Assembly (NCBI RefSeq): GCF_030819175.1
Contig: NZ_JAUTBJ010000002.1
Span: 320,001-384,000 of the forward strand
Origin: Sphingomonas sp. SORGH_AS_0879
GTDB taxonomy: Bacteria; Pseudomonadota; Alphaproteobacteria; Sphingomonadales; Sphingomonadaceae
Length of the DNA stretch: 64,000 nt
Reading direction: 5' to 3'
Below the pieces are notes generated by a model. That model was not told the origin of the DNA. It saw nothing but the letters and a program-made list of their open reading frames with translations, and searched no databases. The position numbers were made by a program, and so were the translations under genes. Shown here one piece after another: positions 1 through 64,000 of the stretch. Within the stretch, counting starts at the first letter, position 1. Each line of letters opens with the position of its first letter.

Positions 1-648
1 CCCCTTGGTCACCCACAGCCCGACATCGGTGGCCCCCGCGATCAGTCGCGCATCGGGGCGTTCGAGTAACAGCGCGGCGAGATCGTCCACCGAGCGCGGC
101 GCGAACCAGCCTGTCGCCTCGTCGGTGCGAAGGTCGCGCAACGCGGCGGCCAGCGCCCGGTCGTCGCGTGGGGCAGGCGGGGTTTCCTCGGCGGCGGCCA
201 GGATGGGGCCATATCCCGTGCACCGACACAGATTGCCCGCGATCACATCGGCGACCGGCAGGTCATGCCCCGCCGCCCCGATCGCCCGGCCGTGCAGCGA
301 CATGACGAAGCCCGGCGTACAGAAACCGCATTGCGAGCTGCCGTTGCGCGCCATGCACGACTGGAGCGGGGTCGGCGCGCCGCCCCGCGACAGGCTCTCG
401 ACGGTCATCACCGCCTTGCCGTCTACCATCGGCAGGAACAGGATACAGGCATTGACCGCGCGCCAGGCGACGGTCTCGCCCGCCGCCTCGCCGAGCAGCA
501 CGGTGCAGGCGCCGCAATCCCCCTCGGCGCAGCCTTCCTTGGTGCCGGTGCGGCGCAGGCGATAGCGCAGATGGTCGAGCAGGGTCGCGGTCGGATCGGC
601 ATCCGCGATCGTCACGACCTCGTCGTCGAGGAGGAAGCGGATGGTCAT
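1..648 (-). CDS. xdhA: Xanthine dehydrogenase small subunit (N-terminal part)
   Basis: The small subunit of molybdenum xanthine dehydrogenase carries two 2Fe-2S clusters and FAD and passes electrons from hypoxanthine/xanthine oxidation to NAD+. The gene runs off the left edge, leaving 216 residues. The plant-type ferredoxin cluster is visible as Cys40, Cys45 and Cys48 (CAEGDCGAC) and Cys68. The second cluster is Cys107 and Cys110 (QCGFCTPGF) and Cys141 and Cys143 (NLCRCTGYGP). The FAD domain begins near residue 200 (LIAGATDVGLW). The ATG at 648 lies 4 bp after the permease stop, so the two are probably one transcript. The molybdenum-binding large subunit is expected beyond the edge. The two Cys-motif clusters make the family assignment firm; the substrate is supported by the neighbouring urate genes. 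Confidence 0.93.
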   Translation of the reverse strand, partial: MTIRFLLDDEVVTIADADPTATLLDHLRYRLRRTGTKEGCAEGDCGACTVLLGEAAGETVAWRAVNACILFLPMVDGKAVMTVESLSRGGAPTPLQSCMARNGSSQCGFCTPGFVMSLHGRAIGAAGHDLPVADVIAGNLCRCTGYGPILAAAEETPPAPRDDRALAAALRDLRTDEATGWFAPRSVDDLAALLLERPDARLIAGATDVGLWVTKG

Positions 649-652
649 CGCC

Positions 653-2008
653 TCACGCACCCCCCATCCATACGAAGCGCGCGACGAACAGCGCGGCGAG
701 CAGGAACAGGAACCAGTCGCCCCGCGTCGCCTGTCCGCGCATCGCCTTCAGCAGCGCATGGGCGGTGATGCCGAAGGCCAGCCCGTTGGCGATGGAGAAG
801 GTCAGCGGGATCATCGCGACCGTCAGGAACGCCGGGATAGCCGCCTGCGGATCGTCCCAGTGAATCTCGACCAGCGGCAACAGCATCAGCCCGCCGACCA
901 CGATCAGCGCGGGCGCGGTGGCGGCCAGCGGCACCAGTTGCGCATAGGGGGCGACGAACATGGTGAGCAGGAACAGCCCACCCGTCACCACGGCGGTCAG
1001 CCCGGTGCGCCCGCCCGCCTGCACGCCCGCCGCGCTCTCGACATAGCTGGTGACGGTGCTGGTCCCCACCACCGCGCCGACCATCGTCGCCACCGCATCG
1101 GTCAACAGGATGCGGTTCAGCTTGGGGATGCGTCCGCTTGCGTCGATCAGCCCGGCGCGCTTGGTGACGGCGACCAGCGTGCCGATATTGTCGAACAGGT
1201 CCACGAACAGGAACACGAACAATATCTCGAACAGCCCAAGGCCATGCCGCCCGCCGACCCCGAACACGCCCGCCAGGTCGACCCGGAACGCGGTCTGGGT
1301 CAACATGGTCAGGCTATAGGGTTCGGGCTTCACCGTGACCTGCCCGGCGATCCAGGCGATCAGGGTGGTGACGACGATCCCGATCAGCATCGCACCGCGC
1401 ACGTTCCAGATACTCAGGACCCCGATCAGCACCAGTCCGAGCAGAGCCAGCGCCGCGCCGGGCTGGGTCAGCGGGCCCAGTGCCACCAGGGTCGCCGGGC
1501 TGGCGACGACGATGCCCGCATTCTTCAACCCGATGAAACCGATGAACAGACCGATGCCGCCCGCCACCGCCGCGAACAGATGCGGTGGGATGACCGACAC
1601 GATCAATTGCCGCACACCCGTCAGCGTCAGCACCAGGAAACAGAAGCCCGAGATCAGCACGCATCCCAGCGCGATCGGCCAGGGGATGCCCATCTGCTGC
1701 ACCACGGTGAAGCTGAAATAGGCGTTCAGCCCCATGCCCGGCGCCAGCGCCAGCGGCACATTGGCGACGAGCCCCATCAGGATCGAGGCGAAGGCGGCGG
1801 CGAAGCAGGTGGCGGCGGCGACCGCCGCGACCGGCATCCCGGCCTGTCCCAGGATTACCGGGTTGACCAGCACGATATAGGCCATGGTCAGGAAGGTGGT
1901 GACGCCCGCCAATATCTCGGTCCGGGCGGAAGTGCCGCGCGCGGTCAGCTGGAAACGGCGTTCCAGCATATTGGACCCCGCCCGTTCGTCGCTCGCCCTG
2001 TCCGTCAT
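653..2008 (-). CDS. NCS2-family purine permease (AzgA/GhxP-like)
   Basis: Inner-membrane purine:proton symporter of the AzgA-like branch of the NCS2 family, expected to import hypoxanthine, guanine or adenine. The 451-residue length is normal. Many hydrophobic segments are visible, and the family sequence TFLTMAYIVLVNP lies near residue 38 and APGMGLNAYFSF near residue 90. It is directly followed by xdhA on the same strand, so an imported purine would feed xanthine dehydrogenase. The ATG at 2008 is used; a downstream ATG (MLERRF) is possible. The exact purine cannot be read from the sequence. Confidence 0.88.
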   Translation of the reverse strand: MTDRASDERAGSNMLERRFQLTARGTSARTEILAGVTTFLTMAYIVLVNPVILGQAGMPVAAVAAATCFAAAFASILMGLVANVPLALAPGMGLNAYFSFTVVQQMGIPWPIALGCVLISGFCFLVLTLTGVRQLIVSVIPPHLFAAVAGGIGLFIGFIGLKNAGIVVASPATLVALGPLTQPGAALALLGLVLIGVLSIWNVRGAMLIGIVVTTLIAWIAGQVTVKPEPYSLTMLTQTAFRVDLAGVFGVGGRHGLGLFEILFVFLFVDLFDNIGTLVAVTKRAGLIDASGRIPKLNRILLTDAVATMVGAVVGTSTVTSYVESAAGVQAGGRTGLTAVVTGGLFLLTMFVAPYAQLVPLAATAPALIVVGGLMLLPLVEIHWDDPQAAIPAFLTVAMIPLTFSIANGLAFGITAHALLKAMRGQATRGDWFLFLLAALFVARFVWMGGA

Positions 2009-2166
2009 GCCATCCCCCGGAAAACCCCGTCCCTCCTGTCATGCCAGCCTGGGGCCGAGCGATCTACATCAATCAATTCCATCCGGCGTTGCAAAAATGT
2101 GTGCACCCCTCGTCGTTCCTCACACCTATTCTTCCCTCGCCCTTCGTAGAGGGTTACGCAGACTAA

Positions 2167-2220
2167 GCCTCTCCCCTGTCCAGGATACCTCTTGCCTCTC
2201 CCCTGTCCAGGATACCTCTT
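2167..2220. repeat. Perfect 27-bp tandem duplication
   Basis: Two identical adjacent copies of a 27-bp unit (2167-2193 and 2194-2220) that begins GCCTCTCCCCTGTCC and ends ATACCTCTT. The unit lies in the divergent purine control region and has no coding sense. The second copy runs directly into unrelated sequence. Confidence 0.9.
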
Positions 2221-2238
2221 CGAAACTCTCCCGGAGCG

Positions 2239-2258
2239 ACCCCGGCGAAGGCCGGGGT
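2239..2258. repeat. Family C palindrome, single copy
   Basis: ACCCCGGC-GAAG-GCCGGGGT, an 8-bp perfect stem with a 4-nt loop. The same core forms the arms of the inverted pairs at 39782-39903, 47965-48082 and 60809-60892, so it belongs to a dispersed family rather than being specific to purine control. Confidence 0.8.
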
Positions 2259-2441
2259 GGTACATAGTCTTGGGCGATGCCCCGACTTTCGCAGAGGCAT
2301 CCTGTCCACGGGAGAGGGAGAAGTAAGCGATTATGAGCCGGCCCCCGCGCGTTTTCCGGCAACGCGACGTGCCGGATATTGCGATGGGCGCGGCGGAACG
2401 CGGCCCCTAGACAGGCGGGTATCATCAAGGGGGAATAGCGG

Positions 2442-3989
2442 ATGAACGCCGGTGGGAATGGCGGCTGGAGGCGTATGCGCTCCGCTGCGGCAAGCGTGAT
2501 GACCCTGGCCATGGCGCTTTCGGGCGGAGCGGCGGTATCGCGTACCCCGGAGACGCCCGAGGCGCGAACGGCGGCCTATCTGGACCGTATCGCGGACAGC
2601 CCGCCGCGCCTGCGCCTGTTCCTGCAAGCGATGCCCAAGGGCGGCGACCTGCACAATCATGCGGGCGGCGCGATCTATGCCGAGGACATGCTGCGCTGGG
2701 CGGCGGCGGACGGGCTGTGCCTGTCGACCGATCCGGTGGGCGTCGCGCCGCCCCCCTGCGATGCGTCGGGCCGGGTCGCGGCGGCGGGGCTGGAGCGGGA
2801 TTATCCGCGCTATGCGGCGCTCATCGACGGCTTCTCCACGCGCGGGCAGGAAGCGGGGACCGGCGATCCGCGCGTGGCGGGCTATGACCGCTTCTTTTCG
2901 ACCTTCGCCGCCTTCTGGCCCATCGCCGCGCGGCATGGGGGCCAAGTGATCGCGCTCGCCCGGCAACAGGCGGCGGCCGATGGCGTGTCCTATGCCGAGT
3001 TGAGTACCGGTTCGGCAGCGACGCAACCGTTGCTGGCCAAGGTCGGTGAGGGCGATGTGCGCGACTTGGTCCCGCTGTACGACCGGATCGCGCCCGAACT
3101 GCCGGAGGCGGTGCAGGCGACCCGCGCGGAATATGACCGCTATGACGCCGAGGTCGCGGCGATCGACGGTTGCGCCACCGCCAGTCCGAAGCCGTCTTGC
3201 GCGACCGAAATCCGTTATCAATATGCCGCGATCCGCACGCGGTCGCCGGTGCAGGTGTTCGCCGAACTCGCGCTCGGCTTCGCGCTGGTGCAGGCCGATC
3301 CGCGCTTCGTCGCGGTCAACATCGTCGCGCCCGAACATGATCCGGTCGCGATCCGCGACTATGCCCTGCACATGCGGATGCTGCGTTTCCTGAAGCGGCG
3401 TTATCCGGCGGTGCCGCTGTCGCTCCATGCGGGCGAGCTGACGCTGGGGCTGGTGCCGCCGCGCGACCTGGCGTTCCACATCCGCGACGCCGTGGAGGTC
3501 GCGGGCGCCAGGCGGATCGGACACGGCGTCGACATCGCCTATGAAACCGATGCCCGCGCGCTGCTGGCGCGCATGGCGCGCGACCGGGTGGCGGTGGAGA
3601 TCAACCTGACCAGCAATGCGGTGATCCTGGGCGTGAAGGGGCGGGACCATCCGCTGTCGCTCTATCGCCAGGCGGGGGTGCCGGTCGTGCTGTCGACCGA
3701 TGACGAAGGCGTCTCGCGTAGCGACATGACCAACGAATATCTCCGCGCCGTGACCGAGCAGCGGCTGCGCTACCGTGACCTGAAGCAGATGGCGCGCGAT
3801 TCGCTCCATTATGCGTTCCTGCCGGGCGCGAGCCTGTGGCAGGACCGGGCGGGGGGCCTGCGCGTCGCGGCCTGTCGGAGTCTTGCCTCGGACACTTGCC
3901 GCGCCTTCACCGCCACCCATGCCAAGGCGCGGCTGGAGGCCCGGCTGGAACGCGACTTCGACCGGTTCGAGCGCCAGTCCTTCGATTGA
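2442..3989 (+). CDS. Exported adenosine-deaminase-family metal hydrolase
   Basis: Adenosine deaminase family (amidohydrolase superfamily), which would convert adenosine or a related purine to the 6-oxo form with a bound metal. The metal and catalytic residues are visible: HxH at 71-73 (DLHNHAGG), His329 and Glu332 (SLHAGEL), His361 (RIGHGVD) and Asp420/Asp421 (STDDEG). The first about 33 residues (basic, then VMTLAMALSGGAAV) look like a signal peptide, so the enzyme is probably periplasmic, resembling the secreted ADGF-type deaminases. At 515 residues it is longer than cytosolic Add. It lies 112 bp upstream of the purine operon on the same strand. The ATG at 2442 has AAGGGGG 8 nt upstream; an internal ATG at 2475 is an alternative. 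The substrate is inferred. Confidence 0.85.
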   Translation: MNAGGNGGWRRMRSAAASVMTLAMALSGGAAVSRTPETPEARTAAYLDRIADSPPRLRLFLQAMPKGGDLHNHAGGAIYAEDMLRWAAADGLCLSTDPVGVAPPPCDASGRVAAAGLERDYPRYAALIDGFSTRGQEAGTGDPRVAGYDRFFSTFAAFWPIAARHGGQVIALARQQAAADGVSYAELSTGSAATQPLLAKVGEGDVRDLVPLYDRIAPELPEAVQATRAEYDRYDAEVAAIDGCATASPKPSCATEIRYQYAAIRTRSPVQVFAELALGFALVQADPRFVAVNIVAPEHDPVAIRDYALHMRMLRFLKRRYPAVPLSLHAGELTLGLVPPRDLAFHIRDAVEVAGARRIGHGVDIAYETDARALLARMARDRVAVEINLTSNAVILGVKGRDHPLSLYRQAGVPVVLSTDDEGVSRSDMTNEYLRAVTEQRLRYRDLKQMARDSLHYAFLPGASLWQDRAGGLRVAACRSLASDTCRAFTATHAKARLEARLERDFDRFERQSFD

Positions 3990-4101
3990 TGCGGTGCGGC
4001 GAGTGCGCGAAAAATGCGTACGCTCGGGGCGGAATATTGCGCTTCTGGAGACCGGTTCGGCGACGCTAACACCGTGAGGCATCATTCACGGAGACGACCG
4101 C

Positions 4102-4266
4102 ATGACCCAGGCGACCGAGGAGGAACGGCGGCTCGCCATGCTGTTGGCCGAGCGTCTCGGGCTGGTCCTGCCGGCGGCGGCGGTGGACGGGGTGGTCGCC
4201 AATCAGCGGCTGCTGGCGCGTCATCACGCGGTCGTCAGAGAAGCGGCCCAGGGGGAGGCGCGATGA
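4102..4266 (+). CDS. hpxX: AtzG-like small subunit (HpxX type, DUF4089)
   Basis: A 54-residue protein starting MTQATEEERRLAMLLAERLG. Small AtzG-like proteins partner AtzE-type amidases; in hpx purine clusters the pair is called HpxX/HpxY. Recognition rests on size, the helical N-terminus with the RLGL...PAAAVDGVVAN pattern, and the position immediately before an AtzE-type amidase with a 4-base ATGA overlap. It is the first gene of the translationally coupled purine operon. It has no catalytic motif of its own and probably stabilises the amidase. Confidence 0.75.
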   Translation: MTQATEEERRLAMLLAERLGLVLPAAAVDGVVANQRLLARHHAVVREAAQGEAR

Positions 4267-5606
4267 TGGACACCGCCCTCGCCATCGCCACCGACGTCCG
4301 GGCGGGGCGGCGTTCCGCGCGGGCGGTTGCGGTGGAGACGCTCGACCGTATCGCCGCGCAAGGAGTGCTGAACGCCGCCACCCGGCTGTTGCGGGACCAT
4401 GCGCTGGCCGATGCGGAGCGGGTCGATGCGGTGGTCGCCGCCGGGGGTGATCCGGGGCCGCTGGCGGGGGTGCCCTTCGCGGTCAAGGATCTGTTCGACA
4501 TCGCCGGAGAGACGACCACCGCCGGGGCGCGGCAACGCGCCGATGCCCCGGCGGCGACAGGCGATGCCCAGGTCGTCGCACGGCTGCGCGCGGCCGGAGC
4601 GGTGCTGGTCGCGACGACCAATATGGACGAGTTCGCCTATGGCTTCTCGACCGAGAACGCGCATTACGGCACCACCCGCAACCCGCACGATCCCGAGCGG
4701 CTGGCGGGCGGCTCGTCGGGCGGATCGGCGGCGCTGGTGGGGGCGGGGCTGGTGCCGCTGGCGCTGGGATCGGACACCAACGGGTCGATCCGCGTACCCG
4801 CCAGCCTGTGCGGCATCTACGGCCTGCGCCCGACCTTCGGGGCCTTGTCGGTCGAGGGCGTCTATCCCTTTGTCGAGCGGCTTGACACGGTGGGCTGCTT
4901 TGCCCGCTCGCCCGAGGATCTCGCGGTCGCGCATCAGGTGATGGGCGGGGTGTTGTCGCCTGTGGCGGGGCCGCTGCGCGTCGCCGCGCTCGGCGGATGG
5001 TTTGCGGGGCTGGCCGATCCGGTGGTGCTCGCCGGGATCGCGCGGATCGCCGAGCATCTGGGGGCGGGGCCGCCGGTCGAACTTCCCTCTGCCGCCGCCG
5101 CGCGCTCGGCGGGGTTCGTGCTGACCGGCGCGGAGGGCGGACATCGCCATCTGGCCGCGCTGCGCCGTGACGCGATGGCGTTCGATCCGGCGACACGCGA
5201 CCGGCTGATCGCGGGCGCGCTTCAGCCGGTGGCGGCGGTGCGTGAGGCGGAGGCGGTGGCCGAACGCTTTACGGCCGAACTGAACGCGGCGCTGGCGACG
5301 CACGACCTGTTGCTGGCCCCCGCGACGCCGATGCCAGCCCCCCGGATCGACGCGACGACCATCATGATCGAGGGCCAGACCCTGTCGGCGCGCGCCGATC
5401 TGGGGCTGCATACCCAGCCGCTGAGCCTGGCCGGTGTGCCGATCCTGTCGGTGCCGCTGTGCCAGCCCGAGGGAGCGATGCCCATCGGGGTGCAGTTGAT
5501 CGCCGCTCCGGGGCGCGAGGCATTGCTGTTTCGAACGGCCTCCGCGCTGGTCGCGGCGGGTCTGGTCGCCTGTACCCCCGTTGCCAGCCAGATGGTGGCG
5601 GCATGA
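4263..5606 (+). CDS. hpxY: AtzE-type amidase (HpxY), oxalurate branch
   Basis: Amidase-signature hydrolase of 447 residues. The Ser-cisSer-Lys triad is visible: Lys75 (FAVKDLFDIAG), Ser151/152 (GGSSGGSAAL) and Ser175 (SDTNGSIRVPA). AtzE-type members act on small carboxylated ureas such as 1-carboxybiuret. In HpxWXYZ clusters this enzyme is thought to work on the oxalurate branch of urate breakdown, but its exact reaction is inferred. The start overlaps the hpxX stop (ATG at 4263, with a second in-frame ATG at 4266); the reading frame stays open upstream but without coding sense. The end overlaps the next start by ATGA. Confidence 0.85.
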   Translation: MMDTALAIATDVRAGRRSARAVAVETLDRIAAQGVLNAATRLLRDHALADAERVDAVVAAGGDPGPLAGVPFAVKDLFDIAGETTTAGARQRADAPAATGDAQVVARLRAAGAVLVATTNMDEFAYGFSTENAHYGTTRNPHDPERLAGGSSGGSAALVGAGLVPLALGSDTNGSIRVPASLCGIYGLRPTFGALSVEGVYPFVERLDTVGCFARSPEDLAVAHQVMGGVLSPVAGPLRVAALGGWFAGLADPVVLAGIARIAEHLGAGPPVELPSAAAARSAGFVLTGAEGGHRHLAALRRDAMAFDPATRDRLIAGALQPVAAVREAEAVAERFTAELNAALATHDLLLAPATPMPAPRIDATTIMIEGQTLSARADLGLHTQPLSLAGVPILSVPLCQPEGAMPIGVQLIAAPGREALLFRTASALVAAGLVACTPVASQMVAA

Positions 5607-7186
5607 TCCGCGCCACCCCCCGTTCGCTGCGCGGTATGGTCAGCGCGCCGCATCATCTGGCGGCGCAGGCCGGACGCGACGTGCTGGCCGAGGGCGGCTC
5701 GGCGGTGGAGGCGGCGGTGGCGACGGCGGCCTGCCTGGCGGTCGTCTATCCGCATATGACCGGGATCGGCGGCGACGGCTTCTGGCTGGTCGCCGAGCCG
5801 GACGGAGGGACCTGGGCCATTGACGGCTGCGGCGCGGCGGCGCTGGCGGCGGATCGCGAACTATATCGCGACCATCAGACGATCCCGTGGCGCGGCCCCC
5901 TGGCGGCGAACACGGTCGCGGGCACCGTCGCGGGATGGCAGGCGGCGTTGACGCAGAGCGGTGCGACCCTCTCGCTCGACCGGCTGCTGCGTGACGCGAT
6001 CCACCATGCGCGAACCGGGGTGGCCGTCACCGCCGGAGGGGCACAGGTCGCCGCCGCCGCCTCGACGGCGCTGCGCGATCTGCCCGGCGACTATGCGCGG
6101 GTGTTCGAGCCCGAGGGACGCCCGCTGGCCGAGGGCGACATACTCCGCCAGCCCGCTCTCGCGACGACGCTGGAGCGGCTGGCGGGCGAAGGGCTGGACG
6201 GCTTTTATCGCGGCGCGCTGGCGCAGGACATCGCCGCCGACCTTGCGACCCTCGGCAGTCCGCTTGCGGCGGTCGATCTCGCCGCCTTCGCCGCACGGGC
6301 GGTCGAGCCGCTGGCCGTGGACATCACAGGCGCGCGGCTGTTCAACCTGCCGCCGCCGACCCAAGGGGTGGCGGCGCTGTTGATCCTGGCGCTGTTCGAC
6401 CGGCTGGGGGCGGCGACGTGCGACGGGTTCGACCATGTCCACCGGCTGGTCGAGGCGACGAAACAGGCGTTCCGCTGGCGCGACGCGCATGTCGGCGATC
6501 CGGCGACGATGACCGTCGATGCGCAGGCTTTGTTGGACGACAGGGCCGTGCTCGACCGGATGGCGGGTGCCATCGACCCGGACCGCGCCGCGCCCTGGCC
6601 GCATCCCCCGGCGCTGGGCGACACCACCTGGTTCGGCGCGGCCGATGCGCGCGGACAGGTCGTCAGTTGCATCCAGAGCACCTATTTCGAGTTCGGATCC
6701 GGTATCGTCCTGCCGCGCACCGGCATCACCTGGCAGAATCGGGGATGCTCCTTCGCGCTGGATGGTGACGGCCCCAACCGGCTGCGCCCCGGCGCGCGGC
6801 CCTTCCACACGCTGAACCCCGCGCTGGCCCGGTTCGAGGACGGCCGGGTCATGGCCTATGGCACCATGGGGGGCGAGGGGCAGCCGCAGACCCAAGCGGC
6901 GATCTTCACCCGCCATGCTGTCTTCGGCCAGCCCTTGCAGGCAGCGGTGGATGCCCCGCGCTGGCTGCTCGGGCGGACCTGGGGCGAACAGAGCACGACG
7001 CTGAAGATCGAGGAAGGGTTCGACCCCGCTCTCTACGAGCAACTGCGCGCGGCGGGTCATGCGGTCGAGACCGTGCCCGGCTGGTCGTCGATGATGGGCC
7101 ATGCGGGGGCGATCGTCCGGCACCCGGACGGCCTGATTGAGGGCGCGACCGATCCGCGTAGCGACGGGATGGTGGAGACATGGTGA
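5603..7186 (+). CDS. hpxW: Gamma-glutamyltransferase-like oxamate amidohydrolase (HpxW type)
   Basis: Ntn-hydrolase of the gamma-glutamyltranspeptidase family, 527 residues. The HpxW subgroup hydrolyses oxamate to oxalate and ammonia, the last step of the oxalurate branch. The expected self-cleavage site is GD|TTWFGAAD, making Thr341 the N-terminal nucleophile of the small subunit. The glycine-rich part typical of the family appears as GGSAVEAAVA and GIGGDGFW. No signal peptide is visible, unlike periplasmic glutathione-degrading GGTs, which fits a cytosolic purine enzyme. It is coupled to hpxY upstream (ATGA) and to the allantoate hydrolase downstream (7-base overlap). Confidence 0.82.
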   Translation: MIRATPRSLRGMVSAPHHLAAQAGRDVLAEGGSAVEAAVATAACLAVVYPHMTGIGGDGFWLVAEPDGGTWAIDGCGAAALAADRELYRDHQTIPWRGPLAANTVAGTVAGWQAALTQSGATLSLDRLLRDAIHHARTGVAVTAGGAQVAAAASTALRDLPGDYARVFEPEGRPLAEGDILRQPALATTLERLAGEGLDGFYRGALAQDIAADLATLGSPLAAVDLAAFAARAVEPLAVDITGARLFNLPPPTQGVAALLILALFDRLGAATCDGFDHVHRLVEATKQAFRWRDAHVGDPATMTVDAQALLDDRAVLDRMAGAIDPDRAAPWPHPPALGDTTWFGAADARGQVVSCIQSTYFEFGSGIVLPRTGITWQNRGCSFALDGDGPNRLRPGARPFHTLNPALARFEDGRVMAYGTMGGEGQPQTQAAIFTRHAVFGQPLQAAVDAPRWLLGRTWGEQSTTLKIEEGFDPALYEQLRAAGHAVETVPGWSSMMGHAGAIVRHPDGLIEGATDPRSDGMVETW

Positions 7187-8430
7187 TCGCCTCCGGGGCC
7201 CGCGCGGCGGCGCGCTGTCTGGAACTGTCGCGCGCGCCCTATAGCGATGCGCCCGACCGGCTGTTTCGCGGCTGGCTGACGCCTGCCTATCGCGCGACCA
7301 TCGAGCGGGTCGGCGGCTGGATGGAAGAGGCGGGCATGACGGTGCGCCGCGACGCCGCGATCAACCTGATCGGCCGCTATGAGGGGCAGCGCCCCGACGC
7401 CCCCGCGCTGGTGATCGGCAGCCATCTGGACAGCGTCCGCGACGCCGGGGCCTATGACGGGCCGCTGGGCGTGATGCTGGGCATCGAGTGCGTCGCCGCG
7501 CTCCATGCCGAGGGCCGCCGCCTGCCCTTCGCCATCGAGGTGATCGGCTTTGGCGACGAGGAGGGATCGCGCTTCCCCGCCGCGATGCTGGGCAGCCGCG
7601 CGGTCGCGGGCACGTTGCCGCCCGGTGCGGCGGACATGGCCGATGCGGAAGGGATCGGCGTCGACGGCGCGTTGCGTGAGTTCGGCAGCCGGGCGGAGGC
7701 GCTCGCCACGGCGGCGCGCGCGCCGGGCATGATGCTCGCCTATCTGGAAGCGCATATCGAACAGGGCCCGGTGCTGGAGGCCGAGGGGCTGGCGCTGGGC
7801 AATGTCACCGGTATCGCCGCGCAACTCCGTCTGGAAGTGACGGTGACGGGCGTGGCGGGCCATGCCGGGACGGTGACGATGTCGCTCCGTCGCGATGCGC
7901 TCGCCGCCGCCGCGCGCATGGTCGCGGCGATCGAGGACATTGCGCGGGCCGATGCGTCCGAACTGGTGGCGACGGTCGGGCGGATGGCGGTCGCGCCGGG
8001 CGCGGCGAATGTGATCGCGGGTGAGGTGCGCTTCACCGTCGACATCCGCGCCGGCACCACCGAACGGCGCGACCGGGCCGCCGCCGCCATCGGCGAGGCG
8101 ATGCAGGCCATCGCCCGCGAGCGCGACGTCGCGCTGGCCGTCGCGACGATTCACGACCTGGCCCCGACACCCTGCGATCCGCGGCTGATGGACCTGCTCG
8201 ACACCGCGATCCAGGCGACCGGACAGCCCGCCCGGCGGCTGATGTCGGGGGCGGGGCATGACGCGATGGCGATGGCGGCGCTGGGCCCCGTCGCGATGCT
8301 GTTCCTGCGCTGCGCCGGAGGGGTCAGCCATCATCCGGCCGAGCATGTCGATCCGGCGGATGCCGATGCCGCCCTGGTCGCGATGCGCGGCTTTATCGAC
8401 CTATTGGGAGAAGACCATCGTGACGCCTGA
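7180..8430 (+). CDS. hpxK: Allantoate amidohydrolase (M20 family)
   Basis: Zinc (or manganese) amidohydrolase of the M20/allantoate-carbamoylase family, 416 residues. It removes a carbamoyl group from allantoate, giving (S)-ureidoglycine, carbon dioxide and ammonia. Metal ligands are visible: His82 (GSHLDSV), Asp93 (AYDGPLGV), Glu127/Glu128 (GDEEGSRF) and the later HIEQGP and GHDAMAMA motifs. The family also contains N-carbamoyl-amino-acid hydrolases and ureidoglycolate hydrolases. The placement between HpxW and ureidoglycine aminotransferase decides for allantoate. The ATG at 7180 lies inside the end of hpxW. Confidence 0.87.
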   Translation: MVIASGARAAARCLELSRAPYSDAPDRLFRGWLTPAYRATIERVGGWMEEAGMTVRRDAAINLIGRYEGQRPDAPALVIGSHLDSVRDAGAYDGPLGVMLGIECVAALHAEGRRLPFAIEVIGFGDEEGSRFPAAMLGSRAVAGTLPPGAADMADAEGIGVDGALREFGSRAEALATAARAPGMMLAYLEAHIEQGPVLEAEGLALGNVTGIAAQLRLEVTVTGVAGHAGTVTMSLRRDALAAAARMVAAIEDIARADASELVATVGRMAVAPGAANVIAGEVRFTVDIRAGTTERRDRAAAAIGEAMQAIARERDVALAVATIHDLAPTPCDPRLMDLLDTAIQATGQPARRLMSGAGHDAMAMAALGPVAMLFLRCAGGVSHHPAEHVDPADADAALVAMRGFIDLLGEDHRDA

Positions 8431-9649
8431 CCTTTTCGGCGAGATCGACCCGCCGCAGCGCCTGTTGATGGGGCCGGGCCCGGTCAATGCCCATCCGCGC
8501 GTGCTGCGCGCGATGAGCGCCGATCTGCTCGGCCAGTTCGACCCGGAAATGACCGGATACATGAACCAGGTGATGGCGCTGTATCGCCCGGTGTTCGGCA
8601 CCGACAATCACTGGACCTTCCTGATCGACGGCACCGCGCGCGCCGCCATCGAGGCGTCCTTGGTGTCGCTGCTCGCGCCCGGCGACCGGCTGCTGGTCAT
8701 TGATTTCGGCCGGTTCGGGTTGCTGTTGCAGGAAATCGGCGAGCGGATCGGCGCGCGGGTCGAGCGATTGTCGGTGCCTTGGGGCGAGACGGTGCCGCTC
8801 GACGCCATCGCCGAAGCCATTGCGCGCACCGAGCCGATGGTCGTCGCCTGCGTCCATGGCGATACCTCGACCACCATGGCGCAGCCGCTGGACGGCGTGG
8901 GGGCGCTGGTCCGTGCGGCGGGGGCGTATCTCTATGTCGATGCGACCGCGACCATCGGGGGCATGGCAATCGCCACCGACCGCTGGGGCGCGGACATCGT
9001 GACCGGCGGCTTGCAGAAATGCCTGGGCGGTCCGTCGGGATCGGCGCCGATCACCGTCTCCCCCCGCGCCGCCGAGCATATCCTCAGCCGTCGCCATGTC
9101 GAAAAGGGCATTCGCCGCGACGACCTGGCCGATGCGGGGGGCGTGCGGATCGGCTCCAACTATTTCGATCTCGCCATGGTCATGGACTATTGGTCGGAGA
9201 AGCGGCTGAACCACCATACCGAGGCGACGACCATGCTCTACGGCGCGCGCGAATGCGCCCGGATCGCACTGGGCGAGGGGCTGGAGACGCGGTTCGCGCG
9301 CCATGCGGCGGCGGGGCGCGCGGTGGTGGCGGGCGCGCGGGCGCTGGGGCTGGAGGTGTTCGGCGACGACCGTTTCCGCATGACCAACGTCACCGGCATC
9401 CTGATCCCGGAAGGCGTGGATGGCGAGCGGGTGCGCGCCCGGATGCGTCAGGATTTCGAGATCGAGATCGGCACTGCCTTCGGCCCGCTCCAGGGCAAGA
9501 TGTGGCGGATCGGCGCGATGGGGTACAACGCCATGAAGCATAAGGTGCTGCTGACCCTCGCCGCGCTGGAGGCGGTGTTGCGCGCCGAGGGGCTGGCGCT
9601 GCCCGCCGGGGCCGGGGTCGATGCCGCGCTCGAAAGCTATGCCGCATGA
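8420..9649 (+). CDS. pucG: Ureidoglycine-glyoxylate aminotransferase (PucG/HpxJ)
   Basis: Class V PLP aminotransferase, 409 residues. PucG/HpxJ transfers the amino group of unstable (S)-ureidoglycine to glyoxylate, giving oxalurate and glycine. PLP contacts are visible: Lys200 for the Schiff base (VTGGLQKCLGGPSG) and Asp174 (YVDATATIGG). The N-terminal MGPGPVN motif is typical of this alanine-glyoxylate-aminotransferase group. I chose the GTG at 8420, which overlaps the preceding stop and has GGGAGAAG upstream; the next in-frame ATG at 8468 would cut into MGPGPVN. Making oxalurate explains why hpxWXYZ share the operon. Confidence 0.88.
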   Translation: MTPDLFGEIDPPQRLLMGPGPVNAHPRVLRAMSADLLGQFDPEMTGYMNQVMALYRPVFGTDNHWTFLIDGTARAAIEASLVSLLAPGDRLLVIDFGRFGLLLQEIGERIGARVERLSVPWGETVPLDAIAEAIARTEPMVVACVHGDTSTTMAQPLDGVGALVRAAGAYLYVDATATIGGMAIATDRWGADIVTGGLQKCLGGPSGSAPITVSPRAAEHILSRRHVEKGIRRDDLADAGGVRIGSNYFDLAMVMDYWSEKRLNHHTEATTMLYGARECARIALGEGLETRFARHAAAGRAVVAGARALGLEVFGDDRFRMTNVTGILIPEGVDGERVRARMRQDFEIEIGTAFGPLQGKMWRIGAMGYNAMKHKVLLTLAALEAVLRAEGLALPAGAGVDAALESYAA

Positions 9650-10548
9650 GCGCCGCGCGTGACCTGGTGGGCTATGGCCCGACGCCCCCCGATCCCCGCT
9701 GGCCGGGCGGGGCGCGCGTGGCGGTGCAGTTCGTCGTCAATGTCGAGGAGGGGGCGGAGAACAGCGTCCTGAACGGCGATGCCGGGTCCGAGGCGTTCCT
9801 GTCGGAGATGGTCGGCGCGGCCAGCCATCCGGCGCGCGCCATGGCGATGGAAAGCCTGTACGAATATGGCGCGCGCGCCGGTTTCTGGCGGCTGCATCGC
9901 CTGTTCGCCGAGAGGCAGGTGCCCGTCACGGCCTTTGCGGTCGCCGCCGCCATGGCCGCCAATCCGGCGACGGTCGATGCGATGCTGTCCGCCGATTGGG
10001 AGATTGCCAGCCACGGCCTGCGCTGGATCGACTATCAATATGTCCCGCCCGAGGTGGAGCGCGCGCATATCGCGGAGGCGATCGCGCTGCACACCCGGCT
10101 GACCGGCACGCGGCCGCTCGGCTGGTATCAGGGGCGGACCTCGCCCGCGACCGCCGCGCTGGTCGCCGCCGAGGGCGGGTTCGTCTATGATGCGGACAGC
10201 TATGCCGATGACCTGCCCTATTGGGATCGTCGCCATGCCGGGGCCAATGGCGGGCGGGCGCAGTTGATCGTGCCCTATACGCTCGACGCCAATGACATGA
10301 AGTTTGTCGCCTATAACGGCTTTGCCGATGGCGAGCCCTTTTTCCGCTACCTGCGCGATACCTTCGAGCAGTTGCGCGCCGAGGGCGGGCGGATGATGTC
10401 GGTGGGGCTGCACGGGCGTATCGCCGGTCGTCCGGCCCGAGCGGCGGCGCTCGCCCGCTTCGTCGACCATGTGGTCACCAGCGGCGACGCCTGGATCGCG
10501 CGCCGCATCGACATCGCCCGACACTGGCAACAGGTACACCCCGCATGA
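9646..10548 (+). CDS. puuE: Cofactor-independent allantoinase PuuE (HpxB)
   Basis: PuuE is the polysaccharide-deacetylase-fold allantoinase, unrelated to the dinuclear-metal AllB enzymes. It opens the ring of allantoin to allantoate. The 300-residue length matches the family. Typical stretches are the start RDLVGYGPTPPDPRWP, VQFVVNVEEGAE, EIASHGLRWIDY and LGWYQGRTSP. The start ATG overlaps the pucG stop and the stop overlaps hpxZ. No AllB-type metal motif occurs in the operon, so this is the only allantoinase visible. Confidence 0.9.
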   Translation: MSAARDLVGYGPTPPDPRWPGGARVAVQFVVNVEEGAENSVLNGDAGSEAFLSEMVGAASHPARAMAMESLYEYGARAGFWRLHRLFAERQVPVTAFAVAAAMAANPATVDAMLSADWEIASHGLRWIDYQYVPPEVERAHIAEAIALHTRLTGTRPLGWYQGRTSPATAALVAAEGGFVYDADSYADDLPYWDRRHAGANGGRAQLIVPYTLDANDMKFVAYNGFADGEPFFRYLRDTFEQLRAEGGRMMSVGLHGRIAGRPARAAALARFVDHVVTSGDAWIARRIDIARHWQQVHPA

Positions 10549-10925
10549 CAATCGACGACCCGCAAGTCGTGGCCGAGGTGACGGCCGCCTTCCTGGCCTA
10601 TGAAGCCGCGCTGATGGCCGATGACGTGTCCGCCATGGACCGGCTGTTCCACGATCACCCCAGCACCATCCGCTATGGCGTGGGCGAGGTGCTGTACGGC
10701 GCGGAGGCCATTCGCGCCTTTCGCAGGGGGCGCGGCGGATCGCCGCAGCGTCGGCTGGGCCAGGTCGCGATCCATAGCTTCGGCCGCGATCATGCCACCG
10801 CCCATGCCGAGTTCTTCCGCGAAGGCGACACAAGGCGCGGGCGACAGAGCCAGACATGGGTACGCTTCGCCGATGGGTGGAAGGTGGTGGCCGCGCATGT
10901 CTCCATCGAGGGGAGCGGATCATGA
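10545..10925 (+). CDS. hpxZ: HpxZ-like NTF2-fold protein (DUF3225)
   Basis: A 126-residue protein of the SnoaL/NTF2-like HpxZ (AtzH-like) family. HpxZ has been linked to oxalurate metabolism through co-occurrence with HpxW/X/Y and its structure, but its precise reaction is not settled. Matching features are EVTAAFLAYEAALMADD near the N-terminus, STIRYGVGEVLYGAEAI, and the C-terminal SQTWVRFADGWKVVAAHVS. Here it sits apart from hpxXYW, between puuE and uraD, with 4-base overlaps on both sides. Confidence 0.82.
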   Translation: MTIDDPQVVAEVTAAFLAYEAALMADDVSAMDRLFHDHPSTIRYGVGEVLYGAEAIRAFRRGRGGSPQRRLGQVAIHSFGRDHATAHAEFFREGDTRRGRQSQTWVRFADGWKVVAAHVSIEGSGS

Positions 10926-11407
10926 GCGATTTCAACAGCCTGTCGGACGCGGCCTTCGTCGCCCGCTATGGCAGCGTGGTCGAGCATTCGCCCTGGGTGG
11001 TGGAACGCGCGGCCGTACGGCGACCCTTCGCCGATGTGGGGGAAGCCATCATGGCGGTGCTGGACGCGGCCACGCCTGAAGAACGCCTGTCGGTGATCCG
11101 CGCCCATCCCGAACTCGCCGGACGTGCCGCCATCGCGGGCACGCTGACCGCCGAATCGCAGAGCGAACAGGCGTCCGCCGGACTGGACCGCATGACCCCC
11201 GAGGAATTCGAACACTTCCATGCGCTCAACGCCGCCTATCGCGAGCGGTTCGGCTTTCCCTTCGTCATCTGCGTCCGGCGGACCGACCGGGCGGGCATCC
11301 TGCGCGCCATGGCCGAGCGGCTGGAGCATGATCGAGAGACGGAGATCGCCACCGCCCTGGCCGAGATCGGCCATATCGTCCGCCTGCGACTGGAGACCCT
11401 GTCATGA
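10922..11407 (+). CDS. uraD: OHCU decarboxylase
   Basis: Decarboxylates 2-oxo-4-hydroxy-4-carboxy-5-ureidoimidazoline (OHCU) to S-(+)-allantoin, the step after hydroxyisourate hydrolysis. The 161-residue protein shows the catalytic HPELAGR (His62) and the family signature EFEHFHALNAAYRERFGFPF followed by ICVR. The ATG at 10922 overlaps the hpxZ stop. The frame is open further upstream inside hpxZ, but that extension has no family similarity. Confidence 0.92.
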   Translation: MSDFNSLSDAAFVARYGSVVEHSPWVVERAAVRRPFADVGEAIMAVLDAATPEERLSVIRAHPELAGRAAIAGTLTAESQSEQASAGLDRMTPEEFEHFHALNAAYRERFGFPFVICVRRTDRAGILRAMAERLEHDRETEIATALAEIGHIVRLRLETLS

Positions 11408-12831
11408 CCCATCCCATCGGCCTGGCCGCTTTGGCGCAGCAGGTCGCGACCGATCTCGAACGCCTGGCGCATGGTGGCCCCGCCTGGACCCGGCCGCAGA
11501 GCGATGCGGAGGGGCATGTCCATGACGTCATCATCGTCGGCGGTGGGCAGAGCGGGCTGGGCGCGGCCTTCGGCCTGATGCGCGAGCGGGTGTCCGACAT
11601 CCTGGTGCTGGACGAGAATCCGGCGGGCTATGAGGGTCCGTGGGACACCTATGCGCGGATGATGACGCTGCGCACACCCAAGCATCTGACCGCCATCGAC
11701 TTAGGCATCCCCTCGCTGACCTTCCGCGCCTTTTGGGAGGCGCAGCATGGGGCGCAAGGGTGGGAGGCGCTGGACAAGATTCCCCGGCGCGACTGGATGG
11801 CCTATCTGCGCTGGTATCGCGCGGTGCTGAACCTGCCGGTGCGCAACGAGGCGCGGGTGACGCTGATCGAACCGCTTGGCGGGCGGTTCCGGGTCCATCT
11901 GGCGGACGATGCGCCGCTGCTGGCGCGCAAGGTGGTGCTGGCGACCGGCATCCAGGGCGGGGGCCATTGGCATGTCCCCCCGATGGTGCGCGACCGCCTG
12001 GCCCCGACGCTTTATGCCCATACCTCCGCCGCGATCGACTATGCCGCACTGGCGGGGAAGCGGATCGCGCTGCTGGGCGCAGGCGCCTCGGCCTTCGACA
12101 ATGCCCATGCCGCGCTGTCCGCCGGTGTGGCGGAGGCGCATGTCTTCGTCCGCCGCCCCGCCTTGCCGCGCGTCAACCCGATCCGGCATATGGAGCGCAG
12201 CGGCATCGTAGGCCGCTTCGCCGCGTTGGACGATGACGCCAAATATCGGATGATGGTCTCCTTTTTCGACCGCAGCCAGCCGCCGACCAACGACACCTTC
12301 GACCGTGCCTCGGCGCTGCCTGGCTTTCACCTGCATCTCGGCACACCCTGGCTCGACGTGGCGGAGAGTGGCGAGGGGGTGGCGGTGACGACCCCGCGCG
12401 GGACCGAGACGTTCGACTTCCTCGTCCTGTCGACCGGCCTCGTCACCGATCCGGCCTTGCGGCCCGAGCTGGCGCTGGTCGCGGACGGCATTGCGCGCTG
12501 GTCCGACCGCTATCGACCTGCGGATCCGGCGAGCGCCCATCCGCTGATCGACGCGCACCCCTATCTGGGCCCGAATTTCCAGTTCCTGCCGCGCGAGCCT
12601 ACCCACGCGGCGGCGCTGCATGGGCTGTTCGCGTTCAACTATTCGGGGCTTGTCAGCCTGGGCCTGTCCGCCTCGGCACTGTCGGGGCTTCGCCATGCGC
12701 TGCCCCGGCTGGTGGCGGGAGTGGCCGATCAGTTGTTCGTCGATGATCGCGACGCGATGATGGCGGCCTATCTGGACTATGACGAGCCCGAATTCCTCGG
12801 CTCCTGGCCACGCATGGCGGCGTCGGCATGA
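11404..12831 (+). CDS. FAD/NAD(P)-binding monooxygenase, candidate urate hydroxylase (HpyO-like)
   Basis: Flavoprotein of 475 residues with two Rossmann motifs: FAD-binding GGGQSG at 46-51 and an NAD(P)-binding GAGASAFD near 225-232. The layout resembles flavin-containing monooxygenases rather than the p-hydroxybenzoate-hydroxylase fold of HpxO. It lies directly between OHCU decarboxylase and hydroxyisourate hydrolase, and the operon has no cofactor-free uricase, PuuD or HpxO. The missing urate -> 5-hydroxyisourate step therefore most likely falls to this enzyme, as proposed for HpyO of Xanthomonas, a urate hydroxylase unrelated to HpxO. The identity with HpyO is from memory of the family and from context; another purine-related oxidation remains possible. 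Confidence 0.7.
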   Translation: MTHPIGLAALAQQVATDLERLAHGGPAWTRPQSDAEGHVHDVIIVGGGQSGLGAAFGLMRERVSDILVLDENPAGYEGPWDTYARMMTLRTPKHLTAIDLGIPSLTFRAFWEAQHGAQGWEALDKIPRRDWMAYLRWYRAVLNLPVRNEARVTLIEPLGGRFRVHLADDAPLLARKVVLATGIQGGGHWHVPPMVRDRLAPTLYAHTSAAIDYAALAGKRIALLGAGASAFDNAHAALSAGVAEAHVFVRRPALPRVNPIRHMERSGIVGRFAALDDDAKYRMMVSFFDRSQPPTNDTFDRASALPGFHLHLGTPWLDVAESGEGVAVTTPRGTETFDFLVLSTGLVTDPALRPELALVADGIARWSDRYRPADPASAHPLIDAHPYLGPNFQFLPREPTHAAALHGLFAFNYSGLVSLGLSASALSGLRHALPRLVAGVADQLFVDDRDAMMAAYLDYDEPEFLGSWPRMAASA

Positions 12832-13169
12832 GCGCGACCTTGTCCACCCATGTCCTCGACACGGTGCGCGGCGGCCCGGCGACGGGGGTCGTCGTCACCC
12901 TGCTCGACGGGGAGGGCGCGCGACTGTTCGAGGGGCGGACCAATGCGGATGGGCGCTGCCCGGAACTGGCGACGCTGCGTCTGTCGCCGGGGCGTTATGT
13001 GTTGCGCTTCGCGGTGGCGGATTATTTCCGTGGCATCGGAGTCGCGCTGGCCGATCCGCCCTTCCTGGACCAGGTGACGATCGACTTCGGGATCGCCGGG
13101 GCGGGGGGGCATTATCATGTGCCGCTGCTCGTCTCGCCCTATAGCTATTCCACCTATCGGGGCAGTTGA
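12828..13169 (+). CDS. uraH: 5-hydroxyisourate hydrolase (transthyretin-like)
   Basis: Hydrolyses 5-hydroxyisourate to OHCU. The 113-residue protein carries the transthyretin-like signatures: LSTHVLDTVRGGPA at the N-terminus (His8 catalytic), TNADGR near 38-43, and the closing tetrapeptide YRGS that marks true hydrolases rather than transthyretins. No signal peptide, so cytosolic. It overlaps the flavoprotein stop by 4 bases; the gap to the next gene is 28 bp. Confidence 0.94.
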   Translation: MSATLSTHVLDTVRGGPATGVVVTLLDGEGARLFEGRTNADGRCPELATLRLSPGRYVLRFAVADYFRGIGVALADPPFLDQVTIDFGIAGAGGHYHVPLLVSPYSYSTYRGS

Positions 13170-13197
13170 CCTTCATGTTTCGTACCGGAGTGACGCG

Positions 13198-14214
13198 ATG
13201 ATCCGCCGACTGCTCGCGACCATCGAACCCTATGTGTTGATGCTGTTGGCGACGGTGCTGATCGCGACGCTGCTGCCGCCGCGCGGGGTGGGCGTTCCCT
13301 TCTTCGACATCGTCGCCGATACCGCGATCGTCGCCTTGTTCTTCGTGCACGGCGCCAAACTGTCGCGCAGCGCGCTGCTGGCGGGCGCGCGACACTGGCG
13401 ACTGCATGCGGCGATTCTGGCGACCAGCTTCGTGATCTTCCCGCTGCTCGGCCTCGTTATCGGCGGGCTGGCCGCGCCGAACCTGGCGACCGGCCTGTTG
13501 TTCCTGACCCTGTTGCCCTCGACGGTGCAGTCCTCGATCGCCTTCACCGCCATCGCGCGCGGCAATGTCGCGGCGGCGGTGTGCAGCGCGTCGCTGTCCA
13601 ACCTGCTGGGCATCGCGGTCACGCCCGCGCTCGCCGCTTTGCTGCTGCCCGGCACGGGCGGGGTCGCGCTGTCGTTCGAGTCGGTGCGCACCATCGTCCT
13701 GCAATTGCTGGTGCCGTTCGCGGCGGGGCATATGCTGCGCCCGTGGATCGGCGGGTGGATCGCGGCGCGCAAGCGGCTGGTCACCACGCTGGATCGCGGG
13801 TCGATCCTGCTGGTCGTCTATACCGCGTTCGGCGCGGCGGTGAGCGAGGGACTGTGGTCGCGGGTCGGGGCGGCGGAGCTGGCCGAGCTGGTCGGGTGGT
13901 GCGCGCTGCTGCTGGCGCTGGTACTGGTGCTGACCGGGGTGATGGCGCGCGCGATGAAGCTGGCCCCGGCGGACGCGGTCGTGATGCGCTTCTGCGGCTC
14001 GAAGAAGAGCCTGGCGACCGGTGTGCCGATGGCGGGGGTGTTGTTCCCGCCCGCGCAGGTCGGCATCGTCCTGCTGCCGGTCATGGTCTTCCACCAGTTG
14101 CAGCTGATCGCCTGCGCCTTCCTGGCGCGGCGGCTGGCCGACGCGGCGGAGGCTGAGCCCGTCATTCGTCCAGCCGCGCAAACTCCTCCTTCAGAATGTC
14201 GACAAAGCTGCTGA
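13198..14214 (+). CDS. BASS-family (bile acid:sodium symporter-like) transporter
   Basis: Membrane protein of 338 residues with about nine or ten hydrophobic segments and the SBF-like pattern (FFVHGAKLSRSALL, TLLPSTVQSSIAFTAIARGN, FCGSKKSLATGVPM). BASS-type carriers move organic acids with sodium. As last gene of the purine operon it may take up or expel a purine-derived acid such as urate, allantoate, oxalurate or oxalate; this is inference. The ATG at 13198 was chosen by hydrophobicity. The 3' end overlaps the convergent LysR gene by 53 bp. Confidence 0.85.
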   Translation: MIRRLLATIEPYVLMLLATVLIATLLPPRGVGVPFFDIVADTAIVALFFVHGAKLSRSALLAGARHWRLHAAILATSFVIFPLLGLVIGGLAAPNLATGLLFLTLLPSTVQSSIAFTAIARGNVAAAVCSASLSNLLGIAVTPALAALLLPGTGGVALSFESVRTIVLQLLVPFAAGHMLRPWIGGWIAARKRLVTTLDRGSILLVVYTAFGAAVSEGLWSRVGAAELAELVGWCALLLALVLVLTGVMARAMKLAPADAVVMRFCGSKKSLATGVPMAGVLFPPAQVGIVLLPVMVFHQLQLIACAFLARRLADAAEAEPVIRPAAQTPPSECRQSC

Positions 14215-15067
14215 GATAGATGGGCAGCACCCGCCCGCGTTGCAGCAGCATCGAGACGCTGGCCGGACGGACGATCCCCTCGGCGAGCGGCACCCAGCAC
14301 AGATCGCCCGCCGTCAGCTCGCGCTCCAGCCCGATGCGCGACAGGAAGGCGATGCCGACGCGCGCGCGGACCAGATTCTTCAGCGTGTCGATCCGCTCGA
14401 CCGTGGCGACGCGCTTCAGCGGCACGTCGCTGGCGTCGAACAGATCGTGGAGGACGCTCTGCTTCAGCCAGTCGTCGTTCGGCGTCACCACCGGATGCGG
14501 GATACAGTCGGCCAGCATCACCCGGTCCAGCGCGGCCAGGGGATGGCCCGGCGGCACGATGACGCCGATCGGTGTCTGGACATGCGCCACCGTCGCGGTG
14601 CGCGGGGTTCCGGTCAGGTCGAAGGCGCAGATGACGTCCGCTTCCTTGGCCAGCAATTCCGCCTTCACCCGATGATTGTCCCCCGCCAGCAGCGAAAATT
14701 CGATCAGGGGAAAGCGTTCCTGGTGGCGGGCGATGGCGCGGGGAACGAGCTGGTCGGCCAGGCTTTCGGCGGCGGCGATGCGGATCACGCCGCGCTCCCC
14801 ACCGCGCAACCGCAGCATTTCGTGGTGCAGCGCGACGCTCTCGCGCTTCCAGCGCCGGATATAGCTGAGCAGCGCCTCGCCCGCCGCCGTCGGGCGTATG
14901 CCGCGCGGCATACGGACGAACAGCTGCACCTGAAGCTCGTCCTCCAGCTGCAATAGCTGGCGATTGACCGCCGAGGAGGCGATGTTGAGCGATTCCGCCG
15001 CCTTGCGGATCGATCCCTGGCGGATCGCCTGATCGAAATAGATCAATCCCGTCTTGATCAGGACCAT
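14162..15067 (-). CDS. LysR-family transcriptional regulator
   Basis: LysR-type regulator of 301 residues: N-terminal winged helix-turn-helix (AIRQGSIRKAAESLNIASSAVNRQ, about residues 14-37) and a periplasmic-binding-fold effector domain from about 90. It faces the purine operon tail to tail and is the only regulator in the block, so control of the operon by a purine intermediate is plausible. It does not share a divergent promoter with the operon, which is atypical for a LysR regulator of a neighbouring operon. Confidence 0.9.
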   Translation of the reverse strand: MVLIKTGLIYFDQAIRQGSIRKAAESLNIASSAVNRQLLQLEDELQVQLFVRMPRGIRPTAAGEALLSYIRRWKRESVALHHEMLRLRGGERGVIRIAAAESLADQLVPRAIARHQERFPLIEFSLLAGDNHRVKAELLAKEADVICAFDLTGTPRTATVAHVQTPIGVIVPPGHPLAALDRVMLADCIPHPVVTPNDDWLKQSVLHDLFDASDVPLKRVATVERIDTLKNLVRARVGIAFLSRIGLERELTAGDLCWVPLAEGIVRPASVSMLLQRGRVLPIYLSSFVDILKEEFARLDE

Positions 15068-15290
15068 GGTCGCTTTCGCCCCGTCACCGAACTTGTCTTG
15101 CGGCTGTCGGGTCGGTCATCCGCAAAGGGGGGAATATTGGCAAGCATATTGTTGCCCCGATCGTCGCCCGGTCCGGGGGACCAGAAACATCGGTACCGAA
15201 TTCGGCCCGTCCGCCGAAAGCAACGCGACAAGCACGTGTCGGCGGCCGTCTTTCGACAGCCGCCTCACATTTTCCACCAATGTTGGAAAG

Positions 15291-15377
15291 TGGTGCCCAG
15301 AAGAGGACTCGAACCTCCACGACCTTGCGATCGCCAGCACCTGAAGCTGGTGCGTCTACCAATTCCGCCATCTGGGC
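15291..15377 (-). tRNA. tRNA-Leu (anticodon CAG)
   Basis: Read on the minus strand, the acceptor arm GCCCAGA pairs with TCTGGGC, followed by discriminator A and an encoded CCA (15291-15293). The D-arm GCGGAATTGGTAGACGC is typical of leucine tRNAs. The anticodon loop TTCAGGT gives anticodon CAG, reading CUG. A long variable arm (GCGATCGCAAGGTCGT) confirms a class II tRNA, and the T-arm is GGTTCGAGTCC. Length 87 including CCA. Confidence 0.97.
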
Positions 15378-15481
15378 ACGGGGTAGGCCCGCGCCTTTAG
15401 GGGAGGGTTCGAATCCTTGTCAACGGCTTTTTTGCGGGGCAAAGGGGCGGTGCACGAAAAATCTGGCGAATAAGGACGGGC

Positions 15482-16414
15482 ATGACGAACAAGCTGGTGA
15501 CGCTGATCGGCGGCGGGGGCTTTCTGGGCCGCTATGTCGCACGCGAGTTGATGCGTGACGGAACGCGGGTGCGGATCGCGCAGCGCGATCCGCGTCAGGC
15601 CTATTTCCTGCGCACCCAGGGCGGCCTGGGCCAGACCCAGTTCGTCGCGGTCGACATCGCCCGCCCGGACACGGTGGCGCGCGCGGTCGAAGGGGCAGAT
15701 GCGGTCGTCAATCTGGTCGGCGTGATGGGCGGCAATATGCAGCGTATCCATGTCGATGGCGCGCGCGCCGTCGCCGAAGCCGCCCGCGACGCCGGTGTCG
15801 GCGCGCTGGTCCATGTCTCGGCGATCGGCGCGGACGAGAATGGCGCGGCGGCCTATGCCCGCTCCAAGGGGCAGGGTGAGGCGGCGGTGCGCCAGGCTTT
15901 CCCGGATGCGACCATCCTCCGCCCCTCGATCGTGTTCGGGCGCGAGGATCAGTTCGTGAACCGGTTCGCGGGCATGGTGTCGGCCCCGATCGTGCCGATC
16001 CTGCGCGCGGGCGTGAAGTTCCAGCCGGTCTTCGCCGGGGACGTGGGCGAGGCGGTGGCCACCGCGCTGCGCGATCTCGAAGCGCATGGCGGCCGTACCT
16101 ATGAGCTGGGCGGGCCGGACGTGATTGCGATGGGCGAGCTGATCCGCTGGATCGCCAAGACGCTGGGCCGCAAGCCGAATTTCGTCGAACTGCCGGACTT
16201 TGCCGGGGCGCTGCTGGCGCGCCTGCCGGGCTCGCCGATCAGCCGGGACCAGTGGCTGATGCTGCAACAGGACAATGTCGTCGCCGCCGGTGCGCCGGGT
16301 CTGGCCGAACTGGGCGTCACGCCCGCACCGCTGGCGGCGGTCGCACCCGACTATCTGGTGCGATTCCGCAAGGCGGGGCGTTTCGGACGACGGACGGAGA
16401 CCCTGGCGGCCTGA
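15482..16414 (+). CDS. Complex I NDUFA9-type NAD(P)-binding protein
   Basis: Atypical short-chain dehydrogenase/epimerase-fold protein of 310 residues, the NDUFA9 family found in alphaproteobacteria, where homologues associate with respiratory complex I. The N-terminal Rossmann motif is GGGGFLGRYVAREL (about residues 10-23), with VNLVGVMGG near 75 and RPSIVFGREDQFVNRF near 144. The tyrosine of the classical SDR YxxxK motif is present as AAYARSKGQGE. It stands alone between the tRNA and uppP. Whether it is structural or enzymatic cannot be told. Confidence 0.85.
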   Translation: MTNKLVTLIGGGGFLGRYVARELMRDGTRVRIAQRDPRQAYFLRTQGGLGQTQFVAVDIARPDTVARAVEGADAVVNLVGVMGGNMQRIHVDGARAVAEAARDAGVGALVHVSAIGADENGAAAYARSKGQGEAAVRQAFPDATILRPSIVFGREDQFVNRFAGMVSAPIVPILRAGVKFQPVFAGDVGEAVATALRDLEAHGGRTYELGGPDVIAMGELIRWIAKTLGRKPNFVELPDFAGALLARLPGSPISRDQWLMLQQDNVVAAGAPGLAELGVTPAPLAAVAPDYLVRFRKAGRFGRRTETLAA

Positions 16415-16497
16415 ACCGTCCCGGTCTCGCCGTCTTTGCCGTTTCGCTCATCGCCCCGTCGCCCTATGGCGGCGGGGCTTATTTTTTGGGGACTCGC

Positions 16498-17307
16498 GTG
16501 AACGATCTGATAGCCGCCATCATCCTCGGCATTGTCGAGGGGGTCACCGAATTCCTGCCGGTATCGTCCACCGGCCACCTGATCCTGGCGGGCGCGCTGC
16601 TCGGCTATGACGATGATCGGTGGCAGATGTTCAATATCGTCATCCAGCTGGGCGCGATCCTGGCGGTCGTTGTCCTCTACTGGCGGACCTTCTGGACGGT
16701 GCTGGTCGGGCTGGCCAGGCGCGATCCCGGCTCGATTCGCTTCGTGCGCAACCTGCTGATCGCCTTCATCCCCGCCGCCGTCATCGGGGTACTGGCAAAG
16801 AAGCATATCGAGGCGCTGCTGCTCCAGCCCAAGGTCGTGGCGATCGCGCTGATCGTCGGCGGCGTCGCGATCCTGGTGATCGAGCGGCTGGTGAAGCCCG
16901 GCAATACGCGCGGCATCGCGGCGGTGCCTGCCAAGACGGCGCTGGGCGTCGGCTTCCTCCAATGTCTGGCGATGATTCCGGGGGTCAGCCGTTCGGGCGC
17001 GACGATTCTGGGCGCGCTGACCCTGGGCGTCGAGCGGCGCACGGCGGCGGAGTTCAGCTTCTTCCTCGCTATCCCCACCATGCTGGGGGCCAGCGTCGTG
17101 GAGACGGCGGGGCATATGGATGCGATGCGCGCCGGGAACAGCGTCGGACCGCTGGAAATCGCGATCGGCTTTATCGTGGCGTTCGTCGTCGCGTTGCTGG
17201 TGGTGCGCTGGTTCGTTGGAATCGTGGGAAAACATGGTTTCGGCCCCTTTGCCTGGTACCGAATCGTCGCGGGCGGCATCGCACTGGCCCTGCTGACCAT
17301 GCATTGA
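16498..17307 (+). CDS. uppP: Undecaprenyl-diphosphatase (UppP/BacA)
   Basis: Integral membrane phosphatase that recycles undecaprenyl pyrophosphate to the monophosphate carrier used for peptidoglycan and other envelope polymers. Catalytic signatures are EGVTEFLPVSSTGHL near the N-terminus and PGVSRSGATI near residue 160. I selected the GTG at 16498, preceded by GGGGA, which gives 269 residues, the normal size (E. coli 273). The open frame upstream overlaps the NDUFA9 gene without membrane character. Confidence 0.93.
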   Translation: MNDLIAAIILGIVEGVTEFLPVSSTGHLILAGALLGYDDDRWQMFNIVIQLGAILAVVVLYWRTFWTVLVGLARRDPGSIRFVRNLLIAFIPAAVIGVLAKKHIEALLLQPKVVAIALIVGGVAILVIERLVKPGNTRGIAAVPAKTALGVGFLQCLAMIPGVSRSGATILGALTLGVERRTAAEFSFFLAIPTMLGASVVETAGHMDAMRAGNSVGPLEIAIGFIVAFVVALLVVRWFVGIVGKHGFGPFAWYRIVAGGIALALLTMH

Positions 17308-17325
17308 TACCGGAACGGACCTTAT

Positions 17326-17348
17326 TTATTGCGGGTTGGTCGCAATAA
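17326..17348. other. Hairpin downstream of uppP
   Basis: Perfect 8-bp inverted repeat TTATTGCG / CGCAATAA with a 7-nt loop, 18 bp after the uppP stop. No T-run follows, so it is not a standard intrinsic terminator. It could help end the uppP transcript or bind a protein upstream of gltD. Confidence 0.5.
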
Positions 17349-17389
17349 GCGGCGCCTGCCCCGTTCGAAGTATATAAATAGGGCATCAA

Positions 17390-17423
17390 CTATGTCCTAT
17401 ATGTCGATTTTAAGGTGACATAG
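17390..17423. promoter_or_regulatory. Inverted repeat in the gltDB leader, candidate operator
   Basis: CTATGTC (17390-17396) and GACATAG (17417-17423) form a perfect 7-bp inverted repeat with a 20-nt spacer, and a further partial copy (TATGTC at 17399-17404) lies inside it. An A/T-rich tract (TATATAAATAGGG) precedes it. It sits 38 bp before the gltD start, a position suited to a repressor or activator of glutamate synthase. The function is inferred from position and symmetry only. Confidence 0.4.
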
Positions 17424-17460
17424 GATCGTTTGCGCAATATCCGGCTCTTCGGAGGCGCAT

Positions 17461-18912
17461 ATGGCGAACGATTCTATGCTGAAGTTTGTAGGCCGTGATC
17501 AGGCTTATCCCGCGAAGCGGGCCGCGACGGTTCGTGCGGAGGATTTCCGCGAGATCGCCGAACGTTATGCGCCCCCGGCGGCGGAGGATCAGGCGGGGCG
17601 CTGCTCGCAATGCGGCGTGCCCTATTGCTCGGTCCATTGCCCGCTGCACAACCATATCCCCGACTGGCTGCGCCTGACCGCCGAGGGGCGGCTGCGCGAG
17701 GCCTATGAGCTGTCCAACAGCACCTCGACCATGCCCGAAATCTGCGGCCGCATCTGCCCGCAGGACCGGCTGTGCGAGGGCAATTGCGTCATCGAATTTT
17801 CGGGTCACGGCGCGGTCACGATCGGCTCGGTCGAGAAGTTCATCACCGACACCGCCTGGGAAGAAGGCTGGGTCGAGCCGCTGGTGCCGGGGCCCGAGCG
17901 GGGCCAGTCGGTCGCGGTGATCGGCGCGGGGCCTGCGGGCCTGACGGCGGCGGAATATCTGCGCGTCTCGGGTTACGATGTCCATGTCTATGACCGGCAC
18001 GACCGGGCGGGCGGGCTGCTGACCTATGGCATTCCCGGTTTCAAGCTGGAAAAGCCCGTCGTCATGCGCCGGGTCGAGCGGCTGAAGGCGGGCGGCATCG
18101 TCTTCCACGAGGGCTTCTCGGTCGGCGAGGATGCGACGCTGGAGGAGCTGCGCCGTCGCCATGACGCGGTGCTGATCGCGACCGGCGTGTACAAGGCGCG
18201 CAATGTCGATGTGGACGGTTCGGGCGCGAACGGCGTGATCGCCGCGCTCGACTATCTGACCGCGTCCAACCGCAAGAGCTTCGGCGACACGGTCGAGGCG
18301 TTCGAGAATGGCTCGCTGAACGCCGAGGGCAAGAATGTCGTCGTGATCGGCGGCGGCGACACCGCGATGGACTGCGTCCGCACCGCGATCCGCCAGGGGG
18401 CCAAGTCGGTGAAGTGCCTCTATCGCCGCGACCGCGCCAATATGCCTGGCTCGCAGCGCGAAGTCGCCAATGCGGAGGAAGAGGGGGCCGAATTCGTCTG
18501 GCTGTCCGCGCCGCTCGGCTTCGAGGGGGGCGAGACGGTGACGGGCGTCCGCGCCGCCAAGATGCGGCTGGGCGCACCCGACGCCAGCGGACGGCGCGCG
18601 CCGGAGGCCGAGCCGGGTGCCGACCATCTGCTGGACGCGGACATGGTCATCAAGGCGCTGGGCTTCGACGCCGAGGACCTGCCGAGCCTGTTCGGCACCG
18701 CCGAACTGGGCGTCAGCCGCTGGGGCACGGTGCTGGTCGATGGCCGCACGCTGATGACCAGCCTGGACGGCGTGTTCGCCGCGGGCGACATCGTACGCGG
18801 GGCGAGCCTAGTGGTGTGGGCGATCCGTGACGGTCGCGATGTAGCGCAGGCGATGCACAAATGGCTGAAGGCACGCGCGAAGATCGGCGCGCGCGAAAAG
18901 GTGGCCGCATGA
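17461..18912 (+). CDS. gltD: Glutamate synthase (NADPH) small subunit
   Basis: The beta subunit of GOGAT takes electrons from NADPH to FAD and on through iron-sulphur clusters to the large subunit. The 483 residues show an N-terminal cysteine domain (Cys48, Cys51, Cys56, Cys60 and Cys95, Cys99, Cys105, Cys109) for two 4Fe-4S clusters. FAD-binding VIGAGPAGLTAAEYL starts near 154, and NADPH-binding VIGGGDTAMDCVRTA near 299. A Shine-Dalgarno GGAGG lies 8 nt before the ATG. It precedes gltB with a 4-base overlap, the reverse of the gltBD order in E. coli but common in alphaproteobacteria. Confidence 0.95.
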   Translation: MANDSMLKFVGRDQAYPAKRAATVRAEDFREIAERYAPPAAEDQAGRCSQCGVPYCSVHCPLHNHIPDWLRLTAEGRLREAYELSNSTSTMPEICGRICPQDRLCEGNCVIEFSGHGAVTIGSVEKFITDTAWEEGWVEPLVPGPERGQSVAVIGAGPAGLTAAEYLRVSGYDVHVYDRHDRAGGLLTYGIPGFKLEKPVVMRRVERLKAGGIVFHEGFSVGEDATLEELRRRHDAVLIATGVYKARNVDVDGSGANGVIAALDYLTASNRKSFGDTVEAFENGSLNAEGKNVVVIGGGDTAMDCVRTAIRQGAKSVKCLYRRDRANMPGSQREVANAEEEGAEFVWLSAPLGFEGGETVTGVRAAKMRLGAPDASGRRAPEAEPGADHLLDADMVIKALGFDAEDLPSLFGTAELGVSRWGTVLVDGRTLMTSLDGVFAAGDIVRGASLVVWAIRDGRDVAQAMHKWLKARAKIGAREKVAA

Positions 18913-21900
18913 TGCGCGACGCCATCTCGATGCAGGACGTTCCAGCAGGACAAGACATGATGACCGACCAGCGCCAATATTTCGCCGAGCACGGCATGTA
19001 CCGCCCCGAATTCGAGGGCGATGCGTGCGGCGTCGGCATGGTCGCGGCCACCGATGGCCAGCCCTCGCGCCGGGTCGTCCAGTCGGCGATCGATGCGCTC
19101 AAGGCCGTGTGGCATCGCGGCGCGGTCGATGCGGACGGCAAGACCGGCGACGGCGCGGGGCTGCATGTCGACCTGCCGCACCGTTTCTTCGACGATGCCA
19201 TCGCCGCGTCGGGGCACAAGGTGCTGCCCAACCGGCTGGCGGTCGGCATGATCTTCATGCCGCGCACCGATTTGGGCGCGCAGGAAACCTGCCGCACCAT
19301 CGTCGAGAGCGTCATCATCGAGGCGGGCTACACCATCTATGGCTGGCGCCAGGTGCCGGTCGACGTGTCGGTCATCGGGTTGAAGGCGCAGGCGACCCGG
19401 CCGGAGATCGAGCAGATCATGATCGCCGGGCCGATGCCCGACGAGGTCGATGCCGCCGAGTTCGAGAAGAACCTCTATCTGGTCCGCAGGCGGATCGAAA
19501 AGCGGGTGATCGCGGCGCAGATCAGCGGCTTCTATATCTGTTCGCTGTCCTGCCGCTCGATCATCTACAAGGGGCTGTTCCTCGCCGAGAGCCTGTCGGT
19601 CTTCTATCCCGACCTTCAGGACCACCGGTTCGAGAGCCGCGTGGCGATCTTCCACCAGCGTTATTCGACCAACACCTTCCCGCAATGGTGGCTGGCGCAG
19701 CCCTTCCGCTGCCTGGCGCATAACGGCGAGATCAATACGATCCGTGGCAACAAGAACTGGATGCTCAGCCACGAGATCCGCATGGCCTCGATCGCGTTCG
19801 GCGACAATTCGGAGGACATCAAGCCGGTGATCCCGGCGGGCGCGTCCGATACCGCCGCGCTCGACGCGGTGTTCGAGGCGATCTGCCGCTCGGGGCGCGA
19901 CGCGCCGACCGCCAAGCTGATGCTGGTGCCCGAGGCGTGGCAGAAGGATCTCGACGCGCCCAAGGCCCATGCCGAGATGTACCAGTATCTCGCCTCCGTC
20001 ATGGAGCCGTGGGACGGTCCCGCCGCCCTCGCCATGACCGATGGCCGCTGGGCGGTGGCGGGCATGGACCGCAACGCGTTGCGCCCGCTCCGCTATACGC
20101 TGACCGCCGACGGGCTGCTGATCGTGGGGTCGGAAAGCGGCATGGTCGTGGTGCCGGAAGCCACCGTCACCGCCAAGGGCCGGTTGGGGCCGGGGCAGAT
20201 GATCGCGGTCGATCTGGCCGAGGGCAAGCTGTACGACGACCGCGCGATCAAGGACCAGATCGCAGGCGAGCAGGACTATGCCGCGATGATCGGCGAGTTC
20301 CTGACCATGGACCAGTTGCCCGCGCCGTCCGAGGACGAAGCGCTGGTGCGGATGCCGCGCGCGGAGATGCTGCGCCGTCAGGTCGCAGCAGGCCAGACCA
20401 TGGAGGATATGGAGCTGATCCTGTCCCCCATGGCCGAAGGGGGCAAGGAAGCGATCGGATCGATGGGCGACGACACGCCGCTGGCGGTCATCTCCGACAA
20501 GCCGCGCCTCATCAGCCAGTTCTTCCGCCAGAATTTCTCGCAGGTGACGAACCCGCCGATCGACTCGCTTCGCGAGCGCTATGTGATGTCGCTCAAGACC
20601 CGGTTCGGTAATCTCGCCAACATCCTCGACACCGAGGATCGGCGCGAGCGCGTGCTGGTCCTACCGTCCCCGGTCCTGACCGGTGCGGACTGGCACCGTC
20701 TGAAGGCGCATTTCGGCCGCTCGGCGGCGGAGATCGACTGCACCTTCGAGGCGGAGGGCGGTCCCGATCGCTTACGCGCCGCGATCCAGCGCATCCGCAA
20801 CCAGGCCGAGCAGGCGGTGCGCGAAGGGCGCTCCGAACTGTTCCTGACCGACGAGCATGTCTCCGAGGGCCGGGTCGCGATTGCGGGCGTGCTGGCGGCG
20901 GCGGCGGTGCACACGCATCTCGTCCGCCGGGGCCTGCGCTCCTATGCGTCGATCAACATCCGCTCGGCCGAATGCCTCGACACCCATTATTATGCGGTGC
21001 TGATCGGCGTCGGCGCGACCACGGTGAACGCCTATCTGGCCGAAGCGGCGATCGTCGACCGTCATGGCCGTGGCCTGTTCGGTGACCTCACCATCGACCA
21101 ATGCCTGACCAACCATCGCACCGCGATCGAGGACGGGCTGCTCAAGATCATGGCCAAGATGGGGATCGCGGTGATCTCCAGCTATCGCGGCGGCTATAAT
21201 TTCGAGGCGGTCGGCCTGTCCCGTGCGCTGGTCAACGACCTGTTCCCCGGCATGCCCGCCAAGATTTCGGGCGAGGGGTATAACTCGCTGCATTACTCGG
21301 CGATGGTCCGCCACGAGGCGGCCTGGGACCAGCATGTCGCGACGCTGCCGATCGGCGGCTTCTATCGCCAGCGCGATGGCGGCGAGACCCATGCCTATTC
21401 GGCGCAGTTGATGCACCTGTTGCAGACGGCGGTCGCGACCGACAGCTATTCGACCTATCTGCAATTCTCGCGCGGGGTCGGCGACCTGCCGCCGGTCTAT
21501 TTGCGCGACCTGCTCCAGTTCAACTTCCCGAACGAAGGCGTGCCGGTCGATCAGGTCGAGGCGATCACCGAAATCCGCAAGCGCTTCGTGACGCCGGGCA
21601 TGTCGCTGGGCGCACTGTCGCCCGAAGCGCATGAGACGCTGGCCATCGCGATGAACCGGATCGGCGCCAAGGCCGTGTCGGGCGAGGGCGGCGAGGACAA
21701 GCTGCGCTATCAGCCCTATGACAATGGCGACAACGCCAACTCGACGATCAAGCAGATCGCGAGCGGTCGCTTCGGCGTGACGGCGGAATATCTGAACGCC
21801 TGCGACGAGATCGAGATCAAGGTCGCGCAAGGCGCCAAGCCCGGCGAGGGCGGGCAGTTGCCCGGCTTCAAGGTGACCGAGTTCATCGCCAAGCTTCGCC

Positions 21901-23474
21901 ATGCGACGCCGGGCGTGACGCTGATCTCGCCGCCGCCGCACCACGACATCTATTCGATCGAGGATCTCGCGCAGCTCATCTATGACTGCAAGCAGATCAA
22001 CCCGCGCGCGCGCGTCTGCGTGAAGCTCGTCTCCTCGGCGGGCATCGGCACCGTCGCGGCGGGCGTGGCCAAGGCGCATGCCGACGTCATCCTGGTGTCG
22101 GGCCATGTCGGCGGCACGGGCGCTTCGCCCCAGACCTCGATCAAATACGCGGGGACCCCGTGGGAAATGGGTCTGTCGGAGGTCAACCAGACGCTGACCC
22201 TCAACGGCCTGCGCGGGCGTATCCGTCTGCGGGCGGACGGCGGCCTGAAGACCGGCCGCGACATCGTGATCGCCGCGATCCTGGGCGCGGAAGAGTTCGG
22301 CATCGGTACGCTGAGCCTCGTCGCGATGGGCTGCATCATGGTGCGTCAGTGCCATTCGAACACCTGCCCGGTCGGCGTCTGCGTGCAGGACGAACGCTTG
22401 CGCGCGAAATTCACCGGCACGCCGGAAAAGGTCATCAACCTGATGACCTTCATCGCAGAGGAAGTCCGCGACATCCTGGCACGGCTGGGCGTGCGGTCGC
22501 TGGACGAGGTGATCGGGCGGACCGAGTTGCTGCGTCAGGTCAGCCGCGGGGCGGAACATCTCGACGATCTCGACCTCAATCCGGTGCTCGCCAAGGTCGA
22601 TGCGACCGATGCCGAGCGGCGATTCAGCCTGTCGACCTTCCGCAACGAGGTGCCCGACAGCCTGGATGCGCAGATCATCAAGGATGCGTCGGCGGTGTTC
22701 TCGCGTGGCGAGAAGATGCAGCTGACCTATTCGGTGCGCAACACCCACCGCGCGGTCGGCACGCGCCTGTCGTCGGAGATCACCCGTAAGTTCGGCATGA
22801 GCAAGCTGGCCGATGGCCACGTCACCGTGCGGTTGCGCGGGAGCGCGGGCCAGTCGCTGGGCGCGTTCCTGTGCAAGGGCGTGACGCTGGAAGTGTTCGG
22901 CGACGCCAATGACTATGTCGGCAAGGGCCTGTCGGGCGGCACTATCATCGTCCGCCCGGCGGTCAGCTCGCCGCTGGCCAGCCAGAAGAACACGATCATC
23001 GGCAACACCGTCCTCTATGGCGCGACCTCGGGCAAGCTGTTCGCGGCGGGCCAGGCGGGCGAGCGTTTCGCGGTCCGCAATTCGGGCGCGACCGTGGTGG
23101 TCGAGGGCTGCGGCGCCAATGGCTGCGAATATATGACCGGCGGCATCGCGGTGGTGCTGGGCGAGGTCGGCGCGAACTTCGGCGCGGGCATGACCGGCGG
23201 CATGGCCTTCATCTACGACCCCGAGGAGCGCTTCGCTCGCCGCGCCAACCCCGAGAATATCGTGTGGCAGCGCCTCGCCTCGGCCCATTGGGAAGGCGTG
23301 TTGCGTGGCCTGGTCGAGGAACATGCCGCGCGCACCGACAGCAAGTGGTCGAAGGGCCTGTTGGAGGACTGGCACCGCGTCGCGGGGCATTTCTGGCAGG
23401 TCTGCCCGAAGGAAATGCTGACCCGCCTGGCGCATCCGCTCGACGACAGCGTCGAGGCGGTGGCGGCGGAGTAA
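18909..23474 (+). CDS. gltB: Glutamate synthase large subunit
   Basis: The alpha subunit of NADPH-GOGAT makes two glutamates from glutamine and 2-oxoglutarate. From the ATG at 18909 it has 1521 residues, the usual size. Cys40 (EGDACGVGMVAATDG) is the class II amidotransferase nucleophile, so a 39-residue propeptide would be removed. The FMN synthase domain includes GEGGEDKLRY and GGTGASPQTSIKYAG. The 3Fe-4S cysteines lie in CIMVRQCHSNTC from residue 1142. The C-terminal GXGXG-like beta-helix follows. An alternative ATG at 18957 would shorten the propeptide. The first ATG overlaps the gltD stop. Confidence 0.95.
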   Translation: MMRDAISMQDVPAGQDMMTDQRQYFAEHGMYRPEFEGDACGVGMVAATDGQPSRRVVQSAIDALKAVWHRGAVDADGKTGDGAGLHVDLPHRFFDDAIAASGHKVLPNRLAVGMIFMPRTDLGAQETCRTIVESVIIEAGYTIYGWRQVPVDVSVIGLKAQATRPEIEQIMIAGPMPDEVDAAEFEKNLYLVRRRIEKRVIAAQISGFYICSLSCRSIIYKGLFLAESLSVFYPDLQDHRFESRVAIFHQRYSTNTFPQWWLAQPFRCLAHNGEINTIRGNKNWMLSHEIRMASIAFGDNSEDIKPVIPAGASDTAALDAVFEAICRSGRDAPTAKLMLVPEAWQKDLDAPKAHAEMYQYLASVMEPWDGPAALAMTDGRWAVAGMDRNALRPLRYTLTADGLLIVGSESGMVVVPEATVTAKGRLGPGQMIAVDLAEGKLYDDRAIKDQIAGEQDYAAMIGEFLTMDQLPAPSEDEALVRMPRAEMLRRQVAAGQTMEDMELILSPMAEGGKEAIGSMGDDTPLAVISDKPRLISQFFRQNFSQVTNPPIDSLRERYVMSLKTRFGNLANILDTEDRRERVLVLPSPVLTGADWHRLKAHFGRSAAEIDCTFEAEGGPDRLRAAIQRIRNQAEQAVREGRSELFLTDEHVSEGRVAIAGVLAAAAVHTHLVRRGLRSYASINIRSAECLDTHYYAVLIGVGATTVNAYLAEAAIVDRHGRGLFGDLTIDQCLTNHRTAIEDGLLKIMAKMGIAVISSYRGGYNFEAVGLSRALVNDLFPGMPAKISGEGYNSLHYSAMVRHEAAWDQHVATLPIGGFYRQRDGGETHAYSAQLMHLLQTAVATDSYSTYLQFSRGVGDLPPVYLRDLLQFNFPNEGVPVDQVEAITEIRKRFVTPGMSLGALSPEAHETLAIAMNRIGAKAVSGEGGEDKLRYQPYDNGDNANSTIKQIASGRFGVTAEYLNACDEIEIKVAQGAKPGEGGQLPGFKVTEFIAKLRHATPGVTLISPPPHHDIYSIEDLAQLIYDCKQINPRARVCVKLVSSAGIGTVAAGVAKAHADVILVSGHVGGTGASPQTSIKYAGTPWEMGLSEVNQTLTLNGLRGRIRLRADGGLKTGRDIVIAAILGAEEFGIGTLSLVAMGCIMVRQCHSNTCPVGVCVQDERLRAKFTGTPEKVINLMTFIAEEVRDILARLGVRSLDEVIGRTELLRQVSRGAEHLDDLDLNPVLAKVDATDAERRFSLSTFRNEVPDSLDAQIIKDASAVFSRGEKMQLTYSVRNTHRAVGTRLSSEITRKFGMSKLADGHVTVRLRGSAGQSLGAFLCKGVTLEVFGDANDYVGKGLSGGTIIVRPAVSSPLASQKNTIIGNTVLYGATSGKLFAAGQAGERFAVRNSGATVVVEGCGANGCEYMTGGIAVVLGEVGANFGAGMTGGMAFIYDPEERFARRANPENIVWQRLASAHWEGVLRGLVEEHAARTDSKWSKGLLEDWHRVAGHFWQVCPKEMLTRLAHPLDDSVEAVAAE

Positions 23475-23479
23475 TGGAC

Positions 23480-23712
23480 GATCCTCCCCGGCACGGGGAG
23501 GTGGCAGCGCGCAAGCGCTGACGGAGGGGGGGGCTTGCCCGGCGGCGATCCCCCTCCACCATGCTCCGCATGGTCTCCCTCCCCGTGTCGGGGAGGATCG
23601 GACTTCCCCAACCCCGTTCGGCCTGAGCGAAGTCGAAGGCCGCACCTGAACCTTTGCCGCGATCCCGGGGAAAGGGATTCCCTTGGCCTTCGACCTCGCT
23701 CAGGCCGAACGG
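23480..23712. repeat. Composite repeat: family B hairpins plus family A inverted pair
   Basis: Fills the gap between gltB and the AI-2E-family gene. Family B part 23480-23601: arms ATCCTCCCCGGCACGGGG and CCCCGTGTCGGGGAGGAT enclose smaller hairpins, including AGCGCGCAAGCGCT and ACCATGCTCCGCATGGT. Family A part: copies at 23614-23641 (core CCTGAGCGAAGTCGAAGG) and, inverted, at 23685-23712, separated by 43 bp. No coding sequence is visible. Confidence 0.8.
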
Positions 23713-23822
23713 ACGGAGGCGGCTTCCCAAAGTGTAACATCCCCGTCATCCAATTAACCCAAATCACGGAACCGTTGCGGCGACGTGACGGTTAGGCGGC
23801 GATGCGAATGGGGGAGGACCAT

Positions 23823-24899
23823 ATGATCATCGACCGGCAGAAGATCGAACGGGGGGGATTCATCCTCTTCCTCGCGTTCATCACCATCGGCCTGATCGCG
23901 GTCATTTCCGGCTTTCTGATCGCCTTGCTGTGGGCGGGGCTGGCGGCGATCCTGTTCCGGTCGCTGTTCCAGTGGCTGCTGACCAAGACCGGCGGGCGGC
24001 GCAACACCGCCGCCGGGCTCACCATGCTTATCATCACCTTCGCGGTGGTCGTGCCGACCCTGCTGATCGGCAGCATGGTCGTGGATCAGGCGTCAGGCGT
24101 CTATCTGAAGATGCGCAGCGGCCAGATCGATTTCGCGCAATATTTCCAGCAGGTGCGCGACGCGCTGCCGAGCCGTCTTCGCCAGATGATGGACAGTTCG
24201 GGCATCGGCAGTTTCGAGGGGCTGCAACAGCGCGTCTCGCGCACCTTGAGCAGCAGCGTCAGCCAGATCGCGACCCAGGCGCTGTCGATCGGGCGCAACG
24301 CCTTTGCCTTCGCGCTGGCCTTCGGCGTCGGCCTCTATGTCGCCTTCTTCCTGATCCGCGACGGCGACCGGCTGGGCCCGAATTTCGTCCGTGCCTTGCC
24401 GCTGGAGCAGGGCGTGGCCGCCCGGCTGGCCGACAGCTTCGTCGCGGTGGTGCGCGCGACGATCAAGGGGTCGGTCATCGTCGGGCTGGTCCAGGGCGCG
24501 CTGGGGGCGATCACCTTCTGGATCGTCGGGGTGCCCGCCGCTTTGCTCTGGGGCGTGCTGATGGCGATCGCGGCGCTGCTGCCCGCGATCGGCCCGGCGA
24601 TCATCTGGGTGCCGGTCGCCATCTATCTGCTGGCGACGGGTGCGATCTGGCAGGGGGCGGTGGTCGTCGCCTCGGGCGTGCTGGTCATCGGCCTGGCCGA
24701 CAATATCCTGCGGCCCATCCTGGTCGGGCGCGACACCGGGCTGCCCGACTGGATCGTGCTCCTGACCACGCTGGGAGGGATCGAGCTGCTGGGACTGAGC
24801 GGCATCGTCGTCGGCCCGGTGGTTGCGGCGTTGTTCCTGGCGGGGTGGCGTATCCTGAGCGAGGAACGCGGCGTCATCCTGCCCCCCACTGGGGAATAG
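23823..24899 (+). CDS. AI-2E family (PerM/YdiK-type) membrane protein
   Basis: Polytopic membrane protein of 358 residues. The AI-2E/PerM family contains the E. coli autoinducer-2 exporter TqsA but also Na+/H+ antiporters and undefined permeases, so substrate is unknown. Visible are an N-terminal pair of membrane helices (FILFLAFITIGLIAVISGFL), a soluble segment at about 90-160, and C-terminal helices with GLADNILRPILVG and the closing GPVVAALFLAGW typical of the family. The ATG at 23823 has GGGGAGGA 4 nt upstream, better than the ATG at 23802. Confidence 0.85.
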   Translation: MIIDRQKIERGGFILFLAFITIGLIAVISGFLIALLWAGLAAILFRSLFQWLLTKTGGRRNTAAGLTMLIITFAVVVPTLLIGSMVVDQASGVYLKMRSGQIDFAQYFQQVRDALPSRLRQMMDSSGIGSFEGLQQRVSRTLSSSVSQIATQALSIGRNAFAFALAFGVGLYVAFFLIRDGDRLGPNFVRALPLEQGVAARLADSFVAVVRATIKGSVIVGLVQGALGAITFWIVGVPAALLWGVLMAIAALLPAIGPAIIWVPVAIYLLATGAIWQGAVVVASGVLVIGLADNILRPILVGRDTGLPDWIVLLTTLGGIELLGLSGIVVGPVVAALFLAGWRILSEERGVILPPTGE

Positions 24900-25035
24900 G
24901 CGCGCACCTGTCTCGATCTGGTCCGTTCCCGCACGCATCGTGTCGCGCTTCTCCCGTTTGCGCCGCAGCAATCGCCTCCTTATGGTTCACGTCCGAGCGG
25001 ATCGGTCGGGGCCGGACCGGGCAAGGGGGATGCGA

Positions 25036-25608
25036 ATGCGGATGCGATCGGGGGGGCTGGCGGCCATGACCGGGCTCGCCTTGGCTTTGGCCGGATGCGA
25101 CACCGGCGATACGGCGGTCGCCCGCGCGGCGGGGGCCAAGGGCGTGTCGATCGAACTGCCCGTCCCCGACCCGTCACCCTCCGCCGATACGAGGGGGGCC
25201 ATGCCTCCCAGGTCCGACGCCTTGCCCGGTGCGGTCGCCGCCAACCCCGGGGCCAGCCTGTCGACCATCGGCTTTGCCGAGGGCGGCGCGGCGCTGGACC
25301 AGAATGCACGCGCGGCGCTCGACCGGCTCGCCGCCGATCCCAGGGTGAAGAGCGGCCGCATCGTGCTCAGCGGCCATTCCGACAGCGAGGGGGATGACGA
25401 GGCCAATCGCATCATGTCGCGCAAGCGGGCCGAGGCGGTGCGCGACTATCTGGCGGGCAAGGGGATCGCCCGCGCCGACATGAAGCTCATCGCGCTGGGC
25501 GAGACGCGCCCCATCGCCCCCAATGCCAAGCCCGATGGCAGCGACGATAGCGCCGGTCGCGCGCGCAACCGCCGGGTGGAGATCGACCTGGCGCCCGCCG
25601 ACCGCTGA
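25036..25608 (+). CDS. OmpA-like lipoprotein
   Basis: Predicted outer-membrane lipoprotein with a C-terminal OmpA peptidoglycan-binding domain, 190 residues. The N-terminus MRMRSGGLAAMTGLALALAGC ends in a lipobox (LAGC), a proline-rich linker follows, and the OmpA domain from about 75 contains LSGHSDSEGDDEANRIMSRK and ends NRRVEIDL. It would tether outer membrane and cell wall. Three in-frame ATGs are possible (25030, 25036, 25042); 25036 sits 6 nt after AAGGGGG. Confidence 0.82.
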   Translation: MRMRSGGLAAMTGLALALAGCDTGDTAVARAAGAKGVSIELPVPDPSPSADTRGAMPPRSDALPGAVAANPGASLSTIGFAEGGAALDQNARAALDRLAADPRVKSGRIVLSGHSDSEGDDEANRIMSRKRAEAVRDYLAGKGIARADMKLIALGETRPIAPNAKPDGSDDSAGRARNRRVEIDLAPADR

Positions 25609-25656
25609 CCGCCTCACTCTTCCGCCAACGCAACATGGCCGGGGCGGGAGCGTCCG

Positions 25657-25923
25657 TCAGTTGGGCCGGTTGCGTTCGTTGGTGCTGGTCATGTTGAGCG
25701 CGCGGCGGAATTCGCCCACGCCCTGCTGATTGACGCCATCGAACTCGCGCCATTGCGCCTCGGTATTGCACACGCGCGTGGGAAGGAAAGAGCCGGTCGG
25801 CATCAGCCGGCGACAGGTCTTCTTCTCCTGCGGCTTGGGACGGGGTTCGGACGACTGTGCACCTGCCGGTGCGGCGGACAGGATGACGGCGGCCATGGCG
25901 ACCGCTGCCCATTGACGCTTCAT
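25657..25923 (-). CDS. Small secreted protein, unknown function
   Basis: An 88-residue protein with a clear signal peptide (MKRQWAAVAMAAVILSAAPAGAQ), a short charged linker and a compact motif CRRLMPTGSFLPTRVCNT followed by EAQWREFDG. I recognise this C-x6-TGS-x6-C-x4-W pattern as that of small sphingomonad periplasmic proteins annotated hypothetical. The two cysteines could form a disulphide. The frame is open further upstream, but the ATG at 25923 gives the signal peptide. No function can be assigned. Confidence 0.75.
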   Translation of the reverse strand: MKRQWAAVAMAAVILSAAPAGAQSSEPRPKPQEKKTCRRLMPTGSFLPTRVCNTEAQWREFDGVNQQGVGEFRRALNMTSTNERNRPN

Positions 25924-26020
25924 TTCGATGTTCCTCCCTCGATGATGCGGAGGATGAGGCAGTATTTCCGACTTATCAAGTGCTTGGCCGGACGGAGCGC
26001 GCCGCCCGGCCAAATCCCCG

Positions 26021-27091
26021 TCACGCCGCCTGCAACGCCTCGACCGCCACCGCCGCGATGTCGTCGCCCAGCTGGTCCACCCGCGCCGGGTCGGCGTCCC
26101 AGGCGAACATGAAGCGCGCCCCGCCGCCTATGAAGGTGTAGAAGCGCCAGCCGCGTGCCCGCAGGCCATCCAGTACGGCGGGCGGCGCGCTGAGGAACAC
26201 CGCATTGGCCTCGACCGGGAACATCGGCGCGATGCCTGGCAGGCCCGCCACCCGGTCGGCCAGCCGCCGGGCACAGGCATTGGCGTGCGCGGCGTTGGAC
26301 AGCCATGCGCCGCTGTCGAGCATGCCGATCCACGGCGCGGCCAGATAGCGCATCTTGGACGCCAGCTGCCCCGCCTGTTTGCAGCGATAATCGAAATCCT
26401 CCGCCAGCACGGGGTCGAAGAACAGGATCGCCTCGCCCACCGCCATGCCGTTCTTGGTGCCGCCGAAGCACAGCACATCGACCCCGGCGCGCCAGGTCAT
26501 GTCGGCGGGCGAGCAGCCCAGCGCGGCACAGGCATTGGCGAAGCGCGCCCCATCCATATGCAGCCTGAGGCCCAGTTCGCGACAGGTCGCCGACAGCGCA
26601 TGGATCTCGGCCAGCGTATAGACCTGGCCCGTCTCGGTCGGCTGGGTGATCGTCACCGCGCGCGGCTTGGGGAAGTGGATATCCGAGCGGCCGGTGGCGA
26701 GCGCGCGGACCGCCTCGGGCGTCAGCTTGCCGTCCTCGGTCTGCGCGACCAGCAGCTTGGAACCGTTGGAGAAGAATTCGGGCGCACCGCACTCATCCGT
26801 CTCGACATGCGCGGAGGCCGAGCAGATCACGCTGTGATAGCTCTGGCAGAGCGCGGCCAGCGCCAGCGAATTGGCCGCCGTGCCGTTGAAGGCGAAGAAC
26901 ACCTCGCACTTGGTCTGGAACAGCGTGCGAAAGGCATCGGCGGCGCGGTCGGTATAGGGGTCTTCGCCATAAGCGGGGACATAGCCGCGATTGGCCTGGT
27001 CCATCGCGGCCCAGGCTTCGGGGCAGATGCCCGCGTAATTGTCGCTCGCAAATTGCTGGGGGGCGATTGATTGGGGTCGGGCCGTTTCCAT
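26021..27091 (-). CDS. Low-specificity L-threonine aldolase
   Basis: PLP enzyme of the beta-eliminating-lyase/threonine-aldolase family, 356 residues, cleaving L-threonine or allo-threonine to glycine and acetaldehyde. Visible are FASDNYAGICPEAW at the N-terminus, the cofactor-stacking region AHVETDECGAP, LHMDGARFANA (Asp binding the pyridine nitrogen) and the Schiff-base lysine in FGGTKNGMAVGE. The ATG at 27091 (METARPQ) starts family similarity; the upstream open frame does not resemble it. Its neighbour on the other strand is a LacI regulator. Confidence 0.88.
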   Translation of the reverse strand: METARPQSIAPQQFASDNYAGICPEAWAAMDQANRGYVPAYGEDPYTDRAADAFRTLFQTKCEVFFAFNGTAANSLALAALCQSYHSVICSASAHVETDECGAPEFFSNGSKLLVAQTEDGKLTPEAVRALATGRSDIHFPKPRAVTITQPTETGQVYTLAEIHALSATCRELGLRLHMDGARFANACAALGCSPADMTWRAGVDVLCFGGTKNGMAVGEAILFFDPVLAEDFDYRCKQAGQLASKMRYLAAPWIGMLDSGAWLSNAAHANACARRLADRVAGLPGIAPMFPVEANAVFLSAPPAVLDGLRARGWRFYTFIGGGARFMFAWDADPARVDQLGDDIAAVAVEALQAA

Positions 27092-27190
27092 CACAAATCC
27101 TTGCGTCCGTTCGGGCGAGTCGGATGGAGGAGAAAGTGGCTGATCGTCCCGTTGTTGCCGGTCTGGCCACATCCCCCTCCTTGTCGGAGA

Positions 27191-27222
27191 GGCACCACCT
27201 TGCCGGGAGGCAGGTTGGTGCC
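27191..27222. other. Strong hairpin between threonine aldolase and lacI-type gene
   Basis: GGCACCACCTTGCC and GGCAGGTTGGTGCC form a 14-bp stem with two G-T type mismatches and a GGGA loop. It lies in the divergent gap (27092-27360), has no T-run, and could be a repeat remnant or a regulatory structure. No promoter pair is evident around it. Confidence 0.5.
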
Positions 27223-27360
27223 GGGCGACGGCCCGACTCTTGATGCTGATGCGGCCCCTAGACGCCGGCCCGTCGGGAATCAAGCGCTACCATGGTCGTC
27301 CCGGGTGGAAACGAGCGCAAAGCATTGCGTCCGGCGTCCGAAAGGTGGAAGCGTAGCGCC

Positions 27361-28428
27361 ATGAATATCAGGACTTCGCGCCGCGGCAGCAGCGCTCCCA
27401 CGATCAGCGACGTCGCCCGCGCCGCCGGTGTTTCGTTGATGACCGTCTCGCGCGTCATCAACAACGAGGCCAATGTCCGCCCCGCCACCCGCGAGAAGGT
27501 GGAAGCGGCGATCGCCCAGCTCAACTATGCCCCCAACCCCGCCGCGCGCAGCCTGGCGGGGGCGGCGCAGATCCGTGTCGGCATGCTCTACAGCAATCCC
27601 AGCCAGGGGTATCTGAGCGAATTCCTGCTCGGTACGCTCGACCAGGCCTCGCGCCTCGACGTGCAGATGGTGGTCGAGAAGTGCGAGATCGGCGATCATG
27701 AGATGGAAGTGGCGCGGCACCTGATCAAGGGCGGCATCGATGGCGTGATCCTGCCCCCGCCCCTGTGCGAGGCGGACGCGGTGCTGGCATTGTTGCGCGA
27801 GGCGGGAGTCCCCTCGGTGGTGGTCGCGACCGGTCGCGCGCCCGAGGAGATGCCCGAGAAGACCATGGCGGTGCAGATCGACGACCGCGCGGCGGCGGAG
27901 GAGATGACCCGGCATGTGATGACCCTGGGCCATCGCCGGATCGGCTTCATCTGCGGCAACCCCAATCTGACCGCCAGCGCGCGGCGTTACGAGGGGTTCC
28001 GCGCCGCGCTGGAGGCGATGGGCGTGCCGTTCGACGAGGATCTGGTCGCGCCCGGCCTCTATACCTATCGCTCGGGGCTGGACGCCGCCGAGCGGCTGCT
28101 CGACCTGCCCGAGCCGCCGACCGCGATCATCGCCTCCAACGACGACATGGCGGCGGCCAGCGTCGCGGTGGCGCACCGGCGCGGGCTGGACGTGCCGAGC
28201 GACCTGACGGTGTGCGGCTTCGACGACACCACCCTATCGACGACGATCTGGCCCGAGCTGACCACCATTCACCAGCCGATCGCCGACATGGCGCGCGCGG
28301 CGGTGGAGATGATGGCGACGGTCATCCGGCAGAAGAATGGCGACGCCGCCCCGCACCGCCTGCTCGACTACAGCCTGATCCGCCGCCAGTCGGACGCCGC
28401 CCCACGCCGCCGCCCGCGCGAAATCTGA
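27361..28428 (+). CDS. LacI-family transcriptional repressor
   Basis: LacI/GalR regulator of 355 residues: N-terminal helix-turn-helix TISDVARAAGVSLMTVSRV with hinge NPAARSLAG at about 60, then a sugar-binding periplasmic-fold domain (GHRRIGFICGNPNLTAS, AIIASNDDMAAA, GFDDTTLSTTIWPELTT). The ATG at 27361 places the DNA-binding helices at the usual distance from the N-terminus. The following gene is a sugar porter with a palindromic site at its promoter, so it probably represses that gene until a sugar binds. Confidence 0.92.
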   Translation: MNIRTSRRGSSAPTISDVARAAGVSLMTVSRVINNEANVRPATREKVEAAIAQLNYAPNPAARSLAGAAQIRVGMLYSNPSQGYLSEFLLGTLDQASRLDVQMVVEKCEIGDHEMEVARHLIKGGIDGVILPPPLCEADAVLALLREAGVPSVVVATGRAPEEMPEKTMAVQIDDRAAAEEMTRHVMTLGHRRIGFICGNPNLTASARRYEGFRAALEAMGVPFDEDLVAPGLYTYRSGLDAAERLLDLPEPPTAIIASNDDMAAASVAVAHRRGLDVPSDLTVCGFDDTTLSTTIWPELTTIHQPIADMARAAVEMMATVIRQKNGDAAPHRLLDYSLIRRQSDAAPRRRPREI

Positions 28429-28478
28429 TGCGCGGGCATATTCCGTCGCAATGGGGGAATGGCGGTGGATGCGCATGC

Positions 28479-28510
28479 TTGACGGCACGGTGTTTTAAGA
28501 TAGCGTTACC
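28479..28510 (+). promoter_or_regulatory. Candidate promoter with LacI-type operator before the sugar porter
   Basis: TTGACG (28479-28484) is followed after 16 nt by TAGCGT (28501-28506), a weak -35/-10 pair. Over the -10 lies GATAGCGTTACC (28499-28510), an imperfect palindrome with central CG of the kind bound by LacI-family repressors. It is 90 bp upstream of the transporter start and 51 bp after the LacI gene. Binding is inferred. Confidence 0.45.
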
Positions 28511-28599
28511 ATGATGACCGGTCGCATATCGCGCCGGTGACAGGACATTGCCGTGTCGATAGGCGAAGACGCCATGCACGGATCAGGAGAGGGCCCGAG

Positions 28600-30024
28600 G
28601 TGACCGACAAGACAAGGGGATTGGACGCTGGCAGCGTCAATCATGGTTTCATCACCGCGATCGTCGCCGTCGCGACCATCGGCGGTTTCATGTTCGGCTA
28701 TGATTCGGGGGTCATCAACGGCACCCAGAAGGGGCTGGAGGCGGCCTTCGATCTCGGTCGCCTGGGTATCGGCGTCAATGTCGGCGCGATCCTGGTCGGC
28801 TCGGCGATCGGCGCGTTCGGGGCGGGCCGCCTGGCCGATGCGATCGGCCGTCGCAACGTCATGATGCTGGCCGCGGGCCTGTTCCTGGTCAGCGCGTTGC
28901 TGGCGGGGGCGGCGAGCAATTCGATCATCTTCATCTTCGCGCGCATCATCGGCGGCCTGGGCGTCGGCGCGGCGAGCGTCATCTCGCCCGTCTATATCTC
29001 CGAAGTGACGCCTGCGGCGATTCGCGGACGCCTGTCGAGCCTGCAACAGGTGATGATCATCACCGGACTGACCGGCGCCTTCGTCGCGAACTTCGCGCTG
29101 GCCCGCTATGCCGGTGGCTCGACCGCCGAATTCTGGCTGGGCTATCCCGCCTGGCGCTGGATGTTCTGGCTTCAGGCGATCCCGGCGGCCATCTATTTCG
29201 CGGCGCTGTCGATCATCCCGGAAAGCCCGCGCTTCCTGGTCGCCAAGGGCCGCGATGCCGAGGCGCACACCGTCCTGACCAAGCTGTTCGGCCAGGCCGA
29301 GGCGACCCGCAAGGTGGCCGAGATTCGCGCCAGCCTGGCCGCCGATCATCACAAGCCGAAGCTGTCCGATCTGGTCGACAAGACCACCGGCAAGATCCGC
29401 CCGATCCTGTGGGCGGGCATCGGTCTGGCGATCTTCCAGCAGTTGGTCGGCATCAACGTCGTCTTCTATTATGGCGCGACCCTGTGGGAAGCGGTCGGCT
29501 TCTCCGAGGATTATGCGCTTCAGACCAACATCCTGTCGGGCGTGCTGTCGATCGCGGCCTGCCTGTTCACCATCGCGACCGTCGACAAGATCGGGCGCAA
29601 GCCGCTGTTGCTGATCGGATCGGCGGGCATGGCGGTGACGCTGGCGATCGTCGCCTATGCCTTTTCGACCGCCGTCACCGGCGCGAATGGCGGCGTGACC
29701 CTGCCCGGCAACAATGGCGTGATCGCGCTGGTCGCGGCGAACCTGTACGTCATCTTCTTCAACGCCAGCTGGGGCCCGGTGATGTGGGTCATGCTGGGCG
29801 AGATGTTCCCGAACCAGATCCGCGGTTCGGGCCTGGCGGTGTCGGGCTTCGCCCAGTGGATCGCCAATGCCGCCATCTCGGTCAGCTTCCCGGCGCTGGC
29901 CGTGTCGCCGGGCCTGAGCGTGACCTATTTCGGTTATGCCTTCTTCGCGGCGGTCTCGTTCTTCTTCGTTCGCGCGATGGTCAAAGAAACGCGCGGTCGC
30001 GAGTTGGAGGACATGGCGGGCTGA
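28600..30024 (+). CDS. MFS sugar porter
   Basis: Sugar:proton symporter of the MFS sugar-porter family, 474 residues, about 12 membrane helices. Signatures are GGFMFGYDSGVINGT in helix 1, GRLADAIGRRN in the 2-3 loop, IPESPRFLVAKGR after helix 6, and QQLVGINVVFYYG in helix 7, which contacts hexoses. The likely substrate is glucose, xylose or a similar sugar. I chose the GTG at 28600, with AGGAGAGG upstream, because the preceding frame is arginine-rich and unlike the family. A strong terminator follows. Confidence 0.9.
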   Translation: MTDKTRGLDAGSVNHGFITAIVAVATIGGFMFGYDSGVINGTQKGLEAAFDLGRLGIGVNVGAILVGSAIGAFGAGRLADAIGRRNVMMLAAGLFLVSALLAGAASNSIIFIFARIIGGLGVGAASVISPVYISEVTPAAIRGRLSSLQQVMIITGLTGAFVANFALARYAGGSTAEFWLGYPAWRWMFWLQAIPAAIYFAALSIIPESPRFLVAKGRDAEAHTVLTKLFGQAEATRKVAEIRASLAADHHKPKLSDLVDKTTGKIRPILWAGIGLAIFQQLVGINVVFYYGATLWEAVGFSEDYALQTNILSGVLSIAACLFTIATVDKIGRKPLLLIGSAGMAVTLAIVAYAFSTAVTGANGGVTLPGNNGVIALVAANLYVIFFNASWGPVMWVMLGEMFPNQIRGSGLAVSGFAQWIANAAISVSFPALAVSPGLSVTYFGYAFFAAVSFFFVRAMVKETRGRELEDMAG

Positions 30025-30054
30025 TAGCCCACCGGACATGGTAAGATGCCTGAA

Positions 30055-30087
30055 GGGCCCGCTTCCAAAGGGGAGGCGGGCCCTTTT
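30055..30087 (+). terminator. Intrinsic terminator after the sugar porter
   Basis: GGGCCCGC (30055-30062) pairs with GCGGGCCC (30076-30083), with further TCC/GGA pairing inside, followed by TTTT. It begins 31 bp after the transporter stop. Confidence 0.85.
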
Positions 30088-30103
30088 GTCCTTTCCCCAC
30101 CCT

Positions 30104-30203
30104 CCGTTCAGCCTGAGCGAAGTCGAAGGCCACGCCGGACCGTTTCCGGTGTCCCGGAGGCAAAGGGATTCCCTTGGCCTTCGACTTCGCTCAGGCCGAA
30201 CGG
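30104..30203. repeat. Family A inverted repeat pair
   Basis: Copy 1 at 30104-30131 (core CCTGAGCGAAGTCGAAGG) and inverted copy 2 at 30176-30203, separated by 44 bp that include GGGATTCCCTTGG. The spacing and the internal AAAGGGATTCCCTTGG are nearly the same as in the pair at 23614-23712, so the whole about 100-bp unit is the repeat. It lies between convergent genes. Confidence 0.85.
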
Positions 30204-30243
30204 CGTACGGGTTTCGGGGGGCGGGGTTGGAGTGGGGGAGAGA

Positions 30244-31488
30244 CTAACCCCGCCCGGCCTGGATCAGGATCGAGTCGGACGGCAGCAGCCGGTCCATGAA
30301 GGGCAGCATCGCCGCGCCGATCGCGGGGGCGTCCTGTGCCGTGCGGGCGGGGCGGATGACCGGGCGGGCGGGCAGTTCGATCCCCGCCAGCGCCTGGCGC
30401 AACCCCTCCGCCAGCCGGTGGAGCAGCCAGGCGGGCAGGCGTCCGCCGATCAGGATCGCATGCGGATCGAACAGGGTCGTGACCGCGACGAAGGGCTGGA
30501 TCAGCGAGGCGATCGAATCGACGATCCACTGGTTGAGCACGGCGGACAGCTTCGGGTCGTCATGCTCGCTGAGCGTTTCGGGCGACTCCAGCCCAAGGCC
30601 TGCCGCCGCCAGCCGGACCTGAAGCCCCGCCAGCGACACGGTGTCCTGCACCACCGCGCCCGGCCGGTCGGCGGTGGGATCGGGCATCAGGCCGATCTCG
30701 CCCGATCGGCGATGCGCGCCGCGATGATAGCTGCGGTCGATGATCAACCCGCCCCCCAGGCCCGCCGTGATCAGCAGGTAGAAGAAGCTGGGGCACTCGA
30801 AATCCTGGTCATACTGCGCCTCGCCCAGCGCGGCGGCGGCGGCGTCGTTGTCGCGGTGGATCGGCCAGGGCAGCAGGGGGGCGAGCAGCGTCTCCAGATC
30901 GACCCCGACCCAGGCGTCATAGCCCCGCGTCTGATTGGGCAGCGAGCGGTCGACCCCGTCCGGCATCGCCACCCCGACCCCCAGCACGCGCGAACGGTCG
31001 ACGCCGCCCTCCACCAGCGCGGGGCCCAGCGTATCGCGGATGAAGGCCAGCACGTCGTCAGGGCTGGCGAAACCGATCTCTCGCGTGGCGCGGGCGCGAA
31101 CCCTGCCGCTCAGGTCGAGGATCGCGATGGCCAGATGGTCGCGATCGATGGTCAGGCCGATGCCGAACGCGCCGTCGGGGCACAGCTCGATCTTCAGCGC
31201 GGGCTGGCCGCGCCCGCGATGCAGCCGCCCGGCGGTGCGGATCAGCCCCATCTCGATCAGCCGCCCGGTGATGTTGGCGATGGTCGGCGGGGTCAGGCCG
31301 GTCTGGTTGGCGATGGCGATCCGGGTCGTTTCGCCGTGGATGCGGATCACCTGGAGCACGGTGCGCAGATTATAGTCGCCCGCCCGCTCCAAATTGGTGC
31401 CGGACAGGCCGCGCGACAGCCGGGCGTCGCGCGAATGCACCTCGACCGTGCGCGCGCGGCCGGGCGGCATGCGGTGCGGCGATGGCAT
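30244..31488 (-). CDS. ROK-family transcriptional regulator (NagC/Mlc-like)
   Basis: Regulator of 414 residues: an N-terminal winged helix (NLRTVLQVIRIHGETTRIAIA, TPPTIANITGRLIEMGLI) and a C-terminal ROK sugar-kinase-like domain (GIGLTIDRDHLAIAILDLSG, ITAGLGGGLIIDRSYHRGAH, DPHAILIGGRL). The cysteine-rich zinc motif normal in ROK proteins is absent: the GEIGLMPD segment is followed by PTADRPGAVVQD with no cysteine. It probably responds to a sugar and may control the adjacent sugar genes. The ATG at 31488 has GGGGAG upstream. Confidence 0.85.
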   Translation of the reverse strand: MPSPHRMPPGRARTVEVHSRDARLSRGLSGTNLERAGDYNLRTVLQVIRIHGETTRIAIANQTGLTPPTIANITGRLIEMGLIRTAGRLHRGRGQPALKIELCPDGAFGIGLTIDRDHLAIAILDLSGRVRARATREIGFASPDDVLAFIRDTLGPALVEGGVDRSRVLGVGVAMPDGVDRSLPNQTRGYDAWVGVDLETLLAPLLPWPIHRDNDAAAAALGEAQYDQDFECPSFFYLLITAGLGGGLIIDRSYHRGAHRRSGEIGLMPDPTADRPGAVVQDTVSLAGLQVRLAAAGLGLESPETLSEHDDPKLSAVLNQWIVDSIASLIQPFVAVTTLFDPHAILIGGRLPAWLLHRLAEGLRQALAGIELPARPVIRPARTAQDAPAIGAAMLPFMDRLLPSDSILIQAGRG

Positions 31489-31632
31489 CTGGTTCGTCTC
31501 CCCGTGGTGGTGGAGCGAAGCGTCTTCGTCCATCTCCTCCCGGCGGCAGGATCGACCCACCGCCAGCGCCGGTCAAGTGAATTGTCCGACCATTCCGACC
31601 GCCCCGGCCTATCGACCGGGGCGACGCGGGGT

Positions 31633-32844
31633 TCAGGATGCGCTCGCCGGGGTCAGTTTGATGAGGCGCCCTTGCGACTCGCCGCCATCCTCCAGCACAT
31701 AGATGGCGCCGTCCGGCCCCTGTTCGACCTCGCGGATGCGCGCGCCCATGTCCCATTGATCGCCCTTGGTGGCGTTGGTGCCGTTCAGGTCGACGCGGAC
31801 CAGCGACTTGCTCGACAGCCCGCCGATAAAGGCGTCGCCGCGCCACTGCGGGAAGAGCGATCCCGAATAGATCATCAGCCCGCCGGGCGAGATGACCGGG
31901 TTCCACCAGACCTTGGGCGCTTCGTATCCGTCGCCCGCGCGGTGATCGGGAATGTCGCGCCCGTCATAATGCGATCCGTTGGAGGCGTTGGGCCAGCCAT
32001 AATTCCGGCCCGGCAGGATCAGATTGACCTCGTCGCCGCCCTTGGGGCCCATTTCCTGCTCCCACAAATTGCCCGAGGCGTCGAAGGCGAGACCGAGCAA
32101 ATTGCGATGGCCATAGGACCAGACCGCCGGATCGAACCCTTGCGCGGCCAGCGGATTGCCGGGGGCGGGCTGGCCGTCCGGGGTCAGGCGCAGCACCTTG
32201 CCCAGCGTCGCCTTGGGGTCCTGGGCGGGCGTGAATTTCTGCCGGTCGCCCGCCGTGAAGAACAGATATTGGCCATCCGGCGAGAAGGCGATCCGGCCCG
32301 AATAATGGCCATCGCCGGTCACCGCAGGACTGGCGCGCCACAGCGCCTCGATCTCGGCAAGGCGGGCCGCGCCATTGCTCTCCTGCAACCGGCCGCGCGC
32401 CAGCACGACCCGCTTGCCGCCCTCGGCGGCGGCCGAATAGCTGAAATAGACGCGGCGGCTCTGGGCGAAATCGGGGGCGAGGACCACGTCCATCAACCCT
32501 CCCTGGCCCGCCGAATCGACCGGGATGGTCGCGATCGTCTGACGCTGTTGCCCGTCCGCGCTGACCAGCAGCATCCGCCCGTCCTTCTCGGTCACCAGCA
32601 TCCGCCGGTCGGGGAGGAAGGTCATCGCCCAGGGCGCGTCGAAATCGGCGATGACGGTCCGACCGAAGGGCTGGCCGTCCGCCGCCGTCGCGGGCGGCGT
32701 GGCGGAGGCGGAGGGCGAGGGGCTGGGCGTGCCGCCGGGGGCGACCGTCACCGGCGGCGTCGCGCCCGTCTCATCGGGCCCCGGTCCATTGCCCGAACAG
32801 GCGATCAGGGCCACCGGCAATGCGGCGAGCAGCGGCATCTTCAT
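31633..32844 (-). CDS. PQQ-dependent aldose sugar dehydrogenase, lipoprotein form
   Basis: Glucose/sorbosone-dehydrogenase family (Asd/YliI type), a beta-propeller that oxidises aldose sugars with pyrroloquinoline quinone in the periplasm. It has 403 residues. The N-terminus MKMPLLAALPVALIAC carries a lipobox (LIAC), followed by a Ser/Pro/Thr linker. Propeller motifs include FDAPWAMTFLPDRRMLVTEK, GQGGLMDVVLAP, WSYGHRNLLGLAFD and WNPVISPGGLMIYSG. The open frame continues upstream across the start of rimP but is not coding there. Substrate sugar unknown. Confidence 0.88.
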   Translation of the reverse strand: MKMPLLAALPVALIACSGNGPGPDETGATPPVTVAPGGTPSPSPSASATPPATAADGQPFGRTVIADFDAPWAMTFLPDRRMLVTEKDGRMLLVSADGQQRQTIATIPVDSAGQGGLMDVVLAPDFAQSRRVYFSYSAAAEGGKRVVLARGRLQESNGAARLAEIEALWRASPAVTGDGHYSGRIAFSPDGQYLFFTAGDRQKFTPAQDPKATLGKVLRLTPDGQPAPGNPLAAQGFDPAVWSYGHRNLLGLAFDASGNLWEQEMGPKGGDEVNLILPGRNYGWPNASNGSHYDGRDIPDHRAGDGYEAPKVWWNPVISPGGLMIYSGSLFPQWRGDAFIGGLSSKSLVRVDLNGTNATKGDQWDMGARIREVEQGPDGAIYVLEDGGESQGRLIKLTPASAS

Positions 32845-32905
32845 CTCAGTCTCTCCCGGAAGGCCGTCCCGGCCCTTGGCCAGCGTAACGCTTCGATATG
32901 CGTGC

Positions 32906-32934
32906 TTGTTTCGCAAGCGCGTTGCAGGTATAGA
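32906..32934 (+). promoter_or_regulatory. Candidate promoter of the rimP-nusA-infB operon
   Basis: TTGTTT (32906-32911), a 17-nt spacer, and TATAGA (32929-32934, five of six matches to the -10 consensus). Transcription would start near 32941, leaving a leader of about 75 nt before the rimP ATG at 33017. It is the only credible pair between the two divergent genes. Confidence 0.55.
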
Positions 32935-33016
32935 CTGCGGCATTCTCTTACATCGTCGGGTGAAAGAGGCTGCGGGACGGGTTCCGCGGCACCGATCCGG
33001 CACATCTGGAGCTTTC

Positions 33017-33595
33017 ATGGCGGACATCGCCCTTCTGACGCAACTCATCGAACCCGAGGCCAAGGCGCTCGGCTTCGAACTCGTGCGCGTGAAGATGTAT
33101 GGCGGCACGTCGGACCCCACGCTCCAGGTGATGGCCGAGCGCCCCGACACGCGCCAGCTCAACATCGACGACTGCGCCGACCTGTCGCGCCGCATCTCCG
33201 ATGTGATGGACGCGCTGGAGGAGCAGGGCCGCGACCCGATCGACCATGCGTATCGGCTGGAGGTGTCCTCGCCCGGTATCGACCGTCCGCTGACCCGGCT
33301 GAAGGACTTTGCCGACTGGGCGGGGCATGAGGCGCGGATCACGTTGGCCGAGAAGCGGAACGGCCGCAAGCAGTTCAAGGGCGATCTGGCCGGGGTCGAG
33401 GGTGAGAATGTCATCATCGTCGATGGGGAAGAGGTTCGCCACGAACTGCCCTTCTCGGGAATCGAGGACGCCAAGCTCGTCATGACCGACCGGCTGATCG
33501 CCGCGACGGTGCCGCTGTCCGTCGAGGGCGCGGAAGAGGTTTATTATCAGGACGCGCCCGATACGGACGGCGCCACCACGGAAGGACGGCACTGA
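33017..33595 (+). CDS. rimP: Ribosome maturation factor RimP
   Basis: Assists maturation of the 30S subunit. The 192-residue protein shows the family blocks LIEPEAKALGFELVRVK, LNIDDCADLSRRISDVMD, YRLEVSSPGIDRPLT and a C-terminal SH3-like domain (GRKQFKGDLAGVEGENV). It starts the operon rimP-nusA-tautomerase-ylxR-infB and overlaps nusA by one base (TGATG). Confidence 0.95.
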   Translation: MADIALLTQLIEPEAKALGFELVRVKMYGGTSDPTLQVMAERPDTRQLNIDDCADLSRRISDVMDALEEQGRDPIDHAYRLEVSSPGIDRPLTRLKDFADWAGHEARITLAEKRNGRKQFKGDLAGVEGENVIIVDGEEVRHELPFSGIEDAKLVMTDRLIAATVPLSVEGAEEVYYQDAPDTDGATTEGRH

Positions 33596-35217
33596 TGGCT
33601 ACCGCCATTTCCGCCAACAAGGCGGAACTGATCGCGATCGCGAATGCGGTCGCCTCGGAAAAGATGATCGACAAGGGCATCGTCATCGAGGCGATGGAGG
33701 ACGCGATCCAGCGCGCCGCCCGTGCCCGCTACGGCGCCGAGAACGACATCCGCGCGAAGCTCGATCCCAACTCGGGCGACCTGCGCCTGTGGCGCGTCGT
33801 CGAGGTGGTCGAGCAGGTCGACGATTATTACAAGCAGATCGACATCAAGGGTGCCGAGAAGCTGCAAAAGGGTGCCGCGATCGGCGACTTCATCGTCGAT
33901 CCGCTGCCCCCGATCGAATTCGGCCGCATCGCGGCGCAGGCGGCCAAGCAGGTCATCTTCCAGAAGGTCCGCGACGCCGAGCGCGACCGTCAGTATGACG
34001 AGTTCAAGGACCGCCAGGGCGAGATCATCACCGGCGTCGTCAAGCGTGTCGAGTTCGGCCACATCGTCGTCGACCTGGGCCGCGCCGAGGGCGTGATCCG
34101 TCGCGACCAGCAGATTCCGCGCGAAGTCGTCCGCGTGAACGACCGCATCCGTTCGCTGATCCTGAACGTGCGTCGCGAAAATCGCGGGCCCCAGATCTTC
34201 CTGTCCCGCGCGCACCCGGACTTCATGAAGAAACTGTTCGCGCAGGAAGTGCCCGAAATCTATGACGGCATCATCGAGATCAAGGCCGCCGCGCGCGATC
34301 CGGGCAGCCGCGCCAAGATCGGCGTGATTTCGCACGATTCGAGCATCGACCCGGTCGGCGCCTGCGTCGGCATGAAGGGCAGCCGCGTCCAGGCCGTCGT
34401 GCAGGAAATGCAGGGCGAGAAGATCGACATCATCCCCTGGTCGCCCGACACCGCGACCTTCGTGGTGAACGCGCTCCAGCCCGCGAACGTCAGCCGCGTC
34501 GTGATCGACGAGGAAGAGGACCGGATCGAGGTCGTCGTTCCCGACGATCAGTTGTCGCTCGCCATCGGTCGTCGCGGCCAGAATGTCCGCCTGGCCAGCC
34601 AGTTGACGGCCAAGGCGATCGACATCCTGACCGAGGCCGACGCGTCGGAGAAGCGCCAGAAGGAATTCGTGGCGAACTCCGAACTGTTCCAGAACGAACT
34701 GGACGTGGACGAGACGCTGGCGCAGCTTCTGGTCGCCGAGGGCTTCGGCGCGCTGGAAGAGGTCGCCTATGTCGAACTCGACGAATTGGCCGCGATCGAG
34801 GGCTTCGACGAGGATCTCGCGCAGGAACTGCAAAGCCGCGCGCAGGAAGCGCTGGACCGCCGCGAACAGGCCGCCCGTGACGAGCGTCGTGGCCTGGGCG
34901 TCGAGGACGCGCTGGCCGAAATGCCGTACCTGACCGAGGCGATGCTGGTCACGCTGGGCAAGGCGGGCATCAAGACGCTCGACGATCTGGCCGACCTCGC
35001 GACCGACGAACTGGTCGAGAAGAAGCGCGCCGAGCCGCGCCGTCGTGGCGACGATGCCCCGCGTCCCGCCCCGAAGGGCGGCATCCTGGCCGAATATGGC
35101 CTGAGCGACGAGCAGGGCAACGAGATCATCATGGCCGCCCGTGCGCACTGGTTCACCGATGAGGACGAACCCGCTGTGGAAGCCGGGGAAGAGCAGGCGG
35201 AGGGCGACGAAGCCTGA
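33595..35217 (+). CDS. nusA: Transcription termination/antitermination factor NusA
   Basis: RNA-polymerase-binding elongation factor for pausing, termination and antitermination. It has 540 residues. The N-terminal polymerase-binding domain spans about 1-130, S1 is at about 135-200 (GEIITGVVKRVEFGHIVVDLG), and KH1/KH2 at about 205-345 (GACVGMKGSRVQAVVQEM, LAIGRRGQNVRLASQL). Two helix-hairpin-helix type repeats follow at about 365-480 (LLVAEGFGALEEVAYV, ALVTLGKAGIKTLDDL-like), then an acidic tail. Its stop overlaps the tautomerase start. Confidence 0.96.
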   Translation: MATAISANKAELIAIANAVASEKMIDKGIVIEAMEDAIQRAARARYGAENDIRAKLDPNSGDLRLWRVVEVVEQVDDYYKQIDIKGAEKLQKGAAIGDFIVDPLPPIEFGRIAAQAAKQVIFQKVRDAERDRQYDEFKDRQGEIITGVVKRVEFGHIVVDLGRAEGVIRRDQQIPREVVRVNDRIRSLILNVRRENRGPQIFLSRAHPDFMKKLFAQEVPEIYDGIIEIKAAARDPGSRAKIGVISHDSSIDPVGACVGMKGSRVQAVVQEMQGEKIDIIPWSPDTATFVVNALQPANVSRVVIDEEEDRIEVVVPDDQLSLAIGRRGQNVRLASQLTAKAIDILTEADASEKRQKEFVANSELFQNELDVDETLAQLLVAEGFGALEEVAYVELDELAAIEGFDEDLAQELQSRAQEALDRREQAARDERRGLGVEDALAEMPYLTEAMLVTLGKAGIKTLDDLADLATDELVEKKRAEPRRRGDDAPRPAPKGGILAEYGLSDEQGNEIIMAARAHWFTDEDEPAVEAGEEQAEGDEA

Positions 35218-35465
35218 TGCCGTTCGTCTCGATCCGTCTGGCGGGCACCGCCTCCAAGCAGCAAAAGGCCGGGATCGTCGCCGACGTGACTCGTTCGCTG
35301 GTGGAGCGGCTGGGCAAGAACCCGGCCGCCGTCCAGATCGTGATCGAGGAAGTCTCGACGGAGAATTACGGCGCGGGCGGTCAGTTGATCGCCGACCGTG
35401 ACGCTCCCGCCTCGAACCAATCCTCTGGCACCCGGGGAGACGCGCATGCGGAACCGGGACGATGA
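35217..35465 (+). CDS. 4-oxalocrotonate tautomerase-like protein
   Basis: An 82-residue protein beginning MPFVSIRLAG; removal of Met would expose the catalytic Pro1 of the 4-OT superfamily. The family pattern continues with KQQKAGIVADVTRSLVERLG and VQIVIEEVSTENYGAGGQL. The core is about 62 residues, and a 20-residue Ser/Gly-rich tail overlaps the start of ylxR. It lies inside the nusA-ylxR-infB operon, overlapping both neighbours, so it is co-translated with RNA and translation factors. No aromatic catabolic gene is near; its real substrate is unknown. Confidence 0.85.
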   Translation: MPFVSIRLAGTASKQQKAGIVADVTRSLVERLGKNPAAVQIVIEEVSTENYGAGGQLIADRDAPASNQSSGTRGDAHAEPGR

Positions 35466-36249
35466 GCGCGCTGGCGTAAACACCGCTTCGGCCGGAAAGG
35501 GCCGGAGTCCCCGGAATGCGGCCAAGGCCGCCCGCGACTCGATCGACGGGCCGGTCCGCCGCTGCATCCTGTCGGGCGAGCATGACGCGCGCCCGCACCT
35601 GATCCGTCTGGCGCTGGCGCCCGACGGGCGGGTGCTGCCCGATGTCCGCGCGAAGGCGCCGGGGCGGGGCGGCTGGATCGGCGTGACCCGCGCCGAACTG
35701 GAAATCGCTATCCAGAAGGGGCGGTTGAAGGGGGCCTTGGCCCGCGCCTTCAAGACGGGCGAGTTCTCCATTCCCGACGACCTGCCCGACCTGATCACCG
35801 CCGCGCTGGAACGCAACGCGCTCGACCGGCTGGGACTCGAGTCGCGCTCCGGCATGTTGCTGACGGGATCGGACAAGATCGCGACGGCGGCGCGCTCGGG
35901 ACAGTTGCATGCGCTCTATCATGCGTCCGATGCTGGCGAGGATGGATGCCGCAAGCTGGCGCAGGCGTGGCGCGTCGGATCGGATCGTGAAGGGTCCGAT
36001 CTCAAGGGGTTGGCACTGCCTGCCACACGCCCCATATTGTCAATGGCGTTGGGCCGCGAAAATGTGGTACACATCGGCCTGACAGATCGTAACGCGGCAA
36101 AGCGGGTGAGCGAAGCGCTCGACCGCTGGCTGCATTTTATCGGACCCGACCCTGTGGCAACGCCTTGCGAAACGGCCTCGCAAGGCGCATCGGCGTCCGA
36201 CATTACCGGTGACCGAACGGCCGTGACCGTACACGAGGATTTTGAGTGA
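35446..36249 (+). CDS. YlxR (DUF448) / L7Ae-like RNA-binding fusion protein
   Basis: A 267-residue protein with an N-terminal YlxR domain at about 34-105 (PVRRCILSGEHDARPHLIRL, PDVRAKAPGRGGWIG) and a C-terminal L7Ae/L30e-like domain at about 130-220 (GMLLTGSDKIATAARSGQL, LYHASDAGEDG). In Firmicutes YlxR and YlxQ (L7Ae-like) are separate genes between nusA and infB; here they form one polypeptide, as is usual in alphaproteobacteria. Probably a nucleoid or RNA-binding regulator. The ATG at 35446 follows GGGGAGA. The stop overlaps the infB GTG. Confidence 0.88.
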   Translation: MRNRDDERAGVNTASAGKGRSPRNAAKAARDSIDGPVRRCILSGEHDARPHLIRLALAPDGRVLPDVRAKAPGRGGWIGVTRAELEIAIQKGRLKGALARAFKTGEFSIPDDLPDLITAALERNALDRLGLESRSGMLLTGSDKIATAARSGQLHALYHASDAGEDGCRKLAQAWRVGSDREGSDLKGLALPATRPILSMALGRENVVHIGLTDRNAAKRVSEALDRWLHFIGPDPVATPCETASQGASASDITGDRTAVTVHEDFE

Positions 36250-39119
36250 GCGAGACCGACAACGACAAGCCGAAACTCGGAATGCGCCAGCCTTTGGGGC
36301 TGAAGCGCACGGTCGAGACCGGCAAGGTGAAGCAGAGCTTCAGCCACGGCCGCTCGAACACCGTGATCGTCGAGACGAAGCGCCGTCGCGTCCTGGGCCC
36401 GCAGGGTGGCGCGCCCGAGGCGGCCGCGCCTGCACCGACTCCGGCCCCGGCAGCCCCCATGGCCGCCGCGCCGGTCGCCCCGCCGCGCCCCGTTCCGTCG
36501 AACGAGACGGCGCAGGAGCGTCAGGCCCGCCTGCTGCGTGAGGCCGAGGAACAGCGCCTTGCCATGCAGGAAGAGATGCGCCGCCGCGAGGATGCCGAGC
36601 GTCAGCAGCGCGCCGAGGAAGAGCGCCAGCGCGCCGAAGAGCGTGCGCGTGCCGCCGCCGAGGCCGCCGCTGCTCCGGCGCCCGAGCCGACGCCCGCCCC
36701 GACTCCGGCACCGGCTCCCGAGCCTGTCGCCGAAGCGCCTGCCCAGGTGAACGCCCAGCCGGAAGCCCCGGCCGCGCCGACCATCTCGGTCCAGCCGCGT
36801 CCCTTCCGTCCGGTCGAGCGCCCGGTGATCCCGGCCCCCGAGCCCAAGGCCGAAGAGCCCAAGGTCGAGGCTGCGGCTCCGACTCCGGCCCCCGCGCCGA
36901 CGCCTGCGCCCGCTCCGGTCGCGGCGAAGCCCGCGCCTGCGCCCGCCCCCGCTCCGGCGGTGCCGACGCCGCCGATCCTGGGTCGCGATCCGTCGATGCC
37001 TGCGCCGCGCCGTTTCTCGCCGGTGCAGCGCCCCGAAATCCCGAAGCCCGCCCCCAAGCCCGCGCCTGCGCCCGCCGCGGCGGCGGCTCCGGCGGCGGCC
37101 AGCGCGCCGAGCGGCAACGCCTCGGCTCCGTCGGGCGGCGCACCGCGCTCCCTGCCCTCGGGCCAGCCGACGCCGCGCAACGCGCCTCCGGGCCGTCCGC
37201 AGCAGCGCGACCGCAAGGGTGACGAGCGTCGTGGCGGCAAGCTGACCGTCAACCGTGCGCTCAACGAGGACGGTGCCCGCGCCCGCTCGCTCGCCGCGCT
37301 CAAGCGTGCCCGCGAAAAGGAAAAGCGTGGCTTTGGCGGCCCGCGCGAGCCGCAGGTCAAGCAGGTCCGCGACGTGCAGGTACCGGAAGCGATCACCGTT
37401 CAGGAACTCGCCAACCGCATGGCCGAAAAGGGCGCGGATCTGGTCAAGGCGCTGTTCAAGATGGGCATGCCCGTCACCATGACGCAGACCATCGACCAGG
37501 ACACGGCCGAGCTGCTGGTGACCGAATTCGGCCACAACATTGTCCGCGTCTCGGACAGCGACATCGACCTGGCGCTCGACACCAGCGAGGATGCGGCCGA
37601 GAGCCTGCAGCCGCGCCCGCCGGTCGTGACGATCATGGGCCATGTCGACCATGGCAAGACCTCGCTGCTCGACGCGCTGCGCGGCACCGACGTGGTGCGC
37701 GGCGAAGCGGGTGGCATTACCCAGCATATCGGCGCCTATCAGGTCACGCTGAAGGACAAGTCGAAGATCACCTTCCTCGACACGCCGGGCCACGAGGCTT
37801 TCACCCAGATGCGCGCGCGCGGTGCCGACGTCACGGATATCGTGGTGCTGGTGGTCGCGGCCGATGACGGGCTGATGCCGCAGACGATCGAGGCGATCAA
37901 CCACACCAAGGCGGCGGGCAAGCCGATGATCGTGGCGATCAACAAGATCGACAAGCACGACGCCAATGCCCAGCGCGTCCGCGAGCGTCTGCTCGAACAC
38001 GACGTGCAGGTCGAGGAAATGGGTGGCGAAACCCAGGACGTCGAAGTGTCGGCGCTCAAGAAGATCGGTCTGGATACGCTGATCGAAAAGATCCAGCTTC
38101 AGGCCGAACTGCTCGAACTGGCCGCCAACCCCGACCGCGCCGCCGAGGGCAGCGTGATCGAGGCCAAGCTGGACAAGGGCCGTGGTCCGGTCGCGACCGT
38201 GCTGGTCACGCGCGGCACGCTGAAGGTCGGCGACGTGTTCGTCGTCGGCGCGGAAAGCGGCAAGGTCCGGGCGCTGGTCGACGACAAGGGCCGTCAGGTG
38301 AAGCAGGCCGGTCCGGCGATGCCGGTCGAGGTTCTCGGCCTGTCGGGCGTGCCTCAGGCGGGCGATCTGTTGCAGGTCGTCGAGAATGAGGCGCGTGCCC
38401 GTGAGGTCGCCGAATATCGACAGAGCGTGGTGCTCCAGAAGCGCACCACCTCGGCCCCGGCCAGCCTGGAGTCGATGTTCTCGGCGCTGAAGGCGAACCA
38501 GGCGAAGGAATATCCGCTGGTCGTGAAGGCGGATACGCAGGGCACCGTCGAGGCGATCGTGGCGTCGATCACCAAGATCCAGTCGGATCTGATCAAGGCG
38601 CGTATCCTGCACTCGGGCGTCGGTGGCATCACCGAGTCGGACGTGACGCTGGCAGCCGCGAGCGGAGCCCCGATCATCGGCTTCAACGTCCGTGCCAACG
38701 CCAAGGCGCGCGAGATCGCCGAGCGGAACAAGGTGGCGTTGAAGTACTACGACGTCATCTATGACCTGATCGACGAGATTCGTGCGGGCATGGCGGGCGA
38801 GCTGGGTCCCGAGGCGTTCGAAACGGTCGTCGGCCGCGCCGAAATCCGCGAGGTCTTCTCGGCGGGCAAGATCGGCAAGGCCGCCGGTCTGCTGGTCACC
38901 GAGGGTGTCATCCGCAAGGCGCTCAAGGCGCGCATCACGCGCAACGACGTCATCATCTACCAGGGCGAGATCAACTCGCTCCGCCGGTTCAAGGACGATG
39001 TCGCCGAGGTTCGCGCCGGTCTGGAATGCGGTGTGACGTTCACGCAGAACTTCACCGACATCAAGGCGGGCGACTATCTCGAAACCTTCGAGGTCGAACT
39101 GCGCGAGCGTTCGCTCTGA
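36246..39119 (+). CDS. infB: Translation initiation factor IF-2
   Basis: GTPase that brings fMet-tRNA to the 30S subunit and promotes subunit joining. It has 957 residues and starts at a GTG overlapping the ylxR stop (GTGA). The N-terminal third (about 55-350) is low-complexity, rich in Ala and Pro with a charged helical stretch ([17 protein letters not shown]). The IF2N-type domain is near 380 ([18 protein letters not shown]). G1 is GHVDHGKT from about 465, G3 DTPGHEAF, G4 NKID. The C-terminal domains end [10 protein letters not shown]. Confidence 0.97.
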
Positions 39120-39224
39120 TGACGGCGGGGCGGTGGGAGTGATCCTGCCGCCCACGCTTTATGCCGGAATGAGTCGCGGTCGCCTGTCCGGCGGCCGCGA
39201 TTTTCGTTTGAGAAGAAACGGAAC

Positions 39225-39632
39225 ATGGTCCAGTCCAAAAATCCCGCCGAACCCTCGGTCCGCCTGCTGCGCGTCGGCGAGCAGGTCCGCCATATCCTGT
39301 CCGAAATCCTCGCGCGCGGCGACGTGCATGACGAGACGCTCGCCAAGCATATGGTCAGCGTGACCGAAGTGCGCATGTCGCCCGACCTGCGCCACGCGAC
39401 CGTCTTCGTGAAGCCGCTGCTCGGCAAGGACGAGGAGGTCGTCATCAAGGCGCTGCGCACCAACACCGCCTATCTCCAGCGCGAGGTCGCGCACCGGGTG
39501 AAGATGAAATACGCCGCCAAGCTGAAATTCCTGGCGGACGAGAGCTTCGACGAGGGAAGCCATATCGACTCGCTGCTCCGCTCGCCCAAGGTGTCGCAGG
39601 ATCTGGAGGAGGGGGAGCCCTCCGGCGACTGA
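39225..39632 (+). CDS. rbfA: Ribosome-binding factor A
   Basis: Cold-shock 30S maturation factor with a KH-like fold, 135 residues. Family blocks are [39 protein letters not shown], and [20 protein letters not shown]. It follows infB by 105 bp on the same strand, in the usual place; a short proximal leader separates them. A long repeat region follows. Confidence 0.95.
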
Positions 39633-39643
39633 CTCCCGCCCCC

Positions 39644-40000
39644 CCATTCAGCCTGAGCGAAGTCAAAGGCCACCTTTTGACCGCTGGAAAATAGGGTTCA
39701 CGCGAAGCTGCGAAGGTTTTTGGTTCGCGCAGAGGCGCGGAGGGCGCAGAGAAGAAGAGCCCTCACCGAATAGGGAGCACCACCCCGGCGAAGGCCGGGG
39801 TCCAGTAGCAAAGTGTTGATGGCGCGGCGCGCCAAGGCGGGTGGGGCAAATGCCTCGCGCCCTCGTGTATCCATCGCAACTGGACCCCGGCCTTCGCCGG
39901 GGTACGAAGACTTGCAAAATTCCTCTGCGTCCTCCGCGCCTCTGCGCGAATCACGATCAAGCCTTTTCCCTTGGCCTTCGACTTCGCTCAGGCTGAACGG
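39644..40000. repeat. Triple-nested inverted repeats (families A, D and C)
   Basis: Three pairs of arms are nested around one centre. Outer, family A: 39644-39671 and 39973-40000. Middle, family D (GTTCGCGCAGAGGCGCGG type): 39722-39751 and 39923-39950. Inner, family C (CCCGGCGAAGGCCGGGG then TCCAGT): 39782-39806 and 39879-39903. The central 72 bp have no recognised gene. Together with the flanks this explains most of the 576-bp gap between rbfA and tdk (39633-40208); the remaining 40001-40208 holds a small hairpin (CCCCAGCC/GGCTGGGG near 40083) and nothing else I can name. Confidence 0.85.
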
Positions 40001-40208
40001 AACGAAGGTCACGGGATGAGGTTCGCGCCGAGGCGCGGAGGACTGTTCGTTATCGCAGCGACGGTCGGGATTATCGATGGAGGCCCCAGCCTTGGCTGGG
40101 GCGACGGAGGAGGGCGGATGAGCCCGGCACTCCGCACAGGCTATTTCGATTCCCGACGCGCCAACCCCGATGCTCGATCAGGCGGCGTCCTTTGGCTAAG
40201 GACAGCGG

Positions 40209-40820
40209 ATGGCCAAGCTCTATTTCTACTATGCCAGCATGAATGCGGGGAAATCGACCATGCTGTTGCAGGCCGATTTCAACTATCGCGAACGGGGGAT
40301 GAACACGATGCTGTTCACCGCCGCGATCGACGACCGCTTCGCCTATGGCACCATCGCCTCGCGCATCGGCCTGTCGCAGCCGGCGACGCCCTTCCACGCG
40401 ACGACCGATCTGGAGGCCTGTGCGCTGGATCGGCACGGCAAGACGCCGCTGGCGTGCATCCTGGTCGACGAGGCCCAGTTCCTGACGCCCGAACAGGTCG
40501 ACCAACTGGCACGGCTGGCGGACCGGCACCGCATTCCGGTGCTGTGCTACGGCCTGCGCACCGACTTCAAGGGACAGCTTTTCCCCGGATCGGCGCGGTT
40601 GCTGGCGCTGGCCGATGCGCTCGGCGAGATCAAATCGGTGTGCGTCTGCGGGGCCAAGGCGACGATGAACCTGCGTGTCGATGGGCAGGGCCATGCCATC
40701 GCCGAGGGCGCGCAGACCGAGATCGGCGGCAATGACCGCTATGTCGCGCTGTGCCGCCGCCATTTCGGTGAGGCCTTGGCGGGCGGCACGGTGCTTGAGG
40801 CCGGAGCCCAGCCCGACTAA
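40209..40820 (+). CDS. tdk: Thymidine kinase
   Basis: Type II thymidine kinase, phosphorylating salvaged thymidine to dTMP. It has 203 residues, with P-loop MNAGKSTMLLQ at about 11-21, DEAQFLTPEQVDQL (catalytic Glu region), and the lasso region LRTDFKGQLFPGS. A short zinc-site region includes CVCGAKATMNLR, and the distal pair appears as YVALCRRHF. The ATG at 40209 starts MAKLYFYYASMN as in the family. truB follows after 10 bp. Confidence 0.92.
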   Translation: MAKLYFYYASMNAGKSTMLLQADFNYRERGMNTMLFTAAIDDRFAYGTIASRIGLSQPATPFHATTDLEACALDRHGKTPLACILVDEAQFLTPEQVDQLARLADRHRIPVLCYGLRTDFKGQLFPGSARLLALADALGEIKSVCVCGAKATMNLRVDGQGHAIAEGAQTEIGGNDRYVALCRRHFGEALAGGTVLEAGAQPD

Positions 40821-40830
40821 CGCCTTGCCG

Positions 40831-41832
40831 ATGCATGGATGGATCATTCTCGACAAGCCGCTGGGGCTCGGCTCGACGCAAGGGGTGAGCGCGGTCAAGC
40901 GCGTGTTGCGTCAGGGCGGCTATGGCAAGGGGATCAAGGTCGGCCATGGCGGCACGCTCGATCCGCTGGCGACCGGCGTGCTCCCGATCGCGGTGGGGGA
41001 GGCGACCAAGCTGGCCGGGCGGATGCTCGACAGCGACAAGGTGTATGACTTCACCATCAGCTTCGGCATGCAGACCGCGACGCTGGATGCGGAAGGGGAG
41101 TCGGTCGCGGAGAGCGATGTCCGGCCGACTCGCGCCGCGCTGGAGGCGGTGCTGCCCCGTTTCACCGGGCCGATCGACCAGGTGCCGCCCGCCTATTCCG
41201 CGCTGAAGATCGATGGCGAGCGCGCCTATGACCTCGCCCGGGCGGGGGAAGAGGTGGTGCTGGCGAGTCGCGCGGTGACGATCCATTCGCTCCAATCCTC
41301 CCCAAGCTCGCTTGGGGAGGGGGACCATCGCGTCAGCGATGGTGGAGGGGCGGGACGGACCGGCGATGCCCCTCCACCACGCCCTGCGGGCGCGGTCCCC
41401 CTCCCCGAGCGAGCTCAGGGAGGATTAGAGGAGGCCACCCTTACCGCCCATGTCTCCAAGGGCACCTATATCCGCAGCCTCGCCCGCGACATCGCCCTCG
41501 CACTCGGCACGGTCGGCCATGTCACCATGCTCCGCCGGATCAAGGCGGGGCCGTTCACCCTGGCCCCGGCGATATCGCTGGACAAGTTGAACGAAATGGG
41601 GCAGGCGCGCACCCTTGAACAGATACTCCTGCCGCTGAGGGCGGGGCTGGACGACATCCCGGCTCTTGCTCTCGACCCCGACCAGGCAGGGGCGCTCCGT
41701 CAGGGGCGTGTGCTGGCCGGGATTGCCGTGGACGATGGCCAATATTTCGCGATGCTGGGGGCTATCCCGGTGGCGCTGGTAGAGGCGCTGGACGAAAATG
41801 TCCGGGTCGTTCGTGGTTTCAACCTCGATTAA
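40831..41832 (+). CDS. truB: tRNA pseudouridine-55 synthase with repeat-derived insertion
   Basis: Makes pseudouridine 55 in the T-loop of tRNAs. It has 333 residues. Catalytic Asp44 lies in HGGTLDPLATGVLPIA; other blocks are PPAYSALKIDGERAYDLAR (about 119-137) and KGTYIRSLARDIALALG (from 210). Between IHSL (151-154) and EATLTAHV (201) sit about 45 residues (155-199) encoded by a palindromic family B repeat (41294-41426). They are Gly/Pro/Ser-rich and unlike TruB, where these strands are joined by a short turn. The reading frame is kept, so the enzyme is probably functional. The ATG at 40831 begins the conserved HGWIILDKPLG. Confidence 0.92.
   Translation: MHGWIILDKPLGLGSTQGVSAVKRVLRQGGYGKGIKVGHGGTLDPLATGVLPIAVGEATKLAGRMLDSDKVYDFTISFGMQTATLDAEGESVAESDVRPTRAALEAVLPRFTGPIDQVPPAYSALKIDGERAYDLARAGEEVVLASRAVTIHSLQSSPSSLGEGDHRVSDGGGAGRTGDAPPPRPAGAVPLPERAQGGLEEATLTAHVSKGTYIRSLARDIALALGTVGHVTMLRRIKAGPFTLAPAISLDKLNEMGQARTLEQILLPLRAGLDDIPALALDPDQAGALRQGRVLAGIAVDDGQYFAMLGAIPVALVEALDENVRVVRGFNLD
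41294..41426. repeat. Family B palindromic element inside truB
   Basis: A 133-bp inverted-repeat element. The outer arms AATCCTCCCCAAGCTCGC (41294-41311, continuing to about 41325) and the mirrored GAGCGAGCTCAGGGAGGATT (ending 41426) are near-perfect complements. Inside are smaller hairpins, ACCATCGC-GTCA-GCGATGGT (41324-41343) and GGAGGGGC/GCCCCTCC. Closely similar sequence occurs intergenically at 44848-44902. It is translated in the truB frame without a stop. Confidence 0.88.
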
Positions 41833-41844
41833 GAAAGGATCACG

Positions 41845-42114
41845 ATGTCGATCACCGCTGAACGCCGTCAGGAAATCATCAAGGACCATGCCCGCGCCGA
41901 GGGTGACACGGGTTCGCCCGAAGTCCAGGTCGCGATCCTGACCGAGCGGATCCAGAACCTGACCGGCCACTTCAAGACCCATGCGAAGGACAATCATTCG
42001 CGTCGCGGTCTGCTGATGCTGGTCAACAAGCGCCGCTCGCTGCTCGACTATCTGCGTCACAAGGATGGCGACCGCTATCTGGCGCTGATCGCCAAGCTCG
42101 GCCTCCGCAAGTAA
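41845..42114 (+). CDS. rpsO: 30S ribosomal protein S15
   Basis: An 89-residue primary 16S rRNA-binding protein. Family blocks are [40 protein letters not shown] and the end KLGLRK. AAGAAAGGATC precedes the ATG. It is 12 bp after truB and is followed by a strong terminator before pnp. Confidence 0.97.
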
Positions 42115-42141
42115 CAGCGGGGCGCGCAAGCGACCAAAAAA

Positions 42142-42172
42142 GGGCACTCCCATCGGGGGGTGCCCTTTTTTT
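42142..42172 (+). terminator. Intrinsic terminator after rpsO
   Basis: GGGCAC...GTGCCC stem extended by CCC/GGG pairing (42142-42151 with 42156-42165) and followed by seven T residues. It lies 27 bp after the rpsO stop and probably separates or attenuates rpsO and pnp expression. Confidence 0.88.
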
Positions 42173-42366
42173 ATCGGCTGGTGTATGTAGCACCGGGCCG
42201 ACCGGATGCTGCAAAGGCGCATCCCCAAAGCCTCTATGTCATCAAACCCGGCGAAAGGGCCGGGTAGAGCAATCGGATGGGCGGCAATTCGGCCGACCTC
42301 CAGAGCCAATTTTGGCTCAACCCATAGGCCCCGGCGGGATAGGCCCGTCGGAGTGAAGGATATTCC
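42173..42366 (+). promoter_or_regulatory. pnp leader with two hairpins
   Basis: A 194-bp gap holding ACCCGGCGAAAGGGCCGGGT (42246-42265) and the perfect stem GAGCCAA-TT-TTGGCTC (42303-42318), then GGAGTGAAGGA before the pnp ATG. In enterobacteria PNPase represses its own mRNA after RNase III cuts a leader hairpin; a similar role here is inference from position. Confidence 0.4.
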
Positions 42367-44707
42367 ATGTTCAATACCAAGAAAGTGGCCATCGAGTGGG
42401 GCGGCAAGACGCTGACCCTCGAAACCGGCAAGGTGGCCCGTCAGGCCGACGGCGCGGTGATCGCGACGCTGGGCGAGACGGTGGTGCTGTGCGCCGTGAC
42501 GGCCGCGAAGACTGTGAAGGAAGGGCAGGATTTCTTCCCGCTGACCGTTCACTATCAGGAGAAGTTCTCGTCGGCGGGCCGCATCCCCGGCGGTTTCTTC
42601 AAGCGCGAGCGTGGCGCGACCGAGCGTGAGACGCTGATCAGCCGCCTGATCGACCGTCCGATCCGCCCGCTCTTCCCCGAAGGTTTCTACAACGAGATCA
42701 ACTGCATCTGCCAGGTGCTCTCGTACGATGGCGAGAATGAGCCCGACATCCTGGCGCTGGTCGCCGCGTCGGCCGCGCTCACCATCTCGGGCGTGCCCTT
42801 CATGGGCCCGATCGGCGCGGCGCGCGTCGGTTACAAGGACGGCGAATATGTCCTGAACCCGACCGATGCCGAAGCGCTGGAAGGCGATCTCGACCTGGTC
42901 GTCGCCGCCACCCACAATGCGGTGATGATGGTCGAATCGGAAGCCAAGGAGCTGTCCGAAGAGGTGATGCTGGGCGCGGTCATGTACGCGCACAAGGCGT
43001 CGCAGCAGATCATCAACGCGATCATCGACCTGGCCGAGCAGGCCGCCAAGGATCCGTGGGAACTGAAGGTCGGCGACGACCAGAAGGCGGTCAAGGCCGA
43101 GCTGAAGAAGCTGATCGGCAAGGATATCACCGCGGCCTACAAGCTGACCGACAAGCAGCAGCGCCAGACCGCGCTGGGCGAGGCCCGCGCCAAGGCGAAG
43201 GCCGCCATGGCCGAGCGGAGCCCGCAGGAGCAGCTTGTCGCCGCCAAGCTCGTCAAGAAGCTGGAAGCCGAGATCGTCCGCACCGCGATCCTGAAGGACG
43301 GCCGCCGCATCGACGGTCGCTCGACCACTCAGATCCGTCCGATCGAGGCCGAGGTTCATTTCCTGCCGCGTTCGCACGGCTCGGCGCTGTTCACGCGCGG
43401 CGAGACCCAGACGATCGCGACCACCACGCTGGGCACCCGCGACGCCGAGCAGATGATCGACGGCCTGAACGGCCTGTCGTACCAGCACTTCATGCTGCAC
43501 TATAACTTCCCGCCCTATTCGGTCGGCGAAGTGGGCCGCTTCGGCGCGCCGGGTCGTCGCGAGATCGGCCATGGCAAGCTGGCGTGGCGCGCGCTGCACC
43601 CGGTGCTGCCGTCGAAGGAGGAATTCCCCTACACCATCCGCGTGACCAGCGACATCACCGAGTCGAACGGCTCGTCGTCGATGGCCACCGTCTGCGGCGG
43701 CTCGCTGTCGCTGATGGATGCGGGCGTGCCGCTGAAGCGTCCGGTCTCGGGCATCGCCATGGGCCTGATCCTGGAAGGCAAGGACTTCGCCGTCCTGTCC
43801 GACATCCTGGGTGACGAGGATCATCTGGGCGACATGGACTTCAAGGTCGCTGGCACCTCCGAGGGCATCACCTCGCTCCAGATGGACATCAAGATCGCCG
43901 GTATCACCGAGGAGATCATGAAGGTCGCGCTGGCGCAGGCCAAGGAAGGCCGCGCGCACATCCTGAACGAGATGAACAAGGCGCTATCCTCGACCCCGGA
44001 CCGAACTGTCGGCGCACGCGCCGCGCATCGAGACGATGACGATCGACAAGTCGAAGATCCGCGACGTGATCGGCACCGGCGGCAAGGTGATACGCGAGAT
44101 CGTCGCCACCACCGGCGCCAAGGTCGATATCGACGACGAGGGCGTCATCAAGATCAGCTCGTCGGACGGTTCGCAGATCGAAGCCGCGATGAACTGGATC
44201 AAGGGCATCGTCGAAGAGGCCGAGGTCGGCAAGATCTACAACGGCAAGGTCGTCAACCTGGTCGATTTCGGCGCGTTCGTGAACTTCATGGGCGGCAAGG
44301 ACGGTCTGGTCCACGTCTCGGAGATCAAGAACGAGCGCGTCGAGAAGGTCTCGGACGTCCTGAGCGAAGGCCAGGAAGTCAAGGTCAAGGTGCTCGAGAT
44401 CGATCCGCGCGGCAAGGTCCGCCTGTCGATGCGCGTCGTCGATCAGGAAACCGGTGCGGAACTGGAGGACAATCGTCCGGCCCGCGAACCGCGTGAACCG
44501 CGTGGTGATCGTGGCCCGCGCGAGGGTGGCCGTGGTCCACGTCGTGACGGCGGTGATCGTGGCGGCGAGCGCGGCGGTGATCGCGGGGGCGAAGGCCGCA
44601 GCGGCCCCCGTCGCGACCGTGGCGACCGTCCCCGTCGTGAAGGTGGCGAACAGGGCGGTTCGTCCGAATTCGCCGCTCCGGCCTTCCTGACCGGCGATCG
44701 CGACTGA
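42367..44707 (+). CDS. pnp: Polyribonucleotide nucleotidyltransferase, split by a +1 frameshift
   Basis: PNPase, the phosphorolytic 3'-5' exoribonuclease of the degradosome. The first frame codes for both RNase PH domains ([58 protein letters not shown]) and ends in an alien Arg/Asp-rich tail at 44496. After [12 protein letters not shown] the true sequence continues in the next frame: [20 protein letters not shown] (KH domain), then [20 protein letters not shown] (S1 domain), a Gly/Arg-rich tail and a stop at 44707. Removing one C from the CCCC run at 43994-43997 restores one 779-residue protein. As PNPase loss is costly, an assembly error is likely; a real mutation would delete KH and S1. 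Confidence 0.9.
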
Positions 44708-44733
44708 TCTTTCGCCCTTGGGTGAAAGGAAAA

Positions 44734-44763
44734 GGGCTCGGGGAAAACCCCGGGCCCTTTTTT
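44734..44763 (+). terminator. Intrinsic terminator after pnp
   Basis: GGGCTCGGGG (44734-44743) pairs with CCCCGGGCCC (44748-44757) with one mismatch across an AAAA loop, then six T residues. It starts 27 bp after the pnp stop. Confidence 0.88.
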
Positions 44764-44764
44764 G

Positions 44765-45015
44765 TTGGGGGGCGGCCCCTCCACCACCCGGCTGCGCCGG
44801 GCGGTGACCCTCCCCATCGGAGATGGAGAGGATTTGGTTCAGCCCATTCCTCCCCAAGCTCGCTTGGGGAGGGGGACCGCCGCAAAGCGGCGGTGGAGGG
44901 GCGGGGACGCTTCGTGGGAAGGTGCTGGCGTGGCCTTCGACTTCGCTCAGGCTGAACGAGTTTGAGGGATAAGGTCTTTACCCACCTCCGCTCGGCCTGA
45001 GCGAAGTCGAAGGCC
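44765..45015. repeat. Family B elements and a family A inverted pair
   Basis: 44765-44815 and 44848-44902 hold two family B units. The second reads TCCTCCCCAAGCTCGC, then a CCGCCGC-AAA-GCGGCGG hairpin and GGAGGGGC, and matches the truB insertion except that the internal hairpin sequence differs while still pairing. Family A copies lie at 44932-44958 and, inverted, 44989-45015. No gene is visible. Confidence 0.82.
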
Positions 45016-45026
45016 ATGGGAATCCC

Positions 45027-45384
45027 TCACCGCGAACGCCCCTCCATCCACCGGACGATCCCGTCCACCACCTTATCCTCGATCCCATAATGTCGCAGTC
45101 ATTGTCCGACCGCGTCTCTCCGCCGGAAACGGTCAGCACGCGAACCTGTGGGCTATCCGTCATCGCCGCCGCGATGCGTGGAGCGTTGTCGGGCGGAGCA
45201 GGAAGACGGGCTCCGGCCCTTGACGATGCGCCAGCGCGGACAGCCGCGCGACCCGTCGGGCATAGGCGGTGGAACGGCGCATGCCGCGCAAATTCTGCCG
45301 CTCGATCGTATCGGGGATCAGGACGGCATAGCTGCGCGCGTTCCCGCAAAGGTCCGAATGATCGCTCTGCAACGGTCATCGGAC
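45027..45384 (-). pseudogene. Decayed gene remnant, possible hydrolase C-terminus
   Basis: Three fragments in successive frames read as one protein-like sequence. The first is SDLCGNARSYAVLIPDTIER onward to EPVFLLRP (about 45372-45190). The second is DNAPRIAAAMTDSPQVRVLT through SGGETRSDNDC (about 45190-45085). The third is HYGIEDKVVDGIVRWMEGRS, ending at the stop at 45029-45027. One missing base at each junction would account for the two shifts, and no start codon or N-terminal part is found. The final His-Tyr-Gly-Ile-Glu could be the catalytic His of an alpha/beta-hydrolase, but I do not recognise the family. It lies just after the glycosyltransferase gene on the same strand. Confidence 0.5.
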
Positions 45385-45414
45385 ATTCGGGCCGAACGGC
45401 GGAAGAATAGGCCC

Positions 45415-46407
45415 TCAGCCCGGCTCCTTCGCCCCCTCATGCGCGCTATAGCCCAGCCGGGCATGGCCCTGGACCGGCCCCGCCACATCGGCGACGAGGT
45501 AGAGCGGCCGCCGCTTCGACTCGATATAGAGCCGCCCCAGATATTCGCCGATCATGCCCAGCACGAACATCTGCACCGCGCCCAGGATGACGGTGACCAG
45601 CATGGTCGAGGTCCAGCCCTGCACCGCCGAACCGGTCAGCCAGCCGATCGCGATATAGACCAGCAGCAGCAGCGAGGCGGCGGTCAGTGCGAGGCCGATA
45701 TGGCTGGCCCAGCGCAGGGGCGCGGTGGAGAAACCCGTCACCGCGTCGAAGGCGAGCGCGATCATCTTGCCCAGCGGATAGTGCGTCTCGCCCGCAAGGC
45801 GCTCGGCGCGATCATAGGGGAAGGGAACCTGACGGAAACCGACCCAGGCGACCATGCCGCGAATGAAGCGCGCCTGTTCGGGCAGCGATTGCAGCGCGTC
45901 GAGCGCACGGCGGCTCATCAGGCGGAAATCGCCGGTATCGAGCGGGATCGGCGTATCGGTCAGCCGGTCGAGCATCCGGTAGAAGATCGCCGCCGTCGCC
46001 TTTTTGAACAGTGTTTCCCCGGCGCGCTTGCGACGGACGGCATAGACCACGTCCGCGCTCTGCGCCGCCATGGTCGCGCGCATGTCGGTGAGGAGTTCGG
46101 GTGGGTCCTGAAGATCGGCGTCGATGATCAGGATCTGCTCGCCCGCGCACAGGTCCAGCCCTGCGGTCAGCGCAAGCTGGTGCCCATGATTGCGCGACAG
46201 GTTGATCGCCACCAGATGCGGGTCGGCGGCGGCGAGGCGCTGCATCACCGGCCAGCTATCGTCCTTCGAGCCGTCGTTGATCAGGACGATCTCATAATCC
46301 TCGCCCACCGCCGCGCGCGCCGCGCCGGAGATGCGCGCGTGCAGCACGTCCAGACAGGCGGCTTCGTTATAGCAGGGGACGACGACAGACAGGGCGGGGC
46401 GCTTCAT
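45415..46407 (-). CDS. Membrane glycosyltransferase family 2 (DPM/GtrB-like)
   Basis: Family GT2 enzyme of 330 residues that would move a sugar from a nucleotide donor to a polyprenyl phosphate. The N-terminal GT-A domain shows LSVVVPCYNEAACLDVLH, LINDGSKDDSW, the donor/metal motif IIDADLQDPPEL and DTGDFRLMSRRAL. Two C-terminal membrane helices (about 225-250 and 262-285) match GtrB-type bactoprenol glucosyltransferases. No flippase or modifying transferase gene lies beside it, so the final glycan is unknown. Confidence 0.88.
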   Translation of the reverse strand: MKRPALSVVVPCYNEAACLDVLHARISGAARAAVGEDYEIVLINDGSKDDSWPVMQRLAAADPHLVAINLSRNHGHQLALTAGLDLCAGEQILIIDADLQDPPELLTDMRATMAAQSADVVYAVRRKRAGETLFKKATAAIFYRMLDRLTDTPIPLDTGDFRLMSRRALDALQSLPEQARFIRGMVAWVGFRQVPFPYDRAERLAGETHYPLGKMIALAFDAVTGFSTAPLRWASHIGLALTAASLLLLVYIAIGWLTGSAVQGWTSTMLVTVILGAVQMFVLGMIGEYLGRLYIESKRRPLYLVADVAGPVQGHARLGYSAHEGAKEPG

Positions 46408-46441
46408 GACGCCGCCGGTGTAGCGGCGTCGAAGCCGTCCG

Positions 46442-47857
46442 TCACCCGTTCACGACCAACTTGACCAAACGGCCCGGCGTCAGCGCTTGTTCCGGGTCGA
46501 GCCCGTTCAGCGTCACGAACCGCTCGCGCTTGTAATCGGGATAGGCCATGCGCGCCGACAGGCTGTCGATCGTGTCCCCCGCCTTGACGGTAACGATGCT
46601 GATCTTCTTGCCGCGAATGCTATTCGCCTCGGCGGTGGACAGCGGCGCGACCGAGGCGAGCAGCGGCTGGAACGGCCCGATGCCGCTACCGGCGGGCGTA
46701 ACCAGCGTGAAGGTATAGGTCGCCGAGGGGAAGCGATAGGCGACCACCGTCGCATCCACCGCGCGGTTGTTGGCGGCGGCGCGCGTCGTGACCCAGGCAT
46801 AGGGGATGCCGTTCGCCGTCCCGTTCTGCAACTGGCCGGTCGGCGTGCCGGTGCCGAGCTGGCCGAAACGCTGGGTGATCGCCTGGCCCAGATCGCTGCC
46901 CTGGGCGAGCCGCATCTGTGCCTGTCCGCCCTGACCGACGATGCTCACCGCGTCGCTGCCATTGGCGATCGCATAGCCGTTGGGGGCGGTGAATTTCAGC
47001 TTGAGGCCGGGATGGCGGAAACTCTGGCCATCGACGATCCCCTCCTTGGGATCGTCGTCATAGGGCATGCCGTCGAGCATCCGCAGATAGGTGGTATCCT
47101 GTGGCGGCGTGGTTTCGGGGCGGCCGGTCTGCTTGGCGAGCGCGGCGGCGCGGCGGACGCGGTCGGCGCTGTTGGGATGGGTCGAGGCCCAGGTGGGGAT
47201 GGCGTTCGCGTCCTTCCCCGCCGTGCGCGCGGCGAGGTCGCTCGATGCGGCCAGCGAGGCGAGCATGTCGGCGGAGGCGTAGGGATCGTAACCGGCGGCG
47301 GTCATGTAGCGGATGCCGAGGCCATCGGCCTGATATTCCTGATCGCGGCCATATTTGAGCGTGTAAAGCTGCGCGCCCGTGCCGACCAACTGGGTCGCGA
47401 CATTGCTGCCGGTCAACAGCCCCGCCCCCGCCGCCAGGATCGATCCGATGGTCGAACGGGTGTTGCGGCTCTGCGAGTGGCGCGCGGCGACATGGCCGAC
47501 CTCATGCCCCAGCACCGAGGCGAGTTCGGCCTCCGAATTCATCAGCGCGAGCAACTGGCGCGTGACATAGATGTAGCCGCCGGGGATGGCGAAGGCGTTC
47601 TCCACCGGCGAGTTGAGCGTGGTGACGGTGAAGTCGCCCTGCGCGTTGGACAGGCCGGACTGGACCGCGACCCGCTTGCCCACCCGCTCGACGAATGCCG
47701 CCTGCGGGCCGGTGTAGCGGCCGCCATATTGCGCCACGAGCTGCGGATTGGCCTGCGCCCCTTGCGCCTTGTCGGAGGCGGAGATCGACCGCGCCTGTTG
47801 CGCGGCGACGGGTGCGGCGACAAGCGCGAGCATGGCGGCGGCGGTGATGAAACGCAT
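46442..47857 (-). CDS. Periplasmic M48 metalloprotease with LysM domain (BepA-like)
   Basis: Secreted zinc protease of 471 residues: signal peptide MRFITAAAMLALVAAPVAAQ, then the M48 domain with HEVGH (His118, Glu119, His122) and the third ligand in EYQADGLGIRYM. A long C-terminal part ends in a LysM-like peptidoglycan-binding domain (IVTVKAGDTIDSLSARMAYP, about 420-470). BepA-type members control outer-membrane protein and LPS-transport assembly. Here a LysM domain takes the place of the TPR repeats of E. coli BepA. Confidence 0.9.
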   Translation of the reverse strand: MRFITAAAMLALVAAPVAAQQARSISASDKAQGAQANPQLVAQYGGRYTGPQAAFVERVGKRVAVQSGLSNAQGDFTVTTLNSPVENAFAIPGGYIYVTRQLLALMNSEAELASVLGHEVGHVAARHSQSRNTRSTIGSILAAGAGLLTGSNVATQLVGTGAQLYTLKYGRDQEYQADGLGIRYMTAAGYDPYASADMLASLAASSDLAARTAGKDANAIPTWASTHPNSADRVRRAAALAKQTGRPETTPPQDTTYLRMLDGMPYDDDPKEGIVDGQSFRHPGLKLKFTAPNGYAIANGSDAVSIVGQGGQAQMRLAQGSDLGQAITQRFGQLGTGTPTGQLQNGTANGIPYAWVTTRAAANNRAVDATVVAYRFPSATYTFTLVTPAGSGIGPFQPLLASVAPLSTAEANSIRGKKISIVTVKAGDTIDSLSARMAYPDYKRERFVTLNGLDPEQALTPGRLVKLVVNG

Positions 47858-47964
47858 GTTAAGGCTCCCCTGTTCGGGGGTTCCAAAGCGCAGGCGCGGC
47901 GCGGGTTCCAGAGTTTTGTTACGGAGGCGTCATCCGGGCGTCAGGATTTTTGCACCGTTCCGCT

Positions 47965-48235
47965 CCCCGGCGAAGGCCGGGGTCCAGTCTCTTCGCGGCT
48001 CAGGACGTGCGAGACGATACAGGGAGACATCTGCTTTGAGCCTCCGATCATTCACCGCAACTGGGCCCCGGCCTTCGCCGGGAACGAAGAAGAATATGGT
48101 TCGCGCGGAGGCGCAGAGAGCGCGGAGGTGTCTCGCCCCGCCGCAGATGCAGGCGCCTTTCATCGATCATGAGAGGAAAGATACGCTTGCTGCGCAATGC
48201 CCACTTCTCTGCGCCCTCCGCGCCTCTGCGCGAAC
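47965..48235. repeat. Adjacent family C and family D inverted pairs
   Basis: Family C arms at 47965-47988 and 48060-48082 are followed by family D arms at 48099-48126 and 48207-48235. The same two families are nested in each other at 39722-39950; here they are side by side. The element fills the gap between the M48 protease gene and the RelA/SpoT gene (47858-48271). The pieces between the arms show no gene. Confidence 0.82.
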
Positions 48236-48271
48236 AAAAGACTTTTTCGCCGCCGATGGCGGTGGATTACC

Positions 48272-50410
48272 TCAAACCCGCTCGACCGAACTCACCACAT
48301 CCGCCGCGCGCAACGCCGCCATCAGGCGCATCAGATGTTGTAGGTCGTGCACCTCGACATCGATCAGATTGGTGTGGAAGCGCGTGTCGCGCGTATCCAG
48401 CCGGACGTTGATGATGTTCGCCTTATGCTGGCCGATGATCGTCGCGAGGATACCGAGCGCACCGGGCTCGTTCTTGACCATGACCGAGATGCGCGCGGTC
48501 GCGCCCTCGCTGTCGTCGCCCCAGGAGACGTCGACCCAGTCGGTTTCCTCGTCGGTCCGGTCGGCGAGTTCGGCCAGCACCGGGCACTGGATCGCATGAA
48601 CCTCGATCCCCGCGTCCGGACGACGCAGGCCGACGATGCGGTCGCCGGGCACCGGATGGCAGCATTGCGCCAGGTCATAGGCGACGCCGGGGGTCAGCCC
48701 CTTGATGGAGATCGCGCTCGACTGCGGCGGCAGGGCGGCCACATCCGCGCCCGCCGATCCGGGCATCAGCGCCTCCATCACGGCGGCATCGGACACCGTG
48801 CGCCGGGCGATGGCGATCATCAGATGCGCTTCGTCGGGCATCTTCAGCCGTTGCAGCGCATGGGTCAGCGCGTCGGGCCCGATCTGCGCGGGCAGGCGAC
48901 GGACGATATCCTCGTACAGCTTGGTGCCGAGCGTCACCTGTTCGGCCCGCTCGGCCTGGCGCAGATGGCGGCGGATCGCGGCCAGCGCCTTGCCGGTGAT
49001 CGCCAGGTTCAGCCAGTTGGCCTGCGGCGTCTGTCCCGCCGAGCGCAGGATCTGCACCTGGTCGCCATTGGAGATGACGGTGGACAGCGGCACCACCCGC
49101 CCGTTCAGCTTGGCCCCCACCGCCTGGTCGCCCAGATCGGTGTGTACGGCATAGGCGAAGTCGATCGGCGTCGCGCCCTTGGGCAACTGGATCAGTTCGC
49201 CCTTGGGGGTGAAGGCGAAGATGCGATCCTGGTACATCGCCATCTTCGTATGTTCGATCAGTTCTTCCGGGCTGCCCGCCGTGTCGAGGATTTCAACCAG
49301 ATCGCGAATCCAGCTTACCTGGGCATCGTGGCGGGTCGCCTGTTTGTAGGTCCAGTGCGCCGCGAGACCGAAATCCGCCTCGGCATGCATTTCGGCGGTG
49401 CGGATCTGGATCTCGATCCGCGCATTGTCGGCATGGATGACGGATGTGTGGAGCGAGCGGTATCCGTTGCGCTTGGGGGTCGAGATATAATCCTTGAACC
49501 GCCCCGGCACCATCGGCCAGCGGCGATGGATCAGCCCCAGCGCGCGGTAGCAATCCTCCTCGGTCGGGACGATCGCGCGGAAGGCCATGACGTCGGATAG
49601 CTGCTCGAAACTGATATGCCGCTCGTTCATCTTGCGGAAGATCGAGAAGGCGGATTTCTCCCGCCCCGTCACCTCCGCCTCGACGCCGCCGCGCGACATC
49701 AGCAGTTTCAGGCCCGACGCGATCCTGGCGATCCGGTCGCCGCCGCCCTCCTTCATCTGGGCGAGGCGAAGCGTGATCGACTCATAGGCTTCGGGTTCGA
49801 GTTGCTGGAAGGCGAGCATCTGCATCTCCTTCATGAACTCGTACATGCCGATCCGCTCGGCGAGCGGGGCATAGATGTCCATCGTCTCCTTCGCGATGCG
49901 GCGGCGCTTCTCCGGCTTCGCGATGTGATGGAGCGTGCGCATATTGTGCAGCCGGTCGGCCAGCTTGACCAGCAGGACGCGGATATCGTCCGACATGGCG
50001 AGCAGGAATTTGCGCAGATTCTCGGCGGCGCGCTCGCTCTCGGTCTGTGCCTCGATCTTGGACAGCTTGGTCACGCCGTCGACCAGCCGGGCGACATTGG
50101 GACCGAACAGCCGTTCGATCTCGTCATAGGTGGCGACGGTATCCTCGATCGTGTCGTGCAGGATGGCGGTGGCGATCGTCTCGTCATCCAGATGGATGTC
50201 GGTCAGGATGCCCGCGACCTCGATCGGATGGCTGAAATAGGGATCGCCCGAGGCACGCTTCTGGCTGCCATGCGCCTTCATCGAGAAGACATAGGCACGG
50301 TTCAGCAGCGCCTCATCGGCCTGGGGGTCGTAGTCGAGCACGCGGTCGACGAGTTCATACTGGCGGAGCACGATATCAGATTTGCGTGGTAGGGATGGGC
50401 ATTGCAACAT
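48272..50410 (-). CDS. Bifunctional (p)ppGpp synthetase/hydrolase (RelA/SpoT)
   Basis: The single long Rsh enzyme typical of alphaproteobacteria, making and degrading (p)ppGpp in the stringent response. It has 712 residues: HD hydrolase at about 40-190 (HPIEVAGILTD, ILHDTIEDT, KLADRLHNMRTL), synthetase at about 240-350 (RFKDYISTPKRNGYRSLHTS), TGS at about 395-455 (RIFAFTPKGELIQLPKGATP), and a C-terminal ACT domain from about 640 (VMVKNEPGALGILATIIGQH). Both catalytic domains look complete. The ATG at 50410 gives a 13-residue extension; GTG at 50371 (before LRQYELVDRV) is an equally likely start since neither has a good ribosome-binding site. Confidence 0.93.
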   Translation of the reverse strand: MLQCPSLPRKSDIVLRQYELVDRVLDYDPQADEALLNRAYVFSMKAHGSQKRASGDPYFSHPIEVAGILTDIHLDDETIATAILHDTIEDTVATYDEIERLFGPNVARLVDGVTKLSKIEAQTESERAAENLRKFLLAMSDDIRVLLVKLADRLHNMRTLHHIAKPEKRRRIAKETMDIYAPLAERIGMYEFMKEMQMLAFQQLEPEAYESITLRLAQMKEGGGDRIARIASGLKLLMSRGGVEAEVTGREKSAFSIFRKMNERHISFEQLSDVMAFRAIVPTEEDCYRALGLIHRRWPMVPGRFKDYISTPKRNGYRSLHTSVIHADNARIEIQIRTAEMHAEADFGLAAHWTYKQATRHDAQVSWIRDLVEILDTAGSPEELIEHTKMAMYQDRIFAFTPKGELIQLPKGATPIDFAYAVHTDLGDQAVGAKLNGRVVPLSTVISNGDQVQILRSAGQTPQANWLNLAITGKALAAIRRHLRQAERAEQVTLGTKLYEDIVRRLPAQIGPDALTHALQRLKMPDEAHLMIAIARRTVSDAAVMEALMPGSAGADVAALPPQSSAISIKGLTPGVAYDLAQCCHPVPGDRIVGLRRPDAGIEVHAIQCPVLAELADRTDEETDWVDVSWGDDSEGATARISVMVKNEPGALGILATIIGQHKANIINVRLDTRDTRFHTNLIDVEVHDLQHLMRLMAALRAADVVSSVERV

Positions 50411-50450
50411 TTTTGATGCGATCAGGGTGATCGGGTGGGTCTTCTTAAGC

Positions 50451-50616
50451 CCCTCTCCCGGCAGGGGGAGGGGTTGGGGAGGGGCAAGAGCCGCAAGGGG
50501 TGGCCTCTGTGAGACCCCGTGCCCTCCCCCATCCCCTCCCGCTTGCGGGAGGGGAGCGGCTAGACGTGAGGGAAGACTATACCAACAGCCGTTCCGCCTG
50601 AGCGAAGTCGAAGGCC
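50451..50616. repeat. G/C hairpin pair and a lone family A copy
   Basis: CCCCTCTCCCGGCAGGGGGAGGGG (shown here by its ends, CCCCTCTCCC and GGGGGAGGGG) at 50451-50474 and CCCCTCCC-GCTTGC-GGGAGGGG at 50533-50554 form two hairpins. A single family A copy is at 50589-50616. They lie between the helicase stop and the Rsh start; no gene is visible. Confidence 0.75.
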
Positions 50617-50632
50617 ACGGGAATCCCTCACC

Positions 50633-53065
50633 TCACTCCCCCATAGCCTCCGCCGCCAAGGCCTCCGCCTCGATCAGCAGGTCGTCATCCGCGCTTCCCG
50701 TCGACACCTTCTCCCGCCCGATCAGCACCAGCACCGGGACCGCCAGCGGACTCACCCGTTCCAGATCGACGTGCAGCATCGTCCCCCCCGCCCGGTCGAG
50801 CAGGTTCGCCAGTCGCCCCACATCGGTCATCCGCGCCCGCGCATCGTCCCACGCCGCCTGGAGCAGCAGATGGCCGGGTTCGTACTTACGCAACACGTCG
50901 TAGATCAGGTCGGTCGAAAAGGTCACCTGCCGCCCGGTCTTGCGCTTGCCGGGATGCTGGCGCTCGACCAGCCCGCCGATCACCGCCACCTCGCGAAAGG
51001 CACGCTTGAGCAGGTGCGATTGCTGCACCCAATCGACGAACTCGTTTTCGAGAATGTCGGGGGAAAAGAGGCTGGCCGGGTCGGTCACCTTCTCCAGCCC
51101 GTAACAGGCCAGCGCATAGTCGCTCGCCACGAAGCCGAGCGGCTTCAGCCCCTGCGCTTCCATCCGCCGGGTGATCAGCATCCCCAGCGACTGGTGCGCG
51201 TTCCACCCCTCGAAGCTGTAGGCGACCATATAATGCCGACCCTCACGCGGGAAGGTCTCGACCAGCAACTGGCCGGGGCGGGGCAGGACCGAGCGGCGAT
51301 CCTGCATCTCCAGCCAGTCATGCACGTCCGGCGGGAAACGATCCCATTCGCTCCGGTCGGCGAGGAAGGCCCGCACCCGGTCGGCGAGGCTGGTCGAGAG
51401 CGGCATCCGGCTGCCGCCATAGGTCGGGATGCGCGCGGGGCGGGAGGTGGCGCGAACGATCAGGTCTTCACCGTCGATCGACTCCACCTCCAGGCTCAGC
51501 CCCGCGAAGAAGAAGGTGTCGCCGGGGGCGAGGGTGGCGGCGAATCCTTCCTCCACCCGGCCAAGCTGGCGGCCATTGCGGAAGCGGACCTTCAGCATCG
51601 TCGCCTCGACGATGATCCCGGCGTTCAGGCGGTGCTGCGCGACGAATTGCGGATGGGTGACGCGCCACGTCCCGTCCGTCTGCTGGACCAGCCGCTTGAA
51701 CCGGTCATAGGCCTTGAGCGCATAGCCGCCGTCCGCGATAAACCGCAGCACCCGCTCGAACGTCTCGTCCGGCAACGCCGAATAGGGCATGGCCGAGCGG
51801 ATTTCGTCGAGCAGCGCGCCCTGCTCGAACGGCGCGGCGCAAGCACAGGCCATGACATGCTGCGCCAGCACGTCGAGCGCGCCCTGTCGGAACAGGTCGG
51901 GGTCCAGTTCGCCCGCCTCCACCGCATCGAGCGCGGCGCGTGCCTCCAGATATTCGAAGCGGTTGCCGGGGACGAGGATCGCACGGCTCGATTCGTCCAG
52001 CCGATGATTGGCGCGCCCGATCCGCTGGAGAAGCCGCGACGACCCCTTGGGCGCGCCCATCTGGATCACACAATCCACATCGCCCCAGTCGACGCCGAGG
52101 TCCAGGCTGGCGGTCGCGACCAATGCGCGGAGCTTGCCGTCCGCCATCGCCGCTTCCACCTTTTGCCGCGCCTCCAGCGAGAGCGAGCCGTGATGGACGC
52201 CGATCGGCAGGCTCTTGTCATTGGCCTTCCACAAATCCTGGAAGATCAGTTCGGCGAGGCTGCGGGTGTTGCAGAACAGGATGGTGGTCCGGTTCGCCTC
52301 GATCACGCGCATCACCTGCGCGGCGGCGTAGCGGCCCGAATGGCCCGCCCAGGGGATGCGATCCTCGGGCAGCAGGATGGCAATGTCCGGTGGCGCGCCC
52401 GGCTCGCCGGTGACGAGGCCGACCGCGTCGATATCGCCGTCCGGGGCCAGCCAGGCGCGATAGCCGTCCGGGTCCGCCACCGTCGCCGACAGCGCGACCC
52501 GGCGCATGGCGGGGGCAATTCGCTGCAACCGCGCCATGCATAAGGACAGCAGGTCGCCGCGCTTGCCGGTGGCGAAGGCGTGGACCTCATCGACCACGAT
52601 GGTCTTGAGGCTGGCAAACATCCCCTCGGCATCGGGGTAGCTGAGCAGCAGCGACAGCGATTCCGGCGTGGTCAGCAATATATGCGGCGGCTTGACCCGT
52701 TGCCGCGCCTTCTTGTCCGACGAGGTGTCGCCGGTCCGCGTTTCGACCCGGATGTCGAGGCCCATCTCCTCGATCGGCGTGACGAGGTTGCGGCGGATAT
52801 CGACCGCCAGTGCCTTCAAGGGCGAGACATAGAGGGTGTGCAGCCCCTCCGACGGGCGCTCGATCAACTCGGTCAGGGTCGGCAGGAACCCCGCCAGCGT
52901 CTTGCCCGCGCCCGTCGTCGCGACCAGCAAGGCGTGCCGTCCGGCGCGGGCTTCTTCCAGCATCGCCAACTGGTGCGTGCGCGGGTGCCAGCCCTTGGCG
53001 GCGAACCAATCGGTCAAGGCGGAGGGAAGGGAACCGGGGGGCATCCCGAAGGATATAGGTATCAT
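50633..53065 (-). CDS. Ligase-associated DEXH-box DNA helicase (Lhr-like)
   Basis: Superfamily 2 DNA helicase of about 810 residues from the ATG at 53065. Motif I is ATTGAGKTLAGFLP, motif II VVDEVHAF, motif III ALSATVADP, and motif VI LLQRIGRANHRLD. The C-terminal half has the Lhr-core winged helix and beta regions (GYALKAYDRFKRLVQQ, TYGGSRMPLSTSLADRV). In many alpha- and other proteobacteria this helicase is encoded with a metallo-beta-lactamase exonuclease, a phosphoesterase and an ATP-dependent ligase for DNA damage response. Here only the exonuclease is adjacent, divergent and sharing the start-codon bases. TTG at 53071 and ATG at 53044 are other possible starts. Confidence 0.9.
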   Translation of the reverse strand: MIPISFGMPPGSLPSALTDWFAAKGWHPRTHQLAMLEEARAGRHALLVATTGAGKTLAGFLPTLTELIERPSEGLHTLYVSPLKALAVDIRRNLVTPIEEMGLDIRVETRTGDTSSDKKARQRVKPPHILLTTPESLSLLLSYPDAEGMFASLKTIVVDEVHAFATGKRGDLLSLCMARLQRIAPAMRRVALSATVADPDGYRAWLAPDGDIDAVGLVTGEPGAPPDIAILLPEDRIPWAGHSGRYAAAQVMRVIEANRTTILFCNTRSLAELIFQDLWKANDKSLPIGVHHGSLSLEARQKVEAAMADGKLRALVATASLDLGVDWGDVDCVIQMGAPKGSSRLLQRIGRANHRLDESSRAILVPGNRFEYLEARAALDAVEAGELDPDLFRQGALDVLAQHVMACACAAPFEQGALLDEIRSAMPYSALPDETFERVLRFIADGGYALKAYDRFKRLVQQTDGTWRVTHPQFVAQHRLNAGIIVEATMLKVRFRNGRQLGRVEEGFAATLAPGDTFFFAGLSLEVESIDGEDLIVRATSRPARIPTYGGSRMPLSTSLADRVRAFLADRSEWDRFPPDVHDWLEMQDRRSVLPRPGQLLVETFPREGRHYMVAYSFEGWNAHQSLGMLITRRMEAQGLKPLGFVASDYALACYGLEKVTDPASLFSPDILENEFVDWVQQSHLLKRAFREVAVIGGLVERQHPGKRKTGRQVTFSTDLIYDVLRKYEPGHLLLQAAWDDARARMTDVGRLANLLDRAGGTMLHVDLERVSPLAVPVLVLIGREKVSTGSADDDLLIEAEALAAEAMGE

Positions 53066-54062
53066 GGTCAAGCTCGGCGACTGGATACAGCCCCATAAAC
53101 ACGGGATTTACGTGGCCCCCGCCGATGTGTGGGTCGATCCGTCCGAGCCGGAGGCCAAGGCGCTGGTGACCCACGGCCATGCCGATCACGCGCGCGGCGG
53201 ACATGGCACCGTCTGGGCGACGCCGGAGACGCTGGCGATCATGGCGGCGCGCTACGGCCCGCAGACGGGCGTGCCCATGGGCTATGGCGAGACGATTCGA
53301 TTGGGGGAGGTGGAGGTCGGCTTCGTCCCCGCCGGGCATGTGCTGGGATCGGCGCAGATCGTGCTCGATTACCGGGGCGAGCGGGTGGTGGTGTCGGGTG
53401 ATTACAAACGCCGCGCCGACCCGACCTGTGCACCGTTCGAGCCGGTGAAATGCGACGTGTTCGTCACCGAGGCGACCTTCGCGCTCCCTGTCTTTCGCCA
53501 TCCCGAAACGGGCGACGAGATCGACAAGCTGATCGCGCGGCTCCATGCCAATCCGACCCGCTGCGTGTTGGTCGGGGCCTATGCGCTGGGCAAGGCGCAG
53601 CGGGTGATCGCCGAACTGCGGGTGCGCGGGCATGAGGCACCCATTTATCTGCACGGCGCGCTGGCGCGGCTATGTGCGCTCTATCAGGAACTCGGCGTCG
53701 ATCTGGGCGATCTGCGCATGGTAGCGGATACGCCCAAGGCGGAGATGGCGGGGCATGTCGTGCTGTGTCCGCCGGGGGCGCTCAATGATCGCTGGTCGCG
53801 GCGGCTGCCGGAGCCCATCACTGCCATGGCCAGCGGCTGGATGCGGGTGCGCCAGCGCGCGCGGCAGAAGAATGTCGAACTGCCGCTGATCCTGTCCGAC
53901 CATGCCGATTGGGACGAACTGACCCAGACCCTGACCGAGATCGCGCCGCGCGAGGTGTGGGTGACGCACGGGCGCGAGGAGGCTTTGGTCCACTGGTGCG
54001 AGACGCGGCAGATGAAGGCGCGGGCCCTGGCGCTGGTGGGGTTCGAGGACGAGGATGATTGA
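53064..54062 (+). CDS. Ligase-associated DNA damage response exonuclease (metallo-beta-lactamase fold)
   Basis: A 332-residue nuclease of the SNM1/CPSF-like metallo-beta-lactamase group. The zinc motif HGHADH lies at about 37-42, followed by PAGHVLGSAQ, SGDYKRRADPTCAPFEP and LSDHADWDEL, which are the later metal ligands. The family works with the Lhr-like helicase and ligase in DNA repair. The ATG at 53064 overlaps the helicase ATG on the other strand within the palindrome CATG (53063-53066); an AGG lies about 6-8 nt upstream. No ligase or phosphoesterase gene follows. Confidence 0.9.
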   Translation: MVKLGDWIQPHKHGIYVAPADVWVDPSEPEAKALVTHGHADHARGGHGTVWATPETLAIMAARYGPQTGVPMGYGETIRLGEVEVGFVPAGHVLGSAQIVLDYRGERVVVSGDYKRRADPTCAPFEPVKCDVFVTEATFALPVFRHPETGDEIDKLIARLHANPTRCVLVGAYALGKAQRVIAELRVRGHEAPIYLHGALARLCALYQELGVDLGDLRMVADTPKAEMAGHVVLCPPGALNDRWSRRLPEPITAMASGWMRVRQRARQKNVELPLILSDHADWDELTQTLTEIAPREVWVTHGREEALVHWCETRQMKARALALVGFEDEDD

Positions 54063-54072
54063 GGGGAATCCC

Positions 54073-55872
54073 TCACGCCATCGCCAAAGGCCGCACCGGT
54101 TCCGCCACCGCCGACCCCGGCACCGCGAACACACCCCTTTTCGCCAGCCTTTCGCCCGGTCGCACCTTGGCCGTCTGCATCGCCAGCCACGGCGCGAGCA
54201 GCAGCCCCAAGGTCACCGGCGACAACCACGCCCCCAGCACCGGGTTCAGGAACGACACGCCAAGCAACACCACGCCGACCGCCAGATGCCAGTAATAGCG
54301 CGGCATCGCATCCGCCGCCGCGAGGCCGTCGCGCACCCGGCTCTGCGGGCTCCAGCCGGAGGGCTTGCCGCGGACGATGTTGATGAGGTCGATCGTCTGG
54401 GTCAGCGCGATGACCGGCGCGGTCAGGATCGACAGCGGCACGTCGAGCGCCACCGACGCCAGGATTCCCCGCGCCCCGCCGTAACTCGCCCGCCGGTTCC
54501 GGTCGGCCATCGCCCAGATGATGCTTAGCAGCTTGGGCCCGAACAACAGGATCAGCGTCACCACCAGCACCTGCACCGACGTCACCGCCCGCACCGTCGC
54601 GGCGTCGTCGGACAGGCTCTGCGCGATCGAGGTGGCGATCAGGATCAGCCAGGCGGGCGACATCAGATAGGCGAGCGCGCCGATGAACAGCTGCAACCGG
54701 CTGATCCAGTGGAAACCGCTCGACCCCAGCAGCTTGAGGTGCTGGGTATTGCCCTGCGCCCAGCGCCGGTCGCGCACCGCCTGGTCGATCAGGGTCGGCG
54801 GAAACTCCTCGAAACTGTCCTCGACCATCAACATGTGCAGCCGCCAGCCGCGCCGCCGCAGGAGGGCCGCCTCGACCATGTCGTGGCTCATGATCGTGCC
54901 CCCGAAGGGCGGGCGTCCGGGCAGGTCGGGCAGGCCGCAGCTTTCGGCAAAGGCGCGGATACGGATCAGCGCGTTATGCCCCCAGAAGGTCGACTCCGAC
55001 CCCGACCACCAGACCAGCCCCGCCGTCGAGATCGGCCCATAGAAGCGGCTGGCGAATTGCATCCAGCGCTGGAACAGGGTGGTCGCGCCGATGATCATCG
55101 GTACGGTCTGGAGAAGCGCGATCGAGGGGCGCTGCTCCATGATCTGCGCCATGCCGACGATCGTGTCGCCGCCCATCAGGCTGTCGGCGTCGAGCATCAG
55201 CATGAAGTCGTAGGCCGCGCCGTGCTTGCGCACCCAATCGGCGACATTGCCCGGCTTGCGCCCGACATTCTCGGTCCGGCGGCGATAATGGAGCGGCACC
55301 GCCAGACGGGGGGCGAGGCGGGCCCAGGCGGCGCGTTCCTCCACTTCCGCCGCTTCGCCCGAATCGGACAGGACGAAGAAGGCGAAGCGGTCGGCGGCAC
55401 CGGCCCGGTCGATCATCATCGCCATCCGTGCGATCCGGTCGAAGACGGCGTCGACATCCTCGTTATGCACCGGGACCAGCACGGCGGTCCGCGCGGTCAG
55501 GGGGGCCGCGCCGCGGGGCGCGGGGGTGATGCCGGGATGCGCGCCGGAAATCAGCAGGATGAAGCCGATCGCCGCGGTGACGAAGCCGAACGAAATCCAG
55601 GCGAAGAGCGGGAAGAACAGCAGCAACAGCAACCCGTCGAGCAGGTTGAACCCGTCGCTGAGCAACGCCTCCTTGACCGACGCGGAAGCGGCGGTGGCGA
55701 GCAGGCCGGTCAGCAATACCAGCAGCAACCGGCGCGTCAGGATATCGTCGGGTGCCAGATTGACCCCGATCCGGGGCTCCGGCGCGTTGTGCGGCGGCGG
55801 CGGGCCGTCGAACCGCTGGACCTCCATGGTCAGCGGCGCGGGCTCCGGCATGATCGCGCGGGCGTCGGTCAT
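54073..55872 (-). CDS. opgH: Glucans biosynthesis glucosyltransferase OpgH (MdoH)
   Basis: Inner-membrane family 2 glucosyltransferase that builds the beta-1,2-linked backbone of osmoregulated periplasmic glucans. From the ATG at 55872, which overlaps the opgG stop, it has 599 residues, shorter than E. coli OpgH (847), mainly for lack of the long N-terminal cytoplasmic part. Visible are membrane helices at about 45-105, AVLVPVHNEDVDAVFDR, LMLDADSLMGGDTIVGMA (donor/metal site), WWSGSESTFWGHNALIR, the acceptor motif VRDRRWAQGNTQHL, and further helices. The open frame upstream of 55872 overlaps opgG and is not coding. Confidence 0.9.
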   Translation of the reverse strand: MTDARAIMPEPAPLTMEVQRFDGPPPPHNAPEPRIGVNLAPDDILTRRLLLVLLTGLLATAASASVKEALLSDGFNLLDGLLLLLFFPLFAWISFGFVTAAIGFILLISGAHPGITPAPRGAAPLTARTAVLVPVHNEDVDAVFDRIARMAMMIDRAGAADRFAFFVLSDSGEAAEVEERAAWARLAPRLAVPLHYRRRTENVGRKPGNVADWVRKHGAAYDFMLMLDADSLMGGDTIVGMAQIMEQRPSIALLQTVPMIIGATTLFQRWMQFASRFYGPISTAGLVWWSGSESTFWGHNALIRIRAFAESCGLPDLPGRPPFGGTIMSHDMVEAALLRRRGWRLHMLMVEDSFEEFPPTLIDQAVRDRRWAQGNTQHLKLLGSSGFHWISRLQLFIGALAYLMSPAWLILIATSIAQSLSDDAATVRAVTSVQVLVVTLILLFGPKLLSIIWAMADRNRRASYGGARGILASVALDVPLSILTAPVIALTQTIDLINIVRGKPSGWSPQSRVRDGLAAADAMPRYYWHLAVGVVLLGVSFLNPVLGAWLSPVTLGLLLAPWLAMQTAKVRPGERLAKRGVFAVPGSAVAEPVRPLAMA

Positions 55873-57404
55873 GGCAGAAAGACGGGGGCCAGCACCGTCT
55901 CGGTCAGCGCCTTGTTGCCGCGCTTCAGGAACAGGCGGACATCGGCGGGGCCCTGCCCCACGGGCGCGATATCGGCGGTGACGCGCCAGCGATTTCGCTG
56001 GCCGACGACCGGATAGGCGGCTTGCGTGAGCAGCTTGCCGCGCGACACGCCGATCTCGGCGATCACGTTGCTCTGCCGGTCCAGCCCGGCCAGTGCCGGG
56101 CCGACGAAATCGACGACCAGCTTGCGCGCGCCCTGGGTCGGCTCGGCACCGGGCCGACCGGCCGCGCCGGTCCACTGGTCGACCGCGTGCGCGACGGCCG
56201 ACACCACGGTCGGGTCGATCGAGCCCCAGCTCAGGCGATAGTCGAATTGCCGCTTCTGCCCTGCCTTGGGCGCGTCGGCGGGGTTCCAGAAGGCGACGAT
56301 ATTGTCGACCGTCTCCGACGCGGTCGGAAAGGCATAGAGCATCACCTGCCCCCGGCCCCAATCCCCCTGCGGCTGCACCCACAAATTGGCGCGGCGGTCA
56401 TAGAATGCCCCGTCATCCTGATAATGATCGAAATCCCGGTCGCGCTGGAGCAGGCCGAAGCCGCGCGGATTGGTGTCGGCGAAGCTGTCCAGCGTCGGGC
56501 GCGGCGGGTTGACCAAAGGCCGCCACAGCCGCTCGCCCGCGCCGGTCAGCAGTGCGAGGCCGTCCGAATCGTGGATCTCGGGTCGCCAGTCGCTGCCCGC
56601 CGCGCGATTGCCCTCACCATACCAGAACATGCTGGTCGCGGGCGCGATGCCGAGGCGTTCGACATCGCGGCGGAAGAACAGGACGGCGGAGACACGCTGT
56701 TCGACCCCGTTCGCGCCCTTCACCGACTCGATCTTGTACGCGCCCGTCACGCTCGGCCCGTCAAGCAGCGCATGGACGGTATAGCCCTGCGCCGCCGTCC
56801 GCTCGATCCAGAAATCGGTGAAGGCGGGAAACTCCTCGCGCCCGTCGATCCCGGTGTCGATCGCGATCCCGCGTGCCGACAGGCCATATTGGTCCTGCGC
56901 GCCTGCGGTCCGGAAATAGGAGGCGCCCTGAAAGGCCAGCCAGTCGCTCTTGCCGTCCGCCGTCATCGCGCGGAACCCGGCAATGCCCAGCGGCGGCGCA
57001 TGGCCAGCTTCGGCGGTGAACAGCGATGGCGAGAAGGGGACCGCGCGCGCCTGGCCGTTCTCGACGATATGGCTGCCGACCGGGTTGGGCGCATAGCGGC
57101 CCAGCGGGAACAGTCGGATTCCGCCCGCCAGCGTCTTGTCTTCCCGATACCGGATCGTGCCGACCGCGTCGTAATCGATGGCGGCGGCGGCCTCGACCTT
57201 GGCCTGTGGGCGATAGGGTTGCCGGGCCAGGGCCTCGGCCTGCGATTGAAGCGCGGCCCAGGAAAAGGGCTTGGGCGCGCCCATCTTCACGCTCGAAGGC
57301 GTGGCTTGCGCGGCGGCGCGGGCGGCCCATGCAGGCGACAGCCCCAGGGCGGCGAAGGCTGCGATCAACTCTCGACGATTGGCTCGGATCATCGGCTCCA
57401 GCAT
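55869..57404 (-). CDS. opgG: Periplasmic glucans biosynthesis protein OpgG/OpgD (MdoG)
   Basis: Periplasmic partner of OpgH needed for glucan branching or release, 511 residues from ATG 57404 (ATG 57392 also possible). The N-terminus MIRANRRELIAAFAALG has twin arginines before a hydrophobic run and an AxA-like end (ARAAAQA), resembling a Tat signal as in E. coli OpgD rather than the Sec signal of OpgG. Family blocks are RYREDKTLAGGIRLFPLG, FWIERTAAQGYTVHALLDG, FWYGEGNRAAGSDWRPEIHD and FWNPADAPKAGQKRQFDYRL. It is divergent from the TonB receptor. Confidence 0.88.
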   Translation of the reverse strand: MLEPMIRANRRELIAAFAALGLSPAWAARAAAQATPSSVKMGAPKPFSWAALQSQAEALARQPYRPQAKVEAAAAIDYDAVGTIRYREDKTLAGGIRLFPLGRYAPNPVGSHIVENGQARAVPFSPSLFTAEAGHAPPLGIAGFRAMTADGKSDWLAFQGASYFRTAGAQDQYGLSARGIAIDTGIDGREEFPAFTDFWIERTAAQGYTVHALLDGPSVTGAYKIESVKGANGVEQRVSAVLFFRRDVERLGIAPATSMFWYGEGNRAAGSDWRPEIHDSDGLALLTGAGERLWRPLVNPPRPTLDSFADTNPRGFGLLQRDRDFDHYQDDGAFYDRRANLWVQPQGDWGRGQVMLYAFPTASETVDNIVAFWNPADAPKAGQKRQFDYRLSWGSIDPTVVSAVAHAVDQWTGAAGRPGAEPTQGARKLVVDFVGPALAGLDRQSNVIAEIGVSRGKLLTQAAYPVVGQRNRWRVTADIAPVGQGPADVRLFLKRGNKALTETVLAPVFLP

Positions 57405-57522
57405 CTCCTGCGACGGACGGACGGCCTCCCGGCTGCGTGAGCTTGGCCGTTTGTGCAACGCAACACGCGACGATCGGTTGCTCCCGCGCCACCAGATGAT
57501 TCCCGCATACGGTATAATATAT

Positions 57523-57550
57523 TTGACGAGTGATGGTTTTTGGTTAGGAT
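57523..57550 (+). promoter_or_regulatory. Candidate promoter of the TonB receptor
   Basis: TTGACG (57523-57528), a 16-nt spacer and TAGGAT (57545-57550). Transcription would start near 57557 and give a short leader with GAGGGGG 8 nt before the ATG at 57582. A TATAAT at 57513-57518 has no good -35 and may belong to the opposite strand. The A/T-rich gap contrasts with the G/C-rich coding DNA. Confidence 0.5.
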
Positions 57551-57581
57551 TGGCTAAATAAATCAAAGAGGGGGCTCTTAC

Positions 57582-60575
57582 ATGAGCAAAAGTTACACGA
57601 GGCTGGCCTGTTCGGCCGGCGCAATTGCAATCGCGCTGCTTTCGGTTTCACCCGTCAGCGCACAGACCGCTCAGGGTGCGACCAGTGATGACGCGGCGGA
57701 TTGCGTGCCCGCGCCCGACCGGCCCTGTCCGTCGAACGCCGCCGCGCTGCCCGACAGCGCCAACGGGTCCGCGGGCGAGGCGATCGTCGTCACCGGCACC
57801 CGGCTTCAGCGCCCCAGCCTGACCAGCAACAGCCCGCTGACGGTCGTGGACGACGCCGAAATCCGCTATCAGGGCGCGATTCAGGTCGAGAATGTGCTGA
57901 ATCGCCTGCCGCAGGTGACGCCGGACTCGAACGAGAATGGGTCGAACGGCTCGGACGGCACCGCGCGCGTCAACCTGCGCAACCTGGGCAGCAACCGGAA
58001 CCTGGTGCTGATCAACGGCCAGCGCATGCTGCCGGTGCAGGCCAACGACCTGAACTTCATCCCCTCCGCGCTGGTCAAGCGGATCGACGTGGTGACCGGT
58101 GGCGCTTCCGCCGTGTACGGGTCGGACGCGATTTCGGGCGTGGTCAACTTCATCCTGCGCGACGATCTGGAAGGCATTCGGACCGACATCCAGTATGGCT
58201 TCGCCCAGCATCAGAACGACAATGCGTTCGCCCGCCGTATCCAGAGCCAGGCCAATTACCGCCTTGCCAACCGCAACGTGCTCGACGGGCAGAAGCTGGA
58301 CGTCAACGTCGCCTTCGGCACCAACTTCCCCGACAATCGCGGCAATGTGACCGCCTATTTCGGCTATCGCGATACCAAGCCGGTGCTTCAGGGCAATCGC
58401 GACGTGTCCTCCTGTGCCTTCGATCCGGCGGGGGCGGGTAATTCGACGCTGACCTGCGGCGGGTCGAGCAACAACCAATATGGCCTGTTCGACCCGATCA
58501 CGGGTCCCAGCGCCGATTCCGGCGCGTTCAACAATACGCGCGACGGCAATCGTAGCTGGGTGCCGTATGATTCCAGCTTCCGCTACAATTACGCGCCGCT
58601 GAACTATTTCCAGCGCAACGATACCCGCTACACTGCCGGCGCCTTTGCCCGGTACGAGATCACGCCGTCGGTCGAAGCCTATGGCAGCGTGATGTTCATG
58701 GACGACCACACCAATTCGCAGGTCGCCCCGTCCGCGCTGTTCCAAGGCTATACCTACTCGGTCAATTGCGACAATCCGTTCCTCAGCGCGCAGCAGGGCA
58801 ATATCCTGTGCGGCTCGGCCTATGGCACCAACGCGACGCAGCAGCTCTACATCGGCTATCGCCCGGTCGCCGGGAACGCCCGTCCGCGCCGTGACGACCT
58901 GCGCCATACCGACTATCGCTTCTCGGGCGGCGTGCGCGGCGAGATCGCGCCCGGCATCCGCTATGACGCCAACGCGCTGTTCTCGACGGTCCTCTATAAC
59001 GAGACCTATGAGAACGACATCGATCCGTCGCGCGCCAATCGCGGCATCCAGGTCGTCAACCGCAACGGCACCCCGACCTGCAAGTCGGTGATCGACGGCA
59101 GCGACCCGCAGTGCGTTCCGCTCGACATCTTCCGCTACAACGGCATTTCGGATGCGGCGTTCGGTTATATCTATGCGCCGACCTCGACCCGCGGCGTCGA
59201 CAAGGAAACCGTGCTCAGCGGCAATATCAGCGCGGACCTGGGCACCTATGGCGTCCGGTCGCCCTGGTCGGACGACGGCATCGGCGTCGTGCTGGGTATC
59301 GAGCATCGCTACGAAAGCCTGGAGTTCAAGGCCGACGCGCTGGCGCTGCAAAAGGGGACCAAGGAAACCCAGGGCCGCTTCGACGTGAACGAAATCTTCG
59401 CGGAAATCGAAGTGCCGCTGGTCCAGAATCGCCCGTTCTTCAAGGACCTGTCGCTGAACGCGGGCTATCGCGGATCGGACTATAGCAACCTGTCCAAGAT
59501 CGTCTCGACCTACAAGGCCGAGCTGTCCTGGGCGCCGAGCAGCGATATCCGCCTGCGCGGCAGCTATAACCGCGCGATCCGTGCCGCCAACGTCTCGGAA
59601 TTGTTCGGCCCGCAGTTCAACGGCAATGTCAGCGCGCAGGACCCTTGCGCCACCGCGACGCCGACCGCGACCTTCGCCCAGTGCGCGCGTACCGGCGTGA
59701 CCCAGGCGCAATATGGCCGCATCACGGAGTGCCCGGCGGAAACCTGCACCGCGCAGTTCGGTGGCAATCCGGCGCTGAAGCCCGAAACCGCCGACACCTT
59801 CACCGCCGGTCTGGTCCTGACGCCGACCTTCCTGAAGCGGCTGTCCTTCTCGGTCGATTATTTCGACATCAAGGTGCGCGACTATATCGGTTCGATCTCG
59901 GTCAACCAGACGATCAGCCAGTGCATCGCGACCGGCAATCCCTTCTTCTGCAACCTGTTCAAGCGTGATCCGCGCGGCGGCATCATCTTCGGTGACCAGG
60001 GCTATATCGTCTCGACGACGCAGAATACGGGTTCGCTGCGCACCTCGGGCGTCGATTTCGGCCTGGCCTATCTCCAGCCACTGGGCGGCGTGGGATCGCT
60101 GGCGATCGACTTCCAGGGCACCTGGAACCGCAAGCTGGTGAACGAGCCGGTGCCGGGCCTGGGTTCCTATGACTGTGTCGGCTATTTCGGCCCCGTTTGC
60201 GGCCAGCCGACGCCCGAATGGCGTCACCAGTCGCGCTTCACCTGGACCGACGCGTCGAAGGTGGGGACGATCTCGCTCAACTGGCGCTATATCGGCGCGA
60301 CGAACCTGACGAACAATTCCACCGACCCGAACCTGACCGGTACGCCGTCGCTCTTCAACAGCCGGATCAAGGCGTACAGCTATTTCGATCTGGCCGCGAC
60401 CGCCAAGGTGCAGGACGGCGTCACCTTCCGTGCGGGGGTCAACAACCTGTTCGACAAGGATCCGCCGATCATCGCGCAGGGGCTGCTGTCCTCGTTCGGC
60501 AACGGCAACACCTATCCCGGCATGTACGACGTGGTCGGTCGCTCGGTGTTCATCGGCCTGACGGCGGAATTCTGA
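57582..60575 (+). CDS. TonB-dependent outer-membrane receptor
   Basis: A 997-residue receptor of the sphingomonad/Xanthomonas type. It has a signal peptide (MSKSYTRLACSAGAIAIALL...VSAQ), a TonB box region (EAIVVTGTRL, about 67-76), a plug domain (VENVLNRLPQVTPD, LRNLGSNRNLVLINGQRM, VYGSDAISGVVNFILR) and a 22-strand barrel ending in RSVFIGLTAEF with the C-terminal Phe needed for insertion. Such receptors import siderophores, glycans or peptides; no neighbouring gene names the ligand. Extracellular loops contain paired cysteines (CGGSSN, CDNPFLSAQQGNILCG). Confidence 0.92.
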   Translation: MSKSYTRLACSAGAIAIALLSVSPVSAQTAQGATSDDAADCVPAPDRPCPSNAAALPDSANGSAGEAIVVTGTRLQRPSLTSNSPLTVVDDAEIRYQGAIQVENVLNRLPQVTPDSNENGSNGSDGTARVNLRNLGSNRNLVLINGQRMLPVQANDLNFIPSALVKRIDVVTGGASAVYGSDAISGVVNFILRDDLEGIRTDIQYGFAQHQNDNAFARRIQSQANYRLANRNVLDGQKLDVNVAFGTNFPDNRGNVTAYFGYRDTKPVLQGNRDVSSCAFDPAGAGNSTLTCGGSSNNQYGLFDPITGPSADSGAFNNTRDGNRSWVPYDSSFRYNYAPLNYFQRNDTRYTAGAFARYEITPSVEAYGSVMFMDDHTNSQVAPSALFQGYTYSVNCDNPFLSAQQGNILCGSAYGTNATQQLYIGYRPVAGNARPRRDDLRHTDYRFSGGVRGEIAPGIRYDANALFSTVLYNETYENDIDPSRANRGIQVVNRNGTPTCKSVIDGSDPQCVPLDIFRYNGISDAAFGYIYAPTSTRGVDKETVLSGNISADLGTYGVRSPWSDDGIGVVLGIEHRYESLEFKADALALQKGTKETQGRFDVNEIFAEIEVPLVQNRPFFKDLSLNAGYRGSDYSNLSKIVSTYKAELSWAPSSDIRLRGSYNRAIRAANVSELFGPQFNGNVSAQDPCATATPTATFAQCARTGVTQAQYGRITECPAETCTAQFGGNPALKPETADTFTAGLVLTPTFLKRLSFSVDYFDIKVRDYIGSISVNQTISQCIATGNPFFCNLFKRDPRGGIIFGDQGYIVSTTQNTGSLRTSGVDFGLAYLQPLGGVGSLAIDFQGTWNRKLVNEPVPGLGSYDCVGYFGPVCGQPTPEWRHQSRFTWTDASKVGTISLNWRYIGATNLTNNSTDPNLTGTPSLFNSRIKAYSYFDLAATAKVQDGVTFRAGVNNLFDKDPPIIAQGLLSSFGNGNTYPGMYDVVGRSVFIGLTAEF

Positions 60576-60631
60576 CGGAGAAGGGGGCGGCAGCGCCCCC
60601 GATCCCGACAACGCGATTTTACCCCAGCCTG

Positions 60632-60664
60632 CCCCGTCCGGTTCACACCGGGCGGGGATTTTTT
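60632..60664 (+). terminator. Intrinsic terminator after the TonB receptor
   Basis: CCCCGTCCGGT and ACCGGGCGGGG form an 11-bp stem with one G-T pair around TTCAC, followed by ATTTTTT. It starts 57 bp after the stop codon. Confidence 0.82.
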
Positions 60665-60665
60665 A

Positions 60666-60892
60666 TCCTCCCCGGCACGGGGAGGGGGAGCAGCGAAGCC
60701 GGTGGAGGGGGATCGCCGCAAGGCGTGTCCTGTGGAAGCCCCCCTCCGTTAGGCCTTCGGCCTGCCACCTCCCCGTGCCGGGAAGCGTTGCAAAACCCAT
60801 CAGACCATCCCGGCGAAGGCCGGGATCCAGTTAGGATAGCATGGGTCAGTTGCTCCAATCGTCTCGCAACTGGACCCCGGCCTTCGCCAGGA
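60666..60892. repeat. Family B composite followed by a family C inverted pair
   Basis: 60666-60783: TCCTCCCCGGCACGGGG at one end and CCCCGTGCCGGGA at the other enclose GGAGGGGG/CCCCCCTCC and an AGGC-CTTCG-GCCT hairpin. 60809-60831 and 60869-60892 are family C arms (CCCGGCGAAGGCCGGG, then TCCAGT), inverted. They fill the gap to the TlpA-like gene. Confidence 0.82.
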
Positions 60893-60957
60893 TGGCGGAC
60901 AGGGGGGAGCGAAAGGGCGACTTTCGCAATGATCCCGTGAAGGTGAGGATCGGGGGG

Positions 60958-61548
60958 TTACGCCGCTTCGGCCAACAGCTTCCGCGCCTCCGCGCCCGCC
61001 CAGTCGAAGCCGCCGGTCACCCGCCAGACTTCCTTGCCGTCCGCGCCGTACAGGATCGTGGTCGGCAGGTTCGCCTTGTAATGGACGCTCAGGGACAATT
61101 TGGGGTCGAGATAGATGGGCAGCGCGTCGAGGGACTTGCCCGTCAGGAAGGGTTTGACCTTGGCGGCATCGTCCTGCGCCACGGCGATCACCGCGACCTT
61201 GCCTTTCAGGCGATCCGCGGTGGCGGCCAGCGTCGGCATCTCGGCCACGCACGGCCCGCACCAGGTCGCCCACAGGTTCATCAGCACCGGCTTGTCCCGG
61301 AAATCGGCCAGCGTCATGGGCTTGCCGTCGAGCGTGGTGAAGCCCAGCGTCGGGGCGGCCTCGCCCTTGTGGCTGCGATCGACGGCACCGGCGGGCTTGG
61401 GCGCGTCCGGCGCGGGGGCGGCGGTCGCTTCCCCACTTGAAACTTGTGTGTCGGAGGTGTTGCTGGCTTGCTCCGGCGCGGGGCTTTGCTTATCGCACCC
61501 GGCGACCATCAGCCCCAGGAGACAGGCGATCACGGTACGCGACGACAT
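60958..61548 (-). CDS. TlpA-like thioredoxin-fold lipoprotein
   Basis: Membrane-anchored periplasmic thiol oxidoreductase of 196 residues. The N-terminus [18 protein letters not shown] ends in a lipobox (VAGC), then comes an Ala/Pro-rich linker, and the thioredoxin domain has [17 protein letters not shown] with a CGPC active site near residue 100. The cis-Pro loop is LPTTILYG. It may reduce cytochrome c apoproteins or other periplasmic disulphides. Its ATG at 61548-61546 overlaps the argH ATG on the other strand within CATG. Confidence 0.9.
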
Positions 61549-62932
61549 GGGCGGCTCCAACGCAATGTGGGGCGGGCGCTTCGCAGAAGGTCCCGCCGCG
61601 GTGATGCGCGAGATAAACGCGTCCATCCCCTTCGACAAGCGATTGTGGAAACAGGATATCGCCGGATCGAAAGCGCATGTCGCGATGCTGGGCCGACAGG
61701 GGATCGTCTCTGCCGAGGACGCCGCGACGATTTCCGCCGGGCTGGACCGGGTCGCCGAGGATTATGCCGCGAACGGCGTGGCCGAGGACCTGACCCTCGA
61801 AGACATTCATATGCAGACCGAGGCGAAGCTGGCCGCGCTGATCGGCCCGGTCGCGGGGCGGCTGCACACCGCGCGGTCGCGCAACGACCAGGTGGCGACC
61901 GACTTCCGCTTGTGGGTGCGCGACGCGATCGACGAGACGCTGGCCGCGCTGGGCGCTCTGCGTAACGCCTTGCTGACCCGCGCCGAAGACCATGCCGACA
62001 GCGTGATGCCGGGCTTCACCCACCTTCAGTCCGCGCAGCCGGTGACGTTGGGCCATCACCTGATGGCCTATCACGAGATGATCGTGCGCGATGCCAGCCG
62101 CTTCGTGGCGGCGCGCGCGCGGATGAACCAGTGCCCGCTGGGTTCGGCGGCGCTGGCGGGGACGGGCTTTCCGGTCGACCGGCACATGACGGCGGCGGCG
62201 CTCGGCTTCGACGAGCCGACGCGCAATTCGCTCGATGCGGTCAGCGACCGGGACTTCGCCATCGACTATCTCCAGGCGGCGACCAACTGCTCGCTGCACC
62301 TGTCGCGGCTGGCGGAGGAGTTCGTGCTCTGGGCGTCGCAGCCCTTTGGTTTCGTGGCGCTGAGCGATCAGTGGTCGACGGGCAGCTCGATCATGCCACA
62401 GAAGCGCAACCCGGACGCCGCCGAACTGGTGCGCGGTCATGCGGGGCGGATCATGGGCTGCATGACCAGCCTGATGGTCACGATGAAGGGCCTGCCGCTC
62501 GCCTATTCCAAGGACATGCAGGACGACAAGCCGCCGGTCTTCGAGGCGCACGACCTGCTGGCGCTCTCGATCGCGGCGATGACCGGCATGATCCAGAGCG
62601 CGACCTTCCGGACGGAGCGGATGCGCGCGGTGGCGGAGGCGGGCTTCTCGACCGCGACTGATCTGGCCGACTGGCTGGTGCGGGTCGGCGGCATTCCGTT
62701 CCGCGAGGCGCATCACATCACCGGCCGCGCGGTGAAACTCGCCGAGGAGAAGGGCGTGATGCTGCACCAACTGTCGATCGAGGAATTGACCGCCATCGAC
62801 GCGCGGATCAACGCCGGTATCTATGACGTGCTGTCGGTGGATGCCTCGGTCGCCAGCCGGGTCAGCTTCGGTGGCACCGCGCCCGCCAATGTCCGCGCCG
62901 CGATCGCGACGGCGCGGGGCCTGCGGCCATGA
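61547..62932 (+). CDS. argH: Argininosuccinate lyase
   Basis: The last enzyme of arginine synthesis, splitting argininosuccinate to arginine and fumarate. It has 461 residues. Family blocks are [52 protein letters not shown] and the fumarase-superfamily signature [12 protein letters not shown] with its catalytic Ser. The ATG at 61547 gives [13 protein letters not shown] 61565 starting at MWGGRF is equally possible and would leave a 16-bp gap to the TlpA-like gene. The stop overlaps the small lipoprotein gene (ATGA). Confidence 0.95.
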
Positions 62933-63165
62933 AGCGGGCGCTCACCCTGCTGGTCGCGCTTGGCCTGACGGGTTGTGGCGCGGCCAACCGGCTGCAACCG
63001 GCCAAGGGCGAGAGCCTGCCCGTGGCACCACGCGGCGCCACCGCGACTCCGACGCCCCAGCAATTGCTGACGGCCACCCCTCAACAACGCCCGCAGCGCT
63101 CCGACGAACTGATGACCCAGTCGCAGGACCGGCGTTCGGACGAATTTGATTTGCCCCCCCGCTGA
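62929..63165 (+). CDS. Small lipoprotein upstream of lysA (LptM/YifL-like position)
   Basis: A 78-residue protein with the lipoprotein signal [16 protein letters not shown] (lipobox LTGC), followed by a Pro/Gln/Thr-rich stretch without predicted fold. In E. coli the short lipoprotein LptM (YifL), a chaperone of the LptD translocon, is encoded just before dapF, in the neighbouring step of lysine synthesis. This protein has the equivalent place before lysA and overlaps both argH and lysA. LptM identity is a suggestion from context only. Confidence 0.75.
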
Positions 63166-64000
63166 TGGACCATTTTCATTTCTCGAACGGCGAACTCCAT
63201 GTGGAGGACGTGCCCGTAGCCCGGATCGCTGCCGAGGTCGGCACGCCGGTCTATGTCTATTCCGCCTCCACCTTCCGTCGCCATGCGCAGGTGTTCCGCG
63301 AGGGGCTGAGCGCCCTGCCGCGCGTGCACCTGGCCTATGCGATCAAGGCGAATCCCAACCTCGCCGTGCTGCGCGTGCTGGCGGACGAGGGGTATGGCGC
63401 GGACGTCGTCTCGGTCGGCGAGATGCGCCGCGCGCTGGCGGCGGGGATGAAGGCGGAGGACATCGTCTTCTCCGGCGTCGGCAAGACCCGCGCCGAATTG
63501 ATCGCCGCGCTGGAGGCCGGGATCGGCCAGTTCAACCTGGAATTGGAGGAAGAGGGCGCGGTCCTCGCCGAACTGGCGCATGAACGCGGGCTGGTCGCCC
63601 CCGCCACGCTGCGGGTGAACCCGGACGTGGACGCTGGCACCCACGCCAAGATTTCGACCGGGCGCAAGGAGAACAAGTTCGGCGTGCCGATCGACCAAGC
63701 GCTGGGCATGTTCGACCGTCTGGCGGGGCTGCCCGGTATCGATCTGAAAGGCGTCGCCTGCCACATCGGCAGCCAGTTGGGCGATCTCGCGCCCCTGGAG
63801 GCCGCCTATAAGCGGATCGGCGAACTGGTCGCCGAACTGCGCGGGGCGGGGCACCGCATCAGCCGCGTCGATCTGGGCGGCGGCCTGGGCGTTCCCTACA
63901 AGCCCGGCGACGTGATGCCCGCCCCCGCCGCTTATGGCGAGATGGTGGCGCGCGTCACGAAGGACTGGGATGTCGAGCTGATGTTCGAGCCGGGCCGGGT
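63165..64000 (+). CDS. lysA: Diaminopimelate decarboxylase (N-terminal part)
   Basis: PLP enzyme that decarboxylates meso-diaminopimelate to L-lysine. The first 278 residues are present and the gene runs off the right edge. Lys61 in HLAYAIKANPNLAVLR is the Schiff-base lysine. Other blocks are ADVVSVGEMRRALAAGM, FSGVGKTRAELIAAL, ACHIGSQLGDLAPLEAAY, and the phosphate-binding DLGGGLGVPYKPGD. The ATG at 63165 overlaps the lipoprotein stop (TGATG). Confidence 0.93.
   Translation, partial: MDHFHFSNGELHVEDVPVARIAAEVGTPVYVYSASTFRRHAQVFREGLSALPRVHLAYAIKANPNLAVLRVLADEGYGADVVSVGEMRRALAAGMKAEDIVFSGVGKTRAELIAALEAGIGQFNLELEEEGAVLAELAHERGLVAPATLRVNPDVDAGTHAKISTGRKENKFGVPIDQALGMFDRLAGLPGIDLKGVACHIGSQLGDLAPLEAAYKRIGELVAELRGAGHRISRVDLGGGLGVPYKPGDVMPAPAAYGEMVARVTKDWDVELMFEPGR

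Follow-up and report, generated by a model that had tools for sequence, protein, structure and literature searches.

How does a housekeeping gene come to carry, in frame, a palindromic repeat whose relatives lie scattered over the same genome: as a recent insertion, as a structure kept for its own sake, or as the present occupant of a place that many such repeats have used? The question is raised by truB in a 64,000-nt stretch of Sphingomonas sp. SORGH_AS_0879 (hereafter the window; positions 320,001 to 384,000 of contig NZ_JAUTBJ010000002.1), where a first-pass annotation, made from the sequence alone, had placed a repeat element inside the coding sequence.

A palindromic element in the truB reading frame

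The truB product matches TIGR00431 over residues 2-253 and contains both the TruB_N and the TruB_C_2 domain; tdk lies upstream, and rpsO and pnp lie downstream (Table 1). The annotated element is real, and its bounds agree within a few bases with those proposed for its core (41294-41426). TruB blocks flank it on both sides, the reading frame stays open through it, and it encodes approximately residues 155-200, between VTIHSL and EEATLTAHVSKGTYIR. The E. coli enzyme (1R3F) has eight residues at the insert point (alignment ends 158 and 167). D44, Y72, and R219, which we take to be active-site residues, are among the residues invariant in 60 aligned sphingomonad TruBs.

The element is about 140 nt long and possesses MITE-like terminal inverted repeats (37-nt arms). 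Folded as single-stranded DNA, it reaches -65.3 kcal/mol (z -9.78), and none of 200 shuffled sequences folded as well. Comparison with Rfam assigned it to no known RNA family: all eight matches fall under the gathering score, and the best, to a plant-type microRNA model (40.8 bits, gathering score 168), arises because the element is a long GC-rich hairpin. In the window's pnp (42367-44704), reference residues 2-544 and 545-787 align in different frames, with a break near 43995, and the gene is therefore frameshifted in the sequence or in the assembly.

Table 1. Features of truB, its palindromic element, and a second copy of the repeat family, in window positions
Feature	Position	Strand	Details
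truB, tRNA pseudouridine(55) synthase, host gene of the element	40831..41832	+	333 aa; TIGR00431 207.7 bits; PF01509 and PF16198
Palindromic repeat element, class B, ends AATCCTCCCC...GGGAGGATT	41290..41430		TruB residues ~155-200, in frame; defined by arms, fold, and genome matches
Inverted repeat, left arm	41290..41326	+	37 nt, 89% complementary to right arm
Left terminal hairpin (CCTCCCCAAGC/GCTTGGGGAGG)	41297..41320		100% complementary
Second hairpin (ACCATCGC/GCGATGGT)	41324..41343		100% complementary
Central hairpin (TGGTGGAGGGGC/GCCCCTCCACCA)	41340..41379		100% complementary
Inverted repeat, right arm	41394..41430	+	37 nt, 89% complementary to left arm
Right terminal hairpin (CCTCCCCGAGC/GCTCAGGGAGG)	41400..41423		91% complementary
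Second copy of the family, downstream of pnp	44844..44905	+	87% over query 7-69 (G000:C2:364844-364905)

Dispersed copies and a second intragenic site

BLAST of the element against its own genome gave 94 matches, with the two orientations of a site counted separately; the best non-self copy is 92% identical over query positions 11-141. This dispersal supports the suggestion that the family can be copied or can move. The accompanying statement that it is otherwise intergenic holds for the one further copy that this search placed in the window, after pnp, but does not extend to the genome, where two of the 26 best-scoring distinct sites look intragenic, as judged from GC3 and from an open frame on either side. 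These are truB itself and the linker that joins the mutase domain to the B12-binding domain in methylmalonyl-CoA mutase (G000:C2:913782-913910, locus L002). Palindromic elements of several subtypes occupy this linker, with full-length matches in at least 17 of 114 genomes with a match, among the matches listed; nine linker inserts were examined directly (L323-L328, L332, L333, and L338). The mutase linker is a second, lesser recurrent intragenic site. A variable segment private to truB was also considered and is ruled out for the tested inserts, all of which have dispersed copies.

The same TruB loop is occupied in most sphingomonads

TruB was detected in 195 of the 201 genus genomes and in 294 of 298 genomes (95 of 96 genera) of a family sample that includes Sphingomonas, Sphingobium, Novosphingobium, Sphingopyxis, Erythrobacter, Qipengyuania, Stakelama, and Rhizorhapis. 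We parsed 258 loci (L030-L287) and left out L167, L168, L127, L141, and L154 (two without half the gene, three without a readable motif), so that 253 loci, representing 222 distinct genes, remained. The loop is at least 80 nt long in 164 of these genes, 46-79 nt in five, and at most 45 nt in 53; this occupied share may be somewhat overestimated, because the query carried the insert and the best matches were kept. Of the 195 genus genomes with a match, 149 supplied genes, mostly the better-scoring ones. Frame preservation is partly by construction, since the 258 parsed loci included three in which the frame to SKGTYIR is not open, and these were left out. Outside the loop the protein varies little in length (153-158 aa on the N side and 123-132 aa on the C side, one C part of 84 aa excepted), and no second insertion site within TruB was seen in the sphingomonad genes examined.

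The first-pass annotation had pictured a recent insertion, with an exact gap at this position in most close relatives. The survey overturns both expectations: the same place is filled in 164 of the 222 distinct genes, by sequences that differ and are often unrelated, which rules out a single recent insertion. Conservation of the same segment in sequence across TruB was likewise not found in these 222 genes. The best 20 of 56 plasmid records with TruB homologues span too few bases for an insert. In one genome, which shows 4% contamination, an intact truB is accompanied by another copy that contains a stop codon (L127, G170:C6).

Inserts of at least six repeat families

Palindromy is a general feature of the inserts. 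Fold z was below -3 in 152 of 163 inserts and in 2 of 163 equal-length stretches just upstream, with medians of -8.6 and 0.05, respectively (RNA parameters, 40 shuffles; the one insert of 164 that contains N was left out). The remaining 11 inserts, L187 and L196 among them, are weakly or non-palindromic. As the annotation had noted for the window's copy, the added residues are rich in Gly, Pro, and Ser (16.5%, 15.5%, and 8.9% over the inserts).

On the evidence of their ends and of BLAST linkage, the inserts are of at least six families. With labels partly set by hand, the 222 genes divide into classes B (104), C (35), F (7), T2 (5), T1 (4), S (4), C? (1), a C+B tandem (1), other (3), and short (58). 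Class B has the ends AATCCTCCCC...GGGGAGGATT, class C has CGTCAYCCC...GGGRTGACG, class F has CCCCTTCAGGGG, and class S has ends like CTTCGACAAGCTCAG; the border between B and C rests on these ends because BLAST at 1e-5 links B with 22 C inserts. Composite states were recognized by eye, with C followed by B in tandem in L160 and extra hairpins inside a B element in L138 and L152.

truB among neighboring genes and beyond the family

Internal inserts of at least 20 aa occur in 161 of 221 complete truB genes, all in one place (one gene has a second inserted run three residues further on). The same count gave 0 of 45 for rimP, 0 of 52 for infB, 0 of 93 for rbfA, 0 of 153 for tdk, 0 of 221 for rpsO, and 0 of 73 for pnp, and three of 47 for nusA, where the extra sequence is an acidic tail that is not repeat-like by eye. 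These seven neighboring genes thus lack repeat-like inserts in all 684 complete copies (a count that leaves out 237 incomplete copies and any locus too short for a gene). The flanking DNA (2.05 Mb) contains 117 element sites, and one of the 109 non-edge sites looks intragenic. Element density is 6.8 per 100 kb with an occupied truB versus 3.6 otherwise, a direction favored by the search library, which consisted of truB inserts. A match between the truB class and the class of nearby flank elements was considered and set aside, as agreement is weak and each genome holds several families. In a short-loop Sphingomonas, a class F-related element lies apparently in frame within a 953-codon open frame on the minus strand (L246, 18791-18893).

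The class-wide sample contained 289 genomes, of which 268 gave a TruB. In the listed best-scoring places, TruBs from outside the family exceed the model span by at most 36 nt (by eye), and the two from within it (G214 and G241) exceed it by more. In 80 of 116 further non-family genomes, there are two TruBs whose length is more than 39 nt above the model span, of which one has a low-complexity loop here and the other an insert elsewhere; neither is a palindromic repeat, as judged by eye rather than by folding. Length is thus tolerated more widely, and palindromic occupation is a trait of the family in this sample. Low-complexity sequence lengthens the same loop in other alphaproteobacterial families: L318 has an Ala/Glu-rich segment of about 50 residues, and L320 has an EG run.

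Occupants of the loop are exchanged rapidly

The loop of the Sphingomonadaceae holds unrelated palindromic families, in frame and at one position, and its occupants are exchanged rapidly. Class changes number at least 81 on each of two FastTree trees (222 leaves; mean 104 and minimum 95 under shuffled labels) and 82 on an IQ-TREE tree, so there is phylogenetic signal but exchange is fast. Contracting branches with SH-aLRT below 90 lowers the bound to 65 changes, and contracting those below 95 lowers it to 46. Even when a gain costs three times as much as a loss, the non-B acquisitions of five classes add up to 23-24. The class differs in 15 of 33 sister pairs with support of at least 90, and both members are occupied in six of these. 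For example, L189 (G421) and L199 (G242), which carry the same genus code, are 95.9% identical in DNA before the loop, yet one has a B insert and the other an unrelated F insert. The family of this F insert accounts for 88 matches in G242 (best copy 95%) and 52 in the genome of L189, which makes this a case of recent replacement. Similarly, L054 (B) and L081 (C) are 90.2% identical upstream and have the flank LPHS[PA]L in common.

Subtypes also differ within the window's own clade, where L030-L032 have one B subtype, L033 and L034-L036 have others, and L142 has a short loop. One genome (G065) contains dispersed copies 93-97% identical to the window's truB element, while its own truB element is only 82% identical. 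Parsimony of occupancy takes 39 steps from an occupied ancestor (one or two gains and 37-38 losses) and 41 from an empty one; as the occupied ancestor with many losses fits slightly better, occupants may have been exchanged in place. Nine gene pairs were inspected for target-site duplication, and there was no near-identical empty site among them. Exchange may have proceeded by conversion or by insertion.

A probable landing site in a tolerant loop

The explanation we favor, with a probability of roughly 0.6, is that the TruB loop immediately preceding the conserved SKGTYIR motif serves as a landing site occupied by repeats, which received a founder and was then handed over among families in a loop that is tolerant. 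A class B element would have entered early in the family. Occupants could persist because the loop, probably at the protein surface, would tolerate long hydrophilic peptides rich in Gly and Pro. A resident may later give way to an element that inserts next to or within it, or may be converted by dispersed copies of its own family; deletion of leftovers would produce the short loops; and selection would keep the frame and remove stops, acting little on the peptide. Several findings count against this account. Tolerance alone leaves the choice of this loop unexplained when one of 109 flank sites is intragenic, ancestral occupancy is better by only two steps, near-constant class B junctions would also be given by target specificity, and the stems evolve more slowly than other insert positions, which bare neutrality does not predict.

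The junctions lead to an alternative that we regard as unlikely, namely that a transposase or an ssDNA-based mobilizer recognizes truB sequence or structure and that independent insertions into an empty loop met one target. The right junction distance of class B is 7 nt in 60 of 84 inserts and the left one is 3-4 nt in 65 of 87, and the 3' end of the element falls in a single phase in 75 of 75 inserts in which it was recognized (29 were not), all of which such targeting would explain; the 5' end, where recognized, falls in two of the three phases. Class C junctions, however, are variable, the site is common to at least six families, and an occupied ancestor with one or two gains and many losses is slightly more parsimonious than the empty one that targeting supposes. 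Furthermore, no match to Y1_Tnp (PF01797) was found in the window's own genome, although five of 14 control genomes have one, and a RAYT is rejected as the mobilizer there on this ground.

Little constraint on the peptide, possible upkeep of the stems

The element does make new protein sequence, as the annotation had claimed, but in most sets tested this sequence is under little constraint at the protein level. In the best-sampled clade (nine genes, 36 pairs), pN/pS is 0.80 in the insert and 0.06 in the N part, and the encoded peptide appears nearly unconstrained. Other, smaller sets gave 0.34-5.6 for inserts, and the N part ranged from 0.01 to 0.18 over all sets. The value of 0.34 comes from the window's own close clade and rests on 15 differences, so some protein constraint is possible there.

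Stems were compared in 22 non-overlapping pairs of equal-length inserts, greedily chosen at no more than 30% difference, with the union of both folds taken as stem. Divergence was 0.091 in stems, 0.195 at other insert positions, and 0.248 at fourfold sites of the N part, and both members of a stem pair had changed 33 times against 7.6 expected at random. This suggests some upkeep of the stems at the DNA or RNA level, which may come from weak selection that favors pairing or from conversion by other copies.

A selected nucleic-acid element would account for such upkeep: a hairpin in the truB mRNA or DNA would have a job, for instance in a truB-rpsO-pnp transcript, any strong palindrome would serve, and the peptide would be a bystander. 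The persistence of palindromy while the family changes fits this proposal, as does the presence of an element 325-385 nt downstream of truB in two of 30 short-loop genus loci versus two of 113 occupied ones. Nevertheless, we judge it improbable. The loop is short in 58 of 222 genes, and an element just downstream is missing from 28 of the 30 genus loci with a short loop. Among 250 changed stem pairs, pairing was broken by 151 single and 23 double changes and kept by 52 and 24, so the upkeep is weak, and the deficit of stem changes is smaller in the 13 pairs below 0.26 at fourfold sites (0.064 vs 0.104). Conversion from dispersed copies could also slow the stems and make them covary. We give similarly little credence to the extended form of this proposal, in which the truB loop would be a selected palindrome slot that recruits whichever repeat family is active in the lineage, an interchangeable part of mobile DNA with one conserved role.

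Two further readings have a very slim chance of being right. One ancient insertion followed only by vertical inheritance and divergence would agree with class B being the commonest state, with near-constant junctions; it is contradicted as a full account by the 15 of 33 supported sister pairs that differ in class (six with both members occupied) and by the L199 element, a near copy of a genome-wide family, and it is retained within the landing-site explanation as the founding step. Growth of a low-complexity loop by slippage, for which the simple-sequence loops of L318 and L320 speak, does not explain that 152 of 163 sphingomonad inserts are strong palindromes and that the tested ones have dispersed copies.

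Implications and comparison with known repeat systems

One slot in a housekeeping enzyme is rewritten by mobile-like DNA time after time, each occupant being read in frame. The locus is a natural insertion experiment that has been re-run many times, with dozens of replacements at one position and short-loop relatives as controls. Three questions become testable here: by what route palindromic repeats that lack a known transposase move, why some sites are preferred, and whether repeats that are translated are carried along neutrally or maintained as hairpins of RNA or DNA.

In the literature searched, comprising CC-licensed papers and thus weak evidence, neither a hot spot in a single truB loop nor turnover of many repeat families in one loop was found described. 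truB as a target was noticed earlier, since the available part of PMC3733652 (BMC Genomics 2013) lists REPs inside ORFs that include truB of S. maltophilia, E. lithoralis, and S. alaskensis, and cites RPE-1 in truB of R. conorii. That part describes REPs in genes of the same functional category at different sites, Xanthomonas recB excepted, and names no common truB site. Like the GTAG/CGTC REPs treated there, the repeats studied here lie inside truB, and the class C ends (of the GTCAYCCC / GGGRTGAC kind) resemble the CGTC tag, whereas the window's class B element, with its ends AATCCTCCCC and GGGAGGATT, has neither a GTAG nor a CGTC tag. REPINs, as described in the available parts of PMC3116915 and PMC2817692, are likewise composites of inverted hairpin units with many copies per genome; the window's element differs from the REPIN/RAYT system in that its genome has no Y1_Tnp match and its ends have no GTAG tag.

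Rickettsia palindromic elements (RPEs), according to the available part of PMC2229807, are palindromes of 105-146 bp with in-frame copies within conserved genes and further copies between genes. The window's element is similarly a palindrome of about 100-150 nt in several copies, and in-frame copies in unrelated conserved genes are found in truB and the methylmalonyl-CoA mutase linker. The difference is that here one loop of one gene is filled, in most family genes examined, by several unrelated families that replace one another. Protein-coding palindromes themselves are already known; the new part is the family-wide turnover of many repeat families in one TruB loop.
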